A stretch of 64,000 nt of DNA. Origin: Agrobacterium arsenijevicii (GTDB taxonomy: Bacteria; Pseudomonadota; Alphaproteobacteria; Rhizobiales; Rhizobiaceae). Location: NCBI GenBank assembly GCA_000949895.1, contig JWIT01000004.1:292012-356011 (forward strand), read 5' to 3'. Positions 1-64,000 of the stretch are shown here, one piece after another; the stretch's first letter is position 1; the number at the start of each line of letters is the position of its first letter. The notes under the pieces are model-generated. The model saw only the letters and a list, made by a program, of their open reading frames with translations. It was not told where the DNA came from and did no database searches. Position numbers and translations under genes: made by a program.

Positions 1-852
1 CCGCAGACCCGCGAGCACATCCTGCTCGCTCGCCAGGTTGGCGTTCCGGCAATCGTCGTGTTCCTCAACAAGGTCGACCAGGTTGACGACGCCGAGCTTC
101 TCGAGCTCGTTGAACTGGAAGTTCGCGAACTTCTGTCGTCCTACGACTTCCCGGGCGACGATATCCCGATCGTCAAGGGTTCGGCACTTGCCGCTCTTGA
201 AGATTCCGACAAGAAGATCGGTGAAGACGCAATCCGCGAGCTGATGGCTGCTGTTGACGCCTACATCCCGACGCCTGAGCGTCCGATCGACCAGCCGTTC
301 CTGATGCCGATCGAAGACGTGTTCTCGATCTCTGGCCGTGGTACGGTTGTGACGGGTCGCGTTGAGCGCGGTATCGTCAAGGTTGGTGAAGAAGTCGAGA
401 TCGTCGGCATTCGTCCGACCTCGAAGACGACGGTTACCGGCGTTGAAATGTTCCGCAAGCTGCTCGACCAGGGCCAGGCCGGCGACAACATCGGTGCGCT
501 GGTTCGCGGCGTTACTCGTGACGGCGTTGAGCGTGGTCAGATCCTGTGCAAGCCGGGTTCGGTCAAGCCGCACAAGAAGTTCATGGCAGAAGCCTACATC
601 CTGACGAAGGAAGAAGGCGGCCGTCATACGCCGTTCTTCACGAACTACCGTCCGCAGTTCTACTTCCGTACGACTGACGTGACCGGCATCGTGTCGCTTC
701 CTGAAGGCACGGAAATGGTTATGCCTGGCGACAACGTCACGGTTGAAGTCGAGCTGATCGTTCCGATCGCGATGGAAGAAAAACTGCGCTTCGCTATCCG
801 CGAAGGCGGCCGTACCGTCGGCGCCGGCATCGTGGCCTCGATCGTCGAGTAA
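1..852 (+). CDS. tuf: Elongation factor Tu, 3' part (5' end cut by window edge)
   Basis: EF-Tu delivers aminoacyl-tRNA to the ribosomal A site in a GTP-dependent way. Position 1 is in frame, and aligning with the second copy at 19516 shows that 108 N-terminal codons lie outside the window, so 283 of 391 residues are visible. The visible part starts inside the GTPase domain, includes the G4 motif NKVD, and contains the complete beta-barrel domains 2 and 3, ending at a TAA. It is nearly identical to the copy at 19516-20749; the handful of differences seen by eye are synonymous, which fits gene conversion between duplicate tuf genes. This copy has an uninterrupted frame and is presumably the functional one. 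Confidence 0.98.
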
Positions 853-875
853 TTTCAAACCCGCAAGGGCTTGAG

Positions 876-906
876 AAAAACCCCGCTGGAGACAGCGGGG
901 TTTTTT
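876..906 (+). terminator. Rho-independent terminator after tuf
   Basis: Perfect 7-bp GC-rich stem (881-887 with 894-900) and a 6-nt loop, flanked by five A before and six T after. It can act on both strands, so it would end tuf transcription and also the convergent phosphatase gene at 922. Confidence 0.9.
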
Positions 907-921
907 GTTGCGTGAAAAGGC

Positions 922-1509
922 TCAGCAGTCGATCCGTACGATGTCGCCGTCGTTCAGATGGAAGAACGCGTCCTGTGGCACATCGAGGCGCAGCGCTACC
1001 TCTTTCGAAAGGTTGGCATAAACGCCGCGCAATATGCGGCTCGTTATGCCGTGGCAGATGACGATCGCATCGCGGGCCTGCCTTTGCCTGATCGTCTCCA
1101 GACTGCGGGCCACACGGCCCATCATTCTTTCGAAGGTTTCGCCACCGGGTGCGTGAAAAAACCATTCGTGCGGATCCAGCCCGTCGCGCATGCCGGGATA
1201 TTCCTGATCGATCTCGTAATCCGTCAGGCCGTCCCATGCGCCCATGCCGATTTCCATCAGGCCGGGATCGAGGGTGATGCCGTCGATCATGCCGATCTCG
1301 CCCGCGACGATCTCGCAGGTCTGCCTTGCCCGCCCGAGCGGACTTGAGAAAATATGCACCTCATCGGTTCTGGTCAGCGCGGCGAGTCTCTGTCCCATGC
1401 GCATCGCCTGTTGCCGCCCAAGTTCCGTCAGGGGCGAATCGACCTGGCCTTGCCAGCGGCGGGCGGCGTTAAATTCGGTCTGGCCGTGGCGGACGAGATA
1501 AATACTCAT
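922..1509 (-). CDS. Histidine phosphatase family protein (phosphoglycerate mutase-like)
   Basis: A 195-residue protein of the histidine phosphatase superfamily. The N-terminal RHG motif (residues 7-9, in LVRHGQTEFN) supplies the phospho-accepting histidine, and a second conserved histidine lies at about residue 153 in VICHGITSR. The length fits small broad-specificity phosphatases or cofactor-independent mutases of this family; the substrate cannot be told from sequence. I chose the ATG at 1509 because the family motif begins directly after it; a longer open frame to 1659 would add 50 residues without family character. It is convergent with tuf and shares its bidirectional terminator. Confidence 0.85.
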   Translation of the reverse strand: MSIYLVRHGQTEFNAARRWQGQVDSPLTELGRQQAMRMGQRLAALTRTDEVHIFSSPLGRARQTCEIVAGEIGMIDGITLDPGLMEIGMGAWDGLTDYEIDQEYPGMRDGLDPHEWFFHAPGGETFERMMGRVARSLETIRQRQARDAIVICHGITSRILRGVYANLSKEVALRLDVPQDAFFHLNDGDIVRIDC

Positions 1510-1623
1510 GGGCTTTCCTGCAAAGTGTGTGTGGAAGATCAAGGAAATAAGGAGTGTGCGGTGGCGCGGCAGGCGTGGTGTCGGCGTATTTTGCCAGACT
1601 ATGTGAAAAAACAAAAAACAGAC

Positions 1624-1652
1624 TTGCCATTCTTTTCCGTGCGCCTTAAAGG
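1624..1652 (+). promoter_or_regulatory. Possible promoter for tRNA-Trp
   Basis: TTGCCA, a 17-nt spacer and TAAAGG lie about 50 nt upstream of the tRNA. The -35 half fits alphaproteobacterial housekeeping promoters but the -10 is weak. Inference only. Confidence 0.3.
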
Positions 1653-1702
1653 AACGCATACCGAAGCGGCCAAGTGATTTTCTTGGTCGGCTACGGTGTT
1701 AA

Positions 1703-1778
<76 letters not shown>

Positions 1779-1861
1779 CTTTCCATTCGCAAGCGCGGTC
1801 ATCGCTGCATGGCAGATGGGTGCCGGTTTTCCGGCGAATTTCGCCGAATGTCGATTTCCTC

Positions 1862-1890
1862 TTGTTAAAAGGGGAATCGGTGTTTATGTA
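1862..1890 (+). promoter_or_regulatory. Likely promoter for secE-nusG
   Basis: TTGTTA, a 17-nt spacer and TATGTA, with the -10 about 70 nt upstream of the secE ATG. Spacing is ideal and both hexamers are close to the housekeeping consensus. No experiment supports it; the genes could also be read through from tRNA-Trp. Confidence 0.45.
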
Positions 1891-1962
1891 AGGTCAAAAC
1901 AGACACGCGGTGCGTGGGGCTGATTAGTTCGGCTTTACGCGCCGTAATTGCGTGGGCAGTCA

Positions 1963-2163
1963 ATGGCATCCAAAACCAATCCGTTTACGTTTCTGCAGCA
2001 GGTTCGCGCCGAAGCGTCTAAAATCACATGGCCGTCTCGCCGCGAGACCATGATTTCGACGGCAATGGTGCTGGTGATGGTCATTTTTGCGGCTCTGTTC
2101 TTCTTTGCTGCTGACCAGCTCATCGGCTGGGTGCTTAGCCTCGTGCTGAACGTCGGCCGGTAA
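1963..2163 (+). CDS. secE: Preprotein translocase subunit SecE
   Basis: A 66-residue single-span form of SecE, the clamp subunit of the SecYEG channel in the inner membrane. The cytoplasmic N-terminus carries the conserved amphipathic element (about residues 9-24, with ITWPSRRET), followed by one hydrophobic span at about residues 30-60. I took the ATG at 1963 because the family motif follows shortly; an upstream TTG at 1948 is possible but adds only five residues. nusG starts 23 nt downstream, the standard secE-nusG pair. Confidence 0.95.
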   Translation: MASKTNPFTFLQQVRAEASKITWPSRRETMISTAMVLVMVIFAALFFFAADQLIGWVLSLVLNVGR

Positions 2164-2186
2164 CGGATTGAACGGAGAATAAAAAA

Positions 2187-2717
2187 ATGGCAGCGCGCTG
2201 GTATATCGTTCACGCATATTCGAATTTCGAAAAGAAGGTCGCTGAGTCGATCGAAGAGAAGGCCCGTCAGAAGGGTCTTTCTCATCTTTTCGAGAAAATC
2301 CTCGTGCCGACCGAAAAGGTTGTCGAGGTGCGTCGTGGCCGTAAGGTCGACAGCGAGCGCAAGTTCTTTCCGGGTTACGTGCTGGTGCGCGCCAACCTGA
2401 CGGATGAGGCCTATCACCTCATCAAGAACACGCCGAAGGTGACCGGCTTCCTCGGTTCGGACAATAAGCCTGTTCCGATTCCGGATTATGAAGCCGATCG
2501 TATTCTCGGTCAGGTTCAGGAAGGTGTCGAGCGTCCGAAGTCTTCGGTTTCGTTCGAGATCGGCGAACAGGTTCGCGTTTCCGATGGTCCGTTCGCGTCG
2601 TTCAACGGCGTTGTTCAGGATGTCGACGAAGAGCGTTCGCGCCTGAAGGTGGAAGTTTCGATTTTCGGCCGCGCTACGCCGGTCGAGCTGGAATACAGTC
2701 AGGTCGAGAAGGTCTGA
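2187..2717 (+). CDS. nusG: Transcription termination/antitermination protein NusG
   Basis: A 176-residue NusG that binds RNA polymerase, suppresses pausing and links the polymerase to Rho or to ribosomal protein S10. The N-terminal NGN domain starts with WYIVHAYSNFE and includes FFPGYVLVRA; the C-terminal KOW domain (about residues 123-176) includes VRVSDGPFASFNGVVQDVD. The length is typical. A purine-rich ribosome-binding site (GGAGAA) precedes the ATG. It lies between secE and rplK. Confidence 0.97.
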   Translation: MAARWYIVHAYSNFEKKVAESIEEKARQKGLSHLFEKILVPTEKVVEVRRGRKVDSERKFFPGYVLVRANLTDEAYHLIKNTPKVTGFLGSDNKPVPIPDYEADRILGQVQEGVERPKSSVSFEIGEQVRVSDGPFASFNGVVQDVDEERSRLKVEVSIFGRATPVELEYSQVEKV

Positions 2718-2861
2718 CTGGAGGGGTGAGACCCCAATCGCGTGGAAGGCAAACGGGCTCCCATAGCCGGGGCAGGGCGCCGCACCACGCAACCGCAGCC
2801 GCCGGAGAGATCCGGCCCAAGAGAGACCGGGAAACCGGTTTGAATTGAAAGGCAGAGAGAA

Positions 2862-3293
2862 ATGGCTAAGAAAGTTATGGGCCAGCTCAAGCTGCAGGTG
2901 AAGGCAGGGTCGGCTAATCCGTCCCCGCCGATCGGTCCTGCACTTGGTCAGCGTGGCATCAACATCATGGAATTCTGCAAGGCGTTCAATGCCGCCACGC
3001 AGGAAATGGAAAAGGGTATGCCGATCCCGGTCGTCATCACCTATTACCAGGACAAGTCCTTCACCTTCGTCATGAAGCAGCCGCCGATGACCTATTGGCT
3101 GAAGAAGGAAGCAAAGATCACCGCTGGCTCCAAGACGCCCGGCAAGGGTGCTTCGGTTGGTTCCATCACTAAGGCTCAGGTCAAGACGATCGCTGAAGCC
3201 AAGATGAAGGATCTGAATGCTGCCGATATCGAAGGCGCAATGGCAATGGTTGAGGGCTCTGCCCGCGCCATGGGCCTGGAAGTGGTAGGTTGA
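2862..3293 (+). CDS. rplK: 50S ribosomal protein L11
   Basis: A 143-residue L11, part of the GTPase-associated centre of the large subunit, where it binds 23S rRNA and is contacted by elongation factors and the stringent factor. The N-terminal domain has the proline-rich [20 protein letters not shown] segment and the C-terminal RNA-binding domain ends near [10 protein letters not shown]. The 144-nt gap after nusG is GC-rich, with no clear promoter. rplA starts 2 nt after the stop, so the two are translationally coupled. Confidence 0.98.
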
Positions 3294-3295
3294 TC

Positions 3296-3991
3296 ATGGC
3301 CAAGGTAGCAAAGCGTATTCAGAAGATCCGCGAAGGCGTGGATCCCAACAAGCTCTACGTTCTCACCGACGCCATTTCGATGGTCAAGGAACGTGCAATC
3401 GCCAAGTTCGACGAAACCGTTGAAGTTTCGATGAACCTCGGCGTTGACCCGCGTCATGCGGACCAGATGGTTCGTGGCGTTGTCAACCTGCCGAACGGCA
3501 CGGGCCGTGACGTTCGCGTCGCCGTTTTCGCCCGTGGCGCCAAGGCTGATGAAGCCACGGCTGCTGGCGCTGACGTTGTTGGTGCGGAAGAACTGGTTGA
3601 AATCGTTCAGGGCGGCAAGATCGACTTCGATCGTTGCATCGCGACCCCGGACATGATGCCGCTCGTCGGCCGTCTCGGCAAGGTACTCGGCCCGCGTGGC
3701 ATGATGCCGAACCCGAAGGTCGGTACGGTGACGATGGATGTTGCCGGCGCCGTCAAGGCGTCCAAGGGCGGCGCTGTTGAATTCCGCGTCGAAAAGGCCG
3801 GTATCGTACACGCTGGCATTGGCAAAGCTTCGTTCGACGCCAAGGCTCTTGAAGAAAACATCAAGGCTTTCGCCGATGCGGTCATCAAGGCAAAGCCGAC
3901 GGGTGCCAAGGGCAACTACGTCAAGCGCGTTGCCATTTCCTCGACCATGGGTCCGGGCGTCAAGATCGACCCTTCGTCGGTTTCGGCTTAA
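3296..3991 (+). CDS. rplA: 50S ribosomal protein L1
   Basis: A 231-residue L1, the mobile L1-stalk protein that helps move deacylated tRNA and in many bacteria represses its own operon. The signature [15 protein letters not shown] lies at about residues 122-136. The ATG at 3296 starts MAKVAKRI, the usual N-terminus; a TTG six bases upstream overlaps the rplK stop and is less likely. Tight coupling to rplK supports joint L1 feedback control, as known for the L11 operon of E. coli. Confidence 0.97.
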
Positions 3992-4346
3992 TCAATTCTC
4001 GCGCTTCCTTGGGGGAGTGTGAATAAAAGAATTTCCGGCTCTCAGGGAGCCGGAGATTTCCGGGGAAACCCGGAACTCCTGTCCGAGATTGCGGGTGGCC
4101 ATGTCCTTCGGGGTTTGGCCTTAATCATTCAACCTGCATGAGACGGGTGAGGCTGGATTTGAGGCATCGCAGATGCCTGACTATCCGGTTCGAACCTGGT
4201 GTGCCTGTGCCTGAAGCCGTTTGCGGCGACAGAGCGGGGGACAGGATCCTCGAGCGTCGCTCGGGATCTTTGTAAAAAGGTCCCTTGGGGCAAAGGCAAA
4301 CCCGACGGGTTCACACTTATGTGGCCCCGTCTACTGGAGACAGACA
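3992..4346 (+). promoter_or_regulatory. rplJ leader region with two hairpins
   Basis: A 355-nt gap between rplA and rplJ with no plausible gene. It holds two perfect hairpins: 8-bp arms at 4034-4041/4047-4054 and 7-bp arms at 4058-4064/4069-4075. Neither is followed by a T run. In many bacteria the L10-L12 complex binds the rplJ leader RNA and represses translation, and the length and position here fit such a leader. The exact binding element was not identified. Confidence 0.5.
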
Positions 4347-4865
4347 GTGGAAAGAGCGGAAAAACGCGAATTCGTCACGGAGCTGAACGAAGTCTTCAAG
4401 GCTTCCGGTTCGGTTGTCGTGGCCCACTATGCTGGTGTCACCGTTGCGCAAATGAACGACTTCCGTTCGAAAATGCGCGCTGCCGGAGGCACCGTCAAGG
4501 TCGCGAAGAACCGCCTGGCCAAGATCGCTCTTCAGGGCACGGAGTCGGAAGGGATGACAAATCTCTTCAAGGGCCAGACGCTGATTGCATACAGCGTCGA
4601 CCCTATGATCGCTCCGAAAGTCGTCATGGACTTCGCAAAGACCAACGATAAAGTCGTTGTTCTCGGCGGTTCCATGGGCGCAACCACGCTCAACGCCGAA
4701 GCAGTCAAGTCGCTTGCGACCCTGCCTTCGCTGGACGAGCTTCGCGCAAAGCTGCTGGGCCTTCTCAATGCCCCGGCAACTCGCGTCGCTACGGTTGTCG
4801 CAGCACCTGCAAGCCAGCTTGCACGCGTGTTTTCGGCTTACGCCAAGAAGGACGAAGCCGCTTAA
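4347..4865 (+). CDS. rplJ: 50S ribosomal protein L10
   Basis: A 172-residue L10, the base of the ribosomal stalk that anchors L7/L12 dimers. The N-terminal rRNA-binding domain includes [15 protein letters not shown], and the C-terminal helix ([15 protein letters not shown]) would hold the L12 dimers. The start is a GTG at 4347 preceded by CTGGAGA, giving the usual start with ERAEKREFV; upstream in-frame starts would add leader sequence. Next gene rplL follows after 58 nt. Confidence 0.95.
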
Positions 4866-4923
4866 GGCGGTTTTTCGCTGTAAATATTCTAACCGGTTCG
4901 AACCGAATTAAAGGAACTGAAAC

Positions 4924-5298
4924 ATGACTGATCTCGCAAAGATCGTAGACGACCTCTCCGCATTGACCGTTCTGGAAGCTGCAGAACTGTCCAAGCTTCT
5001 TGAAGAAAAGTGGGGCGTTTCCGCTGCTGCTCCGGTAGCTGTTGCTGCTGCTGCTGGCGGTGCTGCTGCTGTTGTTGAAGAAGAAAAGACTGAATTCGAC
5101 GTTGTCCTGGTTGACGCTGGCGCCAACAAGATCAACGTCATCAAGGAAGTCCGCGCTATCACGGGTCTCGGCCTGAAGGAAGCTAAGGACCTCGTTGAAG
5201 GCGCACCGAAGGCTGTCAAGGAAGCTGTTTCCAAGGCTGAAGCTGCTGATCTCAAGAAGAAGCTTGAAGACGCAGGCGCCAAGGTCGACGTTAAGTAA
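4924..5298 (+). CDS. rplL: 50S ribosomal protein L7/L12
   Basis: A 124-residue stalk protein that recruits translational GTPases. It has the expected layout: N-terminal dimerisation helices (residues 1-32), an Ala/Val-rich flexible hinge (about 35-55), and a C-terminal factor-binding domain containing [21 protein letters not shown]. Codon use is strongly biased toward GCT/GTT, as in other highly expressed genes here. rpoB lies 262 nt downstream beyond two hairpins. Confidence 0.98.
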
Positions 5299-5313
5299 TC
5301 TTGCGATTGCTTG

Positions 5314-5340
5314 CGGGGGAGGCTGTCTCAGCCTTCCCCG
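5314..5340 (+). promoter_or_regulatory. Hairpin in rplL-rpoB gap (attenuator candidate)
   Basis: A 12-bp stem with one G-T pair (5314-5325 with 5329-5340) and a TCT loop, 16 nt after the rplL stop. It is followed by mixed sequence rather than a T run, so it may attenuate transcription or stabilise the 3' end of the rplL mRNA. E. coli has a partial terminator at the same place. Confidence 0.5.
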
Positions 5341-5361
5341 TCTGTCCTCGTTATCCAACTT

Positions 5362-5399
5362 ATTACCCAAAAGCCGCGTGAAAATGGCTTTTGGGTAAT
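5362..5399 (+). promoter_or_regulatory. Long perfect hairpin upstream of rpoB (processing-site candidate)
   Basis: Two perfect 14-nt arms (5362-5375 and 5386-5399) with a 10-nt loop and no following T run. A long regular duplex here resembles the RNase III cleavage site between rplL and rpoB in E. coli, but this is an analogy from position and shape. Confidence 0.5.
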
Positions 5400-5560
5400 G
5401 GGTTCTTCAAGAGAATGGTTCCGAACCGGCTCATCTAGGCAATCCGGCCTGATCGATCCGGGATGTGGAACGAGATTGATGATACCCATTGCTTGACGGG
5501 ATCGACTGGCCATCGGTTCCCGTCCGTTGCAGGCCCGGATGCAATTTTAAAGGAGCGACG

Positions 5561-9697
<4,137 letters not shown>

Positions 9698-9877
9698 AAT
9701 TGAGAGAGGCGGGCGCCTTCTAGGCGCCTGCCGGTTCCCCGGCGACCTGCGGTTGCCGAGGGACACTTTCGCCGCATTGTGCGGTTAATCCGTATTTAAA
9801 GCTCTGGACGGTGACCCGGGAAGAAGCCGGTCCGGATGCAAACAGGGGCAGCAGCTAGCCTCTCAAGGAGACAAGGC

Positions 9878-14083
<4,206 letters not shown>

Positions 14084-14099
14084 GGTCAGCTAAAGGGCA

Positions 14100-14117
14100 G
14101 GGGCTTTGCGAAGCCCC
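14100..14117 (+). other. Small hairpin just after rpoC
   Basis: A 7-bp stem (GGGGCTT with AAGCCCC) around a TGCG loop, 16 nt after the rpoC stop and 14 nt before the main terminator. It probably stabilises the mRNA 3' end; there is no T run. Confidence 0.4.
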
Positions 14118-14131
14118 GCCAAAGTTCAGTA

Positions 14132-14161
14132 AAACGCCCGGAGCAATCCGGGCGTTTTTTG
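14132..14161 (+). terminator. Rho-independent terminator after rpoC
   Basis: An 11-bp perfect stem (AAACGCCCGGA with its complement), a GCAA tetraloop and a run of six T. It closes the secE-to-rpoC block. Confidence 0.92.
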
Positions 14162-14217
14162 TTTCGGGATGGTTCAAGGGGGGCGGGTCTTTCAGGTTAC
14201 CTGCCGCTTCGCGGGGC

Positions 14218-15303
14218 TTAGCCCTGTTCGCCGATGGTGTAGCGCGTCAAAACGGAAAGCCGGCGAACGAGATCGGTCTGGCCGGTGCTGCCGGTCTTTG
14301 CATAGATAGACTTGGCGTTGCTGCGAACCGTTTCATGGGAGATCTGGAGTTGCTTCGCCACGGAGGGAAGCGAAAGGCCCTTCAGGATTTCCTGAGCGAC
14401 GCGGGCCTCGCCCTTGGTGAGATCGTACAGCCCCTTAAGGAGCGATGTGGCGTCGGCAACAGTATCCGACGGTTGCGATATCAGCACGATGGCGCTGCCG
14501 TTCGGGGACAAATCCAGCGCGTCCTTGCGCAGCGGTATGACATGAAGGATGCAGGCCCTGTCTTCGCAGGGCGGCAGGGGGAAGGAACTGACACTGCCCC
14601 CGGCAAGCGCCTTGTAGAGCAGCCGGTTTAGTCTCTCGTCAAAGATCAAGATCCTGTCGCGGGCGCTGGTAGAAATACACTTTCTGGTCGTCTCAAACAG
14701 GGTATTGGTGGAAAGAACGCGCCCACTCGCCTGGAGCACTGCCGCTGGCGCGCCGATGGCGTTGAGGCCAAGTGTCATGGCATTGGCCTTCTGGCGTTGC
14801 AGCCCTGTTGCGAGGGTGAGGCTGCGGGCGATATGCGGCCTCAGCCGGGCGAGTGCCGCCATCGTCTCCGGTCCGATGATGCCGCTGTCGAGCTTGCGTT
14901 CGAACAACACCGTCATCTCAGGGTGGTCCGGTGGCGCGACCTGCGTCGCCACCCCATATCCCAGTCCGCGCGGCATGAGGAAATCACGCACGATCGGCAG
15001 CCCGGCCCATTCGTCATGGGTGAAAACATCGAAATCGTGCACGAAGGAAAACTGCCCCTCGCGGACAGCGCGGGCGAGGCGGTCGTTGCGGTGGTTCCAG
15101 CCACCCTTCATGAAGGCTTGCATCAACTCCTGGAAGTTGGCCGTATAGAGCCAGGCTTCCTCCGCGCCCTTGCCCCAGGTGAGGGCGCCGCCCCAGAAAT
15201 CGAGCCGGTGGCCAATTGCGGCTATCACATTCACCCAACGGTCGGGAAAAAGTGCTGCCTCGTAGATGTCATCGATAATGTCTGCCGAAGATATATTATC
15301 CAA
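14218..15303 (-). CDS. LuxR-family transcriptional regulator (solo)
   Basis: A 361-residue protein with a C-terminal LuxR/GerE-type helix-turn-helix (about residues 292-350; TKGEARVAQEILKGLSLPS then VAKQLQISHETVRSNAKSIY). The first 280 residues look like a sensory region but show no motif I can name; the acyl-homoserine-lactone-binding tryptophan/aspartate pattern is not evident. There is no luxI-type synthase nearby, so if it senses a signal it does so as a solo regulator. It lies on the minus strand between two ribosomal operons, with AT-rich DNA upstream of its start. Target and signal are unknown. Confidence 0.8.
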   Translation of the reverse strand: MDNISSADIIDDIYEAALFPDRWVNVIAAIGHRLDFWGGALTWGKGAEEAWLYTANFQELMQAFMKGGWNHRNDRLARAVREGQFSFVHDFDVFTHDEWAGLPIVRDFLMPRGLGYGVATQVAPPDHPEMTVLFERKLDSGIIGPETMAALARLRPHIARSLTLATGLQRQKANAMTLGLNAIGAPAAVLQASGRVLSTNTLFETTRKCISTSARDRILIFDERLNRLLYKALAGGSVSSFPLPPCEDRACILHVIPLRKDALDLSPNGSAIVLISQPSDTVADATSLLKGLYDLTKGEARVAQEILKGLSLPSVAKQLQISHETVRSNAKSIYAKTGSTGQTDLVRRLSVLTRYTIGEQG

Positions 15304-15572
15304 CCCGCCACCGAAATCATGCGTTTGGATTACCCTAATCGTATATCTTTTGGTTATTCAACAGAAATACAATTAATACTATTATAGTCAAAGTACATAT
15401 TCTATGAGTGACTTAATATATTGAGGATTTCGCCGAAAGGGTCAGGCCGGAACGTGCGGCGAACGCACCGGATTTCTGTAGTGGGATCAAGCTATGGAAG
15501 ACACCCGCCCTTGCGAGGTCGGGTGTCATTATGTCGGCGACGATGCGCTTCGCCGCCTTGGAGGGCCATGCC
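15304..15572. other. Intergenic region, AT-rich then GC-rich, no gene supported
   Basis: The part next to the LuxR gene (15304-15420) is markedly AT-rich and likely holds its promoter. The rest contains an inverted repeat with 8-nt arms (15500-15507/15520-15527). A 76-codon minus-strand frame across the region overlaps the neighbouring gene and is not convincing. Confidence 0.5.
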
Positions 15573-15866
15573 TCAGGCGAAACGGATGATGGCGACTTCG
15601 CCTTCAAGTGCGCCCTGATAGGCGGAAGCATGCGGTTCTTCATCTGGAACTTCGGTCAGCATGCCGATCTGGTCGAGGTCGGCTTCGATGAAGCCTTCCT
15701 CGGAAAGCGCGTTCAGCGTTTCGCGCACGGCGGTGTCGTCGTCCGGCGCCCGCAGGATGACGTGGATGTCGATGCCTTCGGAATTGTCGTGCTCGTAAGC
15801 CTTGCCGATGACGATGAAGACCATCGGCTCGTCGCGTCCGTTGTCGTTGTCGGGGAGGGTGGTCAT
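15573..15866 (-). CDS. Hypothetical small acidic protein (97 aa)
   Basis: A 97-residue acidic protein starting MTTLPDNDNGRDEPMVFIVI. No signal peptide or membrane span is visible. The middle (residues 15-75) alternates hydrophobic and charged residues, suggesting a compact alpha/beta fold, and includes DDDTAVRETLNALSEEGFIE. I do not recognise the family. Normal codon use, a clear start and a clean stop support a real gene. It sits upstream of the LuxR gene on the same strand, 269 nt away, too far to call an operon. Confidence 0.65.
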   Translation of the reverse strand: MTTLPDNDNGRDEPMVFIVIGKAYEHDNSEGIDIHVILRAPDDDTAVRETLNALSEEGFIEADLDQIGMLTEVPDEEPHASAYQGALEGEVAIIRFA

Positions 15867-16395
15867 GACGCGGTTCCTTGATATGTCGTTGTGGAGTATG
15901 CGGGCCGGCCGGAATCGGTCTTGCGCACGGCGGGGCCAGCTCCGGCCCGCTTGAGGGAATCAATAGACGGATTTTGTGAAAAGCCAAAGGCCGGAGGTCA
16001 AAATCGCTGCTGTCGGCGATGACTTATGTTAGAAGGAGGGGGAAATGGCCCGTGCGCAGGCTTTGTGGCCGCGGGTGCCAGCGCAAAATGTGGATTCGCC
16101 CTTGACGAAAGCTGGCTAAAACAGTAGTACGCCCGCCATCGGAGCCTCTATCTGTGCTGGCCGTTCGGAAACGTTTTTCCCGAACATCATCTCAAATGAA
16201 GCTTCATTGCACGTAGAAGACACGAATGTTGCACGCAAGACGCCTCATCCGGCGTCCTCTGCTCTTGGTGGTCCATCCGTGAAAACGGATCGGGCCACGT
16301 TTTGCGCATGAGGATATATGCGTGCTTCGTCGCCGGAAACGGCATAGCCGCCACCCGTGAGGGTGGCTAAAGTAGTTTTTGCAAGGGATGGTTAT
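15867..16395. other. Intergenic region upstream of the str operon
   Basis: 529 nt with no convincing gene. It contains the likely rpsL promoter at 16102-16130 and a long leader of about 260 nt before rpsL. A long mRNA leader ahead of rpsL suggests post-transcriptional control, but no recognised element was found. Confidence 0.5.
16102..16130 (+). promoter_or_regulatory. Likely promoter of rpsL-rpsG-fusA-tuf
   Basis: CTTGACG, a 17-nt spacer and TAGTAC. The CTTGAC -35 matches the strong housekeeping consensus of rhizobia; the -10 is acceptable. It is the best candidate in this gap. Confidence 0.45.
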
Positions 16396-16767
16396 ATGCC
16401 TACCGTAAACCAGCTGATCCGCAAGCCTCGCCAGGCACAGGTAAAGCGCAACAAGGTTCCTGCACTTCAGGAAAACCCGCAGAAGCGTGGCGTTTGCACC
16501 CGCGTTTACACGACGACCCCGAAAAAGCCGAACTCGGCTCTGCGTAAGGTTGCCAAGATCCGCCTCACCAACGGCTTCGAAGTCATCGGCTACATTCCGG
16601 GCGAAGGTCACAACCTTCAGGAACACTCCGTGGTCATGATCCGCGGCGGCCGCGTAAAGGACTTGCCGGGCGTGCGTTACCACATCATCCGCGGTGTTCT
16701 CGATACCCAGGGCGTCAAGAACCGCAAGCAGCGCCGTTCGAAGTACGGTGCGAAGCGTCCGAAGTAA
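16396..16767 (+). CDS. rpsL: 30S ribosomal protein S12
   Basis: A 123-residue S12 at the decoding centre of the small subunit. The two loops where streptomycin-resistance changes arise are wild type: [11 protein letters not shown] (lysine equivalent to E. coli Lys43) and [13 protein letters not shown] (Lys88 equivalent, next to the aspartate modified by RimO in E. coli). The ATG at 16396 gives the standard [12 protein letters not shown] start; an in-frame start at 16357 adds unrelated residues. First gene of the str operon. Confidence 0.98.
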
Positions 16768-16832
16768 TTTTCGGCAACAACAATCAGGCGCTGCGCGAGG
16801 TTCTCCGCGTGGTTTAGCGTCAATAACATTGA

Positions 16833-17315
<483 letters not shown>

Positions 17316-17349
17316 TCTTAAACGGTCGCATATCGAAAGGCAGTCCATT

Positions 17350-19449
17350 ATGGCTCGCGAATATAAAATCGAAGACTACCGCAATTTCGGTATCATGGCG
17401 CACATCGACGCCGGCAAGACCACGACCACCGAGCGTATTCTTTATTACACCGGTAAGTCGCACAAGATCGGTGAAGTCCATGATGGCGCTGCCACGATGG
17501 ACTGGATGGAGCAGGAGCAGGAGCGTGGTATCACCATCACCTCCGCTGCGACCACGACCTTCTGGAAGGGTCGCGATGGCAAGATGCGCCGTTTCAACAT
17601 CATCGACACCCCCGGCCACGTCGACTTCACCATTGAAGTCGAGCGTTCGCTGCGCGTTCTCGATGGTGCCATCGCTCTGCTCGACGCCAACGCCGGTGTA
17701 GAGCCGCAGACGGAAACCGTCTGGCGTCAGGCTGAGAAGTACAACGTTCCGCGTATGATCTTCTGCAACAAGATGGACAAGACCGGTGCTGACTTCTACC
17801 GCTCGGTAGAAATGATCAAGACCCGTCTCGGCGCCATCGCCGTTGTCATGCAGCTGCCGATCGGCGCTGAGACCGAGTTCAAGGGCGTTATCGACCTGAT
17901 CGAGATGAATGCTCTCATCTGGCGCGACGAATCGCTCGGCGCTCAGTGGGATGTCGTTGAAATTCCGGAAGATATGAAGGCCAAGGCTGACGAATATCGC
18001 GAAAAGCTGATCGAGACGGTTGTTGAAGTCGACGAACAGGCGATGGAAGACTACCTGAACGGCATCATGCCCGACAACGACAAGATCCGTGCGCTCGTTC
18101 GCCGCGGCACCATCGACGTGAAGTTCCACCCGATGTTCTGCGGTACTGCGTTCAAGAACAAGGGCGTTCAGCCGCTTCTCGACGCCGTCGTTGACTACCT
18201 GCCTTCGCCGCTGGACATCCCGGCGATCAAGGGCATCGACTTCAAGACCGAAGCCGAGATCGAGCGTCATGCCGACGACAGCGAGCCGCTTTCCATGCTC
18301 GCGTTCAAGATCATGAACGACCCCTTCGTTGGTTCGCTGACCTTCGCCCGCATCTACTCCGGCAAGCTCGAAAAGGGCACGTCGGTCATCAACACGGTCA
18401 AGGACAAGCGCGAGCGCGTTGGCCGTATGCTGCAGATGCATTCCAACAGCCGTGAAGACATCGAAGAAGCCTTTGCCGGCGACATCGTTGCTCTGGCTGG
18501 CCTCAAGGAAACCACCACTGGCGATACGCTCTGCGATCCGCTGAAGCCGGTTATCCTCGAGCGCATGGAATTCCCCGAGCCTGTCATCCAGATCGCGATC
18601 GAGCCGAAGACCAAGGGCGACCAGGAAAAGATGGGCCTCGCGCTCAACCGTCTGGCTGCTGAAGATCCTTCGTTCCGCGTCAAGACGGATGAAGAGTCCG
18701 GTCAGACGATCATCGCAGGCATGGGCGAACTTCACCTCGACATCCTCGTTGACCGTATGCGTCGCGAGTTCAAGGTTGAAGCTACCGTCGGTGCTCCGCA
18801 GGTTGCCTACCGCGAAACCATCACGCGTCAGCACGAAGAAGACTACACGCACAAGAAGCAGTCCGGTGGTACCGGTCAGTTCGCTCGCGTGAAGATCATC
18901 TTCGAACCGAACCCTGAAGGCGAAGAATTCAAGTTCGAATCCAAGATCGTCGGTGGTGCTGTTCCGAAGGAATACATCCCGGGCGTTCAGAAGGGTATCG
19001 AAAGCGTTCTGTCTTCCGGTCCGCTCGCTGGCTTCCCGATGCTCGGTGTCAAGGCGACGCTGATCGACGGCGCATACCACGACGTTGACTCCTCGGTTCT
19101 GGCGTTCGAAATCGCATCGCGTGCCTGCTTCCGCGAAGCAGCAAAGAAGGCTGGTGCACAGCTTCTCGAGCCGATGATGAAGGTCGAAGTCGTGACCCCT
19201 GAAGATTACGTCGGTGACGTGATCGGCGATCTGAACTCGCGTCGCGGTCAGATCCAGGGTCAGGAATCGCGTGGCATCACCATCGTGATCAGCGCACACG
19301 TTCCGCTCGCGAACATGTTCAAGTACGTCGACAACCTGCGCTCCATGTCGCAGGGCCGCGCGCAGTACTCGATGACGTTCGATCACTATTCGCCGGTTCC
19401 GTCGAACGTGGCGCAGGAAATCCAGGCAAAGTACTCCGGTCAGAAGTGA
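17350..19449 (+). CDS. fusA: Elongation factor G
   Basis: A 699-residue translocation GTPase. G-motifs are visible: P-loop [12 protein letters not shown] (about residues 17-28), DTPGHVDFT, and NKMDKTGAD. Domains II to V follow with normal spacing, including GGTGQFARV and the C-terminal [16 protein letters not shown]. The ATG at 17350 starts [21 protein letters not shown] single copy of the long, housekeeping type, located between rpsG and tuf. Confidence 0.98.
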
Positions 19450-19515
19450 TCGGGGTACGCCCCATCAGAGATTTGAAGATTATTCCCGTCAAGGGACAAG
19501 AATGGAGAGCCACTA

Positions 19516-20749
19516 ATGGCAAAGAGCAAGTTTGAGCGCAATAAGCCGCACGTCAACATTGGCACGATCGGTCACGTCGACCACGGCAAGACGTCGTTGA
19601 CTGCTGCGATCACGAAGTATTTCGGCGAGTTCAAGGCGTATGACCAGATCGACGCTGCACCCGAAGAAAAGGCTCGCGGCATCACGATCTCGACGGCTCA
19701 CGTCGAATACGAAACGCCTGCCCGTCACTACGCGCACGTCGACTGCCCCGGCCACGCCGACTACGTGAAGAACATGATCACCGGTGCTGCCCAGATGGAC
19801 GGCGCGATCCTGGTTTGCTCCGCTGCTGACGGCCCGATGCCGCAGACCCGCGAGCACATCCTGCTCGCTCGCCAGGTTGGCGTTCCGGCAATCGTCGTGT
19901 TCCTCAACAAGGTCGACCAGGTTGACGACGCCGAGCTTCTCGAGCTCGTTGAACTGGAAGTTCAACAAGGTTGACCAGGTTGACGACGCCGAGCTTCTCG
20001 AGCTCGTTGAACTGGAAGTTCGCGAACTTCTGTCGTCCTACGACTTCCCGGGCGACGACATTCCGATCGTCAAGGGTTCGGCACTTGCCGCTCTTGAAGA
20101 TTCCGACAAGAAGATCGGTGAAGACGCAATCCGCGAGCTGATGGCCGCTGTTGACGCCTACATCCCGACGCCTGAGCGTCCGATCGACCAGCCGTTCCTG
20201 ATGCCGATCGAAGACGTGTTCTCGATCTCCGGCCGTGGTACGGTTGTGACGGGTCGCGTTGAGCGCGGTATCGTCAAGGTTGGTGAAGAAGTCGAAATCG
20301 TCGGCATTCGTCCGACCTCGAAGACGACGGTTACCGGCGTTGAAATGTTCCGCAAGCTGCTCGACCAGGGCCAGGCCGGCGACAACATCGGTGCACTCGT
20401 TCGCGGCGTTACCCGTGACGGCGTTGAGCGTGGTCAGATCCTGTGCAAGCCGGGTTCGGTCAAGCCGCACAAGAAGTTCATGGCAGAAGCCTACATCCTG
20501 ACGAAGGAAGAGGGCGGCCGTCATACGCCGTTCTTCACGAACTACCGTCCGCAGTTCTACTTCCGTACGACTGACGTGACCGGCATCGTTTCGCTTCCTG
20601 AAGGCACGGAAATGGTTATGCCTGGCGACAACGTCACGGTTGAAGTCGAGCTGATCGTTCCGATCGCGATGGAAGAAAAGCTGCGCTTCGCTATCCGCGA
20701 AGGCGGCCGTACCGTCGGCGCCGGCATCGTTGCCTCGATCGTCGAGTAA
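19516..20749 (+). pseudogene. tuf: Second elongation factor Tu gene, frameshifted by a 58-bp tandem duplication
   Basis: The N-terminal frame encodes EF-Tu from [20 protein letters not shown] through P-loop GHVDHGKT to ELEV, then reads QQG and stops at TGA 19972-19974 (152 residues). The rest of EF-Tu continues in another frame from the second repeat unit to the TAA at 20747-20749. Two 58-bp units (19905-19962 and 19963-20020) differ at one base: C19914 versus T19972, and this T makes the stop codon. Removing one unit restores a normal 391-residue EF-Tu. As sequenced, no complete EF-Tu can be made. The intact copy at the window start would compensate; a sequencing or assembly error is the main alternative. 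Confidence 0.9.
19905..20020 (+). repeat. 58-bp tandem duplication inside tuf
   Basis: Two adjacent 58-nt units with 57 identical positions. The unit encodes [19 protein letters not shown]. Since 58 is not a multiple of three, the frame shifts by one. The other tuf copy (1-852) has one unit only, showing that the single-unit form is ancestral. Confidence 0.97.
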
Positions 20750-20771
20750 TTTCGCGACGTTAAAATTCAGA

Positions 20772-20807
20772 CCGGCGGCGGTGTTACAGACACCGCCGCC
20801 GGGCTTT
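20772..20807 (+). terminator. Terminator-like hairpin after the second tuf
   Basis: A perfect 13-bp, very GC-rich stem (20772-20784 with 20790-20802), a TACAG loop, then GCTTTT. The T run is short but the stem is strong. It would end the str operon. Confidence 0.8.
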
Positions 20808-21062
20808 TCGTAAAAAAGCCTGGCGGCGTTGCATTTTTAGTGCTTGAAAAATTCGGTGAAAGCGCGTAAACGCGCACTCACACTCACCCGCTGGATTCGC
20901 AAGCAATTGCGGAGCGCGGTGTTTTAGCAATACAGACTACTGAAATGATTGGGGTGTGACGCGCATCCCTCTCGATTTTTGAAAATCTGCGGCGCCACGA
21001 TCAATAGAAGTTCATGTGTTTCCGCGTGCGGAAACGAATAACAAAGAACAAGGACAAGACGA
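20808..21062. other. Upstream region of the S10 cluster
   Basis: About 255 nt with no gene. TTGCGG, a 17-nt spacer and ATACAG at 20907-20935 is a weak promoter candidate for the S10 operon, leaving a leader of over 100 nt. In E. coli L4 regulates the S10 leader; I could not identify an equivalent structure. Confidence 0.35.
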
Positions 21063-21371
21063 ATGAACGGCCAGAATATCCGTATCCGCCTCAAGGCGTT
21101 CGATCACCGGATCCTCGATGCCTCTACCCGTGAAATCGTGTCGACCGCAAAGCGCACCGGCGCCAGCGTTCGCGGCCCGGTTCCGCTGCCTACCCGCATC
21201 GAAAAGTTTACCGTCAACCGCTCTCCTCACGTTGATAAGAAGAGCCGTGAACAGTTCGAAATGCGGACGCACAAGCGTCTTCTCGATATCGTTGACCCCA
21301 CCCCGCAGACTGTTGATGCTTTGATGAAGCTCGACCTCGCTGCTGGCGTTGACGTGGAAATCAAGCTCTAA
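21063..21371 (+). CDS. rpsJ: 30S ribosomal protein S10 (NusE)
   Basis: A 102-residue S10, a protein of the 30S head that also works with NusB in transcription antitermination and binds NusG. It begins [19 protein letters not shown] and contains the conserved loop segment [20 protein letters not shown]. First gene of the S10 cluster, preceded by AACAAGGACAAGACGA. The following gap to rplC is 166 nt. Confidence 0.98.
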
Positions 21372-21537
21372 GACTGGCCTGACCTCATCCAAGTGAGGGC
21401 CATATAACAAGGAAGGTACGTGGAGAAATCCAACGGCTTCCAATCCGGAGACCGGAAACATCGTGAGATGTCGAAGGGCACTCCTTAACAAAGGCCAAAA
21501 AGGGTTCTCCCTTCAAGGCTCGCAAGAGGATGAACCA

Positions 21538-22179
21538 ATGCGTTCAGGTGTGATTGCACAGAAAGTGGGTATGACCCGCGTCTACAACGACGCTGGTGAA
21601 CATATTCCCGTAACAGTATTGCGGATGGATAACGTACAAGTCGTTTCCCAGCGCACGGAAGACAAGAATGGCTACACCGCAGTTCAGCTCGGTGCCGGCC
21701 AGTCCAAGGTCAAAAACACGACGAAGGCACTTCGCGGTCATTTTGCCGCTGCCAATGTCGAACCGAAAGCAAAGCTCGTCGAGTTCCGGGTTTCCCCCGA
21801 GAACCTGATCGATATCGGTGCAACACTGACCGCAACTCATTTTCAGGCCGGCCAGCTGGTCGACGTGACAGGTACCACGATCGGTAAAGGTTTTGCCGGT
21901 GCTATGAAGCGTCACAACTTCGGTGGTGGCCGCGCTTCGCACGGTAACTCCGTATCGCACCGTGCGCACGGTTCGACTGGTAACAACCAGGATCCGGGCC
22001 GCGTGTGGAAGGGCAAGCGCATGGCTGGTCATATGGGCCAGACGCGCGTTACGACCCAGAACCTCGAAGTCGTTTCGACCGATGAAGACCGTGGCCTGAT
22101 CCTTGTCAAGGGTGCAGTTCCCGGTTCCAAGGGCGCCTGGATCATCGTCCGCGACGCCGTCAAGTCGGCCGCGAAGTAA
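21538..22179 (+). CDS. rplC: 50S ribosomal protein L3
   Basis: A 213-residue L3, whose long loop reaches the peptidyl-transferase centre. The loop segment [20 protein letters not shown] includes the glutamine that PrmB methylates in E. coli. I chose the ATG at 21538 ([15 protein letters not shown]), which follows GAGGATGAACC; an open frame from 21463 has no family similarity. Confidence 0.97.
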
Positions 22180-22191
22180 GGGAGCCTTATC

Positions 22192-22812
22192 ATGGAATTG
22201 AACGTCAAGACCCTCGAGGGAAAAGACGCCGGCAAGGTTTCTCTGTCGGACGAGATTTTCGGCCTCGATCCCCGCCAGGATATCCTGGCCCGTATGGTTC
22301 GCTGGCAGCTTGCCAAGAAGCAGCAGGGAACTCACAAAACCAAGACCCGTGCGGAAGTTTCCCGTACCGGTGCGAAGATGTACAAGCAGAAGGGTACGGG
22401 CCGCGCTCGTCACCATTCGGCTCGCGCACCGCAGTTCCGCGGCGGCGGCAAGGCCCACGGCCCGGTCGTTCGCAGCCACGCACACGACCTTCCCAAGAAG
22501 GTTCGCGCGCTTGCTCTGCGTCACGCCCTGTCTGCAAAGCTGAAGGCTGAAGAACTGATCATCGTCGATCAGCTCGTCGCGTCCGAAGCAAAGACCAAGG
22601 CTCTGCTGGGCAGCTTCGCTTCGCTTGGCCTGACCAACGCTCTCGTTATCGGTGGCGCTGAACTTGATGGCAACTTCAAGCTCGCAGCTCAGAACATCCC
22701 GAATGTGGACGTTCTGCCGGTTCAGGGCATCAATGTTTACGACATCCTGCGTCGTGGCAAGCTCGTGCTTTCCAAGGCTGCTGTAGAGGCTCTGGAGGAG
22801 CGGTTCAAATGA
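22192..22812 (+). CDS. rplD: 50S ribosomal protein L4
   Basis: A 206-residue L4. Its extended loop lines the exit tunnel; the loop segment [20 protein letters not shown] matches the family closely. In E. coli L4 represses the S10 operon. It starts 12 nt after rplC and its last 4 nt overlap rplW (ATGA), so translation is coupled. Confidence 0.98.
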
Positions 22813-23102
22813 CGGATCTTCGCCACTACGATGTGATCGTATCTCCTTCGATCACGGAAAAGTCGACGCTGGTATCCGAACAGAACCAGGTCGTATTCAA
22901 CGTCGCCAAAAGCGCTTCCAAGCCTGAAATCAAGGCTGCCGTGGAAGCTCTCTTCGGCGTCAAAGTCACGGCTGTGAACACGCTTATCCGCAAGGGTAAG
23001 ACCCGTCGTTTCCGTGGGTTCGCCGGTAAGCTGAAAGACGTCAAGAAAGCCGTCGTTACGCTCGCCGAAGGTCAATCCATCGACGTGTCCACCGGACTCT
23101 AA
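22809..23102 (+). CDS. rplW: 50S ribosomal protein L23
   Basis: A 97-residue L23, located at the tunnel exit, where trigger factor and the signal recognition particle dock. The segment [19 protein letters not shown] and the loop [15 protein letters not shown] are typical. It overlaps the rplD stop by 4 nt. Confidence 0.97.
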
Positions 23103-23145
23103 AGGTTAGGCCCAAGCGGGCAAAGACCCAAAAGGGAACAAGAAT

Positions 23146-23982
23146 ATGGCATTGAAAAGTTTCAATCCGACCACGCCGAGCCAGCGTCAGCTGGTTATCG
23201 TGGACCGCGCTTCGCTCTACAAGGGCAAGCCGGTAAAGGCTCTCACCCAGGGCCTCAGCTCCAAGGGTGGCCGCAACAACCAGGGCCGGATCACCGTCCG
23301 GTTCCAGGGTGGTGGTCACAAGCGGACCTACCGTTTGGTGGACTTCAAGCGTCGCAAGTTCGACGTGGAAGGCACCGTTGAGCGTCTGGAATACGACCCC
23401 AACCGCACCGCGTTCATCGCGCTGGTTACGTATACCGATGGCGAACAGGCTTACATTCTCGCGCCACAGCGTCTCGCTGCCGGTGACAAGGTGATCGCCT
23501 CCGACAAGGCAGTGGACGTGAAGCCCGGCAACACCATGCCGCTTCAGTACATTCCTGTTGGTTCGATCATCCACAACGTCGAGATGAAGCCGGGTAAAGG
23601 CGGTCAGATTGCCCGCTCCGCCGGTACGTACGTCCAGCTCGTCGGCCGCGATGCCGGTATGGCTATCCTGCGTCTCAACTCGGGCGAACAGCGTCTGGTG
23701 CACGGCTCCTGCCTCGCATCGATCGGTGCTGTTTCGAACTCGGATCACGGCAACACCAACGACGGCAAGGCCGGTCGTTCGCGTTGGCGTGGCAAGCGTC
23801 CGCACGTTCGCGGCGTCGTCATGAACCCGGTCGACCACCCGCACGGTGGTGGTGAAGGTCGCACGTCGGGTGGTCGTCACCCGGTTACTCCGTGGGGTAA
23901 ACCCACGAAGGGCAAGCGCACCCGTTCGAACAAGTCGACCGACAAGTTCATCATGCGTTCGCGCCATCAGCGCAAGAAGTAA
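23146..23982 (+). CDS. rplB: 50S ribosomal protein L2
   Basis: A 278-residue L2, essential for subunit joining and peptidyl transfer. The conserved C-terminal segment [19 protein letters not shown], including the histidine important for activity in E. coli, is intact. It begins [17 protein letters not shown], preceded by AAGGGAACAAGA. rpsS follows after 15 nt. Confidence 0.98.
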
Positions 23983-23997
23983 GAGGAGAAGTCTCAA

Positions 23998-24276
23998 GTG
24001 GCTCGTTCAGTTTGGAAAGGTCCGTTTGTTGACGGCTATCTTCTCACTAAGGCTGAGAAGGTGCGCGAAAGCGGACGCAATGAAGTAATCAAGATCTGGA
24101 GCCGTCGCTCCACGATCCTGCCGCAGTTCGTCGGACTGACGTTTGGCGTGTACAACGGCAGCAAGCATGTGCCCGTCTCTGTCAATGAAGACATGGTCGG
24201 ACACAAGTTCGGTGAATTCTCTCCCACCCGTACCTATTACGGTCACGGCGCGGACAAGAAGGCAAAGAGGAAGTAA
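23998..24276 (+). CDS. rpsS: 30S ribosomal protein S19
   Basis: A 92-residue S19, which binds 16S rRNA in the 30S head with S13. Starts with GTG at 23998 after AAGAGGAGAAG, giving the usual [14 protein letters not shown]. It contains [26 protein letters not shown] at the C-terminus (conserved FSPTRTY and GH). rplV follows after 2 nt. Confidence 0.97.
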
Positions 24277-24278
24277 TC

Positions 24279-24668
24279 ATGGCGAAGGCTAAGACCGAAC
24301 GCCGGCTGAAGGACAATGAGGCTCAGGCCATTGCCCGTACGCTCCGCGTCAGCCCCCAGAAACTGAACCTGGTTGCCGCTCTTATCCGTGGCAAGAAGGT
24401 GGATCGCGCTCTCGCCGAGCTCGAATTCTCCCGCAAGCGCATCGCAGGGACCGTCAAGAAGACGCTCGAATCTGCGATTGCCAATGCGGAAAACAACCAT
24501 GACCTCGACGTCGACGCTCTCGTCGTCGCCGAGGCCTATGTTGGCAAGTCCATCACCATGAAGCGTTTCCACGCTCGTGGCCGTGGTCGTGCATCCCGCA
24601 TTGAAAAGCCGTTCTCTCACCTCACGATCGTTGTTCGTGAAGTTGAGGAAAAAGGGGAGGCCGCATAA
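24279..24668 (+). CDS. rplV: 50S ribosomal protein L22
   Basis: A 129-residue L22, whose beta-hairpin lines the exit tunnel near the macrolide site. The hairpin tip (AKGRASRI region; here [19 protein letters not shown]) shows no deletion or duplication of the kind linked to macrolide resistance. Its TAA overlaps the rpsC ATG by one base (TAATG). Confidence 0.97.
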
Positions 24669-25399
24669 TGGGTCAGAAAATCAATCCGATCGGCTTCCGC
24701 CTCGGCATCAATCGTACCTGGGATAGCCGCTGGTACGCTGACACCGCTGAATACGGCAAGCTGCTGCATGAAGACCTGAAGATCCGGGCTTACCTGATCA
24801 AGGAACTCAAGCAGGCCGGTATCGCCAAGGTGGTCATCGAGCGTCCGCACAAGAAGTGCCGCGTTACGATCCATTCGGCTCGTCCGGGTCTGATCATCGG
24901 CAAGAAGGGCGCGGACATCGAGAAGCTTCGCAAGAAGCTTTCCGAGATGACCAACTCCGAAACGCACCTCAACATCGTTGAAGTGCGCAAGCCGGAAATC
25001 GACGCGACTCTCGTCGCTCAGTCGATCGCCCAGCAGCTCGAGCGCCGCGTGGCTTTCCGCCGTGCGATGAAGCGTTCGGTACAGTCCGCAATGCGTCTTG
25101 GCGCCGAAGGCATCAAGATCACCTGCGGTGGCCGTCTCGGTGGCGCAGAAATCGCTCGTACCGAATGGTACCGCGAAGGCCGCGTTCCGCTGCACACTCT
25201 GCGTGCGGACATCGACTACGGCACGGCTGAAGCCGTAACCGCATTCGGCATCTGCGGCATCAAGGTCTGGATCTTCAAGGGCGAAATCCTTGAGCACGAT
25301 CCGATGGCTTCTGAACGTCGTGGTCTCGAAGGCGATGCTCAGGGCCCTGCAAGCCGTGAGCGTGGCGATCGTCCCGATCGTCGTCGCGAAAACGCTTGA
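24668..25399 (+). CDS. rpsC: 30S ribosomal protein S3
   Basis: A 243-residue S3 at the mRNA entry tunnel. The KH-type domain includes the [15 protein letters not shown] loop (about residues 76-90). Starts [20 protein letters not shown], as usual for the family. The C-terminal tail after about residue 210 is basic and low complexity ([15 protein letters not shown]). Coupled to rplV by a one-base overlap. Confidence 0.98.
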
Positions 25400-25437
25400 T
25401 TGACGCTGGCGAAAGATAAGCTCGGAGAAGTAAGAAA

Positions 25438-25851
25438 ATGTTGCAGCCAAAGCGTACTAAGTACCGTAAGCAGTTCAAGGGACGCATCAAGGGCGTCGCC
25501 AAGGGCGGCTTTGACCTGGCATTCGGTGAATTCGGCTTGAAGTCGCAGGAACCGAACCGCGTAAATGCACGCGAGATCGAAGCGGCCCGCCGCGCGATCA
25601 CGCGTTACATGAAGCGCGCAGGTCGTGTGTGGATCCGCGTATTCCCTGACGTTCCGGTAACGGCCAAGCCGACCGAAGTTCGTATGGGTAAGGGCAAGGG
25701 TTCGGTCGAATACTGGGCATGCAAGGTCAAGCCCGGTCGTATGATGTTCGAGATCGACGGTGTTACCGAGGAGATCGCCCGCGAGGCGCTTCGTCTCGGC
25801 GCTGCCAAGCTCTCGGTCAAGACGCGCTTCGTACAGCGCATCGCAGAGTAA
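25438..25851 (+). CDS. rplP: 50S ribosomal protein L16
   Basis: A 137-residue L16, positioned near the A-site tRNA. It starts [19 protein letters not shown] and includes [20 protein letters not shown]. Ribosome-binding site GGAGAAG precedes the ATG. The 38-nt gap from rpsC has no notable element. Confidence 0.98.
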
Positions 25852-25863
25852 GGAGCAAGGCAC

Positions 25864-26064
25864 ATGAAAGCCGATGAAGTTCGCGGCCTCAGCGCCGACC
25901 AGCTCAAGGACAAACTCGCCGATCTGAAGAAGGAGCAGTTCAACCTGCGCTTCCAGAAGGCGACTGGCCAGCTGGAGAAGTCCTCGCGCATCAACGAAGT
26001 CCGCAAGGACATCGCCCGCGTTAAAACCATTGCCCGCCAGAAGGCGGCAGAAGCCAAGGCCTAA
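25864..26064 (+). CDS. rpmC: 50S ribosomal protein L29
   Basis: A 66-residue helical L29 at the tunnel exit next to L23. The sequence [20 protein letters not shown] is the family signature. An AAGGAG site precedes the ATG. rpsQ starts 11 nt after its stop. Confidence 0.96.
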
Positions 26065-26075
26065 GGAAAAATAAT

Positions 26076-26312
26076 ATGCCGAAACGCATTCTGCAGGGCG
26101 TCGTAGTGTCCGACAAGAACGAGAAGACTGTTGTAGTCCGGGTTGAGCGCCGATTCGCTCACCCGCTGCTCCAGAAGACCGTTCGCCGTTCGAAGAAGTA
26201 CAAGGCACACGACGAAAACAATCAGTATAAGGTCGGCGACGTCGTTTCCATCGAGGAATGCGCACCGATCTCCAAAGACAAGCGCTGGACGGTCGTTTCC
26301 GCCCACGCTTAA
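26076..26312 (+). CDS. rpsQ: 30S ribosomal protein S17
   Basis: A 78-residue S17, a primary binder of 16S rRNA. It begins [20 protein letters not shown] and includes [19 protein letters not shown], both typical. Last gene of the S10 part; a terminator-like hairpin follows before rplN. Confidence 0.97.
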
Positions 26313-26375
26313 TTTCATCAGAATCGCGCCAGGTCTCTTGTACTTGGCGCGAAATCCTGTATGAAGCACCGCAAG

Positions 26376-26400
26376 GACGCTCGTGAATCGAGCGTCTTTT
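26376..26400 (+). terminator. Terminator-like hairpin between rpsQ and rplN
   Basis: A perfect 8-bp stem (26376-26383 with 26389-26396), loop TGAAT, then four T, in the 234-nt gap between the S10-type and spc-type gene groups. It may be a partial terminator with rplN served by its own promoter. Confidence 0.6.
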
Positions 26401-26546
26401 GCTTTGATGCGCACGGAAGGTCCTTCGGGAAACCACCCTGTCACGACATTTCCGCGCAATAGAAGAGACATTCATAAGCTGGGGCAGGGGGCTCACTCGG
26501 GAGAGTTTGCCCAACCGTTCCGGTAACAACAAGAAGGCGACCTGAC

Positions 26547-26915
26547 ATGATTCAGATGCAAACAAACCTCGACGTGGCGGATAATTCCGGCGCACGTCGT
26601 GTCATGTGCATCAAGGTGCTGGGCGGCTCGAAGCGCAAGTATGCTTCTGTTGGCGACATTATTGTCGTTTCCATCAAGGAAGCTATTCCGCGCGGCCGCG
26701 TCAAGAAGGGCGATGTGATGAAGGCGGTTGTCGTTCGCACCGCCAAGGACATCCGTCGCGCTGACGGCAGCGTCATCCGTTTCGATAACAACGCAGCCGT
26801 TCTTATCGACAACAAAAAAGAGCCCATCGGCACCCGTATCTTCGGACCGGTTCCGCGCGAACTTCGCGCCAAGAACCACATGAAGATCATCTCGCTGGCT
26901 CCGGAAGTACTGTAA
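26547..26915 (+). CDS. rplN: 50S ribosomal protein L14
   Basis: A 122-residue L14 at the subunit interface. It begins [20 protein letters not shown] and includes [19 protein letters not shown]. First gene of the spc group, preceded by a gap with a terminator-like hairpin, so a promoter between 26400 and 26546 is likely though I could not define one with confidence. Confidence 0.98.
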
Positions 26916-26927
26916 GGAGCGTATGCG

Positions 26928-27236
26928 ATGCAGAAAATTCGTAAAGGCGACAACGTTGTCGTATTGACCGGTAAGGACAAGGGCCGTACCGGCGAAGTAA
27001 TCCAGGTTATGCCGAAGGAAGATCGGGCCGTTGTGCGTGGCGTTAACATGGTGAAGCGTCACCAGCGCCAGACCCAGGCTCAGGAAGCTGGCATCATCAA
27101 CAAGGAAGCGTCCTTGCACATCTCCAACATTGCCATCGTCGATAAGGATGGCAAGCCGACCCGCGTTGGCTTCACTGTTGTAGACGGCAAGAAGGTCCGC
27201 GTGGCCAAGCGTTCGGGAGAAGTGATCGATGGCTGA
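26928..27236 (+). CDS. rplX: 50S ribosomal protein L24
   Basis: A 102-residue L24, one of the first proteins to bind 23S rRNA during assembly. It has the N-terminal KOW motif ([20 protein letters not shown]) and the [12 protein letters not shown] segment. It overlaps the start of rplE by 8 nt. Confidence 0.97.
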
Positions 27237-27783
27237 TAAGTACGAGCCGCGTCTCAAGACGGAGTACGTTTCCCGTATCCGTGGCGCCATGCAGGAGAAG
27301 TTCTCCTACGCCAACGTGATGATGATCCCGAAGCTTGAAAAGATCGTGATCAACATGGGTGTTGGCGAGGCAACTGCCGACTCCAAGAAGCCAACCATCG
27401 CTGCCGGTGACCTGGCTGCGATTGCCGGCCAGAAGCCGGTTGTTACCCGCGCTCGCAACTCGATCGCTGGTTTCAAGGTTCGCGAAGGCATGCCGATCGG
27501 TGCGAAGGTTACCCTTCGTGGCGCACGCATGTATGAATTCCTTGATCGCCTGGTCAACATCGCGCTGCCGCGCGTTCGCGACTTCCGGGGTCTGAACCCG
27601 AAGAGCTTTGACGGCCGTGGCAACTTCGCCATGGGCATCAAGGAACACATTGTGTTCCCTGAGATCAACTACGATAAGGTTGATCAGATGTGGGGCATGG
27701 ACATCATCGTTTGCACGACGGCGACGTCGGACGACGAAGCTCGGGCTCTGCTTACAGAGTTCAACTTCCCGTTCCGTCACTAA
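27229..27783 (+). CDS. rplE: 50S ribosomal protein L5
   Basis: A 184-residue L5, which binds 5S rRNA and forms intersubunit bridge B1b. It includes [19 protein letters not shown] and the conserved [17 protein letters not shown]. The ATG at 27229 lies inside the end of rplX (8-nt overlap), so translation is coupled. Confidence 0.97.
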
Positions 27784-27816
27784 CCGTAACGACGAGCGTA
27801 GAAAAGGAACTCCGAT

Positions 27817-28122
27817 ATGGCGAAAACAAGCGCAGTTGAAAAGAACAAGCGCCGCCGCAAGTCGGTCGCCCAGCAGGCTACCAAGCGTGCTGCACTCAAG
27901 GCGATCGTGATGAACCAGTCTCTTCCGATCGAAGACCGGTTCAAGGCCACTCTGAAGCTCGCTTCGCTGCCGCGTGACGGCTCGAAGACGCGTATCCGCA
28001 ACCGCTGCGAAGTAACGGGCCGTCCGCGCGCGTTCTATCGCAAACTCAAGATGTCGCGTATCGCGCTTCGTGAGCTGGGCAATTCCGGCAAGGTGCCGGG
28101 CATTGTCAAGTCGAGCTGGTAA
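27817..28122 (+). CDS. rpsN: 30S ribosomal protein S14
   Basis: A 101-residue S14 of the long, zinc-free type usual in proteobacteria: the short zinc form's CXXC pairs are absent. It ends with the conserved [20 protein letters not shown] and VPGIVKSSW. It lies between rplE and rpsH. Confidence 0.97.
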
Positions 28123-28134
28123 GGAGACGGGCAC

Positions 28135-28533
28135 ATGACCATGACTGATCCTTTGGGTGATATGCTCACCCGCATCCGCAATGGTGCTGCTCGCCGTAAG
28201 TCTTCGGTAAGCACGCCTGCTTCCAGCCTCCGCGCACGCGTTCTCGACGTGCTGCAGGCTGAAGGCTACATTCGCGGTTATTCCAAGGTCGATTTCGAAA
28301 ACGGCAAGGCCGAATTCACGATCGAACTGAAGTACTACGAAGGCGCGTCCGTGATCCGTGAGATCGGCCGCGTTTCCAAGCCGGGCCGCCGAGTTTATGT
28401 CTCGGTAAAGTCCATTCCGCAGGTCGCGAACGGCCTCGGCATCACCATCCTTTCGACCCCGAAGGGCGTGATGGCCGATCACCAAGCTCGCGAACAGAAC
28501 GTTGGTGGCGAGGTTCTTTGCTCGGTCTTCTAA
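28135..28533 (+). CDS. rpsH: 30S ribosomal protein S8
   Basis: A 132-residue S8, which organises the central domain of 16S rRNA and in E. coli represses the spc operon by binding near rplE. It starts [20 protein letters not shown] and ends with the family motif [20 protein letters not shown]. The second ATG at 28141 is an alternative start, removing two residues. Confidence 0.97.
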
Positions 28534-28576
28534 GACCCGAGCACGGATCTCCATAACGAACAGACAGGATTGAACA

Positions 28577-29110
28577 ATGTCTCGTATCGGTAAAAAGCCC
28601 GTTCAGGTTCCAGCAGGTGTTACGGCCAATGTCGACGGCCAGAAGGTCACTGCTAAGGGCCCGAAGGGTGAACTGTTTTTCGTCGCTAATGACGATATTC
28701 AGCTGAAACTCGAAGATAATGGCGTTTCCGTAACGCCGGCCAACAACACCAAGGAAGCTCGTTCCAAGTGGGGCATGTCCCGCACGATGATCGAGAACAT
28801 CTTCAAGGGTGTTAAGGACGGCTACGAACGCAAGCTCGAAATCAACGGCGTTGGTTATCGTGCAGCCCTGCAGGGCAAGAACCTGCAGCTGGCTCTCGGT
28901 TTCAGCCACGATGTTGTTTACGAGCCTCCGGTCGGCATCACCATTGCCGTTCCGAAGCCGACGGAAATCATCGTTTCCGGCATCAACAAGCAGCAGGTTG
29001 GCCAGGTTGCCGCGGAAATCCGCGAATACCGTGGTCCCGAGCCCTACAAGGGCAAGGGCGTGAAGTACGCTGAAGAGCGTATCGTCCGCAAAGAAGGCAA
29101 GAAGAAGTAA
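28577..29110 (+). CDS. rplF: 50S ribosomal protein L6
   Basis: A 177-residue L6 near the sarcin-ricin loop. Both repeated domains are visible; it starts [20 protein letters not shown] and ends with [20 protein letters not shown] then GKKK. rplR follows after 12 nt. Confidence 0.97.
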
Positions 29111-29122
29111 GGATCACGCGAA

Positions 29123-29485
29123 ATGGCTAGCAGGAAAGAAGCACTTGCACGTCGCGCGAGCCGTGTGCGCCGCCAGATCAAGGCGGTTGCCAATGGCCGC
29201 CCGCGCCTGTCGGTTCATCGCTCGTCGAAGAACATCTACGCTCAGATTATCGATGACGTTGCCGGCAAGACGCTTGCGTCCGCCTCCACGCTCGAAGCCG
29301 ATCTGCGCGGCTCGCTCAAGACCGGCGCCGACGTTGCAGCAGCAGCTGTCGTAGGCAAGCTCGTCGCTGAGCGTGGCGTCAAGGCTGGCGTCAAGGATGT
29401 CGTATTCGACCGTGGCGCGTTCATCTATCACGGCCGTATCAAGGCTGTGGCAGAAGCTGCCCGCGAAGGCGGTCTGAACTTCTGA
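29123..29485 (+). CDS. rplR: 50S ribosomal protein L18
   Basis: A 120-residue L18 that binds 5S rRNA. The segment [20 protein letters not shown] and the C-terminal [20 protein letters not shown] are family signatures. A hairpin lies just after its stop, before rpsE. Confidence 0.97.
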
Positions 29486-29490
29486 TTTTT

Positions 29491-29518
29491 TTCCGCCCGG
29501 ACAACGATCCGGGCGGAA
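29491..29518 (+). other. Hairpin between rplR and rpsE
   Basis: A perfect 11-bp stem (29491-29501 with 29508-29518) and a 6-nt loop. The long T run is on the 5' side, not after the stem, so this is not a normal plus-strand terminator. It may be an mRNA processing or stability element. Confidence 0.45.
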
Positions 29519-29604
29519 TTTCACCGGGCCATGCGGGTCTCTTCATCGAGGCCGGTGGTCTTTTCGTTTGCCGTTCCACCCGTAAAAGAAAAAGGACAAG
29601 GACA

Positions 29605-30174
29605 ATGGCACAGGAAAAAAGAGGTTCTCGCGACGATCGCCAGAACCGTGAAGAACGCGATAGCGAATTCGTCGACAAGCTGGTCGCGATCAACCGCGTT
29701 GCAAAGGTTGTTAAGGGTGGCCGTCGCTTCGGCTTCGCTGCTCTCGTCGTCGTTGGCGACCAGAAGGGCCGCGTTGGCTTCGGTCACGGCAAGGCTCGCG
29801 AAGTTCCGGAAGCCATCCGTAAGGCAACCGAGAGCGCAAAGCGCGATCTGATCTTCGTTCCGCTGCGCGATGGTCGCACGCTGCATCACGACGTCAATGG
29901 CCGTCACGGCGCAGGCAAGGTTCTGCTGCGTTCGGCCAAGGCTGGTACCGGTATCATCGCCGGTGGTCCGATGCGCGCTGTTTTCGAAACGCTGGGCGTT
30001 CATGACGTTGTTGCCAAGTCGACCGGTTCTTCGAACCCGTACAACATGGTTCGCGCAACGTTCGACGCTCTGAAGCATCAGGTTCATCCGAAGGACATCG
30101 CTGCACAGCGCGGTCTGAAGTATGCTACCCTTCAGTCTCGCCGTGCCGCTTCCGGCAACGCTTCTGAAGAATAA
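29605..30174 (+). CDS. rpsE: 30S ribosomal protein S5
   Basis: A 189-residue S5, involved in decoding fidelity. The loop [18 protein letters not shown], where spectinomycin-resistance changes occur in other bacteria, is wild type in appearance. It begins [20 protein letters not shown] after AAAAGGACAAGGACA. The 119-nt gap from rplR is unusually long for this cluster and holds a hairpin. Confidence 0.97.
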
Positions 30175-30185
30175 GGAGCTGGATC

Positions 30186-30392
30186 ATGGCCAAGAAGACT
30201 ACTGAAGCCAATAAGACTGTTACGGTCGAACAGATCGGCAGCCCTATCCGCCGCCCGGCAATCCAGCGTCAGACGCTGGTCGGTCTGGGTCTCAACAAGA
30301 TGCACCGTCAGCGCACCCTGGAAGATACTCCTGCGGTTCGCGGCATGATCCGTGCGGTCCAGCATCTCGTTCGCGTCGTTGACGAGAAGTGA
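30186..30392 (+). CDS. rpmD: 50S ribosomal protein L30
   Basis: A 68-residue L30. It contains [20 protein letters not shown] and [17 protein letters not shown], the family core. Located between rpsE and rplO as usual. Confidence 0.96.
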
Positions 30393-30408
30393 GACGGAGT
30401 AACCTATC

Positions 30409-30888
30409 ATGAAACTCAATGAAATCAGAGACAACGAAGGCTCCTCCAAGGACCGTATCCGCGTAGGTCGCGGTATCGGTTCTGGCAAGGGCAAGACCGG
30501 TGGTCGCGGTGTGAAGGGTCAGAAGGCTCGTTCGGGCGTCGCCATCAACGGTTTTGAAGGCGGTCAGATGCCAATCTACCGTCGTCTGCCGAAGCGCGGT
30601 TTCAACAACATTTTCGCTTCCGAATTTGCTGTTGTATCGCTCGGCCGCATTCAGGTCGCCATCGACGCCAAGAAGCTCGACGCTTCCGCAACGATCGATG
30701 CTGCCGCCCTCAAGGCTGCTGGCGTTATCCGTCGCACCAAGGACGGCGTTCGCATTCTCGCTGACGGCGAACTGACGACCAAGGTCGCTTTCGAAGTTGC
30801 CGGCGCTTCCAAGCCCGCACTCGAAAAGATTGAGAAGGCTGGTAGCACTATCAAGCTTCTCGCGGTTGCAGCTGAAGCTTCCGAGTAA
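30409..30888 (+). CDS. rplO: 50S ribosomal protein L15
   Basis: A 159-residue L15, a late-assembling protein of the large subunit. The glycine-rich N-terminus [20 protein letters not shown] and the segment [18 protein letters not shown] are diagnostic. A hairpin follows the stop. Confidence 0.97.
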
Positions 30889-30902
30889 TATATAGACTTC
30901 AG

Positions 30903-30933
30903 ACGCCCGGGGCATAGTCGCTCCGGGCGTTTG
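30903..30933 (+). terminator. Hairpin after rplO, possible weak terminator
   Basis: An 8-bp perfect stem (30903-30910 with 30923-30930) and a 12-nt loop followed by TTTG. The T run is short, so only partial termination is expected before secY. Confidence 0.45.
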
Positions 30934-30983
30934 CGCTCCCTGGCTTATGGTGCTCTCGATTTAAATCGATTTATGGAGGCATC

Positions 30984-31064
30984 ATGGCAAACTCTTCGCG
31001 GTGCAGCTGTTATGCGCGCCACATGCGGCACAAAGTGCTGCAGGGAGAGCCTCACAGTTCTTGA
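30984..31064 (+). CDS. Possible short leader ORF upstream of secY (26 aa)
   Basis: An ATG four bases after GGAGG opens a 26-residue frame, MANSSRCSCYARHMRHKVLQ plus GEPHSS, ending in TGA. It has a CXC motif and several His/Arg residues. It lies in the 334-nt gap between rplO and secY, where no known ribosomal gene is expected; it does not resemble L36. The good ribosome-binding site is the only support, so it may be a regulatory leader peptide or chance. Confidence 0.25.
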   Translation: MANSSRCSCYARHMRHKVLQGEPHSS

Positions 31065-31222
31065 ACTTCCGTAGGGGAGGGGATAGGACATAAAAAAACA
31101 GGGTGAGGCATGATGGCGGCGCAAAGCCGTGTTCGTCCGAAGCCCGTTTTTGAACCGGTATTTTTAGACCTTTCCGCATTGGCCGGTTTTCACTGGCCGG
31201 CAAGGGTCATTCGGAGAAATTT

Positions 31223-32563
31223 ATGGCTTCAGCAGCGGAACAACTGGCTTCGAACCTGAATTTTTCGACCTTCGCTAAGGCGGAGGATCTGAAAAAGCGT
31301 CTCTGGTTTACTCTTGCCGCACTTCTCGTCTACCGTCTTGGCACCCACATTCCGCTTCCGGGTCTGAACCCAGAAGCCTATGCGCAGGCCTTCCGTGGCC
31401 AGGCCAACGGTATTCTCGGCCTTTTCAACATGTTTGCGGGTGGCGCTGTCGAGCGTATGGCGATTTTCGCCCTCGGCATCATGCCTTACATCTCCGCTTC
31501 GATCATCGTGCAGCTCATGACCTCGGTCGTGCCCTCGCTCGAAGCGTTGAAGAAGGAAGGCGAAGCCGGTCGCAAGATCATCAACCAGTACACGCGCTAC
31601 GGCACGGTGCTGCTCGGCACGCTTCAGGCCTACGGCATCGCTGTCGGTCTTGAAAGCGGCAACGGCCTTGTGGTCGATCCGGGCCTGTTCTTCCGTATTT
31701 CCACCGTCATCACGCTGCTCGGCGGCACGATGTTCCTGATGTGGCTCGGCGAACAGATCACGTCGCGCGGTATCGGCAACGGTATTTCGCTGATCATCTT
31801 TGCTGGCATTGCCGCAGGTCTGCCCAAGGCGCTTGCCGGTACGCTGGAACTCGGTCGCACCGGTGCGCTGTCGACGACGCTCATCCTCATGGTCGTCATC
31901 GTGGCAATCGGCGTCATCGCCCTCATCGTCTTTGTGGAACGCGCCCAGCGCCGTCTGCTGATACAATATCCGAAGCGCCAGGTCGGCAACCGGATGTTCC
32001 AGGGCGATACCTCGCATCTGCCGCTGAAGCTTAACACGGCCGGTGTCATTCCCGCGATCTTCGCATCCTCGCTGCTGCTTCTGCCCGCGACGGCTGCCGG
32101 TTTTGCCGGAAACACCAATCTGCCGGGCTGGGCAACCTCGATCATCGCGTCGCTGCAGCACGGACAGCCGTTGTTCATGGCTCTCTACGGCCTGCTCATT
32201 GCGTTCTTTGCGTTTTTCTACACGGCTATCGTCTTCAATCCGAAGGACACGGCCGATAACCTCAAGAAGCATGGCGGCTTCATTCCCGGCATTCGTCCGG
32301 GCGAGCGCACCGCGGAGTACATCGATTACGTTCTGACCCGCATCACGGTGGTCGGTGCTGTTTATCTGGTCTTCGTGTGTATCCTTCCTGAGACACTTAT
32401 CGCACGTACGGGCATTCCATTAGCCCTTGGTGGTACTTCGCTTTTGATCGTTGTCAGTGTAACTCTGGACACGGTTGCGCAGATCCAGGGTCACCTGATC
32501 GCTCAGCAGTATGAAGGGCTGATCAAGAAGTCGAAGTTGCGTGGAGGAAAGAGGGGACGATGA
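31223..32563 (+). CDS. secY: Preprotein translocase subunit SecY
   Basis: A 446-residue SecY, the channel of the SecYEG translocon. About ten hydrophobic spans are visible. Signature segments include [15 protein letters not shown] near the N-terminus and the plug/span 2-3 region [19 protein letters not shown], plus [17 protein letters not shown] (here [17 protein letters not shown]) before span 8. Ribosome-binding site CGGAGAAATTT precedes the ATG. adk overlaps its end by 4 nt. Confidence 0.98.
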
Positions 32564-33150
32564 GACTGATATTTTTGGGTCCGCCGGGTGCGGGCAAGGG
32601 AACCCAGGCCAAGCGCCTGACTGACAAGTACGGGATCCCGCAGCTTTCCACCGGTGACATGCTTCGCGCTGCGGTTAGCGCGGGCACCGAAATCGGCAAG
32701 CGCGCCAAGGCCGTCATGGACGCCGGTGGGCTTGTTTCCGACGATATCGTCAATCAGATCGTTTCTGAAAGCATCGAAGCACCGAACTGTGCCAAGGGCT
32801 TTATTCTCGACGGCTATCCGCGCACCGTTCCGCAGGCCAAGGCGCTTGCCGAGAACATGCGCAAGAAGAATATTGCCCTTGATGCCGTCATTGAGCTCAA
32901 GGTCGACGAAGAGGCGCTGATTCGCCGAATCGAAAACCGCGTCGCGGAGACCATTGCTGCCGGTGGCACGGTTCGCTCTGACGACAATCCGGAAGCCTTC
33001 CGCAAGCGGCTGACGGAATATCGCGAGAAGACCGCACCGTTGTCGCACTATTACAGCGAGCAGGGCGAGCTTGTGACGCTGGACGGCATGGCGGATGTCG
33101 ATGCCGTTACCGCGGCCATTGAAGGCATTCTCGAGAAAGCCTCGGCCTGA
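32560..33150 (+). CDS. adk: Adenylate kinase
   Basis: A 196-residue adenylate kinase that interconverts ATP plus AMP and two ADP. The P-loop [14 protein letters not shown] is at residues 7-20, and the AMP-binding region and [13 protein letters not shown] segment are intact. It is a short-LID form: the roughly 27-residue LID insertion of the E. coli type is missing. It overlaps secY by 4 nt (ATGA), the usual secY-adk coupling. Confidence 0.97.
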
Positions 33151-33453
33151 CGGCTGGAGCGGGGTGGCGGAAGCTTTAAACGGTTTTCGCTGGATATCCG
33201 CTCTTCTGGTTTAACAGATCCTTTGGATCGCAAAAGAATCTTGGCGGAGCCGGTTGCTTTTTTGCGCTGATTCCGTTAAACACCGCGCCAACTCGCGACA
33301 TCCCAAGCGACTGGCGCGGATTTCCCTGAGGGAAGGGAGATCCGGGTTCGGTCGTTTTGACTTGTCACGGACATCAATTTTGAACTGGCGGTTTCGGCCG
33401 CTCGAATGGAATCACCACTTGCCGGATGGCAACTGGAACCAAGGAGAAAAGAC
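33151..33453. other. Intergenic region between adk and rpsM
   Basis: 303 nt with no supported gene. Several short purine-rich stretches and a ribosome-binding site (AAGGAG at 33441-33446) for rpsM are present. A promoter for the rpsM-rplQ group is plausible here but none stands out. Confidence 0.4.
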
Positions 33454-33822
33454 GTGGCACGTATCGCTGGCGTCAACATCCCGACTGCAAAGCGCGTTGT
33501 TATTGCGCTGACCTATATTCACGGGATTGGTCCGAAATTCGCGCAGGAAATCATGGACAAGGTCGGTCTTCCGGCTGACAAGCGCGTTCATCAGCTGACG
33601 GATGCTGAAGTTCTTCAGATCCGCGAAGCCATCGACCGCGACTATCAGGTCGAAGGCGACCTGCGTCGCGACACGTCGATGAACATCAAGCGTTTGATGG
33701 ACCTCGGCTGCTACCGCGGCTTGCGTCACCGTCGTGGCCTTCCGGTCCGCGGTCAGCGCACGCACACCAACGCCCGTACCCGCAAGGGTCCGGCGAAGGC
33801 TATCGCTGGTAAGAAGAAGTAA
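33454..33822 (+). CDS. rpsM: 30S ribosomal protein S13
   Basis: A 122-residue S13 of the 30S head, contacting the P-site tRNA and L5. The start is GTG at 33454, eight bases after AAGGAG, giving the usual [20 protein letters not shown]. It ends [20 protein letters not shown] and a lysine tail. First gene of the alpha group. Confidence 0.97.
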
Positions 33823-33960
33823 TTTTCCGGTTCTCCGGAAAGGGGAGGCTGGTGCGGTCTGCGCCAGCCTTTCTGAGTTTGGCGTGAAGCTCGGAAACGG
33901 GTTGATCGCCGGTGTAGCCGCTGGTGTTACGGCGGTGAAGAGATCAATGAAAGGTATAAA

Positions 33961-34350
33961 ATGGCCAAGGAAGCCGCACGCGTTCGCCGTCGCGAACGTA
34001 AAAATATCACGTCGGGCGTCGCGCACGTCAACTCGACCTTCAACAACACGATGATCACCATCACCGACGCGCAGGGCAATGCTATTGCCTGGTCGTCTGC
34101 TGGTGCCAAGGGCTTCAAGGGTTCGCGTAAGTCGACCCCGTTTGCTGCCCAGATCGCTGCTGAAGATTGCGCGAAGAAGGCTCAGGAACACGGCATGAAG
34201 TCGCTTGAAGTTGAAGTTTGCGGTCCGGGTTCGGGTCGTGAATCTGCACTTCGCGCTCTGCAGGCTGCCGGTTTCATGATCACCTCCATTCGCGACGTGA
34301 CGCCGATCCCGCACAACGGTTGCCGTCCGCGCAAGAAGCGCCGCGTCTGA
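33961..34350 (+). CDS. rpsK: 30S ribosomal protein S11
   Basis: A 129-residue S11 on the platform of the small subunit. It includes [40 protein letters not shown] and the terminal [15 protein letters not shown], all typical. A terminator-like hairpin lies in the gap to rpoA. Confidence 0.98.
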
Positions 34351-34366
34351 CGCGACCGTGGTTCGG

Positions 34367-34400
34367 AAATTCCGCCTTTCCTTCGGTCAGGCGGAATTTT
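34367..34400 (+). terminator. Terminator-like hairpin between rpsK and rpoA
   Basis: A perfect 10-bp stem (34367-34376 with 34390-34399), a 13-nt loop and TTTT at its end. It could reduce read-through from the ribosomal genes into rpoA. Confidence 0.55.
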
Positions 34401-34545
34401 CGTGTATCTGGCGTGTGCGCGTCGATTTCGATCGACGGACTTGCGCTCAAGAACCCACCGATGAACCACTGAATTAGGTTCCTCTCGGTGTTTTCATGCT
34501 CGGTCCGTCACGATTGGATGGTGGCGGCGAACGGAAGGTTTAAAG

Positions 34546-35556
34546 ATGATTCAGAAGAACTGGCAGGAACTTATCAAGCCGAACAAGGTCGAGTTCACCT
34601 CGTCCAGCCGCACCAAGGCAACGCTCGTTGCCGAGCCGCTGGAGCGTGGTTTCGGCCTCACCCTCGGCAACGCGCTGCGTCGCGTTCTGTTGTCTTCTCT
34701 GCGTGGTGCCGCTGTGACGGCCGTGCAGATCGACGGTGTTCTGCACGAATTCTCCTCCATTCCCGGCGTTCGGGAAGACGTGACGGATATCGTGCTCAAC
34801 ATCAAGGAAATCGCCATCAAGATGGATGGTGACGATTCCAAGCGCATGGTCGTGCGCAAGCAGGGCCCAGGTGCCGTTACCGCTGGTGACATCCAGACGG
34901 TTGGCGACATCGAGATCCTGAACCCCGACCACGTGATCTGCACGCTGGACGAAGGCGCTGAAATCCGCATGGAATTCACCGTCAACAACGGCAAGGGTTA
35001 CGTACCGGCTGAACGCAACCGCGCGGAAGATGCCCCGATTGGCCTCATTCCGGTGGACAGCCTCTATTCTCCGGTCAAGAAAGTGTCCTACAAGGTGGAA
35101 AACACCCGTGAAGGCCAGGTTCTCGACTATGACAAGCTGATCATGACGATCGAGACCAACGGTTCGGTTTCCGGCGAAGACGCCGTTGCCTTCGCCGCTC
35201 GTATTCTTCAGGACCAGCTCGGCGTCTTCGTCAACTTCGACGAGCCGCAGAAGGAAGCAGAAGAAGAATCGGTTACCGAACTCGCGTTCAACCCGGCGCT
35301 TCTTAAGAAGGTCGACGAGCTCGAGCTGTCGGTTCGTTCGGCTAACTGCCTGAAGAACGACAACATCGTCTATATCGGCGACCTGATCCAGAAGACCGAA
35401 GCCGAAATGCTTCGCACGCCGAACTTTGGTCGCAAGTCGCTGAACGAAATCAAGGAAGTTCTCGCTTCCATGGGTCTGCACCTCGGTATGGAAGTACCGG
35501 CATGGCCGCCTGAGAACATCGAAGATCTCGCCAAGCGTTACGAAGATCAATACTAA
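34546..35556 (+). CDS. rpoA: DNA-directed RNA polymerase alpha subunit
   Basis: A 336-residue alpha subunit. The N-terminal domain (about 1-235) directs alpha dimerisation and beta/beta' assembly and includes [20 protein letters not shown]. The C-terminal domain (about 255-320) binds upstream DNA and activators, with [20 protein letters not shown] and [14 protein letters not shown]. Both are joined by an acidic linker. rplQ follows. Confidence 0.98.
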
Positions 35557-35675
35557 CAAGCAAAAAGGCAGACCCTTTAAAGACTGCCTTTCCCCGTCAA
35601 ACAGCAGGTAAGTCACCTGCATGTGCCAGGAAACGGCAGGTCCGGATAGGAAGCCTGCACTAAAGGAGAATAGCA

Positions 35676-36101
35676 ATGCGCCACGGAAATTCAGGCCGCA
35701 AGCTCAATAGAACCGCCAGCCACCGCAAGGCAATGTTTGCCAACATGGCTGCTTCGCTCATCACCCATGAGCAGATCGTAACCACGCTTCCTAAGGCGAA
35801 GGAAATCCGCCCGATCGTCGAGCGTCTCGTCACTCTCGGCAAGCGCGGCGACCTGCACGCTCGTCGTCAGGCGATCTCGCAGATCAAGGATCAGGACGCT
35901 GTTCGCAAGCTGTTCGACGCGATCGCTTCGCGTTACGCAACCCGCAACGGCGGCTACCTGCGTATCATGAAGGCCGGCTTCCGCCAGGGCGACAACGCGG
36001 CTCTCGCCGTTGTTGAATTCGTCGAGCGCGACGTTGATGCCAAGGGCGCAGCCGACAAGGCTCGCGTTGCTGCCGAAGCTGCAGCTGCCGAAGCCGCATA
36101 A
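35676..36101 (+). CDS. rplQ: 50S ribosomal protein L17
   Basis: A 141-residue L17. It starts [20 protein letters not shown] and has [20 protein letters not shown]. The C-terminus carries an alanine-rich tail (about the last 20 residues) beyond the folded core. Ribosome-binding site AAAGGAG precedes the ATG. Last gene of the ribosomal cluster. Confidence 0.97.
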
Positions 36102-36128
36102 GTTCTGACGCCTTCAGGCGTCGTGAAT

Positions 36129-36162
36129 AAAAAAGCCGGGTGAGAGATCACCCGGCTTTTTT
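36129..36162 (+). terminator. Strong terminator after rplQ
   Basis: A 15-bp stem counting the A-T pairs (core GCCGGGTGA at 36135-36143 with 36148-36156), a GAGA tetraloop and six T. It is bidirectional in shape and closes the ribosomal cluster. Confidence 0.95.
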
Positions 36163-36298
36163 GCGTTCAGATATCAACCGACAGAATGATTAAGGTTTCG
36201 CGTCGCGGCGAAATGTTGGAGTGGGGATAGTTAAATCCATACTTAGCGATGCAGTTACTCGTATCCGCCAACCATCATTAAACCCTCATCAGGCGCGA

Positions 36299-36780
36299 TT
36301 AGGGTTGTCGAGTTTGTAAGCTGAACTTGAAAATAGCCGCCGTTGGCTGATGCTCGCTCAAAGAGCGTTTGCAGCTTCTTGTCTTCGGTGCAGTCCAAAC
36401 TACTTCCAAAATCAGCGATCCAGCGATCCAGCGATCCATGGCGTAGTTCGCCCCCAGTACCGGCGCCTCAGCCCAAGGCGCGGATGTTGCTTTGTTTAGA
36501 GAAAGCAATCCGTTCCGACGGACCTTATCCATGAAAACGGAGTCGAGCTTGTAAATGGCGACAGCGCATTCAAACCATCTGGTATTGTAGTAGACGGTCT
36601 CACCAGCGGGGATGCCGTCGGGATATCGCTGCGCAAACGATCAGGTGAATCTACGCCACAACCGGCCAAAGCGATTATTAGGAATGCGAATATAGGGCCG
36701 CCAGTTCCATTGTTGGATTTCAGGCCCACGCGCTTAGTTGTAAAACTTGCGAGACTTGAAAATGCCTTGGAGTAATTCAT
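36299..36780 (-). pseudogene. Lipoprotein-like gene broken by a frameshift
   Basis: From the ATG at 36780 the frame reads MNYSKAFSSLASFTTKRVGL, then a hydrophobic stretch ending in a lipobox (FAFLIIALAGCG), and stops at 36496. A second frame, offset by one, carries a protein-like sequence (IPAGETVYYNTRWFECAVAI, then YKLDSVFMDKVRRNGL) down to a stop at 36299; it opens only after a stop at 36641-36643. The frame change therefore lies between 36499 and 36643. The simplest reading is a lipoprotein of about 155 residues interrupted by a single-base indel. It begins 5 nt after the DUF817 gene, suggesting an operon. The family is not recognised, and two unrelated short ORFs remain possible. Confidence 0.5.
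36413..36436. repeat. Three tandem copies of an 8-bp unit
   Basis: CAGCGATC repeated three times without mismatch. It lies inside the downstream half of the broken lipoprotein-like gene, where it is read as DRWIAGSL. A change of one copy would shift the frame. Confidence 0.85.
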
Positions 36781-36785
36781 CTTTC

Positions 36786-37658
36786 TCACTCCGGAACGTG
36801 GATACGGCCCTTGATGTGTTTGAGGTGGGCGACAATGGTGAAGGTCATGATGACAAGCAGCGACCAGGAGCTCCATTTACCGATATGCACGACGGACCAG
36901 GCGCCGATCTGATCGGGATACTTCCAGATACCGAAGAAGGTGGAGATGTTTTCCGCCAGCCAGACAAAGAAGCCAATCAGGACAAAGGAGAGAAGCAGGG
37001 GCATCTTGCGGTCGCGGTCATAGGGACGGTAAACGACGGTGGCGCGGGAATAGAGGCCGATGGCGCAGGCGGCGATGTACCAGCGGTAATCACCGATGAA
37101 GTGGTGGGTGAAGAAGTTGACGTAGATGGCAATGCCGATCAGCGTCGCCATCCAGTAGGTGGGATAGTGGCGGATGCGGACATCCAGCAGGCGCCATGCC
37201 TGAATGATGTAGCTGCCGACGGCGGCATACATGAAGCCGGAAAAAAGCGGCACGCCGAGCACTTTAGTATAGGCGAAATCCGGATAGGACCACGACTGGA
37301 TGGCACTGGAAGTCTTGAACACCTCCAGTGCAAAGCCGACGATATGGAACAGCAGGATTGCCTTGGCCTCGTCCAGCGTTTCCAGCCTGCTCCAGATCAT
37401 GAAGAACTGAATGGCGAGCGCAATGACCAGCAGCACGTCATAACGCGGAATACCGAACAGTCCGCCATGCGGCGTCACGAAGATGGAGATGAAGAACAAG
37501 CCTGCAAACAGGCAGGCGCGGGCTTCCTTGATGCCGAAATAGAGAAACTCGACGATAAAAAGCCTGATGCCCTTGAGTTCGCCCCAGGGATAGGTATCGC
37601 AAAGCAGATTGTCCAAGACGGAGAGGCGGCTTGTGGCTGGAGTTGTCCCTATGCTCAT
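36786..37658 (-). CDS. DUF817 family membrane protein
   Basis: A 290-residue protein with about eight hydrophobic spans. It matches my knowledge of the DUF817 family in motifs such as FLYFGIKEARACLFAGLFF, HIVGFALEVFKTSSAIQSWS and PLFSGFMYAAVGSYI, and LAENISTFFGIWKYPDQ near the C-terminus. Function is not established for the family. I chose the ATG at 37658; a GTG at 37685 would add nine residues. The broken lipoprotein gene follows immediately and a DUF2809 gene is divergent upstream. Confidence 0.8.
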   Translation of the reverse strand: MSIGTTPATSRLSVLDNLLCDTYPWGELKGIRLFIVEFLYFGIKEARACLFAGLFFISIFVTPHGGLFGIPRYDVLLVIALAIQFFMIWSRLETLDEAKAILLFHIVGFALEVFKTSSAIQSWSYPDFAYTKVLGVPLFSGFMYAAVGSYIIQAWRLLDVRIRHYPTYWMATLIGIAIYVNFFTHHFIGDYRWYIAACAIGLYSRATVVYRPYDRDRKMPLLLSFVLIGFFVWLAENISTFFGIWKYPDQIGAWSVVHIGKWSSWSLLVIMTFTIVAHLKHIKGRIHVPE

Positions 37659-37714
37659 GTTCACGCCCCGATTTGCATTCGTCACCTTTCATACGAAAAC
37701 CGGAAGGAGCTCGC

Positions 37715-38143
37715 ATGGGCTTGCCACCCCTATCCCCGCCTTATTTTGCCCGCATCCGGCTTTTGGCCGGCGCAGTGGCGGTGGTCGTTTGCGGCCTTTG
37801 CTTACGGGCGTTCGGCTACGACGTGGGGTTGCCGTTCGTGGCGGTGAAATATGGCGGATCCGTGCTCTGGGGTGCGATGGTCTACCTGTTGCTGGCAGCC
37901 GTCTTTCCCTCGCGCTGGCATGGCTATGAGGTTCACGTCGCCATTCTTGCCGTCGTGATTGTTGAGCTGATCCGGCTTGTCCATTTTCCGGCGCTGGACG
38001 CGTTTCGTGCAACGGCGGCCGGGGCTTTGTTGCTCGGCCGTGTTTTTTCGCTTTGGAATATCGTTTGTTATGTTGTGGGGATTGCGGCCGCGTCTTTCAT
38101 GACCGGACGGGTCTGGCGCGCTTTGCCCTCTTCATCGCCATGA
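37715..38143 (+). CDS. DUF2809 family membrane protein
   Basis: A 142-residue membrane protein with about four spans. Features typical of DUF2809 include a short first span with GLCLRAFG, then KYGGSVLWGAMVYLLLAAVF and a C-terminal LWNIVCYVVGIA. ATG 37715 follows GGAAGGAG at ideal spacing, which decides against the upstream in-frame start. It is divergent from the DUF817 gene (56 nt) and its last 47 nt overlap the end of msrQ on the other strand. Function unknown. Confidence 0.75.
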   Translation: MGLPPLSPPYFARIRLLAGAVAVVVCGLCLRAFGYDVGLPFVAVKYGGSVLWGAMVYLLLAAVFPSRWHGYEVHVAILAVVIVELIRLVHFPALDAFRATAAGALLLGRVFSLWNIVCYVVGIAAASFMTGRVWRALPSSSP

Positions 38144-38744
38144 TTGAAGGCCGCACCAGCCGGTATCCGAGCAATACCACCATCGTGCTGATATAAAACA
38201 CCGGCTCCAGCGTGATCGATTTTCGCGCCAGCACAAAATGCAGCACGCCGACGATCAGCACGAGATAGACGAGTTTGTGCAGCGTGTTCCAGCGGCTGCC
38301 GAGCTTGCGGATCGACCAGCGGTTGGAGGTGAGCGCAAGTGGAATGAGCATGGTGAGCCCCGCCATGCCGAGCATGATATAGGGCCGCTTCAGAATATCG
38401 CCGGCGATGGAGCTGATGATCAGGCCACGATCCAGAACCAGATAGACGGTGAAATGCGCCAGCACGTAATAAAAGGCGATCAGCCCCAGTGCCCGGCGAT
38501 AGGCGATGAGGTTGATGTTGAACAGGTCTCGCAGCGGCGTCACCAGAAGCCCGAGGCAGAGGAAACGCAGCGCCCAGATGCCGAGCAGGTGCTCGAAATC
38601 CTTGACCGGATTGAAGCCGAGGCCACCGGTTGCGGCGAGGTAAAAATACCAGACGCCCGGACAGAGACCGATCGCATAAAGCGACCAGATAGCCGCCGGC
38701 TGGTAACGCTTCGGCAGCGACGGAAGCGAAAAGGCGAGGGCCAT
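38097..38744 (-). CDS. msrQ: Heme-binding membrane subunit MsrQ of the MsrPQ system
   Basis: A 215-residue membrane protein with about six spans and conserved histidines (for example in DFEHLLGIWALRFL, AFYYVLAHFTVYLVL and RWNTLHKLVYL) that bind b-type heme in this family. MsrQ passes electrons from the respiratory chain to periplasmic MsrP, which reduces methionine sulfoxide in oxidised proteins. It starts 2 nt after msrP, so they form an operon. The 3' end overlaps the convergent DUF2809 gene by 47 nt. Confidence 0.92.
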   Translation of the reverse strand: MALAFSLPSLPKRYQPAAIWSLYAIGLCPGVWYFYLAATGGLGFNPVKDFEHLLGIWALRFLCLGLLVTPLRDLFNINLIAYRRALGLIAFYYVLAHFTVYLVLDRGLIISSIAGDILKRPYIMLGMAGLTMLIPLALTSNRWSIRKLGSRWNTLHKLVYLVLIVGVLHFVLARKSITLEPVFYISTMVVLLGYRLVRPSIMAMKRAKRARPVRS

Positions 38745-38746
38745 GG

Positions 38747-39688
38747 TCAGTAATTCGCTTTCAGGTCCATGCCGGTATAAAGGCCTGCCACCTCGTCATA
38801 ACCGTTGAACATCAGGGTAGGGCGGTTCTGGGTGCCAAAAAAGCCGCCTTCGCCGATGCGCTGTTCCGTCGCCTGGCTCCAGCGCGGATGGTCCACATGC
38901 GGATTGACGTTGGAGTAGAAGCCATATTCGCGGGCGTTGGAGTTTTTCCACGTCGTTTCCGGTTGTTTCTCGGTCAATGAAATCCGGACGATGGATTTGA
39001 TGCCCTTGAAACCGTATTTCCACGGAACGACGAGCCGGATCGGCGCACCGTTTTGGTTCGGCAGCGTTTCGCCGTATAGGCCGACGGCCAGAATGGTCAG
39101 CGGATGGCGTGCCTCATCGAGACGCAGACCCTCGACGTAGGGCCAGGACAAAGGCTGGAACAGACCGCTCTGGCCGGGCATTTCTTCCGGCCGCACGACG
39201 GTTTCGAAGGAGACGTATTTGGCGCTGCCGAGCGGCTCTACCTTGTCGAGAAGCGCGGCGAGGGGGAAACCGATCCACGGAATGACCATCGACCAGCCCT
39301 CGACGCAGCGCATGCGATAGGTACGCTCTTCGAGCTGATATTTCATCAGCTCTTCGATGCCGAATTCCTGCGGTTTGGAGACAAGGCCATCCACCTTCAC
39401 TGTCCATGGGGTGGGCTTGAACTTGCCGGAATTTTCCTTCGGGTCGGATTTTCCGACACCGAACTCGTAGAAATTATTGTAGCTGGTGACGGCATCGAGC
39501 GGCGTGAGCTTTTCATCCAGCTTGTAGGCGCCGGGTTTCGCCGCAAGCGGAGCGGCAATTGCCTCGCGGCCGCCAAGCCCGATTGCCGCAAGTCCTGCCG
39601 CCGTACCGAGGAAGCCGCGTCGGGACAGGTAGATATTCTTCGGCGTGATTTCTTTAGCCGCGATCAGGGGCGGACGATAGGCGGGCAT
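38747..39688 (-). CDS. msrP: Periplasmic methionine sulfoxide reductase, molybdopterin subunit MsrP
   Basis: A 313-residue molybdoenzyme of the sulfite-oxidase fold. The N-terminus has a twin-arginine signal ([19 protein letters not shown], about residues 29-48) for export in folded form. The molybdenum-ligand cysteine is at residue 128 in [11 protein letters not shown]. Start chosen at ATG 39688, preceded by GGAGGTTGAA; an upstream start would add nine residues. Together with msrQ it repairs oxidised periplasmic proteins. Confidence 0.94.
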
Positions 39689-40000
39689 TTCAACCTCCAC
39701 AAAAGCCGGGTGCATCGGCGATAAATCGATTATGATAGGCTATACGGCTGCTGCACAGATATGTTTCAGCCCTCTGCGCAAAAACAGCGGTCGGGCGGCG
39801 GAAATCGCGCATTTGTGATGAGAGGCTGCCCGGATTGCAGCGTTGAAAGTGAGCGTACCGTACCGAACCGTACTGTTTTGCCCGAAGGTGACAGTGACAG
39901 GGCTTGTGGTTTGCGCTAGAAAAACCGCAAAATAGGGCGAGGGCTTTTTGACCGCGTTGCGGCAATGCGCTCTTCTGCCTAAGAGATCGAGGAAAACACC
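39689..40000. other. Divergent promoter region between msrP and ilvD
   Basis: 312 nt with no gene. It must hold both promoters. A short tandem pentamer array lies at 39854-39873. No riboswitch or leader-peptide attenuator for ilvD was recognised. Confidence 0.5.
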
Positions 40001-41836
40001 ATGCCAGTCTATCGCTCCAGAACGACAACCCACGGCCGCAACATGGCGGGCGCGCGCGGCCTTTGGCGCGCCACCGGCATGAAGGACAGCGATTTCGGCA
40101 AGCCGATTATCGCGGTGGTCAATTCATTCACGCAGTTCGTTCCGGGCCATGTGCATCTGAAGGATCTCGGCCAGCTCGTTGCCCGCGAAATCGAGGCGGC
40201 CGGCGGTGTGGCCAAGGAATTCAATACCATCGCGGTCGATGACGGCATCGCCATGGGCCATGACGGCATGCTCTATTCGTTGCCGTCGCGCGAGATCATC
40301 GCTGACTCAGTGGAATACATGGTCAATGCCCATTGCGCCGATGCGATGGTGTGCATTTCCAACTGCGACAAGATCACGCCCGGCATGCTGAATGCGGCGA
40401 TGCGCCTTAACATTCCCGCCGTTTTCGTTTCCGGCGGCCCCATGGAAGCGGGCAAGGTCGTTCTGCACGGCAAGACGGTTGCGCTCGATCTGGTCGATGC
40501 CATGGTTGCGGCTGCCGACGACAAGATTTCCGACGAAGACGTCAAGATCATCGAGCGTTCCGCTTGCCCGACCTGCGGTTCCTGCTCCGGCATGTTCACC
40601 GCCAATTCCATGAACTGTCTGACCGAGGCGCTGGGTCTTTCGTTGCCCGGCAACGGTTCGACGCTCGCCACCCATTCGGATCGCCGGCGGCTGTTCGTTG
40701 AGGCCGGTCACCTGATCGTCGATCTGGCGCGCCGTTATTACGAGCAGGACGACGAGACCGTTCTGCCGCGCACCATCGCCAACAAGGCGGCGTTCGAAAA
40801 CGCCATGTCGCTGGATATCGCCATGGGCGGCTCCACCAATACGGTGCTGCATATTCTCGCAGCAGCGCATGAGGGCGGTGTCGATTTCGGCATGGAAGAC
40901 ATCGATCGTCTCTCCCGCAAGGTTCCCTGCCTTTCCAAGGTCGCGCCTGCCAAGCAGGACGTGCACATGGAAGACGTTCACCGCGCCGGTGGCATCATGC
41001 GTATTCTCGGCGAACTGGATCGCGGCGGTCTCCTCAATCGCGATACCTATACGGTGCATGAAGCGACGCTTGGCGATGCCATCGACCGTTGGGACATCAC
41101 CCGCACCAACAGCGAGACGGTGCGCGAATTCTTCAAGGCAGCGCCCGGCGGCGTGCCGACGCAGGTGGCCTTCAGCCAGTCCTCGCGTTGGGACGATCTG
41201 GATACCGACAGCGAAAACGGCGTTATCCGCTCGGTCGAAAAGCCCTTCTCCAAGGATGGCGGTCTGGCTGTGCTTTACGGCAACATCGCGCTCGACGGCT
41301 GCATCGTGAAGACGGCGGGTGTTGACGAATCCATCCTGAAATTCACCGGCCCGGCGGTCGTTTACGAAAGCCAGGATGCAGCGGTGAAGGGCATTCTCGG
41401 CAACGAGGTCAAGGCGGGCGACGTCGTCGTCATCCGTTACGAAGGACCGAAGGGCGGCCCGGGCATGCAGGAAATGCTTTACCCGACCAGCTACCTCAAG
41501 TCCAAGGGTCTCGGCAAAGCCTGCGCGCTTATCACCGATGGTCGTTTCTCGGGCGGCACGTCAGGCCTTTCCATCGGCCATGCCTCGCCGGAAGCGGCAC
41601 AGGGCGGCGCGATCGGCCTCGTGCGTCAGGGCGACCTGATCGAGATCGACATTCCGAACCGCACGATCAACCTCAGCGTTGCGGAAGCGGAACTGGCGTC
41701 GCGTCGTGCCGAACAGGATAAACTCGGCTGGAAGCCGGAGGCACCGCGCAAGCGCAATGTCACAACCGCGCTGAAGGCCTACGCGGCTTTTGCGTCCAGT
41801 GCCGACAAGGGTGCCGTGCGGATTTTGCCGGAGTAA
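40001..41836 (+). CDS. ilvD: Dihydroxy-acid dehydratase
   Basis: A 611-residue enzyme that dehydrates dihydroxy-acids to the 2-keto acid precursors of valine, isoleucine and leucine (and of pantothenate). Iron-sulfur ligands and Mg-binding regions are visible in [40 protein letters not shown] and the C-terminal [20 protein letters not shown]. Length fits the 610-620-residue bacterial form. It stands alone, with a repeat element and a terminator downstream. Confidence 0.97.
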
Positions 41837-41882
41837 ACGGCTCTTTTCGAGCGGCTTCCGGTTGATGATGGAGGTGCCGAAA

Positions 41883-41990
41883 CCTCTCTTCCGTCATGCT
41901 CGGGCCTGTCCCGAGCATCTGCAACCCGTCGATTTGACGCTACGTGGATAGATCCTCGGGACAAGCCCGAGGATGACGTTGCGTGTGAGG
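41883..41990. repeat. Palindromic intergenic repeat, copy A
   Basis: Two arms, each itself a palindrome (CTCGGGCCTGTCCCGAG and CTCGGGACAAGCCCGAG), flanked by GTCAT/ATGAC and by CCTC/GAGG ends. The same layout occurs at about 49984 and 51611. It resembles the RIME/REP-like intergenic mosaic repeats of Rhizobiaceae. Confidence 0.8.
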
Positions 41991-42010
41991 TGAGATTTAC
42001 CACCCTAATC

Positions 42011-42036
42011 AGCCGCTCTTTTGGGCGGCTTTTTTA
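42011..42036 (+). terminator. Terminator downstream of ilvD
   Basis: A 6-bp stem AGCCGC/GCGGCT (42011-42016 with 42025-42030) with a T-rich loop and a run of six T. It lies beyond repeat copy A, about 175 nt after the ilvD stop. Confidence 0.7.
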
Positions 42037-42220
42037 TTGCGCTTTTGGCGATGCTACTCGCGGTTCAGAAACAGATTCAATTGCCTCAGAGCTTGATTCT
42101 TAAAACCGGCGCAAACTACTGTTTTGCGTTGTAAATTCGAAAACTCCCGACCGGATGCCGGCCATCTCCGCGGTCACGTTGGAGTGATTTCGTCCACCGG
42201 GGCTTTTCCTCCGTGCGGCG

Positions 42221-43240
42221 ATGGCTAACTTCAACAGCATGAAAAGACGAACCGCACTCGCCCTTGTCGCCTCTCTGCCTTTTGCGCATCTCGCCCGCGC
42301 GCAAAGCCCCGGCAACGGCGTCCGTTTCGAACCGTTGCTGCGGAATGCGGATGCGCTTTCCAGCCTCAAGGCTGTCATCGTCAGCATCGACGGCAGGGAG
42401 GTTGCCAGCCGCGCCTATCATGGCGCAAGCCTTGCCGGCTCCACCAATATCAAGTCGGCGTCGAAATCGGTCGTTTCGGCGCTGGTCGGCATGGCGATCG
42501 ATCGCAAGATGCTGGCCGGGGCGGATCAGCCGATCGCAACAATTCTGCGCAGCGACTTTCCGCAAGATCCCGATCCGCGTCTGGAAAGGATTACCATCGG
42601 CAACCTGCTTTCCATGCAATCTGGTCTGGAGCGCATGTCCGGCCCGAATTACGGTCGCTGGGTGGAAAGCCGCAACTGGGTGCGAATGGCGCTCGGGTCG
42701 GGTTTCGACGGAGAGCCGGGCGGCGGCATGCTGTATTCCACCGCGTCCACACATCTGCTTTCGGCGATATTGACGAAGGCATCCGGCCGCTCGACGCTGT
42801 CTCTGGCGCGCGACTGGTTCCGGCCGCTGCAAGGCTTTTCCATCGGCAGTTGGGAGCGCGATCCGCAGGGCATCTATCTCGGCGGCAACCAGATGGCGAT
42901 GACGGCACGGTCGCTGTTGGCCTTCGGCGAGCTTTATCGGCTAGGCGGTGTCACGCCTGATGGCAAGCGACTGATTTCAAAAGGCTGGATCGAGCAATCC
43001 TGGCAGCAGCGCACCAATTCCGTCTTTAATGGCGATGGTTACGGCTATTGCTGGTTCATCAAGGAGATGGCGGGCGAGACGGTCTATTATGCCTGGGGTT
43101 ATGGCGGGCAGATGCTCTACATCGTTCCCTCCAGACGCCTTTCCGTGGTGATGACGTCGCGTGAGGACGCACCCTCGGCCAGAACAGGTTATCGCGACCA
43201 GCTGAATGGGCTGATGGAGAACGTCATTCGTGCGGTATAG
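42221..43240 (+). CDS. Beta-lactamase-related serine hydrolase, secreted
   Basis: A 339-residue protein of the class C beta-lactamase/penicillin-binding-protein-like hydrolase family. A signal peptide (MKRRTALALVASLPFAHLAR, cleavage after ARA) starts at the internal ATG 42239, which may be the true start. The SXXK motif is SASK at residues 79-82, carrying the nucleophilic serine; a YXN-like segment (GDGYGYCWF) and a C-terminal GYGGQ follow. Such proteins can be esterases, peptidases or amide hydrolases; antibiotic resistance should not be assumed. It is convergent with the membrane-protein gene at 43258. Confidence 0.85.
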   Translation: MANFNSMKRRTALALVASLPFAHLARAQSPGNGVRFEPLLRNADALSSLKAVIVSIDGREVASRAYHGASLAGSTNIKSASKSVVSALVGMAIDRKMLAGADQPIATILRSDFPQDPDPRLERITIGNLLSMQSGLERMSGPNYGRWVESRNWVRMALGSGFDGEPGGGMLYSTASTHLLSAILTKASGRSTLSLARDWFRPLQGFSIGSWERDPQGIYLGGNQMAMTARSLLAFGELYRLGGVTPDGKRLISKGWIEQSWQQRTNSVFNGDGYGYCWFIKEMAGETVYYAWGYGGQMLYIVPSRRLSVVMTSREDAPSARTGYRDQLNGLMENVIRAV

Positions 43241-43257
43241 ACTCACAAGCTCTCCAC

Positions 43258-43692
43258 TTAGACCGCCAGCCGGCGTTTCAACCGTAAACCATCGCGGAAG
43301 CTTCTTCCGAGGAGAGTGATGTTCAGCGCGCCGGCGCAAAGCTCCAGAGCCTGAACGGCATAAAAGGCGGCGCCGAAATCGTTTGAGAGAGCGAAGTGTC
43401 GAAGGACCAGCGCGCAGGGAACAAGGATCAGCAGCCCGTTCAGCGCGATGATCGACATGCGTTTTTTCTTGGTTGCGACCAGCGGATGCTTCCACCTTGC
43501 GCCGAGGCGAAAGCCGCTGAAGCCTGTAACGGCAAGTGCCGGTACGAGCACCAGAAAGCCCCAGGGAATGGCGAGCTTGACGGCGCGGATCGCTTCGCTC
43601 GAACCGGAAATTTCGGTGAACGCGGTGGATAACCAAAAGGCGAGTATGGTCGCCAGCGCCAGCGTGCCGGCGACGGGGTGAAGGGTCTTCAT
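43258..43692 (-). CDS. Small membrane protein, co-transcribed with MarR regulator
   Basis: A 144-residue protein with four predicted hydrophobic spans: about residues 5-25, 38-62, 78-98 and 108-127. A basic stretch (ATKKKRM) lies between spans 2 and 3. I do not recognise the family. The start is ATG 43692, 25 nt after the marR stop, so it is almost certainly in the marR operon and may be what that regulator controls. Confidence 0.7.
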   Translation of the reverse strand: MKTLHPVAGTLALATILAFWLSTAFTEISGSSEAIRAVKLAIPWGFLVLVPALAVTGFSGFRLGARWKHPLVATKKKRMSIIALNGLLILVPCALVLRHFALSNDFGAAFYAVQALELCAGALNITLLGRSFRDGLRLKRRLAV

Positions 43693-43717
43693 TGATGTCG
43701 TCCTTTAGAGGGGCAGG

Positions 43718-44173
43718 TCAGCCGGGCGGCGGATCGGTGTCCAGTCCGGCGAAAAGCTGATTGAGGCAGTCGATAGCAACATTCAGTTGCTCCGCGTGCA
43801 TTTCCGTGGCCAGGCGGCTGGCCAGTTCGTCCCATTGCCGCATGGTTGCGGCATAGGCGTTCTCACCCTTTTCAGTGAGGTGAACGAGTTTGGCCCGCTT
43901 GTGATGCGGATTGTTCTCGAAACCGACGATACCCTGTCGTTCCATCTCATCAATGAGACGTTGCACGCCCTGACGGGTCTGGCCCATATTGCGTGCGATC
44001 TGCGCCACGGTCAGCGGCTGACCGGCAAGCGCCACGGCGCCCAGGACCTGCCAGCGGGCGCTGGAGAGGCCGAAGGGTGCGGACAGGGCATCGCCTGCCG
44101 CAATCAATGCGCCATTGGTTCGAAAGATTGCCACCGCCAAGGTGGAAAGGGTGCGTGCGATATCCGTTTTCAT
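43718..44173 (-). CDS. MarR-family transcriptional regulator
   Basis: A 151-residue winged-helix regulator. The DNA-binding region (about residues 50-110) includes LTVAQIARNMGQTRQGVQRL then IDEMERQGIVGFENNPHHKR, and the wing ends LVHLTEKG. MarR proteins usually repress their own operon and release DNA on binding a small phenolic or oxidant signal. Two dyads overlap the start codon (44172-44209), supporting autoregulation. The next gene is the small membrane protein. Confidence 0.9.
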   Translation of the reverse strand: MKTDIARTLSTLAVAIFRTNGALIAAGDALSAPFGLSSARWQVLGAVALAGQPLTVAQIARNMGQTRQGVQRLIDEMERQGIVGFENNPHHKRAKLVHLTEKGENAYAATMRQWDELASRLATEMHAEQLNVAIDCLNQLFAGLDTDPPPG

Positions 44174-44209
44174 GACAATACATTGTCATGTTGACAGTAT
44201 GTTGTCAAT
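44172..44209. promoter_or_regulatory. Paired operator-like dyads at the marR start
   Basis: Dyad 1 (44172-44191) is CATGACAAT-AC-ATTGTCATG, with perfect 9-nt arms and including the marR start codon. Dyad 2 (44192-44209) is TTGACA-GTATGT-TGTCAA. They abut with centres 19 bp apart and share the TGACA half-site. This is the expected shape of a MarR operator. Confidence 0.7.
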
Positions 44210-44221
44210 TGTGGATTTTGA

Positions 44222-44587
44222 TCACAGGGGGCGGGAGATGCTCTGAAAGGCTTCCCCAAGCCGCTTCATGCGCTCCTCATAGGCGCTTGTAATACACGCG
44301 ACATCGGCGCTGCATTCCTGACGTTTCTTCAGCCATTTGCTCTGTTCGTCACGCAAAGTGTCGCGTGCGCCCATCGCCATCAGCTGGGTCAGGATGTCGA
44401 AGGTGGTGACCATCTTCACGTCCTGATCGTTGAGGGCGCGGTTGTCGCAGATCGCCTTTTCATCCGGTGCAAGATCGGGCTTGGTGCAATCGAAGCTGGC
44501 GGCGCTTGCCGGTGAACCCAGTGAAGAGGCGGCGAGGATGATGCCGGAGGCAAGAAGTATCTGTTTCAGATGCATGGATCGTCTCAT
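44222..44587 (-). CDS. Secreted protein, LprI-like (DUF1311 type)
   Basis: About 121 residues. A signal peptide (QILLASGIILAASSLGSPAS, cleavage after ASA) is followed by a compact domain with four cysteines (SFDCTKPDLAPDEKAICDN, and QECSADVACITSAYEERMKR). This pattern is typical of the DUF1311/LprI N-terminal family, some of whose members inhibit lysozyme. The start may be 44587 or 44575. It lies upstream of marR on the same strand, but the operator region between them suggests separate control. Confidence 0.7.
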   Translation of the reverse strand: MRRSMHLKQILLASGIILAASSLGSPASAASFDCTKPDLAPDEKAICDNRALNDQDVKMVTTFDILTQLMAMGARDTLRDEQSKWLKKRQECSADVACITSAYEERMKRLGEAFQSISRPL

Positions 44588-44750
44588 TTTTGAGGACAGT
44601 CTGGTGCGGGTGAAACCGGGAAGGGGTGCCGTTGGTTCCACCTGCGCAAGCAGGTTCCCGCATGAAAAAGATCGGCCATCATCTTGCCGCGCTTTGCTTT
44701 ATAGGCTTTCGCGTTATAACTCCATCATACTGATGAGGATGAGGAATCAC

Positions 44751-46157
44751 ATGCAGAGCGTGCTGAAGTATCTGTCCACCGGCTTTCTTGCGGCGCTGCT
44801 TTTCGTTCCGGCGGGAGCGCGGGCGCAGGACAACAAGACCGTGCCCGCAAGCCACACGGAAATGCAGCTTTCCTTCGCGCCGCTGGTCAAGCGTACCGCG
44901 GGTGCTGTGGTGAACGTCTATGCCGAACGTATCGTGCAGCGGCGTGCGTCGCCCTTTGCCGGCGACCCGTTCTTTGAACAGTTCTTCGGCCAGCAAATGC
45001 CGAACCGTACGGAAAAGCAGTCGTCGCTCGGATCGGGCGTGATCGTGACCGCCGGTGGTCTCGTGGTGACGAACAATCACGTCATCGACGGTGCCGACGA
45101 TATCAAGGTGGCGCTGGCGGACGGGCGTGAATTCTCCTCCAAAGTGCTGCTGAAGGATGACCGGGTCGATCTCGCTATTCTGCAGATCGATGCGAAGGAA
45201 CAGTTCCCGGTGCTGTCGCTCGGCAACTCCGATGCCATCGAGGTCGGCGATCTCGTACTTGCCATCGGCAATCCCTTCGGTGTCGGCCAGACGGTGACGA
45301 GCGGTATCGTCTCGGGTTTGGCGCGCAACCAGGTGACGCAGGGCGATTTCGGTTTCTTCATCCAGACCGACGCCTCCATCAACCCCGGCAATTCCGGCGG
45401 TGCACTGATGAACATGGCGGGTGAGCTTATCGGCATCAACACCGCCATCTTCTCCAAGGGCGGCGGATCGAACGGCATCGGTTTTGCCATTCCCGCCAAT
45501 CTGGTCCGCGTTTTCGTCGCTGCCGCCGAGCGCGGTGATACGAGCTTCCAGCGGCCCTATATCGGCGCGACCTTCGATCCGGTGACCTCTGATGTTGCCG
45601 AGGCGCTCGGCCTGCACCGCGCCCGCGGGGCGCTCGTCGTCAGCGTCGTCAAGGGCGGTCCGGCCGAAAAGGCGGGTATCGAGCCGGGACAGGTCGTTAC
45701 CGCCGTCAACGGCTTCGAGGTGGAGCATCCGGATGCGCTGGGTTATCGCCTGACGACGGCCGGCATCGGCAAATCGGCCGAACTGACATTGGTGGAAAAG
45801 GGCAAAGAGAAGAAGGTGACCATCGCGCTCGACACGGCGCCGGAAACCGCGCCGCGTGACGAACGGTTGCTTGAAGGCCGCAATCCTTTCGCGGGTGCTA
45901 CCGTCGCCAACCTCTCGCCGAAGCTTGCCGATGAATTGCGCATGCCTTCGCAGGTGACCGGCGTTGTCATTACCGACGTGAAGCGCGGTTCGCCGGCCTA
46001 TCGCGTCGGTTTCCAGCCGAAGGATGTCATCCTGTCGCTGAACGGCGCGGATATCGGCTCCACGGCTGCAGTCGAGAAGGCGTTGGATGATAATCCCGGC
46101 TTCTGGCGGGTGGAAATCCTGCGTGACGGGCAACGCATCCGGCAGTTCCTGCGATGA
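44751..46157 (+). CDS. Periplasmic serine protease, Deg/Do (HtrA) family
   Basis: A 468-residue envelope quality-control protease. Signal peptide at residues 1-25 (cleavage after ARA), protease domain with catalytic His110 (VVTNNHVIDG), Asp140 (DRVDLAILQI) and Ser215 (NPGNSGGAL), then two PDZ domains (about 270-360 and 380-465). It likely degrades or refolds damaged periplasmic proteins. ATG 44751 follows GAGGATGAGGA and gives the clear signal peptide; in-frame ATGs at 44733 and 44739 are alternatives. Whether it is DegP or DegQ cannot be decided. rarA overlaps its end by 4 nt. Confidence 0.93.
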   Translation: MQSVLKYLSTGFLAALLFVPAGARAQDNKTVPASHTEMQLSFAPLVKRTAGAVVNVYAERIVQRRASPFAGDPFFEQFFGQQMPNRTEKQSSLGSGVIVTAGGLVVTNNHVIDGADDIKVALADGREFSSKVLLKDDRVDLAILQIDAKEQFPVLSLGNSDAIEVGDLVLAIGNPFGVGQTVTSGIVSGLARNQVTQGDFGFFIQTDASINPGNSGGALMNMAGELIGINTAIFSKGGGSNGIGFAIPANLVRVFVAAAERGDTSFQRPYIGATFDPVTSDVAEALGLHRARGALVVSVVKGGPAEKAGIEPGQVVTAVNGFEVEHPDALGYRLTTAGIGKSAELTLVEKGKEKKVTIALDTAPETAPRDERLLEGRNPFAGATVANLSPKLADELRMPSQVTGVVITDVKRGSPAYRVGFQPKDVILSLNGADIGSTAAVEKALDDNPGFWRVEILRDGQRIRQFLR

Positions 46158-47470
46158 GCGACGACCTCTTCGCCCCGCAAGTGCCCGTGGAGGTCGCCAA
46201 CCGGCGGCCTCTAGCCGATCGCCTGCGTCCGAAGACGCTGGCTGAGGTGAGCGGGCAGCCGCATCTGACGGGCGAAGAGGGCGTTTTGCGCCGCATGATC
46301 GACAGCGGTTCGCTCGGATCGATGATCTTCTGGGGACCGCCCGGTACTGGCAAGACCACGGTTGCCCGGCTGCTTTCCGGCGAAGCGGGGCTGGCTTTCG
46401 AGCAGATCTCGGCGATCTTTTCCGGCGTCGCCGATCTCAAGAAGGTTTTTGAGGCGGCGCGGACACGGCGGATGAACGGTCGGCAAACGCTGCTTTTCGT
46501 CGACGAGATCCACCGTTTCAACCGTGCCCAGCAGGACAGCTTCCTGCCCGTCATGGAAGACGGCACCATCATTCTGGTGGGCGCGACCACTGAAAATCCG
46601 TCGTTTGAACTCAACGCCGCTCTTTTGTCGCGCGCGCGTGTCCTGACTTTTGGTTCGCATGACGAGGACAGTCTGAGCGAGCTTCTGAAGCGCGCCGAGG
46701 AGGCGGAGGGCAAGCCCCTGCCGCTGACCGAAGAGGCGCGTGCCAGCCTGATCCGTATGGCCGATGGCGATGGCCGTGCCGTGTTGACGCTTGCCGAAGA
46801 GGTCTGGCGTGCGGCAAGGAAGGACGAGACTTTCGACACCGAAGGGCTGACGCGCATCGTGCAGCGGCGGGCGCCGGTCTACGACAAGAGCCAGGACGGC
46901 CACTACAATCTCATCTCCGCGCTGCATAAATCGGTGCGCGGCTCGGACCCGGACGCAGCACTCTATTATCTCTGCCGCATGTTCGATGCCGGTGAAGACC
47001 CGCTCTATATCGGCCGGCGGCTGGTGCGTATGGCGGTGGAGGATATCGGCCTTGCCGATCCGCAGGCGCTTGCCGTCTGCAATGCCGCCAAGGACGCCTA
47101 TGACTATCTCGGTTCACCGGAAGGTGAACTGGCGCTGGCGCAGGCCTGCGTTTATCTCGCCACCGCACCGAAATCCAATGCCGTCTATAACGCCTTCAAA
47201 TCGGCGATGCGGGCAGCCAAGGAAAACGGCTCGCTGGTGCCGCCGAAACACATCCTCAATGCGCCGACCAAGCTGATGAAGGGCGAGGGCTACGGCGACG
47301 GTTACCGTTACGACCACGACGAACCGGATGCCTTTTCAGGGCAGGACTATTTCCCGGAAAAAATGGGACGCACGACGTTTTACGATCCGCCGGACAGGGG
47401 TTTCGAGCGGGAAATCCGCAAGCGTCTCGACTGGTGGGCAAAGCTGCGCCGGGAGCGGGGATCGCGTTAA
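46154..47470 (+). CDS. rarA: Replication-associated recombination protein A (AAA+ ATPase)
   Basis: A 438-residue clamp-loader-like ATPase (also called MgsA) that acts at stalled replication forks. Walker A GPPGTGKTT starts at residue 61, Walker B is LLFVDEIHRFNRAQQDSFLP, and sensor 1 is LVGATTENPSFELNAALLSR. The C-terminal tetramerisation region has SVRGSDPDAALYYLCRM and GEDPLYIGRRLVRMAVEDIG. It is translationally coupled to the protease gene (ATGA overlap), an arrangement common in rhizobia to my knowledge. Confidence 0.95.
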   Translation: MSDDLFAPQVPVEVANRRPLADRLRPKTLAEVSGQPHLTGEEGVLRRMIDSGSLGSMIFWGPPGTGKTTVARLLSGEAGLAFEQISAIFSGVADLKKVFEAARTRRMNGRQTLLFVDEIHRFNRAQQDSFLPVMEDGTIILVGATTENPSFELNAALLSRARVLTFGSHDEDSLSELLKRAEEAEGKPLPLTEEARASLIRMADGDGRAVLTLAEEVWRAARKDETFDTEGLTRIVQRRAPVYDKSQDGHYNLISALHKSVRGSDPDAALYYLCRMFDAGEDPLYIGRRLVRMAVEDIGLADPQALAVCNAAKDAYDYLGSPEGELALAQACVYLATAPKSNAVYNAFKSAMRAAKENGSLVPPKHILNAPTKLMKGEGYGDGYRYDHDEPDAFSGQDYFPEKMGRTTFYDPPDRGFEREIRKRLDWWAKLRRERGSR

Positions 47471-47550
47471 GCCGCACTCCTCACAAAATGAATCATGTGC
47501 CTGGCAAAAAGAATCGTAAAGCCGCGCTATCTCTTTGTTTATTAAAGAAA

Positions 47551-47865
47551 TCAGGATGCCTTGCGATGCGGGGCTGCCTGCGTCTGCGCCGGCAGCATCT
47601 TGACCGACGATTCAGCGAGGCCGTTATGGCCTTCGGCGTCGATCACCAGATGCCAGTGCAATGTTTCGGGAATGCTGAGGCGGATCGGCGATTTCTTCGC
47701 GACGCCGCCGAGATATTTGAAGTCCAGCAACTCGGTGAAACGCTGGAAATTCGCCGCTGTCATCAGCCGCACATTGTTGACGGCCGACAGGGATACTTCA
47801 ATGGTCGTCCCAGCCCGCAATTCCTTCAGGTCATAATGCGTAAAGCGGAAATTCGGCCGGGCCAT
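47551..47865 (-). CDS. DUF1883 family protein
   Basis: A 104-residue soluble protein that fits the DUF1883 family: FTHYDLKELRAGTTIEVSLS near the N-terminus, NNVRLMTAANFQRFTEL in the middle, and LHWHLVIDAEGHNGLAESSV at the C-terminus. The repeated aromatic/His pattern is characteristic; no function is established that I know of. It is convergent with rarA and divergent from the chemoreceptor gene. Confidence 0.75.
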   Translation of the reverse strand: MARPNFRFTHYDLKELRAGTTIEVSLSAVNNVRLMTAANFQRFTELLDFKYLGGVAKKSPIRLSIPETLHWHLVIDAEGHNGLAESSVKMLPAQTQAAPHRKAS

Positions 47866-48117
47866 CGTACACCTCCAGGCAGCTCTGTTTTGGCAAAAGA
47901 GGATAGGGCGGCAGGGTTAACGAGCTCTTTAAAATCGGGGAATCTTTGCCAAATTCCGGCCTGTTACGTCGGTTTCGAACAGTGGCGGGGAGTATTACGG
48001 ACCTTCGGCCGCAGGCACTGGAATAATACCAACGTATAATATGTGCATTTAATAATAATAAATTTCTGCCCTTTAACATCCGCGGCTGGAAGTGCCGTCA
48101 ACGGCATTGGGGGGAAT

Positions 48118-49932
48118 ATGAAAAACGTCACGATATCTATGCGCCTTTATGCGCTCGTCGCATTGTTTCTGGCAACTTTGATCGCAGCCCTGACATTCAG
48201 CCTGTTCGAAAGCTACCGCAAAATGGAGCACGAGCGGAAAGCGGGCCTTGCGGCGATGAACGAAACCGCCATCGCCATTCTCGAGCAATATTATCGCCTG
48301 GAACAGAGCGGCAGCCTGAGCCGGGAGGCGGCGCAGCAGCAGGCCAAGGTGACGATCGCGGCTATGCGTTATGGCAATGGCAGCGGCTATTTCTGGATCA
48401 ACGACATGCATCCGACAATGGTGATGCATCCGATCAAACCTGAAATGAACGGCACCGACCTCACCGCCAACAAGGACCCGAACGGCAAGGCGCTGTTCGT
48501 CGAATTCGTCAACACCGTCAAGGCTGGCGGCAAGGGCTTCGTTGATTATTACTGGCCGAAACCCGGCGCGCCCGAGCCGGTGGAGAAATTCTCCCATGTG
48601 GCCGGTTTCGCGCCCTGGGGCTGGATTGTCGGCACCGGTGTTTATGTCGACGATCTCAAGGCCGCGTTCCGGAGCGAGGCCTATTTTTATGTCGGTCTTT
48701 GCGGTTTGTCCGCGCTTCTGATCATCGGCGTCGCTGCTGCTGTCGTGCGCAGCGTGACGCGGCCGATCGATCTTATCCGGCAGAGCATGAAGCGGATCGC
48801 GGAGGGTGACGGCGAGGCCGAAATTCAATTCGCCGACCGTCGCAACGAAATCGGCGCGATTGCCAAGACCTTGCTGGTGCTACGTGACAGCGTCAATGAG
48901 CGCAGCGCCTTGCAGGCCCGCGAGGCGGGACAACAGCGGGCGCTGGAGGAGGCGCGACAGGGCAATGAGATGGCCCTGCGCTCCGCATCCGAGCGTCAGG
49001 CTCATGCCATGAACCAGCTTGGCAATTCGCTTGAGGCGCTCGCCAACGGCGATCTGACCGTCGAGCTTGCCGATATCGGCGCGGAATATGAAAAACTGCG
49101 CATGGATTTCAACCGGGCTGTTGGTGCTCTGCATGGGGCGATCGAGGCCATCGCCAGAACCGGCGATGTCGTCAATGACAGCGCTTCTGACATCAGCGGT
49201 GCGACCGGCAATCTTTCACGCCGGACCGAACAGCAGGCGGCGGCGCTGGAGGAGACGGCGGCGGCTCTGGACGAAATCACCGCAACCGTGCGCACCGCTT
49301 CCGAGCGGGCTAACGAAGCGCGGCAGATGGTGCAGGATACGAAAACGAGCGCCGGCCGCTCGGGTGAAATCGTGCGTAATGCCGTCGATGCCATGGGCCG
49401 TATCGAGGAATCGTCCAAACGTATCGGCCAGATCATTTCCGTCATCGACGAGATCGCTTTCCAGACCAACCTTCTGGCGCTGAATGCCGGTGTGGAAGCG
49501 GCGCGGGCGGGCGAGGCGGGACGCGGGTTTGCGGTGGTAGCGCAGGAGGTTCGCGAATTGGCGCAACGCTCGGCCAATGCGGCCAAGGAGATCAAGACCC
49601 TTATCAATCGGTCCGCAGAAGAAGTCGGTGGCGGCGTCGCACTTGTGCGCTCGACAGGCGATGCGCTGGACGAGATCGTGGCGCTGGTCAACCGCGTTGA
49701 CGGTCACGTCAATTCCATCGCTACGGCGGCGCGGGAACAGGCGACCGGCCTGCAGGAGATCAACACCTCCGTCAATCATATGGACCAGATGACGCAGCAG
49801 AACGCCGCCATGGTGGAAGAAACGACAGCGGCGAGCCAGACGCTCGCCGAAGAAAGCCGCCAGCTGCGCTCGCTGCTTTCCCGTTTCGAACTTGGACATG
49901 ATACGGGACGCGAGATTTCGCGGGCTGCGTGA
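48118..49932 (+). CDS. Methyl-accepting chemotaxis protein with Cache sensor
   Basis: A 604-residue transmembrane chemoreceptor. Span 1 is at about residues 10-30, a periplasmic single Cache domain follows (about 35-185; [20 protein letters not shown] and [11 protein letters not shown]), span 2 is at about 187-207, then HAMP (about 208-260) and the signalling domain with hairpin tip [20 protein letters not shown] and [14 protein letters not shown]. The last residues (GREISRAA) lack a CheR/CheB tethering pentapeptide, so its adaptation would rely on other receptors. The ligand is unknown; single Cache domains often bind small organic acids. ATG 48118 follows GGGGGAAT. Confidence 0.94.
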
Positions 49933-49983
49933 TTTTGTCCGTTTTGGGCAGAGTGGAGGGCGCGGTCTTGGATGACTGACAAG

Positions 49984-50086
49984 GTCTCTCCACACTCCAG
50001 GTCATCCTCGGGCTTGACCCGAGGATCCATTCCTCGCGTGGCTGTAGATCCTCGGGTCAAGCCCGAGGATGACGGAGGAGAGGTTT
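49984..50086. repeat. Palindromic intergenic repeat, copy B
   Basis: GTCATCCTCGGGCTTGACCC is followed 25-30 nt later by its inverse, CTCGGGTCAAGCCCGAGGAT, with further matching CTCTCC/GGAGAG ends. It is the most perfect of the three copies and could form one long hairpin in RNA. Confidence 0.85.
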
Positions 50087-50286
50087 GAGTGCCGGCTGAC
50101 TGAAGAGAGGTTTCAGCGTTTTCGTCATCGCCTTCGGGGTGATTGCGGTCGAGCCTTCTCCATTTCCCGCGTCACGAAACAGGCCGTTCGTTATTTCTCG
50201 TAACCAATAAGGATTCGTTTACCCCGTTTCTTTAAAATTTGCCTGTATTGCCGCGGGTAGCGGCCGCTGAAGGTACAGGTTCTCGT
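50087..50286. other. Upstream region of the extensin-like gene
   Basis: About 200 nt between repeat copy B and the next ATG. No gene and no clear promoter are seen. Confidence 0.4.
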
Positions 50287-51555
50287 ATGGCGTATGTTTC
50301 CCTTCCGCGTCGTCTTGTGACGTTGCTGATGATTTCCACGGTCATGGTGTCGTGTTCGGCGGAGGGCCTCGTGCCACCGGCGGAGGTCGATGGCACGGCG
50401 CGTGTCAGCTCAATCCGGTCGTCGCGGCAGCAGGGTTACAGCGCACCATCAGGCGCGATCCATCAGGCCGAGCGGGCCGGGCAGGTTGCCGATTATCCCG
50501 CAGCCGTATCGCAACCGATGCCGGAGGTCTACGCCTCGCAGGATCCGCTGCTACAGTCGCCGCAGGGAGCTCAGGGCTATTCCACACTCGATGGCCAGCA
50601 TCAGGCCCGCATGGCGGCGAGTGGCCACAGCATGGTCTCTCCCAGCACGCCCAACCAGCAGGTTACCTCCAGCCAGATCGCCGAAGGCGAGGGCGGGGTG
50701 AACATGGATTCCATGCTGGGCGTGGAGCCGGTTCGCGGGCTTGCGGAAGAGCAGGATGCCGACATCGCCGAAGGTGCTTCCACCCAGCCGGTAGTGGACG
50801 GTATCGGCACCGACAATCCGGTGGCCGTTTCTCCGCCGCGCCGCCAGCAAAGCACGGGTCAATCGCGGTTGATACCGCCGCCGCCCGCCGGTTCGTCCTC
50901 CCGCCGCCAGCCGGTGCAAGAGGTCGCCATGCTGATGCCTGATGATCCGATGGCGCGTGGTGGACAGCAAAGCAACCGGTCGGCCATGCCGCCCGGCATC
51001 ATGCCACCTTCGGAAGTGGCCTGCCGCTCCGAACTGCGTCGCCTCGGCGTTGCTTTCCGCGATGTCGCGCGCATTGCCGATGGCCCGACCTGCGGTATCG
51101 ATTATCCGATCGAACTCAGTGGTCTCGCCAGTGGTGTTGCCATCCGGCCGTCGGTGAAGCTCAATTGCCAGGTCACACTTGCCTTTGCCAAATGGGTGAA
51201 GTTCGAACTCGTGCCATCCTCGCGCTTCCGTTATCTGTCGGGCGTCGGGCGCATCACGCCGATGGGCGGTTATTCCTGCCGCAAGATGAATTCGCGCTCC
51301 AGCAACCCATGGTCCGAACATGCGCGCGGCAACGCCATCGATATCGGCACCATCACTCTGAACAACGGCAAGGAAATCGACGTTCGCAGCAAAAGCTTCT
51401 TCGCCTTCCGCGAAAAGGCGCTGCTGAAAGCGGTCAGATCGGATAGCTGCAAATATTTCTCGACCGTTCTCGGGCCGGGCAGCGATCCCAATCACTGGAA
51501 CCATTTCCACTTCGATCTGCGCACCCGAAAGTCCGGTTACAGGCATTGTGATTAA
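50287..51555 (+). CDS. Extensin-like lipoprotein with a LAS-peptidase-like C-terminal domain
   Basis: A 422-residue lipoprotein: the signal ends in a lipobox (MISTVMVSCS, lipidated Cys at about residue 23). Residues 30-240 are low-complexity, rich in Gln/Ser/Pro. The C-terminal 180 residues match the extensin-like domain family: CRSELRRLGVAFRDVARIAD, SEHARGNAIDIGTITLNNGK and NHWNHFHFDL. The H-x(6)-D plus HXH pattern is that of zinc D,D-peptidases of the LAS type, so a role in cell-wall remodelling is likely but unproven. The ATG at 50287 gives the signal; an open frame from 50239 adds 16 residues. Confidence 0.8.
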   Translation: MAYVSLPRRLVTLLMISTVMVSCSAEGLVPPAEVDGTARVSSIRSSRQQGYSAPSGAIHQAERAGQVADYPAAVSQPMPEVYASQDPLLQSPQGAQGYSTLDGQHQARMAASGHSMVSPSTPNQQVTSSQIAEGEGGVNMDSMLGVEPVRGLAEEQDADIAEGASTQPVVDGIGTDNPVAVSPPRRQQSTGQSRLIPPPPAGSSSRRQPVQEVAMLMPDDPMARGGQQSNRSAMPPGIMPPSEVACRSELRRLGVAFRDVARIADGPTCGIDYPIELSGLASGVAIRPSVKLNCQVTLAFAKWVKFELVPSSRFRYLSGVGRITPMGGYSCRKMNSRSSNPWSEHARGNAIDIGTITLNNGKEIDVRSKSFFAFREKALLKAVRSDSCKYFSTVLGPGSDPNHWNHFHFDLRTRKSGYRHCD

Positions 51556-51610
51556 ATCGTACTGGCAGAGTGGATTTGAGGGTTGCCGAGGTTGATGACG
51601 AAGTTTGAAA

Positions 51611-51723
51611 ACCTCTCCTCCGTCATGCTCGGGCCTGTCCCGGGCATCTGTAACCTATCGTTTTTATGAGACGTTGGCAGATCCTCGGGTCGGGCCCGAG
51701 GATGACGTCGAGTACGGAGGTGA
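51611..51723. repeat. Palindromic intergenic repeat, copy C
   Basis: Starts ACCTCTCCTCCGTCATGCTC and ends with CGAGGATGACGTCGAGTACG plus GAGGTGAGG, with a CCCGGGCAT-type inner palindrome. It is closest to copy A in its left half. Together with copies A and B it defines a dispersed element of about 105-115 nt. Confidence 0.8.
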
Positions 51724-51772
51724 GGGACGCCTGCAAGGGAAACTCAGCCTGTCGGGTCGCGTGTTGCTGCCC

Positions 51773-51798
51773 AAAAAAAGACCGGCCCTAAGGCCGGT
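51773..51798 (-). terminator. Minus-strand terminator with no gene feeding it
   Basis: Read on the minus strand: ACCGGCC, loop TTAG, GGCCGGT, then C and seven T. It is a textbook Rho-independent terminator, but the nearest upstream minus-strand gene is beyond 54692. It may end an unannotated small RNA starting in 51800-52000. Confidence 0.75.
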
Positions 51799-52003
51799 TG
51801 AAGAAGACTGCCATATCGGGGGATATCGGCGTCTTTGCAAGGGCATGCAATGGGATACGATCCCATAAACGGTCCATCCGGTGCGGATATCCGGCAAAAA
51901 ACATCGCGCCGTACTGACCTGCGGCCAACATGGCTTGCCGCCCGTCTCTGATACGCTATGAGCGTCACATGTATGTGACAACGGCCCGCAGGAGTCCGCA
52001 TTC
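51799..52003 (-). ncRNA. Candidate small RNA or antisense transcript (unproven)
   Basis: About 205 nt upstream of the orphan minus-strand terminator. It contains a small perfect hairpin (51851-51865) and no good reading frame. A weak minus-strand promoter, TTGTCA with 17 nt to TAGCGT, lies at about 51951-51980. Support is from the terminator only. Confidence 0.3.
51964..51979. promoter_or_regulatory. 16-bp palindrome upstream of the TSUP gene
   Basis: GTCACATGTATGTGAC, a perfect dyad with 7-nt arms 24 nt upstream of the exporter ATG. Position and symmetry suggest an operator for a dimeric regulator, which cannot be named from sequence. Confidence 0.45.
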
Positions 52004-52825
52004 ATGCCCCCTGTTTCAGAGCTAATCGTCTTTGCCGCGGCGCTTGCGGCAGCGGGCGTCATCGCCGGTCTTCTGGCGGGACTGTTCGGCATTGGCGGCG
52101 GCGCGGTTCTGGTGCCCGTCTTCTACCATGTCTTCGGGCTTCTGGATGTGCCGGAGGCGGTGCGCATGCATCTTTCACTCGGCACATCGCTTGCCATCAT
52201 CGTGCCGACCTCCATCCGTTCGTTCCTGACGCATCGCCAGAAAGGCGCCGTCGATATCGACCTTCTGAAGGGCTGGATTGTCGCCGTGCCGCTCGGCACC
52301 ATCCTCGCATCGGTGGTAGCCGCCCATGCTTCCAGCGTCGCGCTGCGGTTGATCTTCGCCTGCATCGCGCTTGCGCTCGCCTTCCGGATGATCGTCAACC
52401 GGGCGAGCTGGCATCTCGGTTCTGACCTGCCGAAAAATCCCGCCCGCTTTCTGGTGGGCACCGGCATCGGGCTTCTGTCCGGCCTGATGGGTGTGGGTGG
52501 CGGGGTGATGAACAATACCTTCATGACGCTTTACGGACGCACCATCCATCAGGCGGTTGCCACATCCTCCGGCGTCGGGGTGCTGATTTCGCTGCCGGGT
52601 CTCCTGGGCTACATCTGGGCCGGCTGGGGCGATGCGGGCCTGCCGCCGTTTTCAACCGGTTTCATCAACTGGGTTGCCGTGGTGTTGCTCATCCCCATCA
52701 CGCTTGTCGTCGCGCCCTATGGTGCGCGGCTGGCGCATGCGCTCAGCAAGAAGCAGCTGGAGCGGGCCTTCGGGGTGTTTCTGGCCTTCGTGGCAGCGCA
52801 GTTCTTCTACAGCGTCTACGGCTGA
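52004..52825 (+). CDS. TauE/SafE (TSUP) family membrane exporter
   Basis: A 273-residue membrane protein with about eight spans in two homologous halves. The repeated motifs [20 protein letters not shown] (first half) and [20 protein letters not shown] (second half) are the TSUP signature. Family members move sulfite, sulfoacetate or other small organic anions across the inner membrane; the substrate here is unknown. The ATG follows AGGAGTCC. A palindromic operator candidate lies just upstream. Confidence 0.9.
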
Positions 52826-52931
52826 TTTTCCCTATTCGCGGAACACAGTGTTCAGGCCATCCGGACTGGCATTTGCGTGCCCCACGGCCTATATGGCGTG
52901 CATCTCTGTCGGTTTTTTCGAAAGTTTTGCC

Positions 52932-53854
<923 letters not shown>

Positions 53855-53858
<4 letters not shown>

Positions 53859-54616
53859 ATTTCGAAGCCATCAAATCCATCTACCTGTTTGAAATGGCAC
53901 GCACGCGCCGCACCCTGTTGCAGAGCGTCGTTTCGCCGGTCATTTCCACCTCGCTTTATTTCATCGTGTTCGGAACCGCGATTGGTTCGCGGATTCAGGA
54001 GGTTGGCGGAGTTTCCTACGGTGCGTTCATAACGCCCGGCCTCATCATGCTGACGCTTCTGACTCAATGTATCGCCAACGGTTCCTTTGGTATCTATTTC
54101 CCGAAATTCACCGGAACGGTCTACGAGATATTGTCCGCGCCGGTGGCCACGACGGAAATTGTCGCTGGCTATGTCGGGGCGGCGGCGACCAAGGGCCTGA
54201 TGATTGGCGTGATCATCCTGATAACGGCCACCTTCTTCGTGGATATCACCATCGCCCATCCGTTCATGATGGTGCTGTTCTTCGTGCTGACGGCGGTAAG
54301 CTTCAGCCTGTTCGGCTTCATCATCGGCATCTGGGCGACGAATTTCGAGCAGTTGAACGTCATCCCCATGCTGGTGATACCGCCTTTGACCTTCCTCGGT
54401 GGCAGCTTCTATTCCATCGATATGCTGCCGCCCTTCTGGCAGGCGGTCAGCCATTTCAATCCGGTGCTCTACCTTATCAGCGGTTTCCGCTGGAGCTTCT
54501 ACGAGATCGCCGACGTCAATCCCCTCATCAGCCTGGCGATGATCACGCTGTTCCTCGCAATCTGCCTTGGCGTCGTCAGCTGGATGTTCAAGACCGGCTA
54601 CCGGCTGCGCAACTGA
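53855..54616 (+). CDS. ABC-2 type transporter permease
   Basis: A 253-residue membrane protein with six hydrophobic spans, matching the ABC-2 permease family: [20 protein letters not shown] in span 1 and the conserved loop [20 protein letters not shown] near the C-terminus. With the upstream ATPase it forms an exporter, acting as a dimer of both subunits. The 4-nt overlap fixes the pairing. A terminator follows. Confidence 0.93.
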
Positions 54617-54640
54617 CGGGCAGGATTTGCCGCGAATGTG

Positions 54641-54666
54641 ACGCCCGGTTTGCACCGGGCGTTTTC
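54641..54666 (+). terminator. Terminator after the ABC exporter genes
   Basis: A perfect 9-bp stem (ACGCCCGGT/ACCGGGCGT), loop TTGC, then TTTTC. It closes the two-gene operon. Confidence 0.8.
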
Positions 54667-54691
54667 GTATTCGGATAGCAAGACGTGCAGA

Positions 54692-55333
54692 TCAGGCGAC
54701 CTGCTTTTGCGCCACTTCCTCCACAACCTCGCCCTTCAGATAGGAGACGAGGTCCTTGATCGTCACGACGAGCAGGCCGTGGCGTTCGGCGAAGACTTTC
54801 AGCTGCGGCAGGCGGGCCATGGTGCCGTCGTCATTGGCGATCTCGCAGATGGTGCCGGAGGGGAACTTCCCGGCAAGACGGCATAGATCAACGGCCGCTT
54901 CGGTGTGGCCGGTGCGGCCGAGCACGCCTTCAGGATTGGCACGCAGTGGGAAGATATGTCCGGGCCGGGCGAAGTCTTCCGGACGCGAGCCTTCCGACAC
55001 CAGTGCACGCACGGTATTTGCCCGGTCCGCCGCCGAAATGCCTGTCGTGGTGCCGGGAATATAGTCCACCGACACGGTGAAGGCCGTCTTGAGGGATTCG
55101 GTATTGCGCGACACCATCAGCGGAATGTCGAGCGCATCGAGACGCTCGCCGGGCATGGCGACGCAGATCAGCCCGCGTGCATGGTTCATCATGAAGGCGA
55201 TCTGCTGCGGGGTGATGCTGTCTGAAGCGGCGATGATATCGCCTTCGTTTTCGCGGTCTTCGTCGTCAACGACAATCACCATCTCGCCACGGGATATGGC
55301 GTCGATCGCGTCTTCAATTTTAGCAATGGTCAT
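54692..55333 (-). CDS. ribB: 3,4-dihydroxy-2-butanone-4-phosphate synthase
   Basis: A 213-residue monofunctional RibB, which converts ribulose 5-phosphate to the four-carbon precursor of riboflavin. The acidic metal-binding loop DDEDRENEGDIIAASD is at about residues 23-38, and HIFPLRANPEGVLGRTGHTE carries further catalytic residues. No GTP cyclohydrolase II domain is fused. An FMN riboswitch lies upstream, so expression falls when FMN is plentiful. Confidence 0.96.
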   Translation of the reverse strand: MTIAKIEDAIDAISRGEMVIVVDDEDRENEGDIIAASDSITPQQIAFMMNHARGLICVAMPGERLDALDIPLMVSRNTESLKTAFTVSVDYIPGTTTGISAADRANTVRALVSEGSRPEDFARPGHIFPLRANPEGVLGRTGHTEAAVDLCRLAGKFPSGTICEIANDDGTMARLPQLKVFAERHGLLVVTIKDLVSYLKGEVVEEVAQKQVA

Positions 55334-55357
55334 TTTCTTTCTGGCCTTTCAAGGGTT

Positions 55358-55444
55358 ATGCCGTTTTGCGGCATTTTCGCGCTTCAAGAAGCGCCAAATA
55401 TCCCTTGGGCGAACAATGCAATGCGAGGCCCGCTGCGTGCGGGC
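55358..55444 (-). promoter_or_regulatory. Likely riboswitch expression platform of ribB
   Basis: Between the aptamer and ribB lie three hairpins: 55428-55444 (GCCCGC arms), 55379-55394 (a perfect GCGCTTC-type palindrome) and 55358-55374 (ATGCCG arms). None has a long U run, which suggests control of translation start rather than termination. Confidence 0.4.
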
Positions 55445-55453
55445 GCCTTATGC

Positions 55454-55599
55454 CTTGTCCTCTTCCATCCGGACTATACCGTCGGCTCCGGCCTCTCACC
55501 GGATCTGCTGACCTTCCGGCTTTGGAGACCGGAAGCGCTCGCGGGCTCCGGGAAAATCCCGATACCGCCGGTGGGGAATTGCACCCCGCCCTGAGAACA
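55454..55599 (-). promoter_or_regulatory. FMN riboswitch (RFN element)
   Basis: Read on the minus strand, the conserved blocks occur in order: TTCTCAGGGCGGGGTG, ATTCCCCACCGGCGGT, GAGCCCGCGAGCG, GTCAGCAGATCCGGTGAGAG, CCGGAGCCGACGGT and ATAGTCCGGATGGAAGAGGA. These are the core of the FMN-binding aptamer. The optional variable stem (CTTCCGG/CCGGAAG) is also present. It lies about 120 nt upstream of ribB. Confidence 0.96.
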
Positions 55600-55763
55600 T
55601 CGCCAACATAAATTATCAAACGGGAAGGAAGCAAGCGGCAATGGGTTTGTCATTGCCGGTGCACGCGAAATGAATATCCCGATTGCGTTCGAAACGGGGT
55701 ATTTCCGTTCCGGGACCAATGGCTGGCCCGGACACCGGAGAATGATCTTCAAATGGCTGAGGT

Positions 55764-56471
55764 TTACCGGTCGCGCAATCGCAATTCATCGGTCTGCATC
55801 TGCATCGAGCCGAGTGTCGACAGGAAGCTCATGCCGAGCAGGCTCTGGCCCAGCTGACCGTCCTGCGCGACGAGGGCGGGGATGTTGCGTCGCGTGATCG
55901 GGCCGATGCCGATTTCCGACAGGGTGACGGGCGCTGCCGCCGTGCGGCCGTTTGCCGTCATGACAGGCACGGTGTAGCGCAGTTTGGTCGTATCTATGCC
56001 GATCTCGGCCGCGTCGGCATTGGCGAGCACCACGGAGCTTGCGCCAGTATCGACGAGCATGTGGATGGTCTTGCCTTCGATGCCGACATTCGCCTCGAAA
56101 TGGCCGCTCATCGATTTGTGCAGCACGATTTCCTGTTCGCCGCCTGCCGTCGTCACCACCACGGCGCGACCGGGTATCAGGCCGCCCAGCAGCCGGTCGC
56201 CGAAGGATTGCAGGTCGTAGCGATAGAGATAGACGGAGACGAGGCCGAGGATGATGACGAGCCAGATGGCGAGTTGCCGGATGACGGTGCCAAAGCTGCC
56301 GCGGCTTCCCGCCAGAATGCCTGCCGACAAAAGCCCGGCGATCGGCACGAGATAGACCATCCGTCCGAATTGTTCGTTGTCGATGCCGAAGGTGCGGCCG
56401 CTGTCGTGATTGACGAGAAGCAGGCCGAGACCCACGGCCAGCAATAGGAGAACGAAAGTCAGCCTGTTCAT
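55764..56471 (-). CDS. Membrane-anchored retropepsin-like aspartic protease (TIGR02281 type)
   Basis: A 235-residue protein with three N-terminal membrane spans (about residues 3-20, 37-55 and 65-85) and a C-terminal aspartic-protease domain. The catalytic motif DTGASSVVLAN begins with Asp141, and GQSLLGMSFLSTLGSMQM is the usual second half. Clan AA single-domain proteases act as dimers. The physiological substrate is unknown. It overlaps the DUF1289 gene by 4 nt. Confidence 0.88.
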   Translation of the reverse strand: MNRLTFVLLLLAVGLGLLLVNHDSGRTFGIDNEQFGRMVYLVPIAGLLSAGILAGSRGSFGTVIRQLAIWLVIILGLVSVYLYRYDLQSFGDRLLGGLIPGRAVVVTTAGGEQEIVLHKSMSGHFEANVGIEGKTIHMLVDTGASSVVLANADAAEIGIDTTKLRYTVPVMTANGRTAAAPVTLSEIGIGPITRRNIPALVAQDGQLGQSLLGMSFLSTLGSMQMQTDELRLRDR

Positions 56472-56662
56472 GCGGTGTCCGTCTCCTTGGCGGTGTCCTT
56501 GCCTGCTTTTGCCAGTCCTTCGGGGAGCGCCGACATGATCATGCGGCGCTTCTCGTCGTTATAGCTCGCCCAGCTGCCGATCTCCTCCAGCGTGCGGCCG
56601 CAGCCGATACAGAGGCTGTTGGTCACGTCCAGGGAGCAGATGTGGATGCAGGGTGTTTCCAT
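56468..56662 (-). CDS. DUF1289 family small cysteine protein
   Basis: A 64-residue protein with four conserved cysteines in the family pattern: PCIHICSLDVTNSLCIGCGR TLEEI (Cys at about residues 5, 9, 18 and 21) and then WASYNDEKRR. The arrangement suggests metal or iron-sulfur binding, which is not proven. It overlaps the downstream protease gene by 4 nt and lies upstream in the same operon. Confidence 0.85.
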   Translation of the reverse strand: METPCIHICSLDVTNSLCIGCGRTLEEIGSWASYNDEKRRMIMSALPEGLAKAGKDTAKETDTA

Positions 56663-56682
56663 GGTGAATCTATATCAGGCCG

Positions 56683-57468
56683 TCATGCCGCAAGGGCAAG
56701 GGCGAGAAGAATCACGATCTCCGTGATCTGCTGGCAGGCGCCGATGGTGTCGCCGGTGTGGCCACCGATCTTGTTGACGCAGAGCCTGCCGAAAAGCGCC
56801 GCGGCGAGGCACGCCGCCGCCAGAACAACCACTATTGATACTATGGGCAGGGCGTGCAGTGTGAAGAGTACGAGCAACAGCAGCCCGGTCGCGAGCGCGA
56901 TGTTACGCTCGCTTGTCCCCGGCTGACCGGCGCCGGCGGCGATGCCGGAGGTTTTTGCGGCCGGTAGCGCCTGCCAGTGCCACACCATCAGGGCGCGGCT
57001 CATCACCAGTGCTGCAATGAGGCAGGCGGCGGCGGTCTTGGCAGGCAGGGTCTCGATCAGCGATGCGAGTGCCGTGGCGCGCAGTGCAAAGGACAGGATC
57101 ATGGCGATTGTGCCGTAGCTGCCGATGCGGCTGTCCTTCATGATCTCAAGCGTTCTTGCCTTGTCCTTGCCGCTGCCGAAACCATCGGCCATGTCGGCCA
57201 GCCCATCCTCGTGCAGCGCACCGGTTATGAGTGCAGTCAGGGCGATGGCGAGCCAGCCCGTGAGCTGCGGTGAGGCGTCGAACCTCGCTAATGCCACCAC
57301 GAGGACAGCAGCGGGCAGGGCGATTAGCAGACCGGCAGCGGGAAAGGCGCGCGCGGTCCGGCGCATCGAGGTGCTGTTATCATCGCCGAAAAAACGCGAG
57401 GGAACCGGCAGGCGGCTGAGAAAGGCAACGGAATGCGCGACATCTGTTATAAAATCCCCGGCCTTCAT
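56683..57468 (-). CDS. cobS: Cobalamin synthase (adenosylcobinamide-GDP ribazoletransferase)
   Basis: A 261-residue membrane enzyme joining adenosylcobinamide-GDP and alpha-ribazole in the last steps of vitamin B12 synthesis. About six to seven spans are visible. Family motifs: GALHEDGLADMADGFGSGKD and MKDSRIGSYGTIAMIL. ATG 57468 follows GGAGACAGC; a longer upstream frame has no similarity. Divergent from cobT (131-nt gap), and together they cover the nucleotide-loop assembly steps. (In E. coli-style naming this is CobS; older rhizobial naming uses cobV.). Confidence 0.93.
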   Translation of the reverse strand: MKAGDFITDVAHSVAFLSRLPVPSRFFGDDNSTSMRRTARAFPAAGLLIALPAAVLVVALARFDASPQLTGWLAIALTALITGALHEDGLADMADGFGSGKDKARTLEIMKDSRIGSYGTIAMILSFALRATALASLIETLPAKTAAACLIAALVMSRALMVWHWQALPAAKTSGIAAGAGQPGTSERNIALATGLLLLVLFTLHALPIVSIVVVLAAACLAAALFGRLCVNKIGGHTGDTIGACQQITEIVILLALALAA

Positions 57469-57599
57469 GCTGTCTCCGTTGCTATGCTTGCATTTCCGGT
57501 TGTTCCGCGGCGCGTCCGCGATTATGAGAGGCGCAACAAAGACCGATTTGCCGGAAAACACAAGTTTCCGCCAACCCGACGACGAGAAAGATAGATACC

Positions 57600-58634
57600 A
57601 TGAGCATGAGCGGATTGCCCTTCGACGATTTCCGCGCGCTGCTGCGCGAGCTTCCCGGCCCGGACACGCATGCGCTGGTCGCGGCCAAGGAGCGTAATGC
57701 GCAGCTGACGAAGCCGGCGGGTTCGCTTGGCCGTCTGGAAGAGATCGCCATGTGGCTTGCCGCATGGTCCGGCCGTTCGCCCGCCGTCACCCGTCCGCTG
57801 GTGGCGATCTTCGCCGGCAATCACGGCGTTACGCGGCACGGCATCACGCCCTATCCGACTTCAGTAACGCAGCAGATGGTGGAGAATTTTGCTGCAGGCG
57901 GTGCGGCGATCAACCAGATTTGCGTCACTAACGATCTCGGTCTCAAGATTTTCGATCTGGCGCTCGACTATCCGACCGGCGACATTACCTGCGAGCCTGC
58001 CCTTTCCGAGCGTGATTGCGCAGCGACCATGGCCTTCGGCATGGAGGCGATTGCCGGTGGCACCGACCTTCTCTGCGTCGGCGAAATGGGCATCGGCAAC
58101 ACCACCATCGCAGCGGCGATCAATCTGGCGCTCTATGGCGGTACGGCGGAAGAGTGGACCGGTCCCGGTACGGGTTCCGAGGGCGAGGTCATGGCGCGCA
58201 AGATCGCGGCGGTGAAGGCTGCCGTGGAGTTCCACAAGGACCATCTGTCCGACCCGCTGGAAATCATGCGCCGTCTCGGCGGTCGTGAGATTGCGGCGAT
58301 TGCCGGCGCCATCCTTGCCGCACGCGTGCAGCGCATTCCCGTGCTGATCGACGGTTATGTGGCGACCGCTGCCGCAGCACTTCTGAAGGCTGCCAATCCT
58401 TCGGCGCTCGACCATTGCCTGATCGGCCACGTGTCCGGTGAGCCCGGCCATCTGGCCGCCGTTGAGAAACTTGGCAAGACGCCGCTTCTGGCGCTTGGTA
58501 TGCGGCTGGGTGAGGGCACGGGTGCCGCCTTGGCAGCCGGCATCGTCAAGGCTGCCGCCGCCTGCCATTCCGGCATGGCGACTTTCGAAGCTGCGGGTGT
58601 CGATACCCGCACCAGTGCCCACACTGAACATTGA
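57600..58634 (+). CDS. cobT: Nicotinate-nucleotide--dimethylbenzimidazole phosphoribosyltransferase
   Basis: A 344-residue enzyme that makes alpha-ribazole phosphate from nicotinate mononucleotide and dimethylbenzimidazole. Signature segments: KPAGSLGRLEEIAMWLA, GNHGVTRHGITPYPTSVTQQ, GEMGIGNTTIAAAI, and MRLGEGTGAALA with Glu305 equivalent to the catalytic glutamate of the Salmonella enzyme. Called cobU in older rhizobial naming. dgkA follows 8 nt after its stop. Confidence 0.95.
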   Translation: MSMSGLPFDDFRALLRELPGPDTHALVAAKERNAQLTKPAGSLGRLEEIAMWLAAWSGRSPAVTRPLVAIFAGNHGVTRHGITPYPTSVTQQMVENFAAGGAAINQICVTNDLGLKIFDLALDYPTGDITCEPALSERDCAATMAFGMEAIAGGTDLLCVGEMGIGNTTIAAAINLALYGGTAEEWTGPGTGSEGEVMARKIAAVKAAVEFHKDHLSDPLEIMRRLGGREIAAIAGAILAARVQRIPVLIDGYVATAAAALLKAANPSALDHCLIGHVSGEPGHLAAVEKLGKTPLLALGMRLGEGTGAALAAGIVKAAAACHSGMATFEAAGVDTRTSAHTEH

Positions 58635-58642
58635 GGCCGAAG

Positions 58643-59047
58643 ATGGACGCAACGCCGCAGAAGAAGCAACCGGAACCCGCCTTCCGCAAGGAAAAGGGTT
58701 GGCGGCATCTTTTTGCTGCTGCCCGTTATTCCGTGCAGGGGCTTGGACGGCTGTGGCAGGAAGCGGCGTTCCGGCACGAGGTTCTCGCCTTCGGCGTCGG
58801 TCTTGCCCTGCTTCTGGTCGTCGGCGCGCCGTTTGTGCATCTTCTCGTCTTTACGGTGCTGATGCTGCTTCTGTTTGCGGTCGAGGCGCTGAACACCGCG
58901 ATCGAGGAACTGGTGGATCGCATCTCGCCGGAAATCTCTTCCGTCGGGCGGCACGCCAAGGATCTCGGCTCCTTCGCCGTCTTCTGCCTTCTGATGGCCA
59001 ACGGATTTTTCGTGCTTTATTCGCTGGTGACGACGCTGTTCTTTTGA
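58643..59047 (+). CDS. dgkA: Diacylglycerol kinase, prokaryotic DgkA type
   Basis: A 134-residue integral-membrane kinase that phosphorylates diacylglycerol, recycling lipid released when membrane-derived or cyclic glucans are decorated. It has an N-terminal amphipathic helix and three spans; the active-site motif EALNTAIEELVDR and a second conserved glutamate in the QEAAFRHEV segment are present. The ATG at 58643 is preceded by GAGGCCGAAG. It sits directly behind cobT, probably in the same transcript without a pathway link. Confidence 0.92.
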   Translation: MDATPQKKQPEPAFRKEKGWRHLFAAARYSVQGLGRLWQEAAFRHEVLAFGVGLALLLVVGAPFVHLLVFTVLMLLLFAVEALNTAIEELVDRISPEISSVGRHAKDLGSFAVFCLLMANGFFVLYSLVTTLFF

Positions 59048-59063
59048 GCGGCAGGTTTGATGC

Positions 59064-60599
59064 TTAAGCGAAGGACCGGCGGCGCGGCTGGATGGCGTGG
59101 GTTTCCTCCACGGCCGGCAGGCTTTGCAGCACACGTTTTGCCGGCAGGATGGCGATGCCTTCGGTACCCTCGCGCAATTTCGATTTCAGGATGAACTGGC
59201 CGTCATGCTTGGCAAGAATGGCCTGAACAATGGGTAGGCCGAGGCCGGTTCCCTGTTCGGCGCTCTTGATCGCGATCGATCCCTGACCGAAGGCTGACAG
59301 CACCACGGGAATCTCTTCTTCGGGAATGCCGGGACCATTGTCCCGGATCGAGACATATTGCCCGCCGCCCGCCGTCCAGCCCGCCTTCACGAGAATTTCG
59401 CCGCCCTGCGGAGTGAATTTCACGGCGTTGGAGAGAAGGTTGAGGATGACCTGGCGGATCGATTTTTCATCGGCCCAGACCTGCGGCAGGCTGCTTTCGA
59501 ATTGCTGCGAAATCCTGATGCTCTTGGCGCGGGCGCGAAGCTGGATCATGCCTATGCAATCCTCGGCGATCTCCAGCATGGAGACCGACTCCTCGTTGAG
59601 GTCGTAGCGGCCGGCCTCGATCCGCGACAGATCGAGGATTTCGTTGATGAGGTCGAGCAGATGCTGGCCGGAGCGGTGAATATCGCCGGAATATTCCTTG
59701 TAGAGCGGATTGTTGAGCGGGCCGAGTACCTCTGCGGACATGACTTCGGAGAAGCCGAGAATGGCGTTGAGCGGGGTCCTGAGCTCATGCGACATGGAGG
59801 CGAGGAAGCGCGATTTCGCCAGATTGGCCTCTTCCGCCCGCCGCCGTGCTTCGTCCGACATCGAGTTGGCGACTTCGAGTTCGGCGATCAGGTCGTCCTT
59901 TTCGGTCTGCGACGAAAGCAGCTTGATGCTGGTCTGGTAAAGCCGGCTGGTGATGCGATGACAGAAGAGGATCGCCATGCCGAACATCAGGGCAAGGCCG
60001 ACATCGAACGGATCGCGGGAAATGACGGAGGTGACGCAAAGCGCCGCCAGCACCGGCAGGAAGGTCATGAAGGTTGCCCGCCGCAGCATGAAATTGGCCA
60101 TGGCGGTGAGCGAGAGGGCGATCAGCAGCGTCGCGCCCTTGAAGAAGAGAATGAGTGTCGGATCGTTGCGTACCGGTTCGGCCAGCGCGAACATGGCCCA
60201 GGCGCAGCCGATGATGATTTGCATGCCGAGGAAAAGATTGCGCCATTTCGGCAGGTTTTCCGTCGTGATCTCGTGTTTTGCGGCTCTTTTGGCGAGCACG
60301 AGAGACATGGCGTGGAAACTGAGCGCGATGAGCGACCAGATGATCAGCCCAATGTCACGGGTAATATACACACCGATGATAGAGGCGAACACGATAAAAA
60401 GCGGCATGATCATCGCGCCCTGGAGGGCTTCGGCGATGTGCATTGTCAGCATTTCGCGTTCATAGGCTTCGCTTCCGCCAGCCCCTTGCTGCAGGCGTTC
60501 ACGCGTCGTCTTCACCGTGTCGAAAACAGCCTTGTTACGGTGTTTTCGTGAGCGGTCGACGATGATCTTATCGGTGGACGTGCTGACGCTTTTACTCAT
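59064..60599 (-). CDS. Membrane sensor histidine kinase (PleC/DivJ/PdhS-like)
   Basis: A 511-residue histidine kinase. The N-terminal half has about five to six spans (roughly residues 65-200), then a coiled linker, a dimerisation domain with phospho-accepting His271 (MSHELRTPLNAILGFSEVM), and an ATPase domain with N box LLSNAVKFTPQGGEI, G1 DNGPGIPEEEIPVV and G2 GTGLGLPI. The His-box surroundings (YSGDIHRSGQHLLDLINEIL) resemble alphaproteobacterial kinases acting on DivK, which control cell-cycle polarity; this is a similarity judged by eye. No response regulator lies beside it. ATG 60599 was chosen; the frame is open to 60641. Confidence 0.88.
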   Translation of the reverse strand: MSKSVSTSTDKIIVDRSRKHRNKAVFDTVKTTRERLQQGAGGSEAYEREMLTMHIAEALQGAMIMPLFIVFASIIGVYITRDIGLIIWSLIALSFHAMSLVLAKRAAKHEITTENLPKWRNLFLGMQIIIGCAWAMFALAEPVRNDPTLILFFKGATLLIALSLTAMANFMLRRATFMTFLPVLAALCVTSVISRDPFDVGLALMFGMAILFCHRITSRLYQTSIKLLSSQTEKDDLIAELEVANSMSDEARRRAEEANLAKSRFLASMSHELRTPLNAILGFSEVMSAEVLGPLNNPLYKEYSGDIHRSGQHLLDLINEILDLSRIEAGRYDLNEESVSMLEIAEDCIGMIQLRARAKSIRISQQFESSLPQVWADEKSIRQVILNLLSNAVKFTPQGGEILVKAGWTAGGGQYVSIRDNGPGIPEEEIPVVLSAFGQGSIAIKSAEQGTGLGLPIVQAILAKHDGQFILKSKLREGTEGIAILPAKRVLQSLPAVEETHAIQPRRRSFA

Positions 60600-60707
60600 T
60601 GTTACAACGCAGGTGACATGAACCCTTTGCAGGCTACGCACAAAATCTTAAGAAGATGCTGCCGTTAAAGGATTTGTTTGCCATTTCTGACAAGGGTTTG
60701 TTGTGAC

Positions 60708-61301
60708 ATGAGACGAAATGGAGGCAGGCGCGGCTTTTTCTCGACGTTTCGTGACGGCGGGCTTTTTCTTGCCACGGTTTTTCTCGGCATCCTGATTGCT
60801 GCCAAGCTCGACCAGATCAACAGCGAGACCTATGCAGGCCGTTTCTTCGTGATCGATGGCGACACGCTTTCAAAGGGCGAGGACCGGTTCCGGCTGCTCG
60901 GCATCGATGCGCCGGAGCTTTCGCAGATCTGCCGGCGCGGCGGTGAAACCTGGCCATGCGGTGCGGAGGCGCGCCGTGTTCTGCAACGGATGATCGAGGG
61001 TGCCGCCTTTTCCTGTTCCGGCAGTTCCAGAGACCGTTATGGGCGGCTGCTGGTTTATTGCACGGCGGGCGACAGGGACGTGTCCTCGGAAATGGTGGCG
61101 GCGGGTTTTGCCATCGCATCCGGTTATTTCCAGTTCTCCAGCGAGCAGGCCGTGGCGCGCAGGGAGGCTCGCGGTATCTGGGCGGGAGAATTCGAAAAAC
61201 CGTCGGAGTGGCGGCGCGAACACCGCGCTGCGGATCTGGAGACGCCCGCAGCGGGTTTCCTCACCATCATCCGTCATCTTCTGGGATGGGATCATGGCTG
61301 A
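60708..61301 (+). CDS. Thermonuclease (SNase)-family protein with N-terminal anchor
   Basis: A 197-residue protein: an N-terminal span (about residues 17-33, FLATVFLGILIAAKL) followed by a staphylococcal-nuclease-type domain. Conserved positions include VIDGDTLS, RLLGIDAPEL, a DRYGRLL arginine segment and VAAGFAIASGYF. The anchor suggests an extracytoplasmic or membrane-bound nuclease. It overlaps the following uracil-DNA-glycosylase-like gene by 8 nt. Confidence 0.87.
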   Translation: MRRNGGRRGFFSTFRDGGLFLATVFLGILIAAKLDQINSETYAGRFFVIDGDTLSKGEDRFRLLGIDAPELSQICRRGGETWPCGAEARRVLQRMIEGAAFSCSGSSRDRYGRLLVYCTAGDRDVSSEMVAAGFAIASGYFQFSSEQAVARREARGIWAGEFEKPSEWRREHRAADLETPAAGFLTIIRHLLGWDHG

Positions 61302-61938
61302 GACGGATCAAACACCGCCGACGCGTGGCGATGGGCTGGATGGGTTTCGCGGCGAGATCGCCCGCTGTCGCATCTGTCGCGACACCCCGCTCAACGGCCC
61401 CTTGCCGCATGAGCCGCGGCCGGTGGTCGTGATGTCGAAGAAGGCGCGTATCCTGATTGCGGGGCAGGCGCCGGGGCTTCGCGTGCATGAAACGGGGATA
61501 CCCTTCAACGACGCTTCCGGTGACAGGCTTCGCCAATGGCTGAATGTAGACCGGGAGACATTCTATGACCCGGACCGCTTCGCCATCGTACCCATGGGGT
61601 TCTGTTTTCCCGGTTATGACGACAAGGGCAGCGACCTGCCGCCCCGGCGCGAATGCGCGCCGCAATGGCGGGAGCGGGTGATGGCGGCAATGCCGCAGGT
61701 GGAGCTGATCCTTGCCATCGGCCAATATGCCCAGGCCTTTCATCTCGGTGAAAGGCGGCGAAAAACCATGACCGAAACCGTGCGTGACTGGCGCAGCTAT
61801 TTTCACTCGAATTCGGGGCCGGCCATCTTTGCCCTGCCGCATCCGAGCTGGCGCAACACCGGCTGGTTGAAGAAGAACCCGTGGTTTACCGAGGAGTTGC
61901 TTCCGGTTCTGCGACAACATGTGGAAATGCGGCTTTAG
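61294..61938 (+). CDS. Uracil-DNA glycosylase superfamily protein
   Basis: A 214-residue protein. The segment ILIAGQAPGLRVHETGIPFN, then SGDRLRQWL, is the motif-A region of the UDG superfamily, and FALPHPSWRNTGWLKKNPWF holds the motif-B-like HPS loop. Cysteines in CRICRDTPL near the N-terminus could bind metal. The typical catalytic GQDPYH of family 1 is absent, so activity on uracil is uncertain. It starts inside the nuclease gene with an 8-nt overlap, so the two are co-translated. Confidence 0.83.
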   Translation: MAETDQTPPTRGDGLDGFRGEIARCRICRDTPLNGPLPHEPRPVVVMSKKARILIAGQAPGLRVHETGIPFNDASGDRLRQWLNVDRETFYDPDRFAIVPMGFCFPGYDDKGSDLPPRRECAPQWRERVMAAMPQVELILAIGQYAQAFHLGERRRKTMTETVRDWRSYFHSNSGPAIFALPHPSWRNTGWLKKNPWFTEELLPVLRQHVEMRL

Positions 61939-62008
61939 TGAAACAATTTTCTGTTTTTTTGTAAAAATTAGTGTATTGAAAGGAAATTAATTCAGGAGGG
62001 TAGACGCA

Positions 62009-62497
62009 TTGGATCGCCTAGACCGTAAGATTTTGCGCATTCTGCAAGAGGATTCCACGCTGGCTGTCGCTGATCTGGCGAAGAAGGTCGGCCTTTCCAC
62101 GACGCCCTGTTGGCGGCGTATCCAGAAGATGGAAGAAGATGGCGTCATCCGCCGGCGCGTGGCGCTGCTCGATCCGGTCAAGGTCAACACCAAGGTCACC
62201 GTTTTCGTCTCCATCCGCACCGCCTCGCATTCCATCGAATGGCTGAAGCGTTTTTCCGAGGTGGTTTCCGAGTTTCCTGAGGTCGTCGAGTTTTACCGCA
62301 TGAGCGGCGATGTCGATTATCTGCTGCGCGTCGTTGTGCCTGACATTGCGGCCTATGACGCCTTCTACAAGCGCATGATTGCCAAGATTGAAATTCGCGA
62401 CGTTTCGTCTGCCTTCGCGATGGAACAGATCAAATACACGACGGAACTGCCGCTCGATTACATGCTGCTGGATAATCCCAAATCCGGCGAGGAATGA
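62009..62497 (+). CDS. Lrp/AsnC-family transcriptional regulator
   Basis: A 162-residue regulator. The N-terminal helix-turn-helix (LDRKILRILQEDSTLAVADL then AKKVGLSTTPCWRRIQKME) and C-terminal RAM effector domain (VVEFYRMSGDVDYLLRVVVP) are complete. The start is TTG at 62009, 8 nt after a strong CAGGAGGG site. Upstream DNA is AT-rich. Such proteins respond to amino acids; targets are not evident. A terminator follows. Confidence 0.93.
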   Translation: MDRLDRKILRILQEDSTLAVADLAKKVGLSTTPCWRRIQKMEEDGVIRRRVALLDPVKVNTKVTVFVSIRTASHSIEWLKRFSEVVSEFPEVVEFYRMSGDVDYLLRVVVPDIAAYDAFYKRMIAKIEIRDVSSAFAMEQIKYTTELPLDYMLLDNPKSGEE

Positions 62498-62523
62498 TCC
62501 GCGACTGATCAGGCCCTTTGAAC

Positions 62524-62557
62524 AATGCCCTTTCCGGATGCCGGGGAGGGCATTTTT
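62524..62557 (+). terminator. Terminator after the Lrp gene
   Basis: An 8-bp stem AATGCCCT/AGGGCATT with a 15-nt loop, then three further T beyond the stem. It ends the single-gene unit. Confidence 0.75.
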
Positions 62558-62789
62558 CGTTCTGCGGTTTTGTTTTTCGCAAGTGCTCAAGCTGGTCATC
62601 TGCCGGTTGCTTGAGAAACGTACCCGAGAGGCGCGCGGATGCGGCGCGGCAATCTTATTTCGCCTGTAACGGCAAATTCGCACATTCAATTCTCTTCGTG
62701 CTTCCTCCACGCAAACTGGGATTTTGATAAAATCGCTCGAATATCTACGCTTTATATATCTGATGATGGCAACAGCGAAGGATATCCAC

Positions 62790-63755
62790 ATGCTCACACG
62801 ACGCGGAACATTGGGACTGATTGCAGGGGCAACGGGGGCGGCATTCCTGCCGCATATCCGGCGGGCAGGCGCTGCCACCACCACATTGCGGATCGGCTGG
62901 CAGAAGAATGGCGTGATTGCACTGGCGAAAAGCCAGGGTGCGCTCGAAGCGCTGCTGAAGGATCGCGGCATCGAGGTCAAATGGTCGGAGTTCTCCTCCG
63001 GGCCGCCGCTTCTCGAAGCGCTTGGCGCGGGCGCGCTGGATATCGGGCCGACGGGCGACGTGCCGCCGCTTTTCGCGCAGGCCGCCGGTGGCAATCTACG
63101 TTATGTGGGCACCTACAAGGGCGCGGCCGGCGGATCGGCAATCCTGGTGCAGAAGGATTCACCACTGAAGACGCTGGCGGACCTCAAGGGCAAGAAGGTC
63201 GCCTTCAAGCGTGGCTCCAGCGCCCATAATGTCACCGTGAAAGCATTGCGAAAGGCCGGTCTGACGCTGAACGACATAACATCCATCGACCTTGCCCCGC
63301 CGGATGCGGCGGCGGCTTTCCGCAGCGGCAGCATCGACGCCTGGTCGATCTGGGACCCTTATTTCGCCGTGGCGGAAAAGGAGCCGACGACGCGGGTTCT
63401 TGCGAGTGCCGAGGGTATTGTCGATCCGTGGAGCTATTTCCTCGCCAATGGCGACTTCGTGGAGAGCAATCCCGATCTTGTGCCGCTGATCCTGAAAGAA
63501 CTCGCGAGCGTCGGTGCAAAGGCGCAGGCCAATATCGACGAGACCGCAAAATTGCTGGCGGCGATCACCGGCGTTCCGCAGGATGTCACCAAGGTCTCGC
63601 TGACGCGTCCGGGGGCGGATCTGGGACGCGTGTCGCTGGTGCCGGATGAGGCCATCAGCTATCAGCAGGCACTTGCCGACGAGTTCTACGATCTGAAAAT
63701 CGTGCCGAAGAAACTCAAGGTGGCAGATATCGTTTGGCGTCCCAAGGCCAGTTGA
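62790..63755 (+). CDS. Sulfonate/nitrate-type ABC transporter substrate-binding protein
   Basis: A 321-residue periplasmic binding protein of the SsuA/NrtA class. The N-terminal signal has paired arginines (MLTRRGTLGLIAGATGAAF) of twin-arginine appearance. Binding-domain motifs: LRIGWQKNGVIALAKSQGAL, VKWSEFSSGPPLLEALGAGA and LKGKKVAFKRGSSAHNVTVK. The likely ligand is an alkanesulfonate, not proven. No permease or ATPase gene is beside it inside the window. The ATG at 62790 was chosen for the signal; an in-frame start at 62724 adds 22 residues. Confidence 0.88.
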   Translation: MLTRRGTLGLIAGATGAAFLPHIRRAGAATTTLRIGWQKNGVIALAKSQGALEALLKDRGIEVKWSEFSSGPPLLEALGAGALDIGPTGDVPPLFAQAAGGNLRYVGTYKGAAGGSAILVQKDSPLKTLADLKGKKVAFKRGSSAHNVTVKALRKAGLTLNDITSIDLAPPDAAAAFRSGSIDAWSIWDPYFAVAEKEPTTRVLASAEGIVDPWSYFLANGDFVESNPDLVPLILKELASVGAKAQANIDETAKLLAAITGVPQDVTKVSLTRPGADLGRVSLVPDEAISYQQALADEFYDLKIVPKKLKVADIVWRPKAS

Positions 63756-63814
63756 GCCGGGCGGAAAGCCGAGTCTCTTCAACCGTCTGGCTGTTATTGC
63801 TGAGAGATTGATTC

Positions 63815-63846
63815 AGGCAGGCGCTCCATTTCAGGAGCGCCTGCCT
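63815..63846. terminator. Long hairpin between convergent genes
   Basis: Perfect 13-nt arms (63815-63827 with 63834-63846) and loop ATTTCA. It lies between the convergent binding-protein and methyltransferase-like genes; no T run on either side, so termination efficiency is uncertain. Confidence 0.55.
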
Positions 63847-63851
63847 CTGTC

Positions 63852-64000
63852 TCAGCCCTTGAGCTTTGCAATCACCAGATGGCCGGGCGTCGGGTTGCCG
63901 TCCTGCATGCGCACGTTGATATCGGTGACTTCGACGATGTCGAAACCGGTCGCCGCCAGTCTTTCCCGGACATAGGTTTCCGCATGGGCGAAACGCTGGT
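63852..64000 (-). CDS. C-terminal end of a methyltransferase-like protein (cut by window edge)
   Basis: The last 48 residues are visible on the minus strand: QRFAHAETYVRERLAATGFD, then IVEVTDINVRMQDGNPTPGH and LVIAKLKG, ending in TGA at 63852-63854. The pattern (aromatic-H-X(3)-YVR, a GF turn, RXQDGXPXPGXLV) resembles the C-terminus of SAM-dependent methyltransferases of the TPR-associated type. The identification rests on this short tail only; the start and catalytic motifs lie outside the window. Confidence 0.55.
   Translation of the reverse strand, partial: QRFAHAETYVRERLAATGFDIVEVTDINVRMQDGNPTPGHLVIAKLKG

Follow-up and report, generated by a model that had tools for sequence, protein, structure and literature searches.

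The assembled genome of Agrobacterium arsenijevicii carries a frame-breaking tandem duplication of 58 bases within the fusA-linked gene for elongation factor Tu (tuf), and this raises the question whether the duplication is a real mutation of the strain or a product of the assembly. The stretch of DNA under analysis, called here the window, is 64,000 nucleotides long and corresponds to bases 292012-356011 of contig C35 of the assembly (G000), which comprises 74 contigs and 6.3 Mb. Our analysis led, with high confidence, to the answer that the duplication is an assembly artefact, namely the erroneous duplication of a contig overlap, and not a real mutation. The features on which the argument relies are the following.

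19516..19974, + strand: 5' part of the fusA-linked tuf, ending at an in-frame TGA, 152 amino acids (list of open reading frames, Pfam GTP_EFTU)
19904..19963, + strand: repeat copy 1, tuf positions 389-448, C at 19914 (pairwise comparison)
19962..20021, + strand: repeat copy 2, tuf positions 389-448, T at 19972; opens the 3' part, which differs from the other copy
19964..20749, + strand: 3' part of the fusA-linked tuf, open in a separate frame, with the rest of the G domain and domains 2 and 3
1..852, + strand: 3' part of the other tuf copy, tuf positions 325-1176; the first 75 nt of this copy lie outside the window, beyond an N

Positions 19904-19963 match positions 19962-20021 over 60 positions at a period of 58 with a single mismatch (C19914/T19972), which confirmed the 58-bp tandem duplication with one mismatch placed by an earlier note at 19905..20020. 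The units share a 2-nt overlap (TC), so that three registers are possible for the 58-nt unit. The repeat obtained a Tandem Repeats Finder score of 229, as compared with 50-53 for the five other arrays of the window. The gene upstream (17257-19449) was identified as fusA, coding for elongation factor G (TIGR00484, 1111.9 bits). The reading frame opening at 19516 codes for 152 amino acids and stops at the TGA at 19972-19974, in agreement with the previously claimed truncation of EF-Tu to 152 residues, and the downstream portion of tuf lies in another frame that is open as far as the TAA at 20747 (to 20749). Pfam GTP_EFTU was matched by the first piece (3.8e-55), which holds most of the G domain, and the remainder of this domain together with domains 2 and 3 was found in the second piece. 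The role assigned to the stop-creating T stood only in part: it does give the first stop, but it is not decisive, since the shifted frame holds 15 stops, the one following TGA 19972 being at 19981, and the frame shift alone would meet 14 more and suffices to break the gene. In a plasmid collection, the nearest sequences to the repeat region were tuf genes of Rhizobiaceae, and the six best matches covered 242-243 nt of the 301-nt query, as expected of one unit. A scan of named genomes, near records excluded, gave 86-90% protein identity for the best among the matches listed, mostly from Rhizobiaceae.

The state of the other tuf copy bears directly on the question. This copy starts at G000:C35:291936, runs for 75 nt, is interrupted by a single N at G000:C35:292011, one base upstream of the window start, and resumes at tuf position 325, so that 249 nt (tuf positions 76-324) are missing at the N. 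It contains one unit of the repeat, as had been reported, but in this assembly it is not the intact duplicate that had been described, and no complete tuf gene is present anywhere in the genome as assembled. EF-Tu is essential, and at least one of the two copies must therefore be wrong; we infer that the cell carries intact tuf genes. The sequence of a two-contig relative, G036, includes N runs of 20, 91, 1496 and 2266 nt, indicating that N runs are not generally shrunk to one N in these sequence data.

The two tuf copies were compared piecewise, nothing having been joined beforehand. The 5' piece of the fusA-linked copy, first unit included, was identical to the other copy (0 of 199 nt differing over positions 1-75 and 325-448), and from the second unit on (positions 389-1176) 13 of 788 nt differed, all of them synonymous and at third codon positions. 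The mismatch between the units (C19914/T19972) is the first of these 13 differences and corresponds to tuf position 399; in the normal frame its codon is GTC or GTT, both for valine, and a stop arises only via the shifted frame. The duplication (389-448) straddles position 399, where the copies start to diverge, and the N gap (76-324) is flanked on both sides by stretches identical between the copies. The mismatch rather points to two source sequences, a first unit shared with the other copy and a second unit that would be copy-specific. The mismatch had been put forward as an argument against an artefact, and this argument was reversed: a synonymous inter-copy site is what would be expected from the unmerged overlap of two contigs. 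It counts against the artefact reading that the shared tract cannot be followed through, because the other copy lacks positions 76-324. The divergence between the copies (13 of 788 nt, window positions 65-852 against 19962-20749) was higher than in 12 genomes of the same genus with both copies read, where 0-4 of 1176 nt differed; this is a mild oddity, which perhaps reflects real divergence or a mixed sample.

The artefact most likely arose as follows. The assembler would have been unable to separate the 5' tract shared by the two tuf copies, the reads presumably being shorter than this tract, and the probable outcome was one shared 5' contig with two copy-specific 3' branches. On the fusA-linked side, a 5' piece that extended to 448 with the other copy's allele would then have been placed directly before a 3' piece that started at 389 with the allele proper to the fusA-linked copy, the 60-nt overlap being left unmerged. 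At the other locus, a section of the shared tract would have remained as a gap and been written as a single N. Gene conversion between the tuf genes of Salmonella (PMC5485169) and long-lasting concerted evolution of tuf (PMC6053082) have been described. Such processes keep the copies near-identical; they explain the likeness of the copies and not the duplication, and near-identity of this origin would explain why short reads fail to separate them.

An unmerged overlap implies adjacent near-identical stretches, alleles from two distinct sources and a location at a repeat left unresolved by the assembly. At this locus, the 60-nt overlap with one mismatch at period 58, the 199 identical nt followed by 13 synonymous differences, and the N in the other copy together with the lack of two full-length tuf matches in 15 of 25 drafts were found. 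The absence of an N at the junction itself counts against the artefact reading. What is observed is the overlap geometry, the allele pattern and broken tuf sequence, in both copies here and in similar form in other drafts; of the two options raised by the earlier note, the assembly or read error was supported, and neither the mismatch argument nor the intact duplicate stood.

The distribution of tuf damage was surveyed among 39 genomes of the genus, own genome included, with the full-length tuf of a 6-contig genome (G035) as query; up to 11 candidates per genome were scored, the weakest matches being unlisted. Two full-length tuf matches were found in 13 of the 14 genomes with 9 contigs or fewer and in 10 of the 25 drafts with at least 20 contigs (Fisher p = 0.002, the contig cut having been chosen after the table was seen). 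The 15 remaining drafts, own genome included, lacked two full-length matches; the 10 with both tuf genes full-length indicate that tuf is not always broken in drafts, which counts against the artefact reading. All 27 tuf copies of the 14 few-contig genomes matched over the full 1176 nt and none had such an insertion. The one exception among these genomes, G036 (2 contigs), has a single tuf copy and a run of 1496 N (L238:5240-6735, G036:C1) at the expected start codon; the flank upstream of the other tuf copy aligns as far as the base before the start codon, where the N run begins. A second run, of 2266 N (L238:2052-4317), lies near the first on the same contig and is unexplained. A 16S rRNA search, meant to reveal collapsed repeats elsewhere, had a match in 0 of 5 genomes, few-contig genomes among them, and its control gave matches in 9 of 14; it was uninformative, perhaps because rRNA is lacking from the sequence data or was missed. 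As a separate observation on the same genomes, the protelomerase family PF16684, a mark of Agrobacterium, was found in 38 of the 39 and in 1 of 14 control genomes, and contigs C6 and C7 of G005 carried eight further matches to this family, mostly partial, besides one on C1.

Forty tuf loci were fetched from 19 relatives. A frame of 391 amino acids was present in 27 of them, including all 20 of one fetched set, and the remaining 13, all in drafts, were split, truncated at a contig end or repeated. At joins without N, 162 nt of tuf are given twice in a row in G008 and 169 nt in G011; with a single N in between, the same holds for 249 nt in G011 and 66 nt in G027. In G033, a complete frame of 391 amino acids is followed by an N, and the last 98 nt of tuf are then repeated. 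These four drafts are thus like the window in having a tuf stretch twice at a join, and differ from it in that their five overlaps, 66-249 nt long, are exact, three of the five have an N at the join, and the one in G033 follows a complete frame. Only the overlap in the window has a mismatch, which counts against the artefact reading; the case is of the same class as the other draft overlaps without being identical to them. Considered alone, duplicated overlaps occurred in 0 of 14 few-contig genomes and in 5 of 25 drafts (own genome included), a difference that is not significant (p = 0.14).

The earlier note had proposed a comparison with other strains, and the result limits the duplication junction: with at most two mismatches allowed, it was found within tuf in only 1 of the 39 genomes, our own. 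In G062, a match to the junction with two mismatches lies on a contig other than those of its two tuf genes. The junction pattern is blind to junctions elsewhere in tuf, for which the survey of full-length tuf was used.

The category of error has a counterpart in the literature. In Kelley and Salzberg 2010 (PMC2864568), 'duplicated overlapping contigs' are a class of erroneous duplications derived from diploid haplotypes: two neighbouring pieces whose ends overlap, each with its own variant, are both retained, and the outcome resembles a recent duplication, as in the present case. That work deals with haplotypes of diploid vertebrates, whereas the variants here would be those of two bacterial tuf paralogs; the overlap here is only 60 nt, and mate pairs were the test used there. 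No paper describing this tuf locus was recognised in our literature search.

Other parts of the assembly were scanned for comparable damage. The scan covered 874,790 nt (13.9%) of the genome, that is, all of C35, 220 kb of C45 and 140 kb of C9, for periods of 20-400 at an identity of at least 95%. No scanned piece was longer than 20 kb, and repeats across piece ends could be missed. The N in the other tuf copy was the sole N in this portion, which also contained two near-identical tandem repeats whose period breaks the frame, the 58-nt repeat in tuf and one of 56 nt. The latter, with one mismatch, is located at G000:C35:436671-436784 (L101:671-784); the gene there has a peptidase M15/DUF882 domain at its C-terminal end, and its counterpart in G035 has one unit and one open frame. 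We know of no paralog of this gene. Either another overlap left unmerged or a genuine mutation may explain the 56-nt repeat. It is compatible with an error-prone assembly, but also with a strain in which short duplications arise readily, and to that extent it counts against the artefact reading. A 24-nt repeat, of in-frame period, was seen in a long reading frame rich in Pro, Glu and Lys (L097:4369-4422, near G000:C35 position 360380). The same scan found nothing in 400 kb of G035, and in 400 kb of G036 only ACGT filler beside an N run, together with the four N runs.

Among the alternatives, a true recent 58-bp tandem duplication would have inactivated the fusA-linked tuf, the other copy being intact in the cell and its N a separate gap; the C in the first unit would then have been acquired from the other copy through gene conversion, unless the T is a new mutation. 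Enterobacteria tolerate the loss of one tuf copy, which counts for this explanation, as does the fact that the sequence is given without an N at the junction. The conversion between tuf copies in Salmonella (PMC5485169) is likewise in its favour. However, it needs in addition a conversion tract or mutation ending where the copies diverge and an independent gap at the other locus, and the 27 of 27 tuf copies of full 1176 nt, without insertion, in genomes with at most 9 contigs stand against it. A true duplication would make the second unit a copy of its neighbour, and the units were found to differ at a site that distinguishes the paralogs. We consider this explanation very unlikely, and it is equally hard to believe that the strain carries a real fusA-linked tuf pseudogene, too recent for gene conversion to have repaired it, and survives with a single tuf gene. 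For a phage-resistant Dickeya tuf mutant (PMC10169776), amino-acid changes are described, not gene loss.

A mixed culture or slightly contaminated sample, in which the 5' and 3' parts would come from different strains, would be an artefact too and appears extremely improbable: the inter-copy divergence of 13 in 788 nt, above the 0-4 of 1176 nt of the 12 other genomes, and an estimated contamination of 1.62% would fit it, but such a value is ordinary (1-4% in relatives of the same genus) and each 3' part appears attached to its own downstream flank, as expected of paralogs. An inherited duplication shared within the genus was rejected on the strength of the junction count in tuf (1 of 39 genomes), and so was a programmed frameshift or functional split EF-Tu, the 152-residue piece stopping inside the G domain, the shifted frame having 15 stops and the relatives having an ordinary frame of 391 amino acids at 27 of 40 tuf loci.

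With the duplication thus read as an unmerged contig overlap, the case matters only as a caution. In this genus, two full-length tuf genes were not recovered in 15 of the 25 assemblies with at least 20 contigs, as against 1 of the 14 with 9 contigs or fewer, and tuf pseudogenes, truncated EF-Tu proteins or tuf copy numbers deduced from such drafts are not trustworthy without reads.
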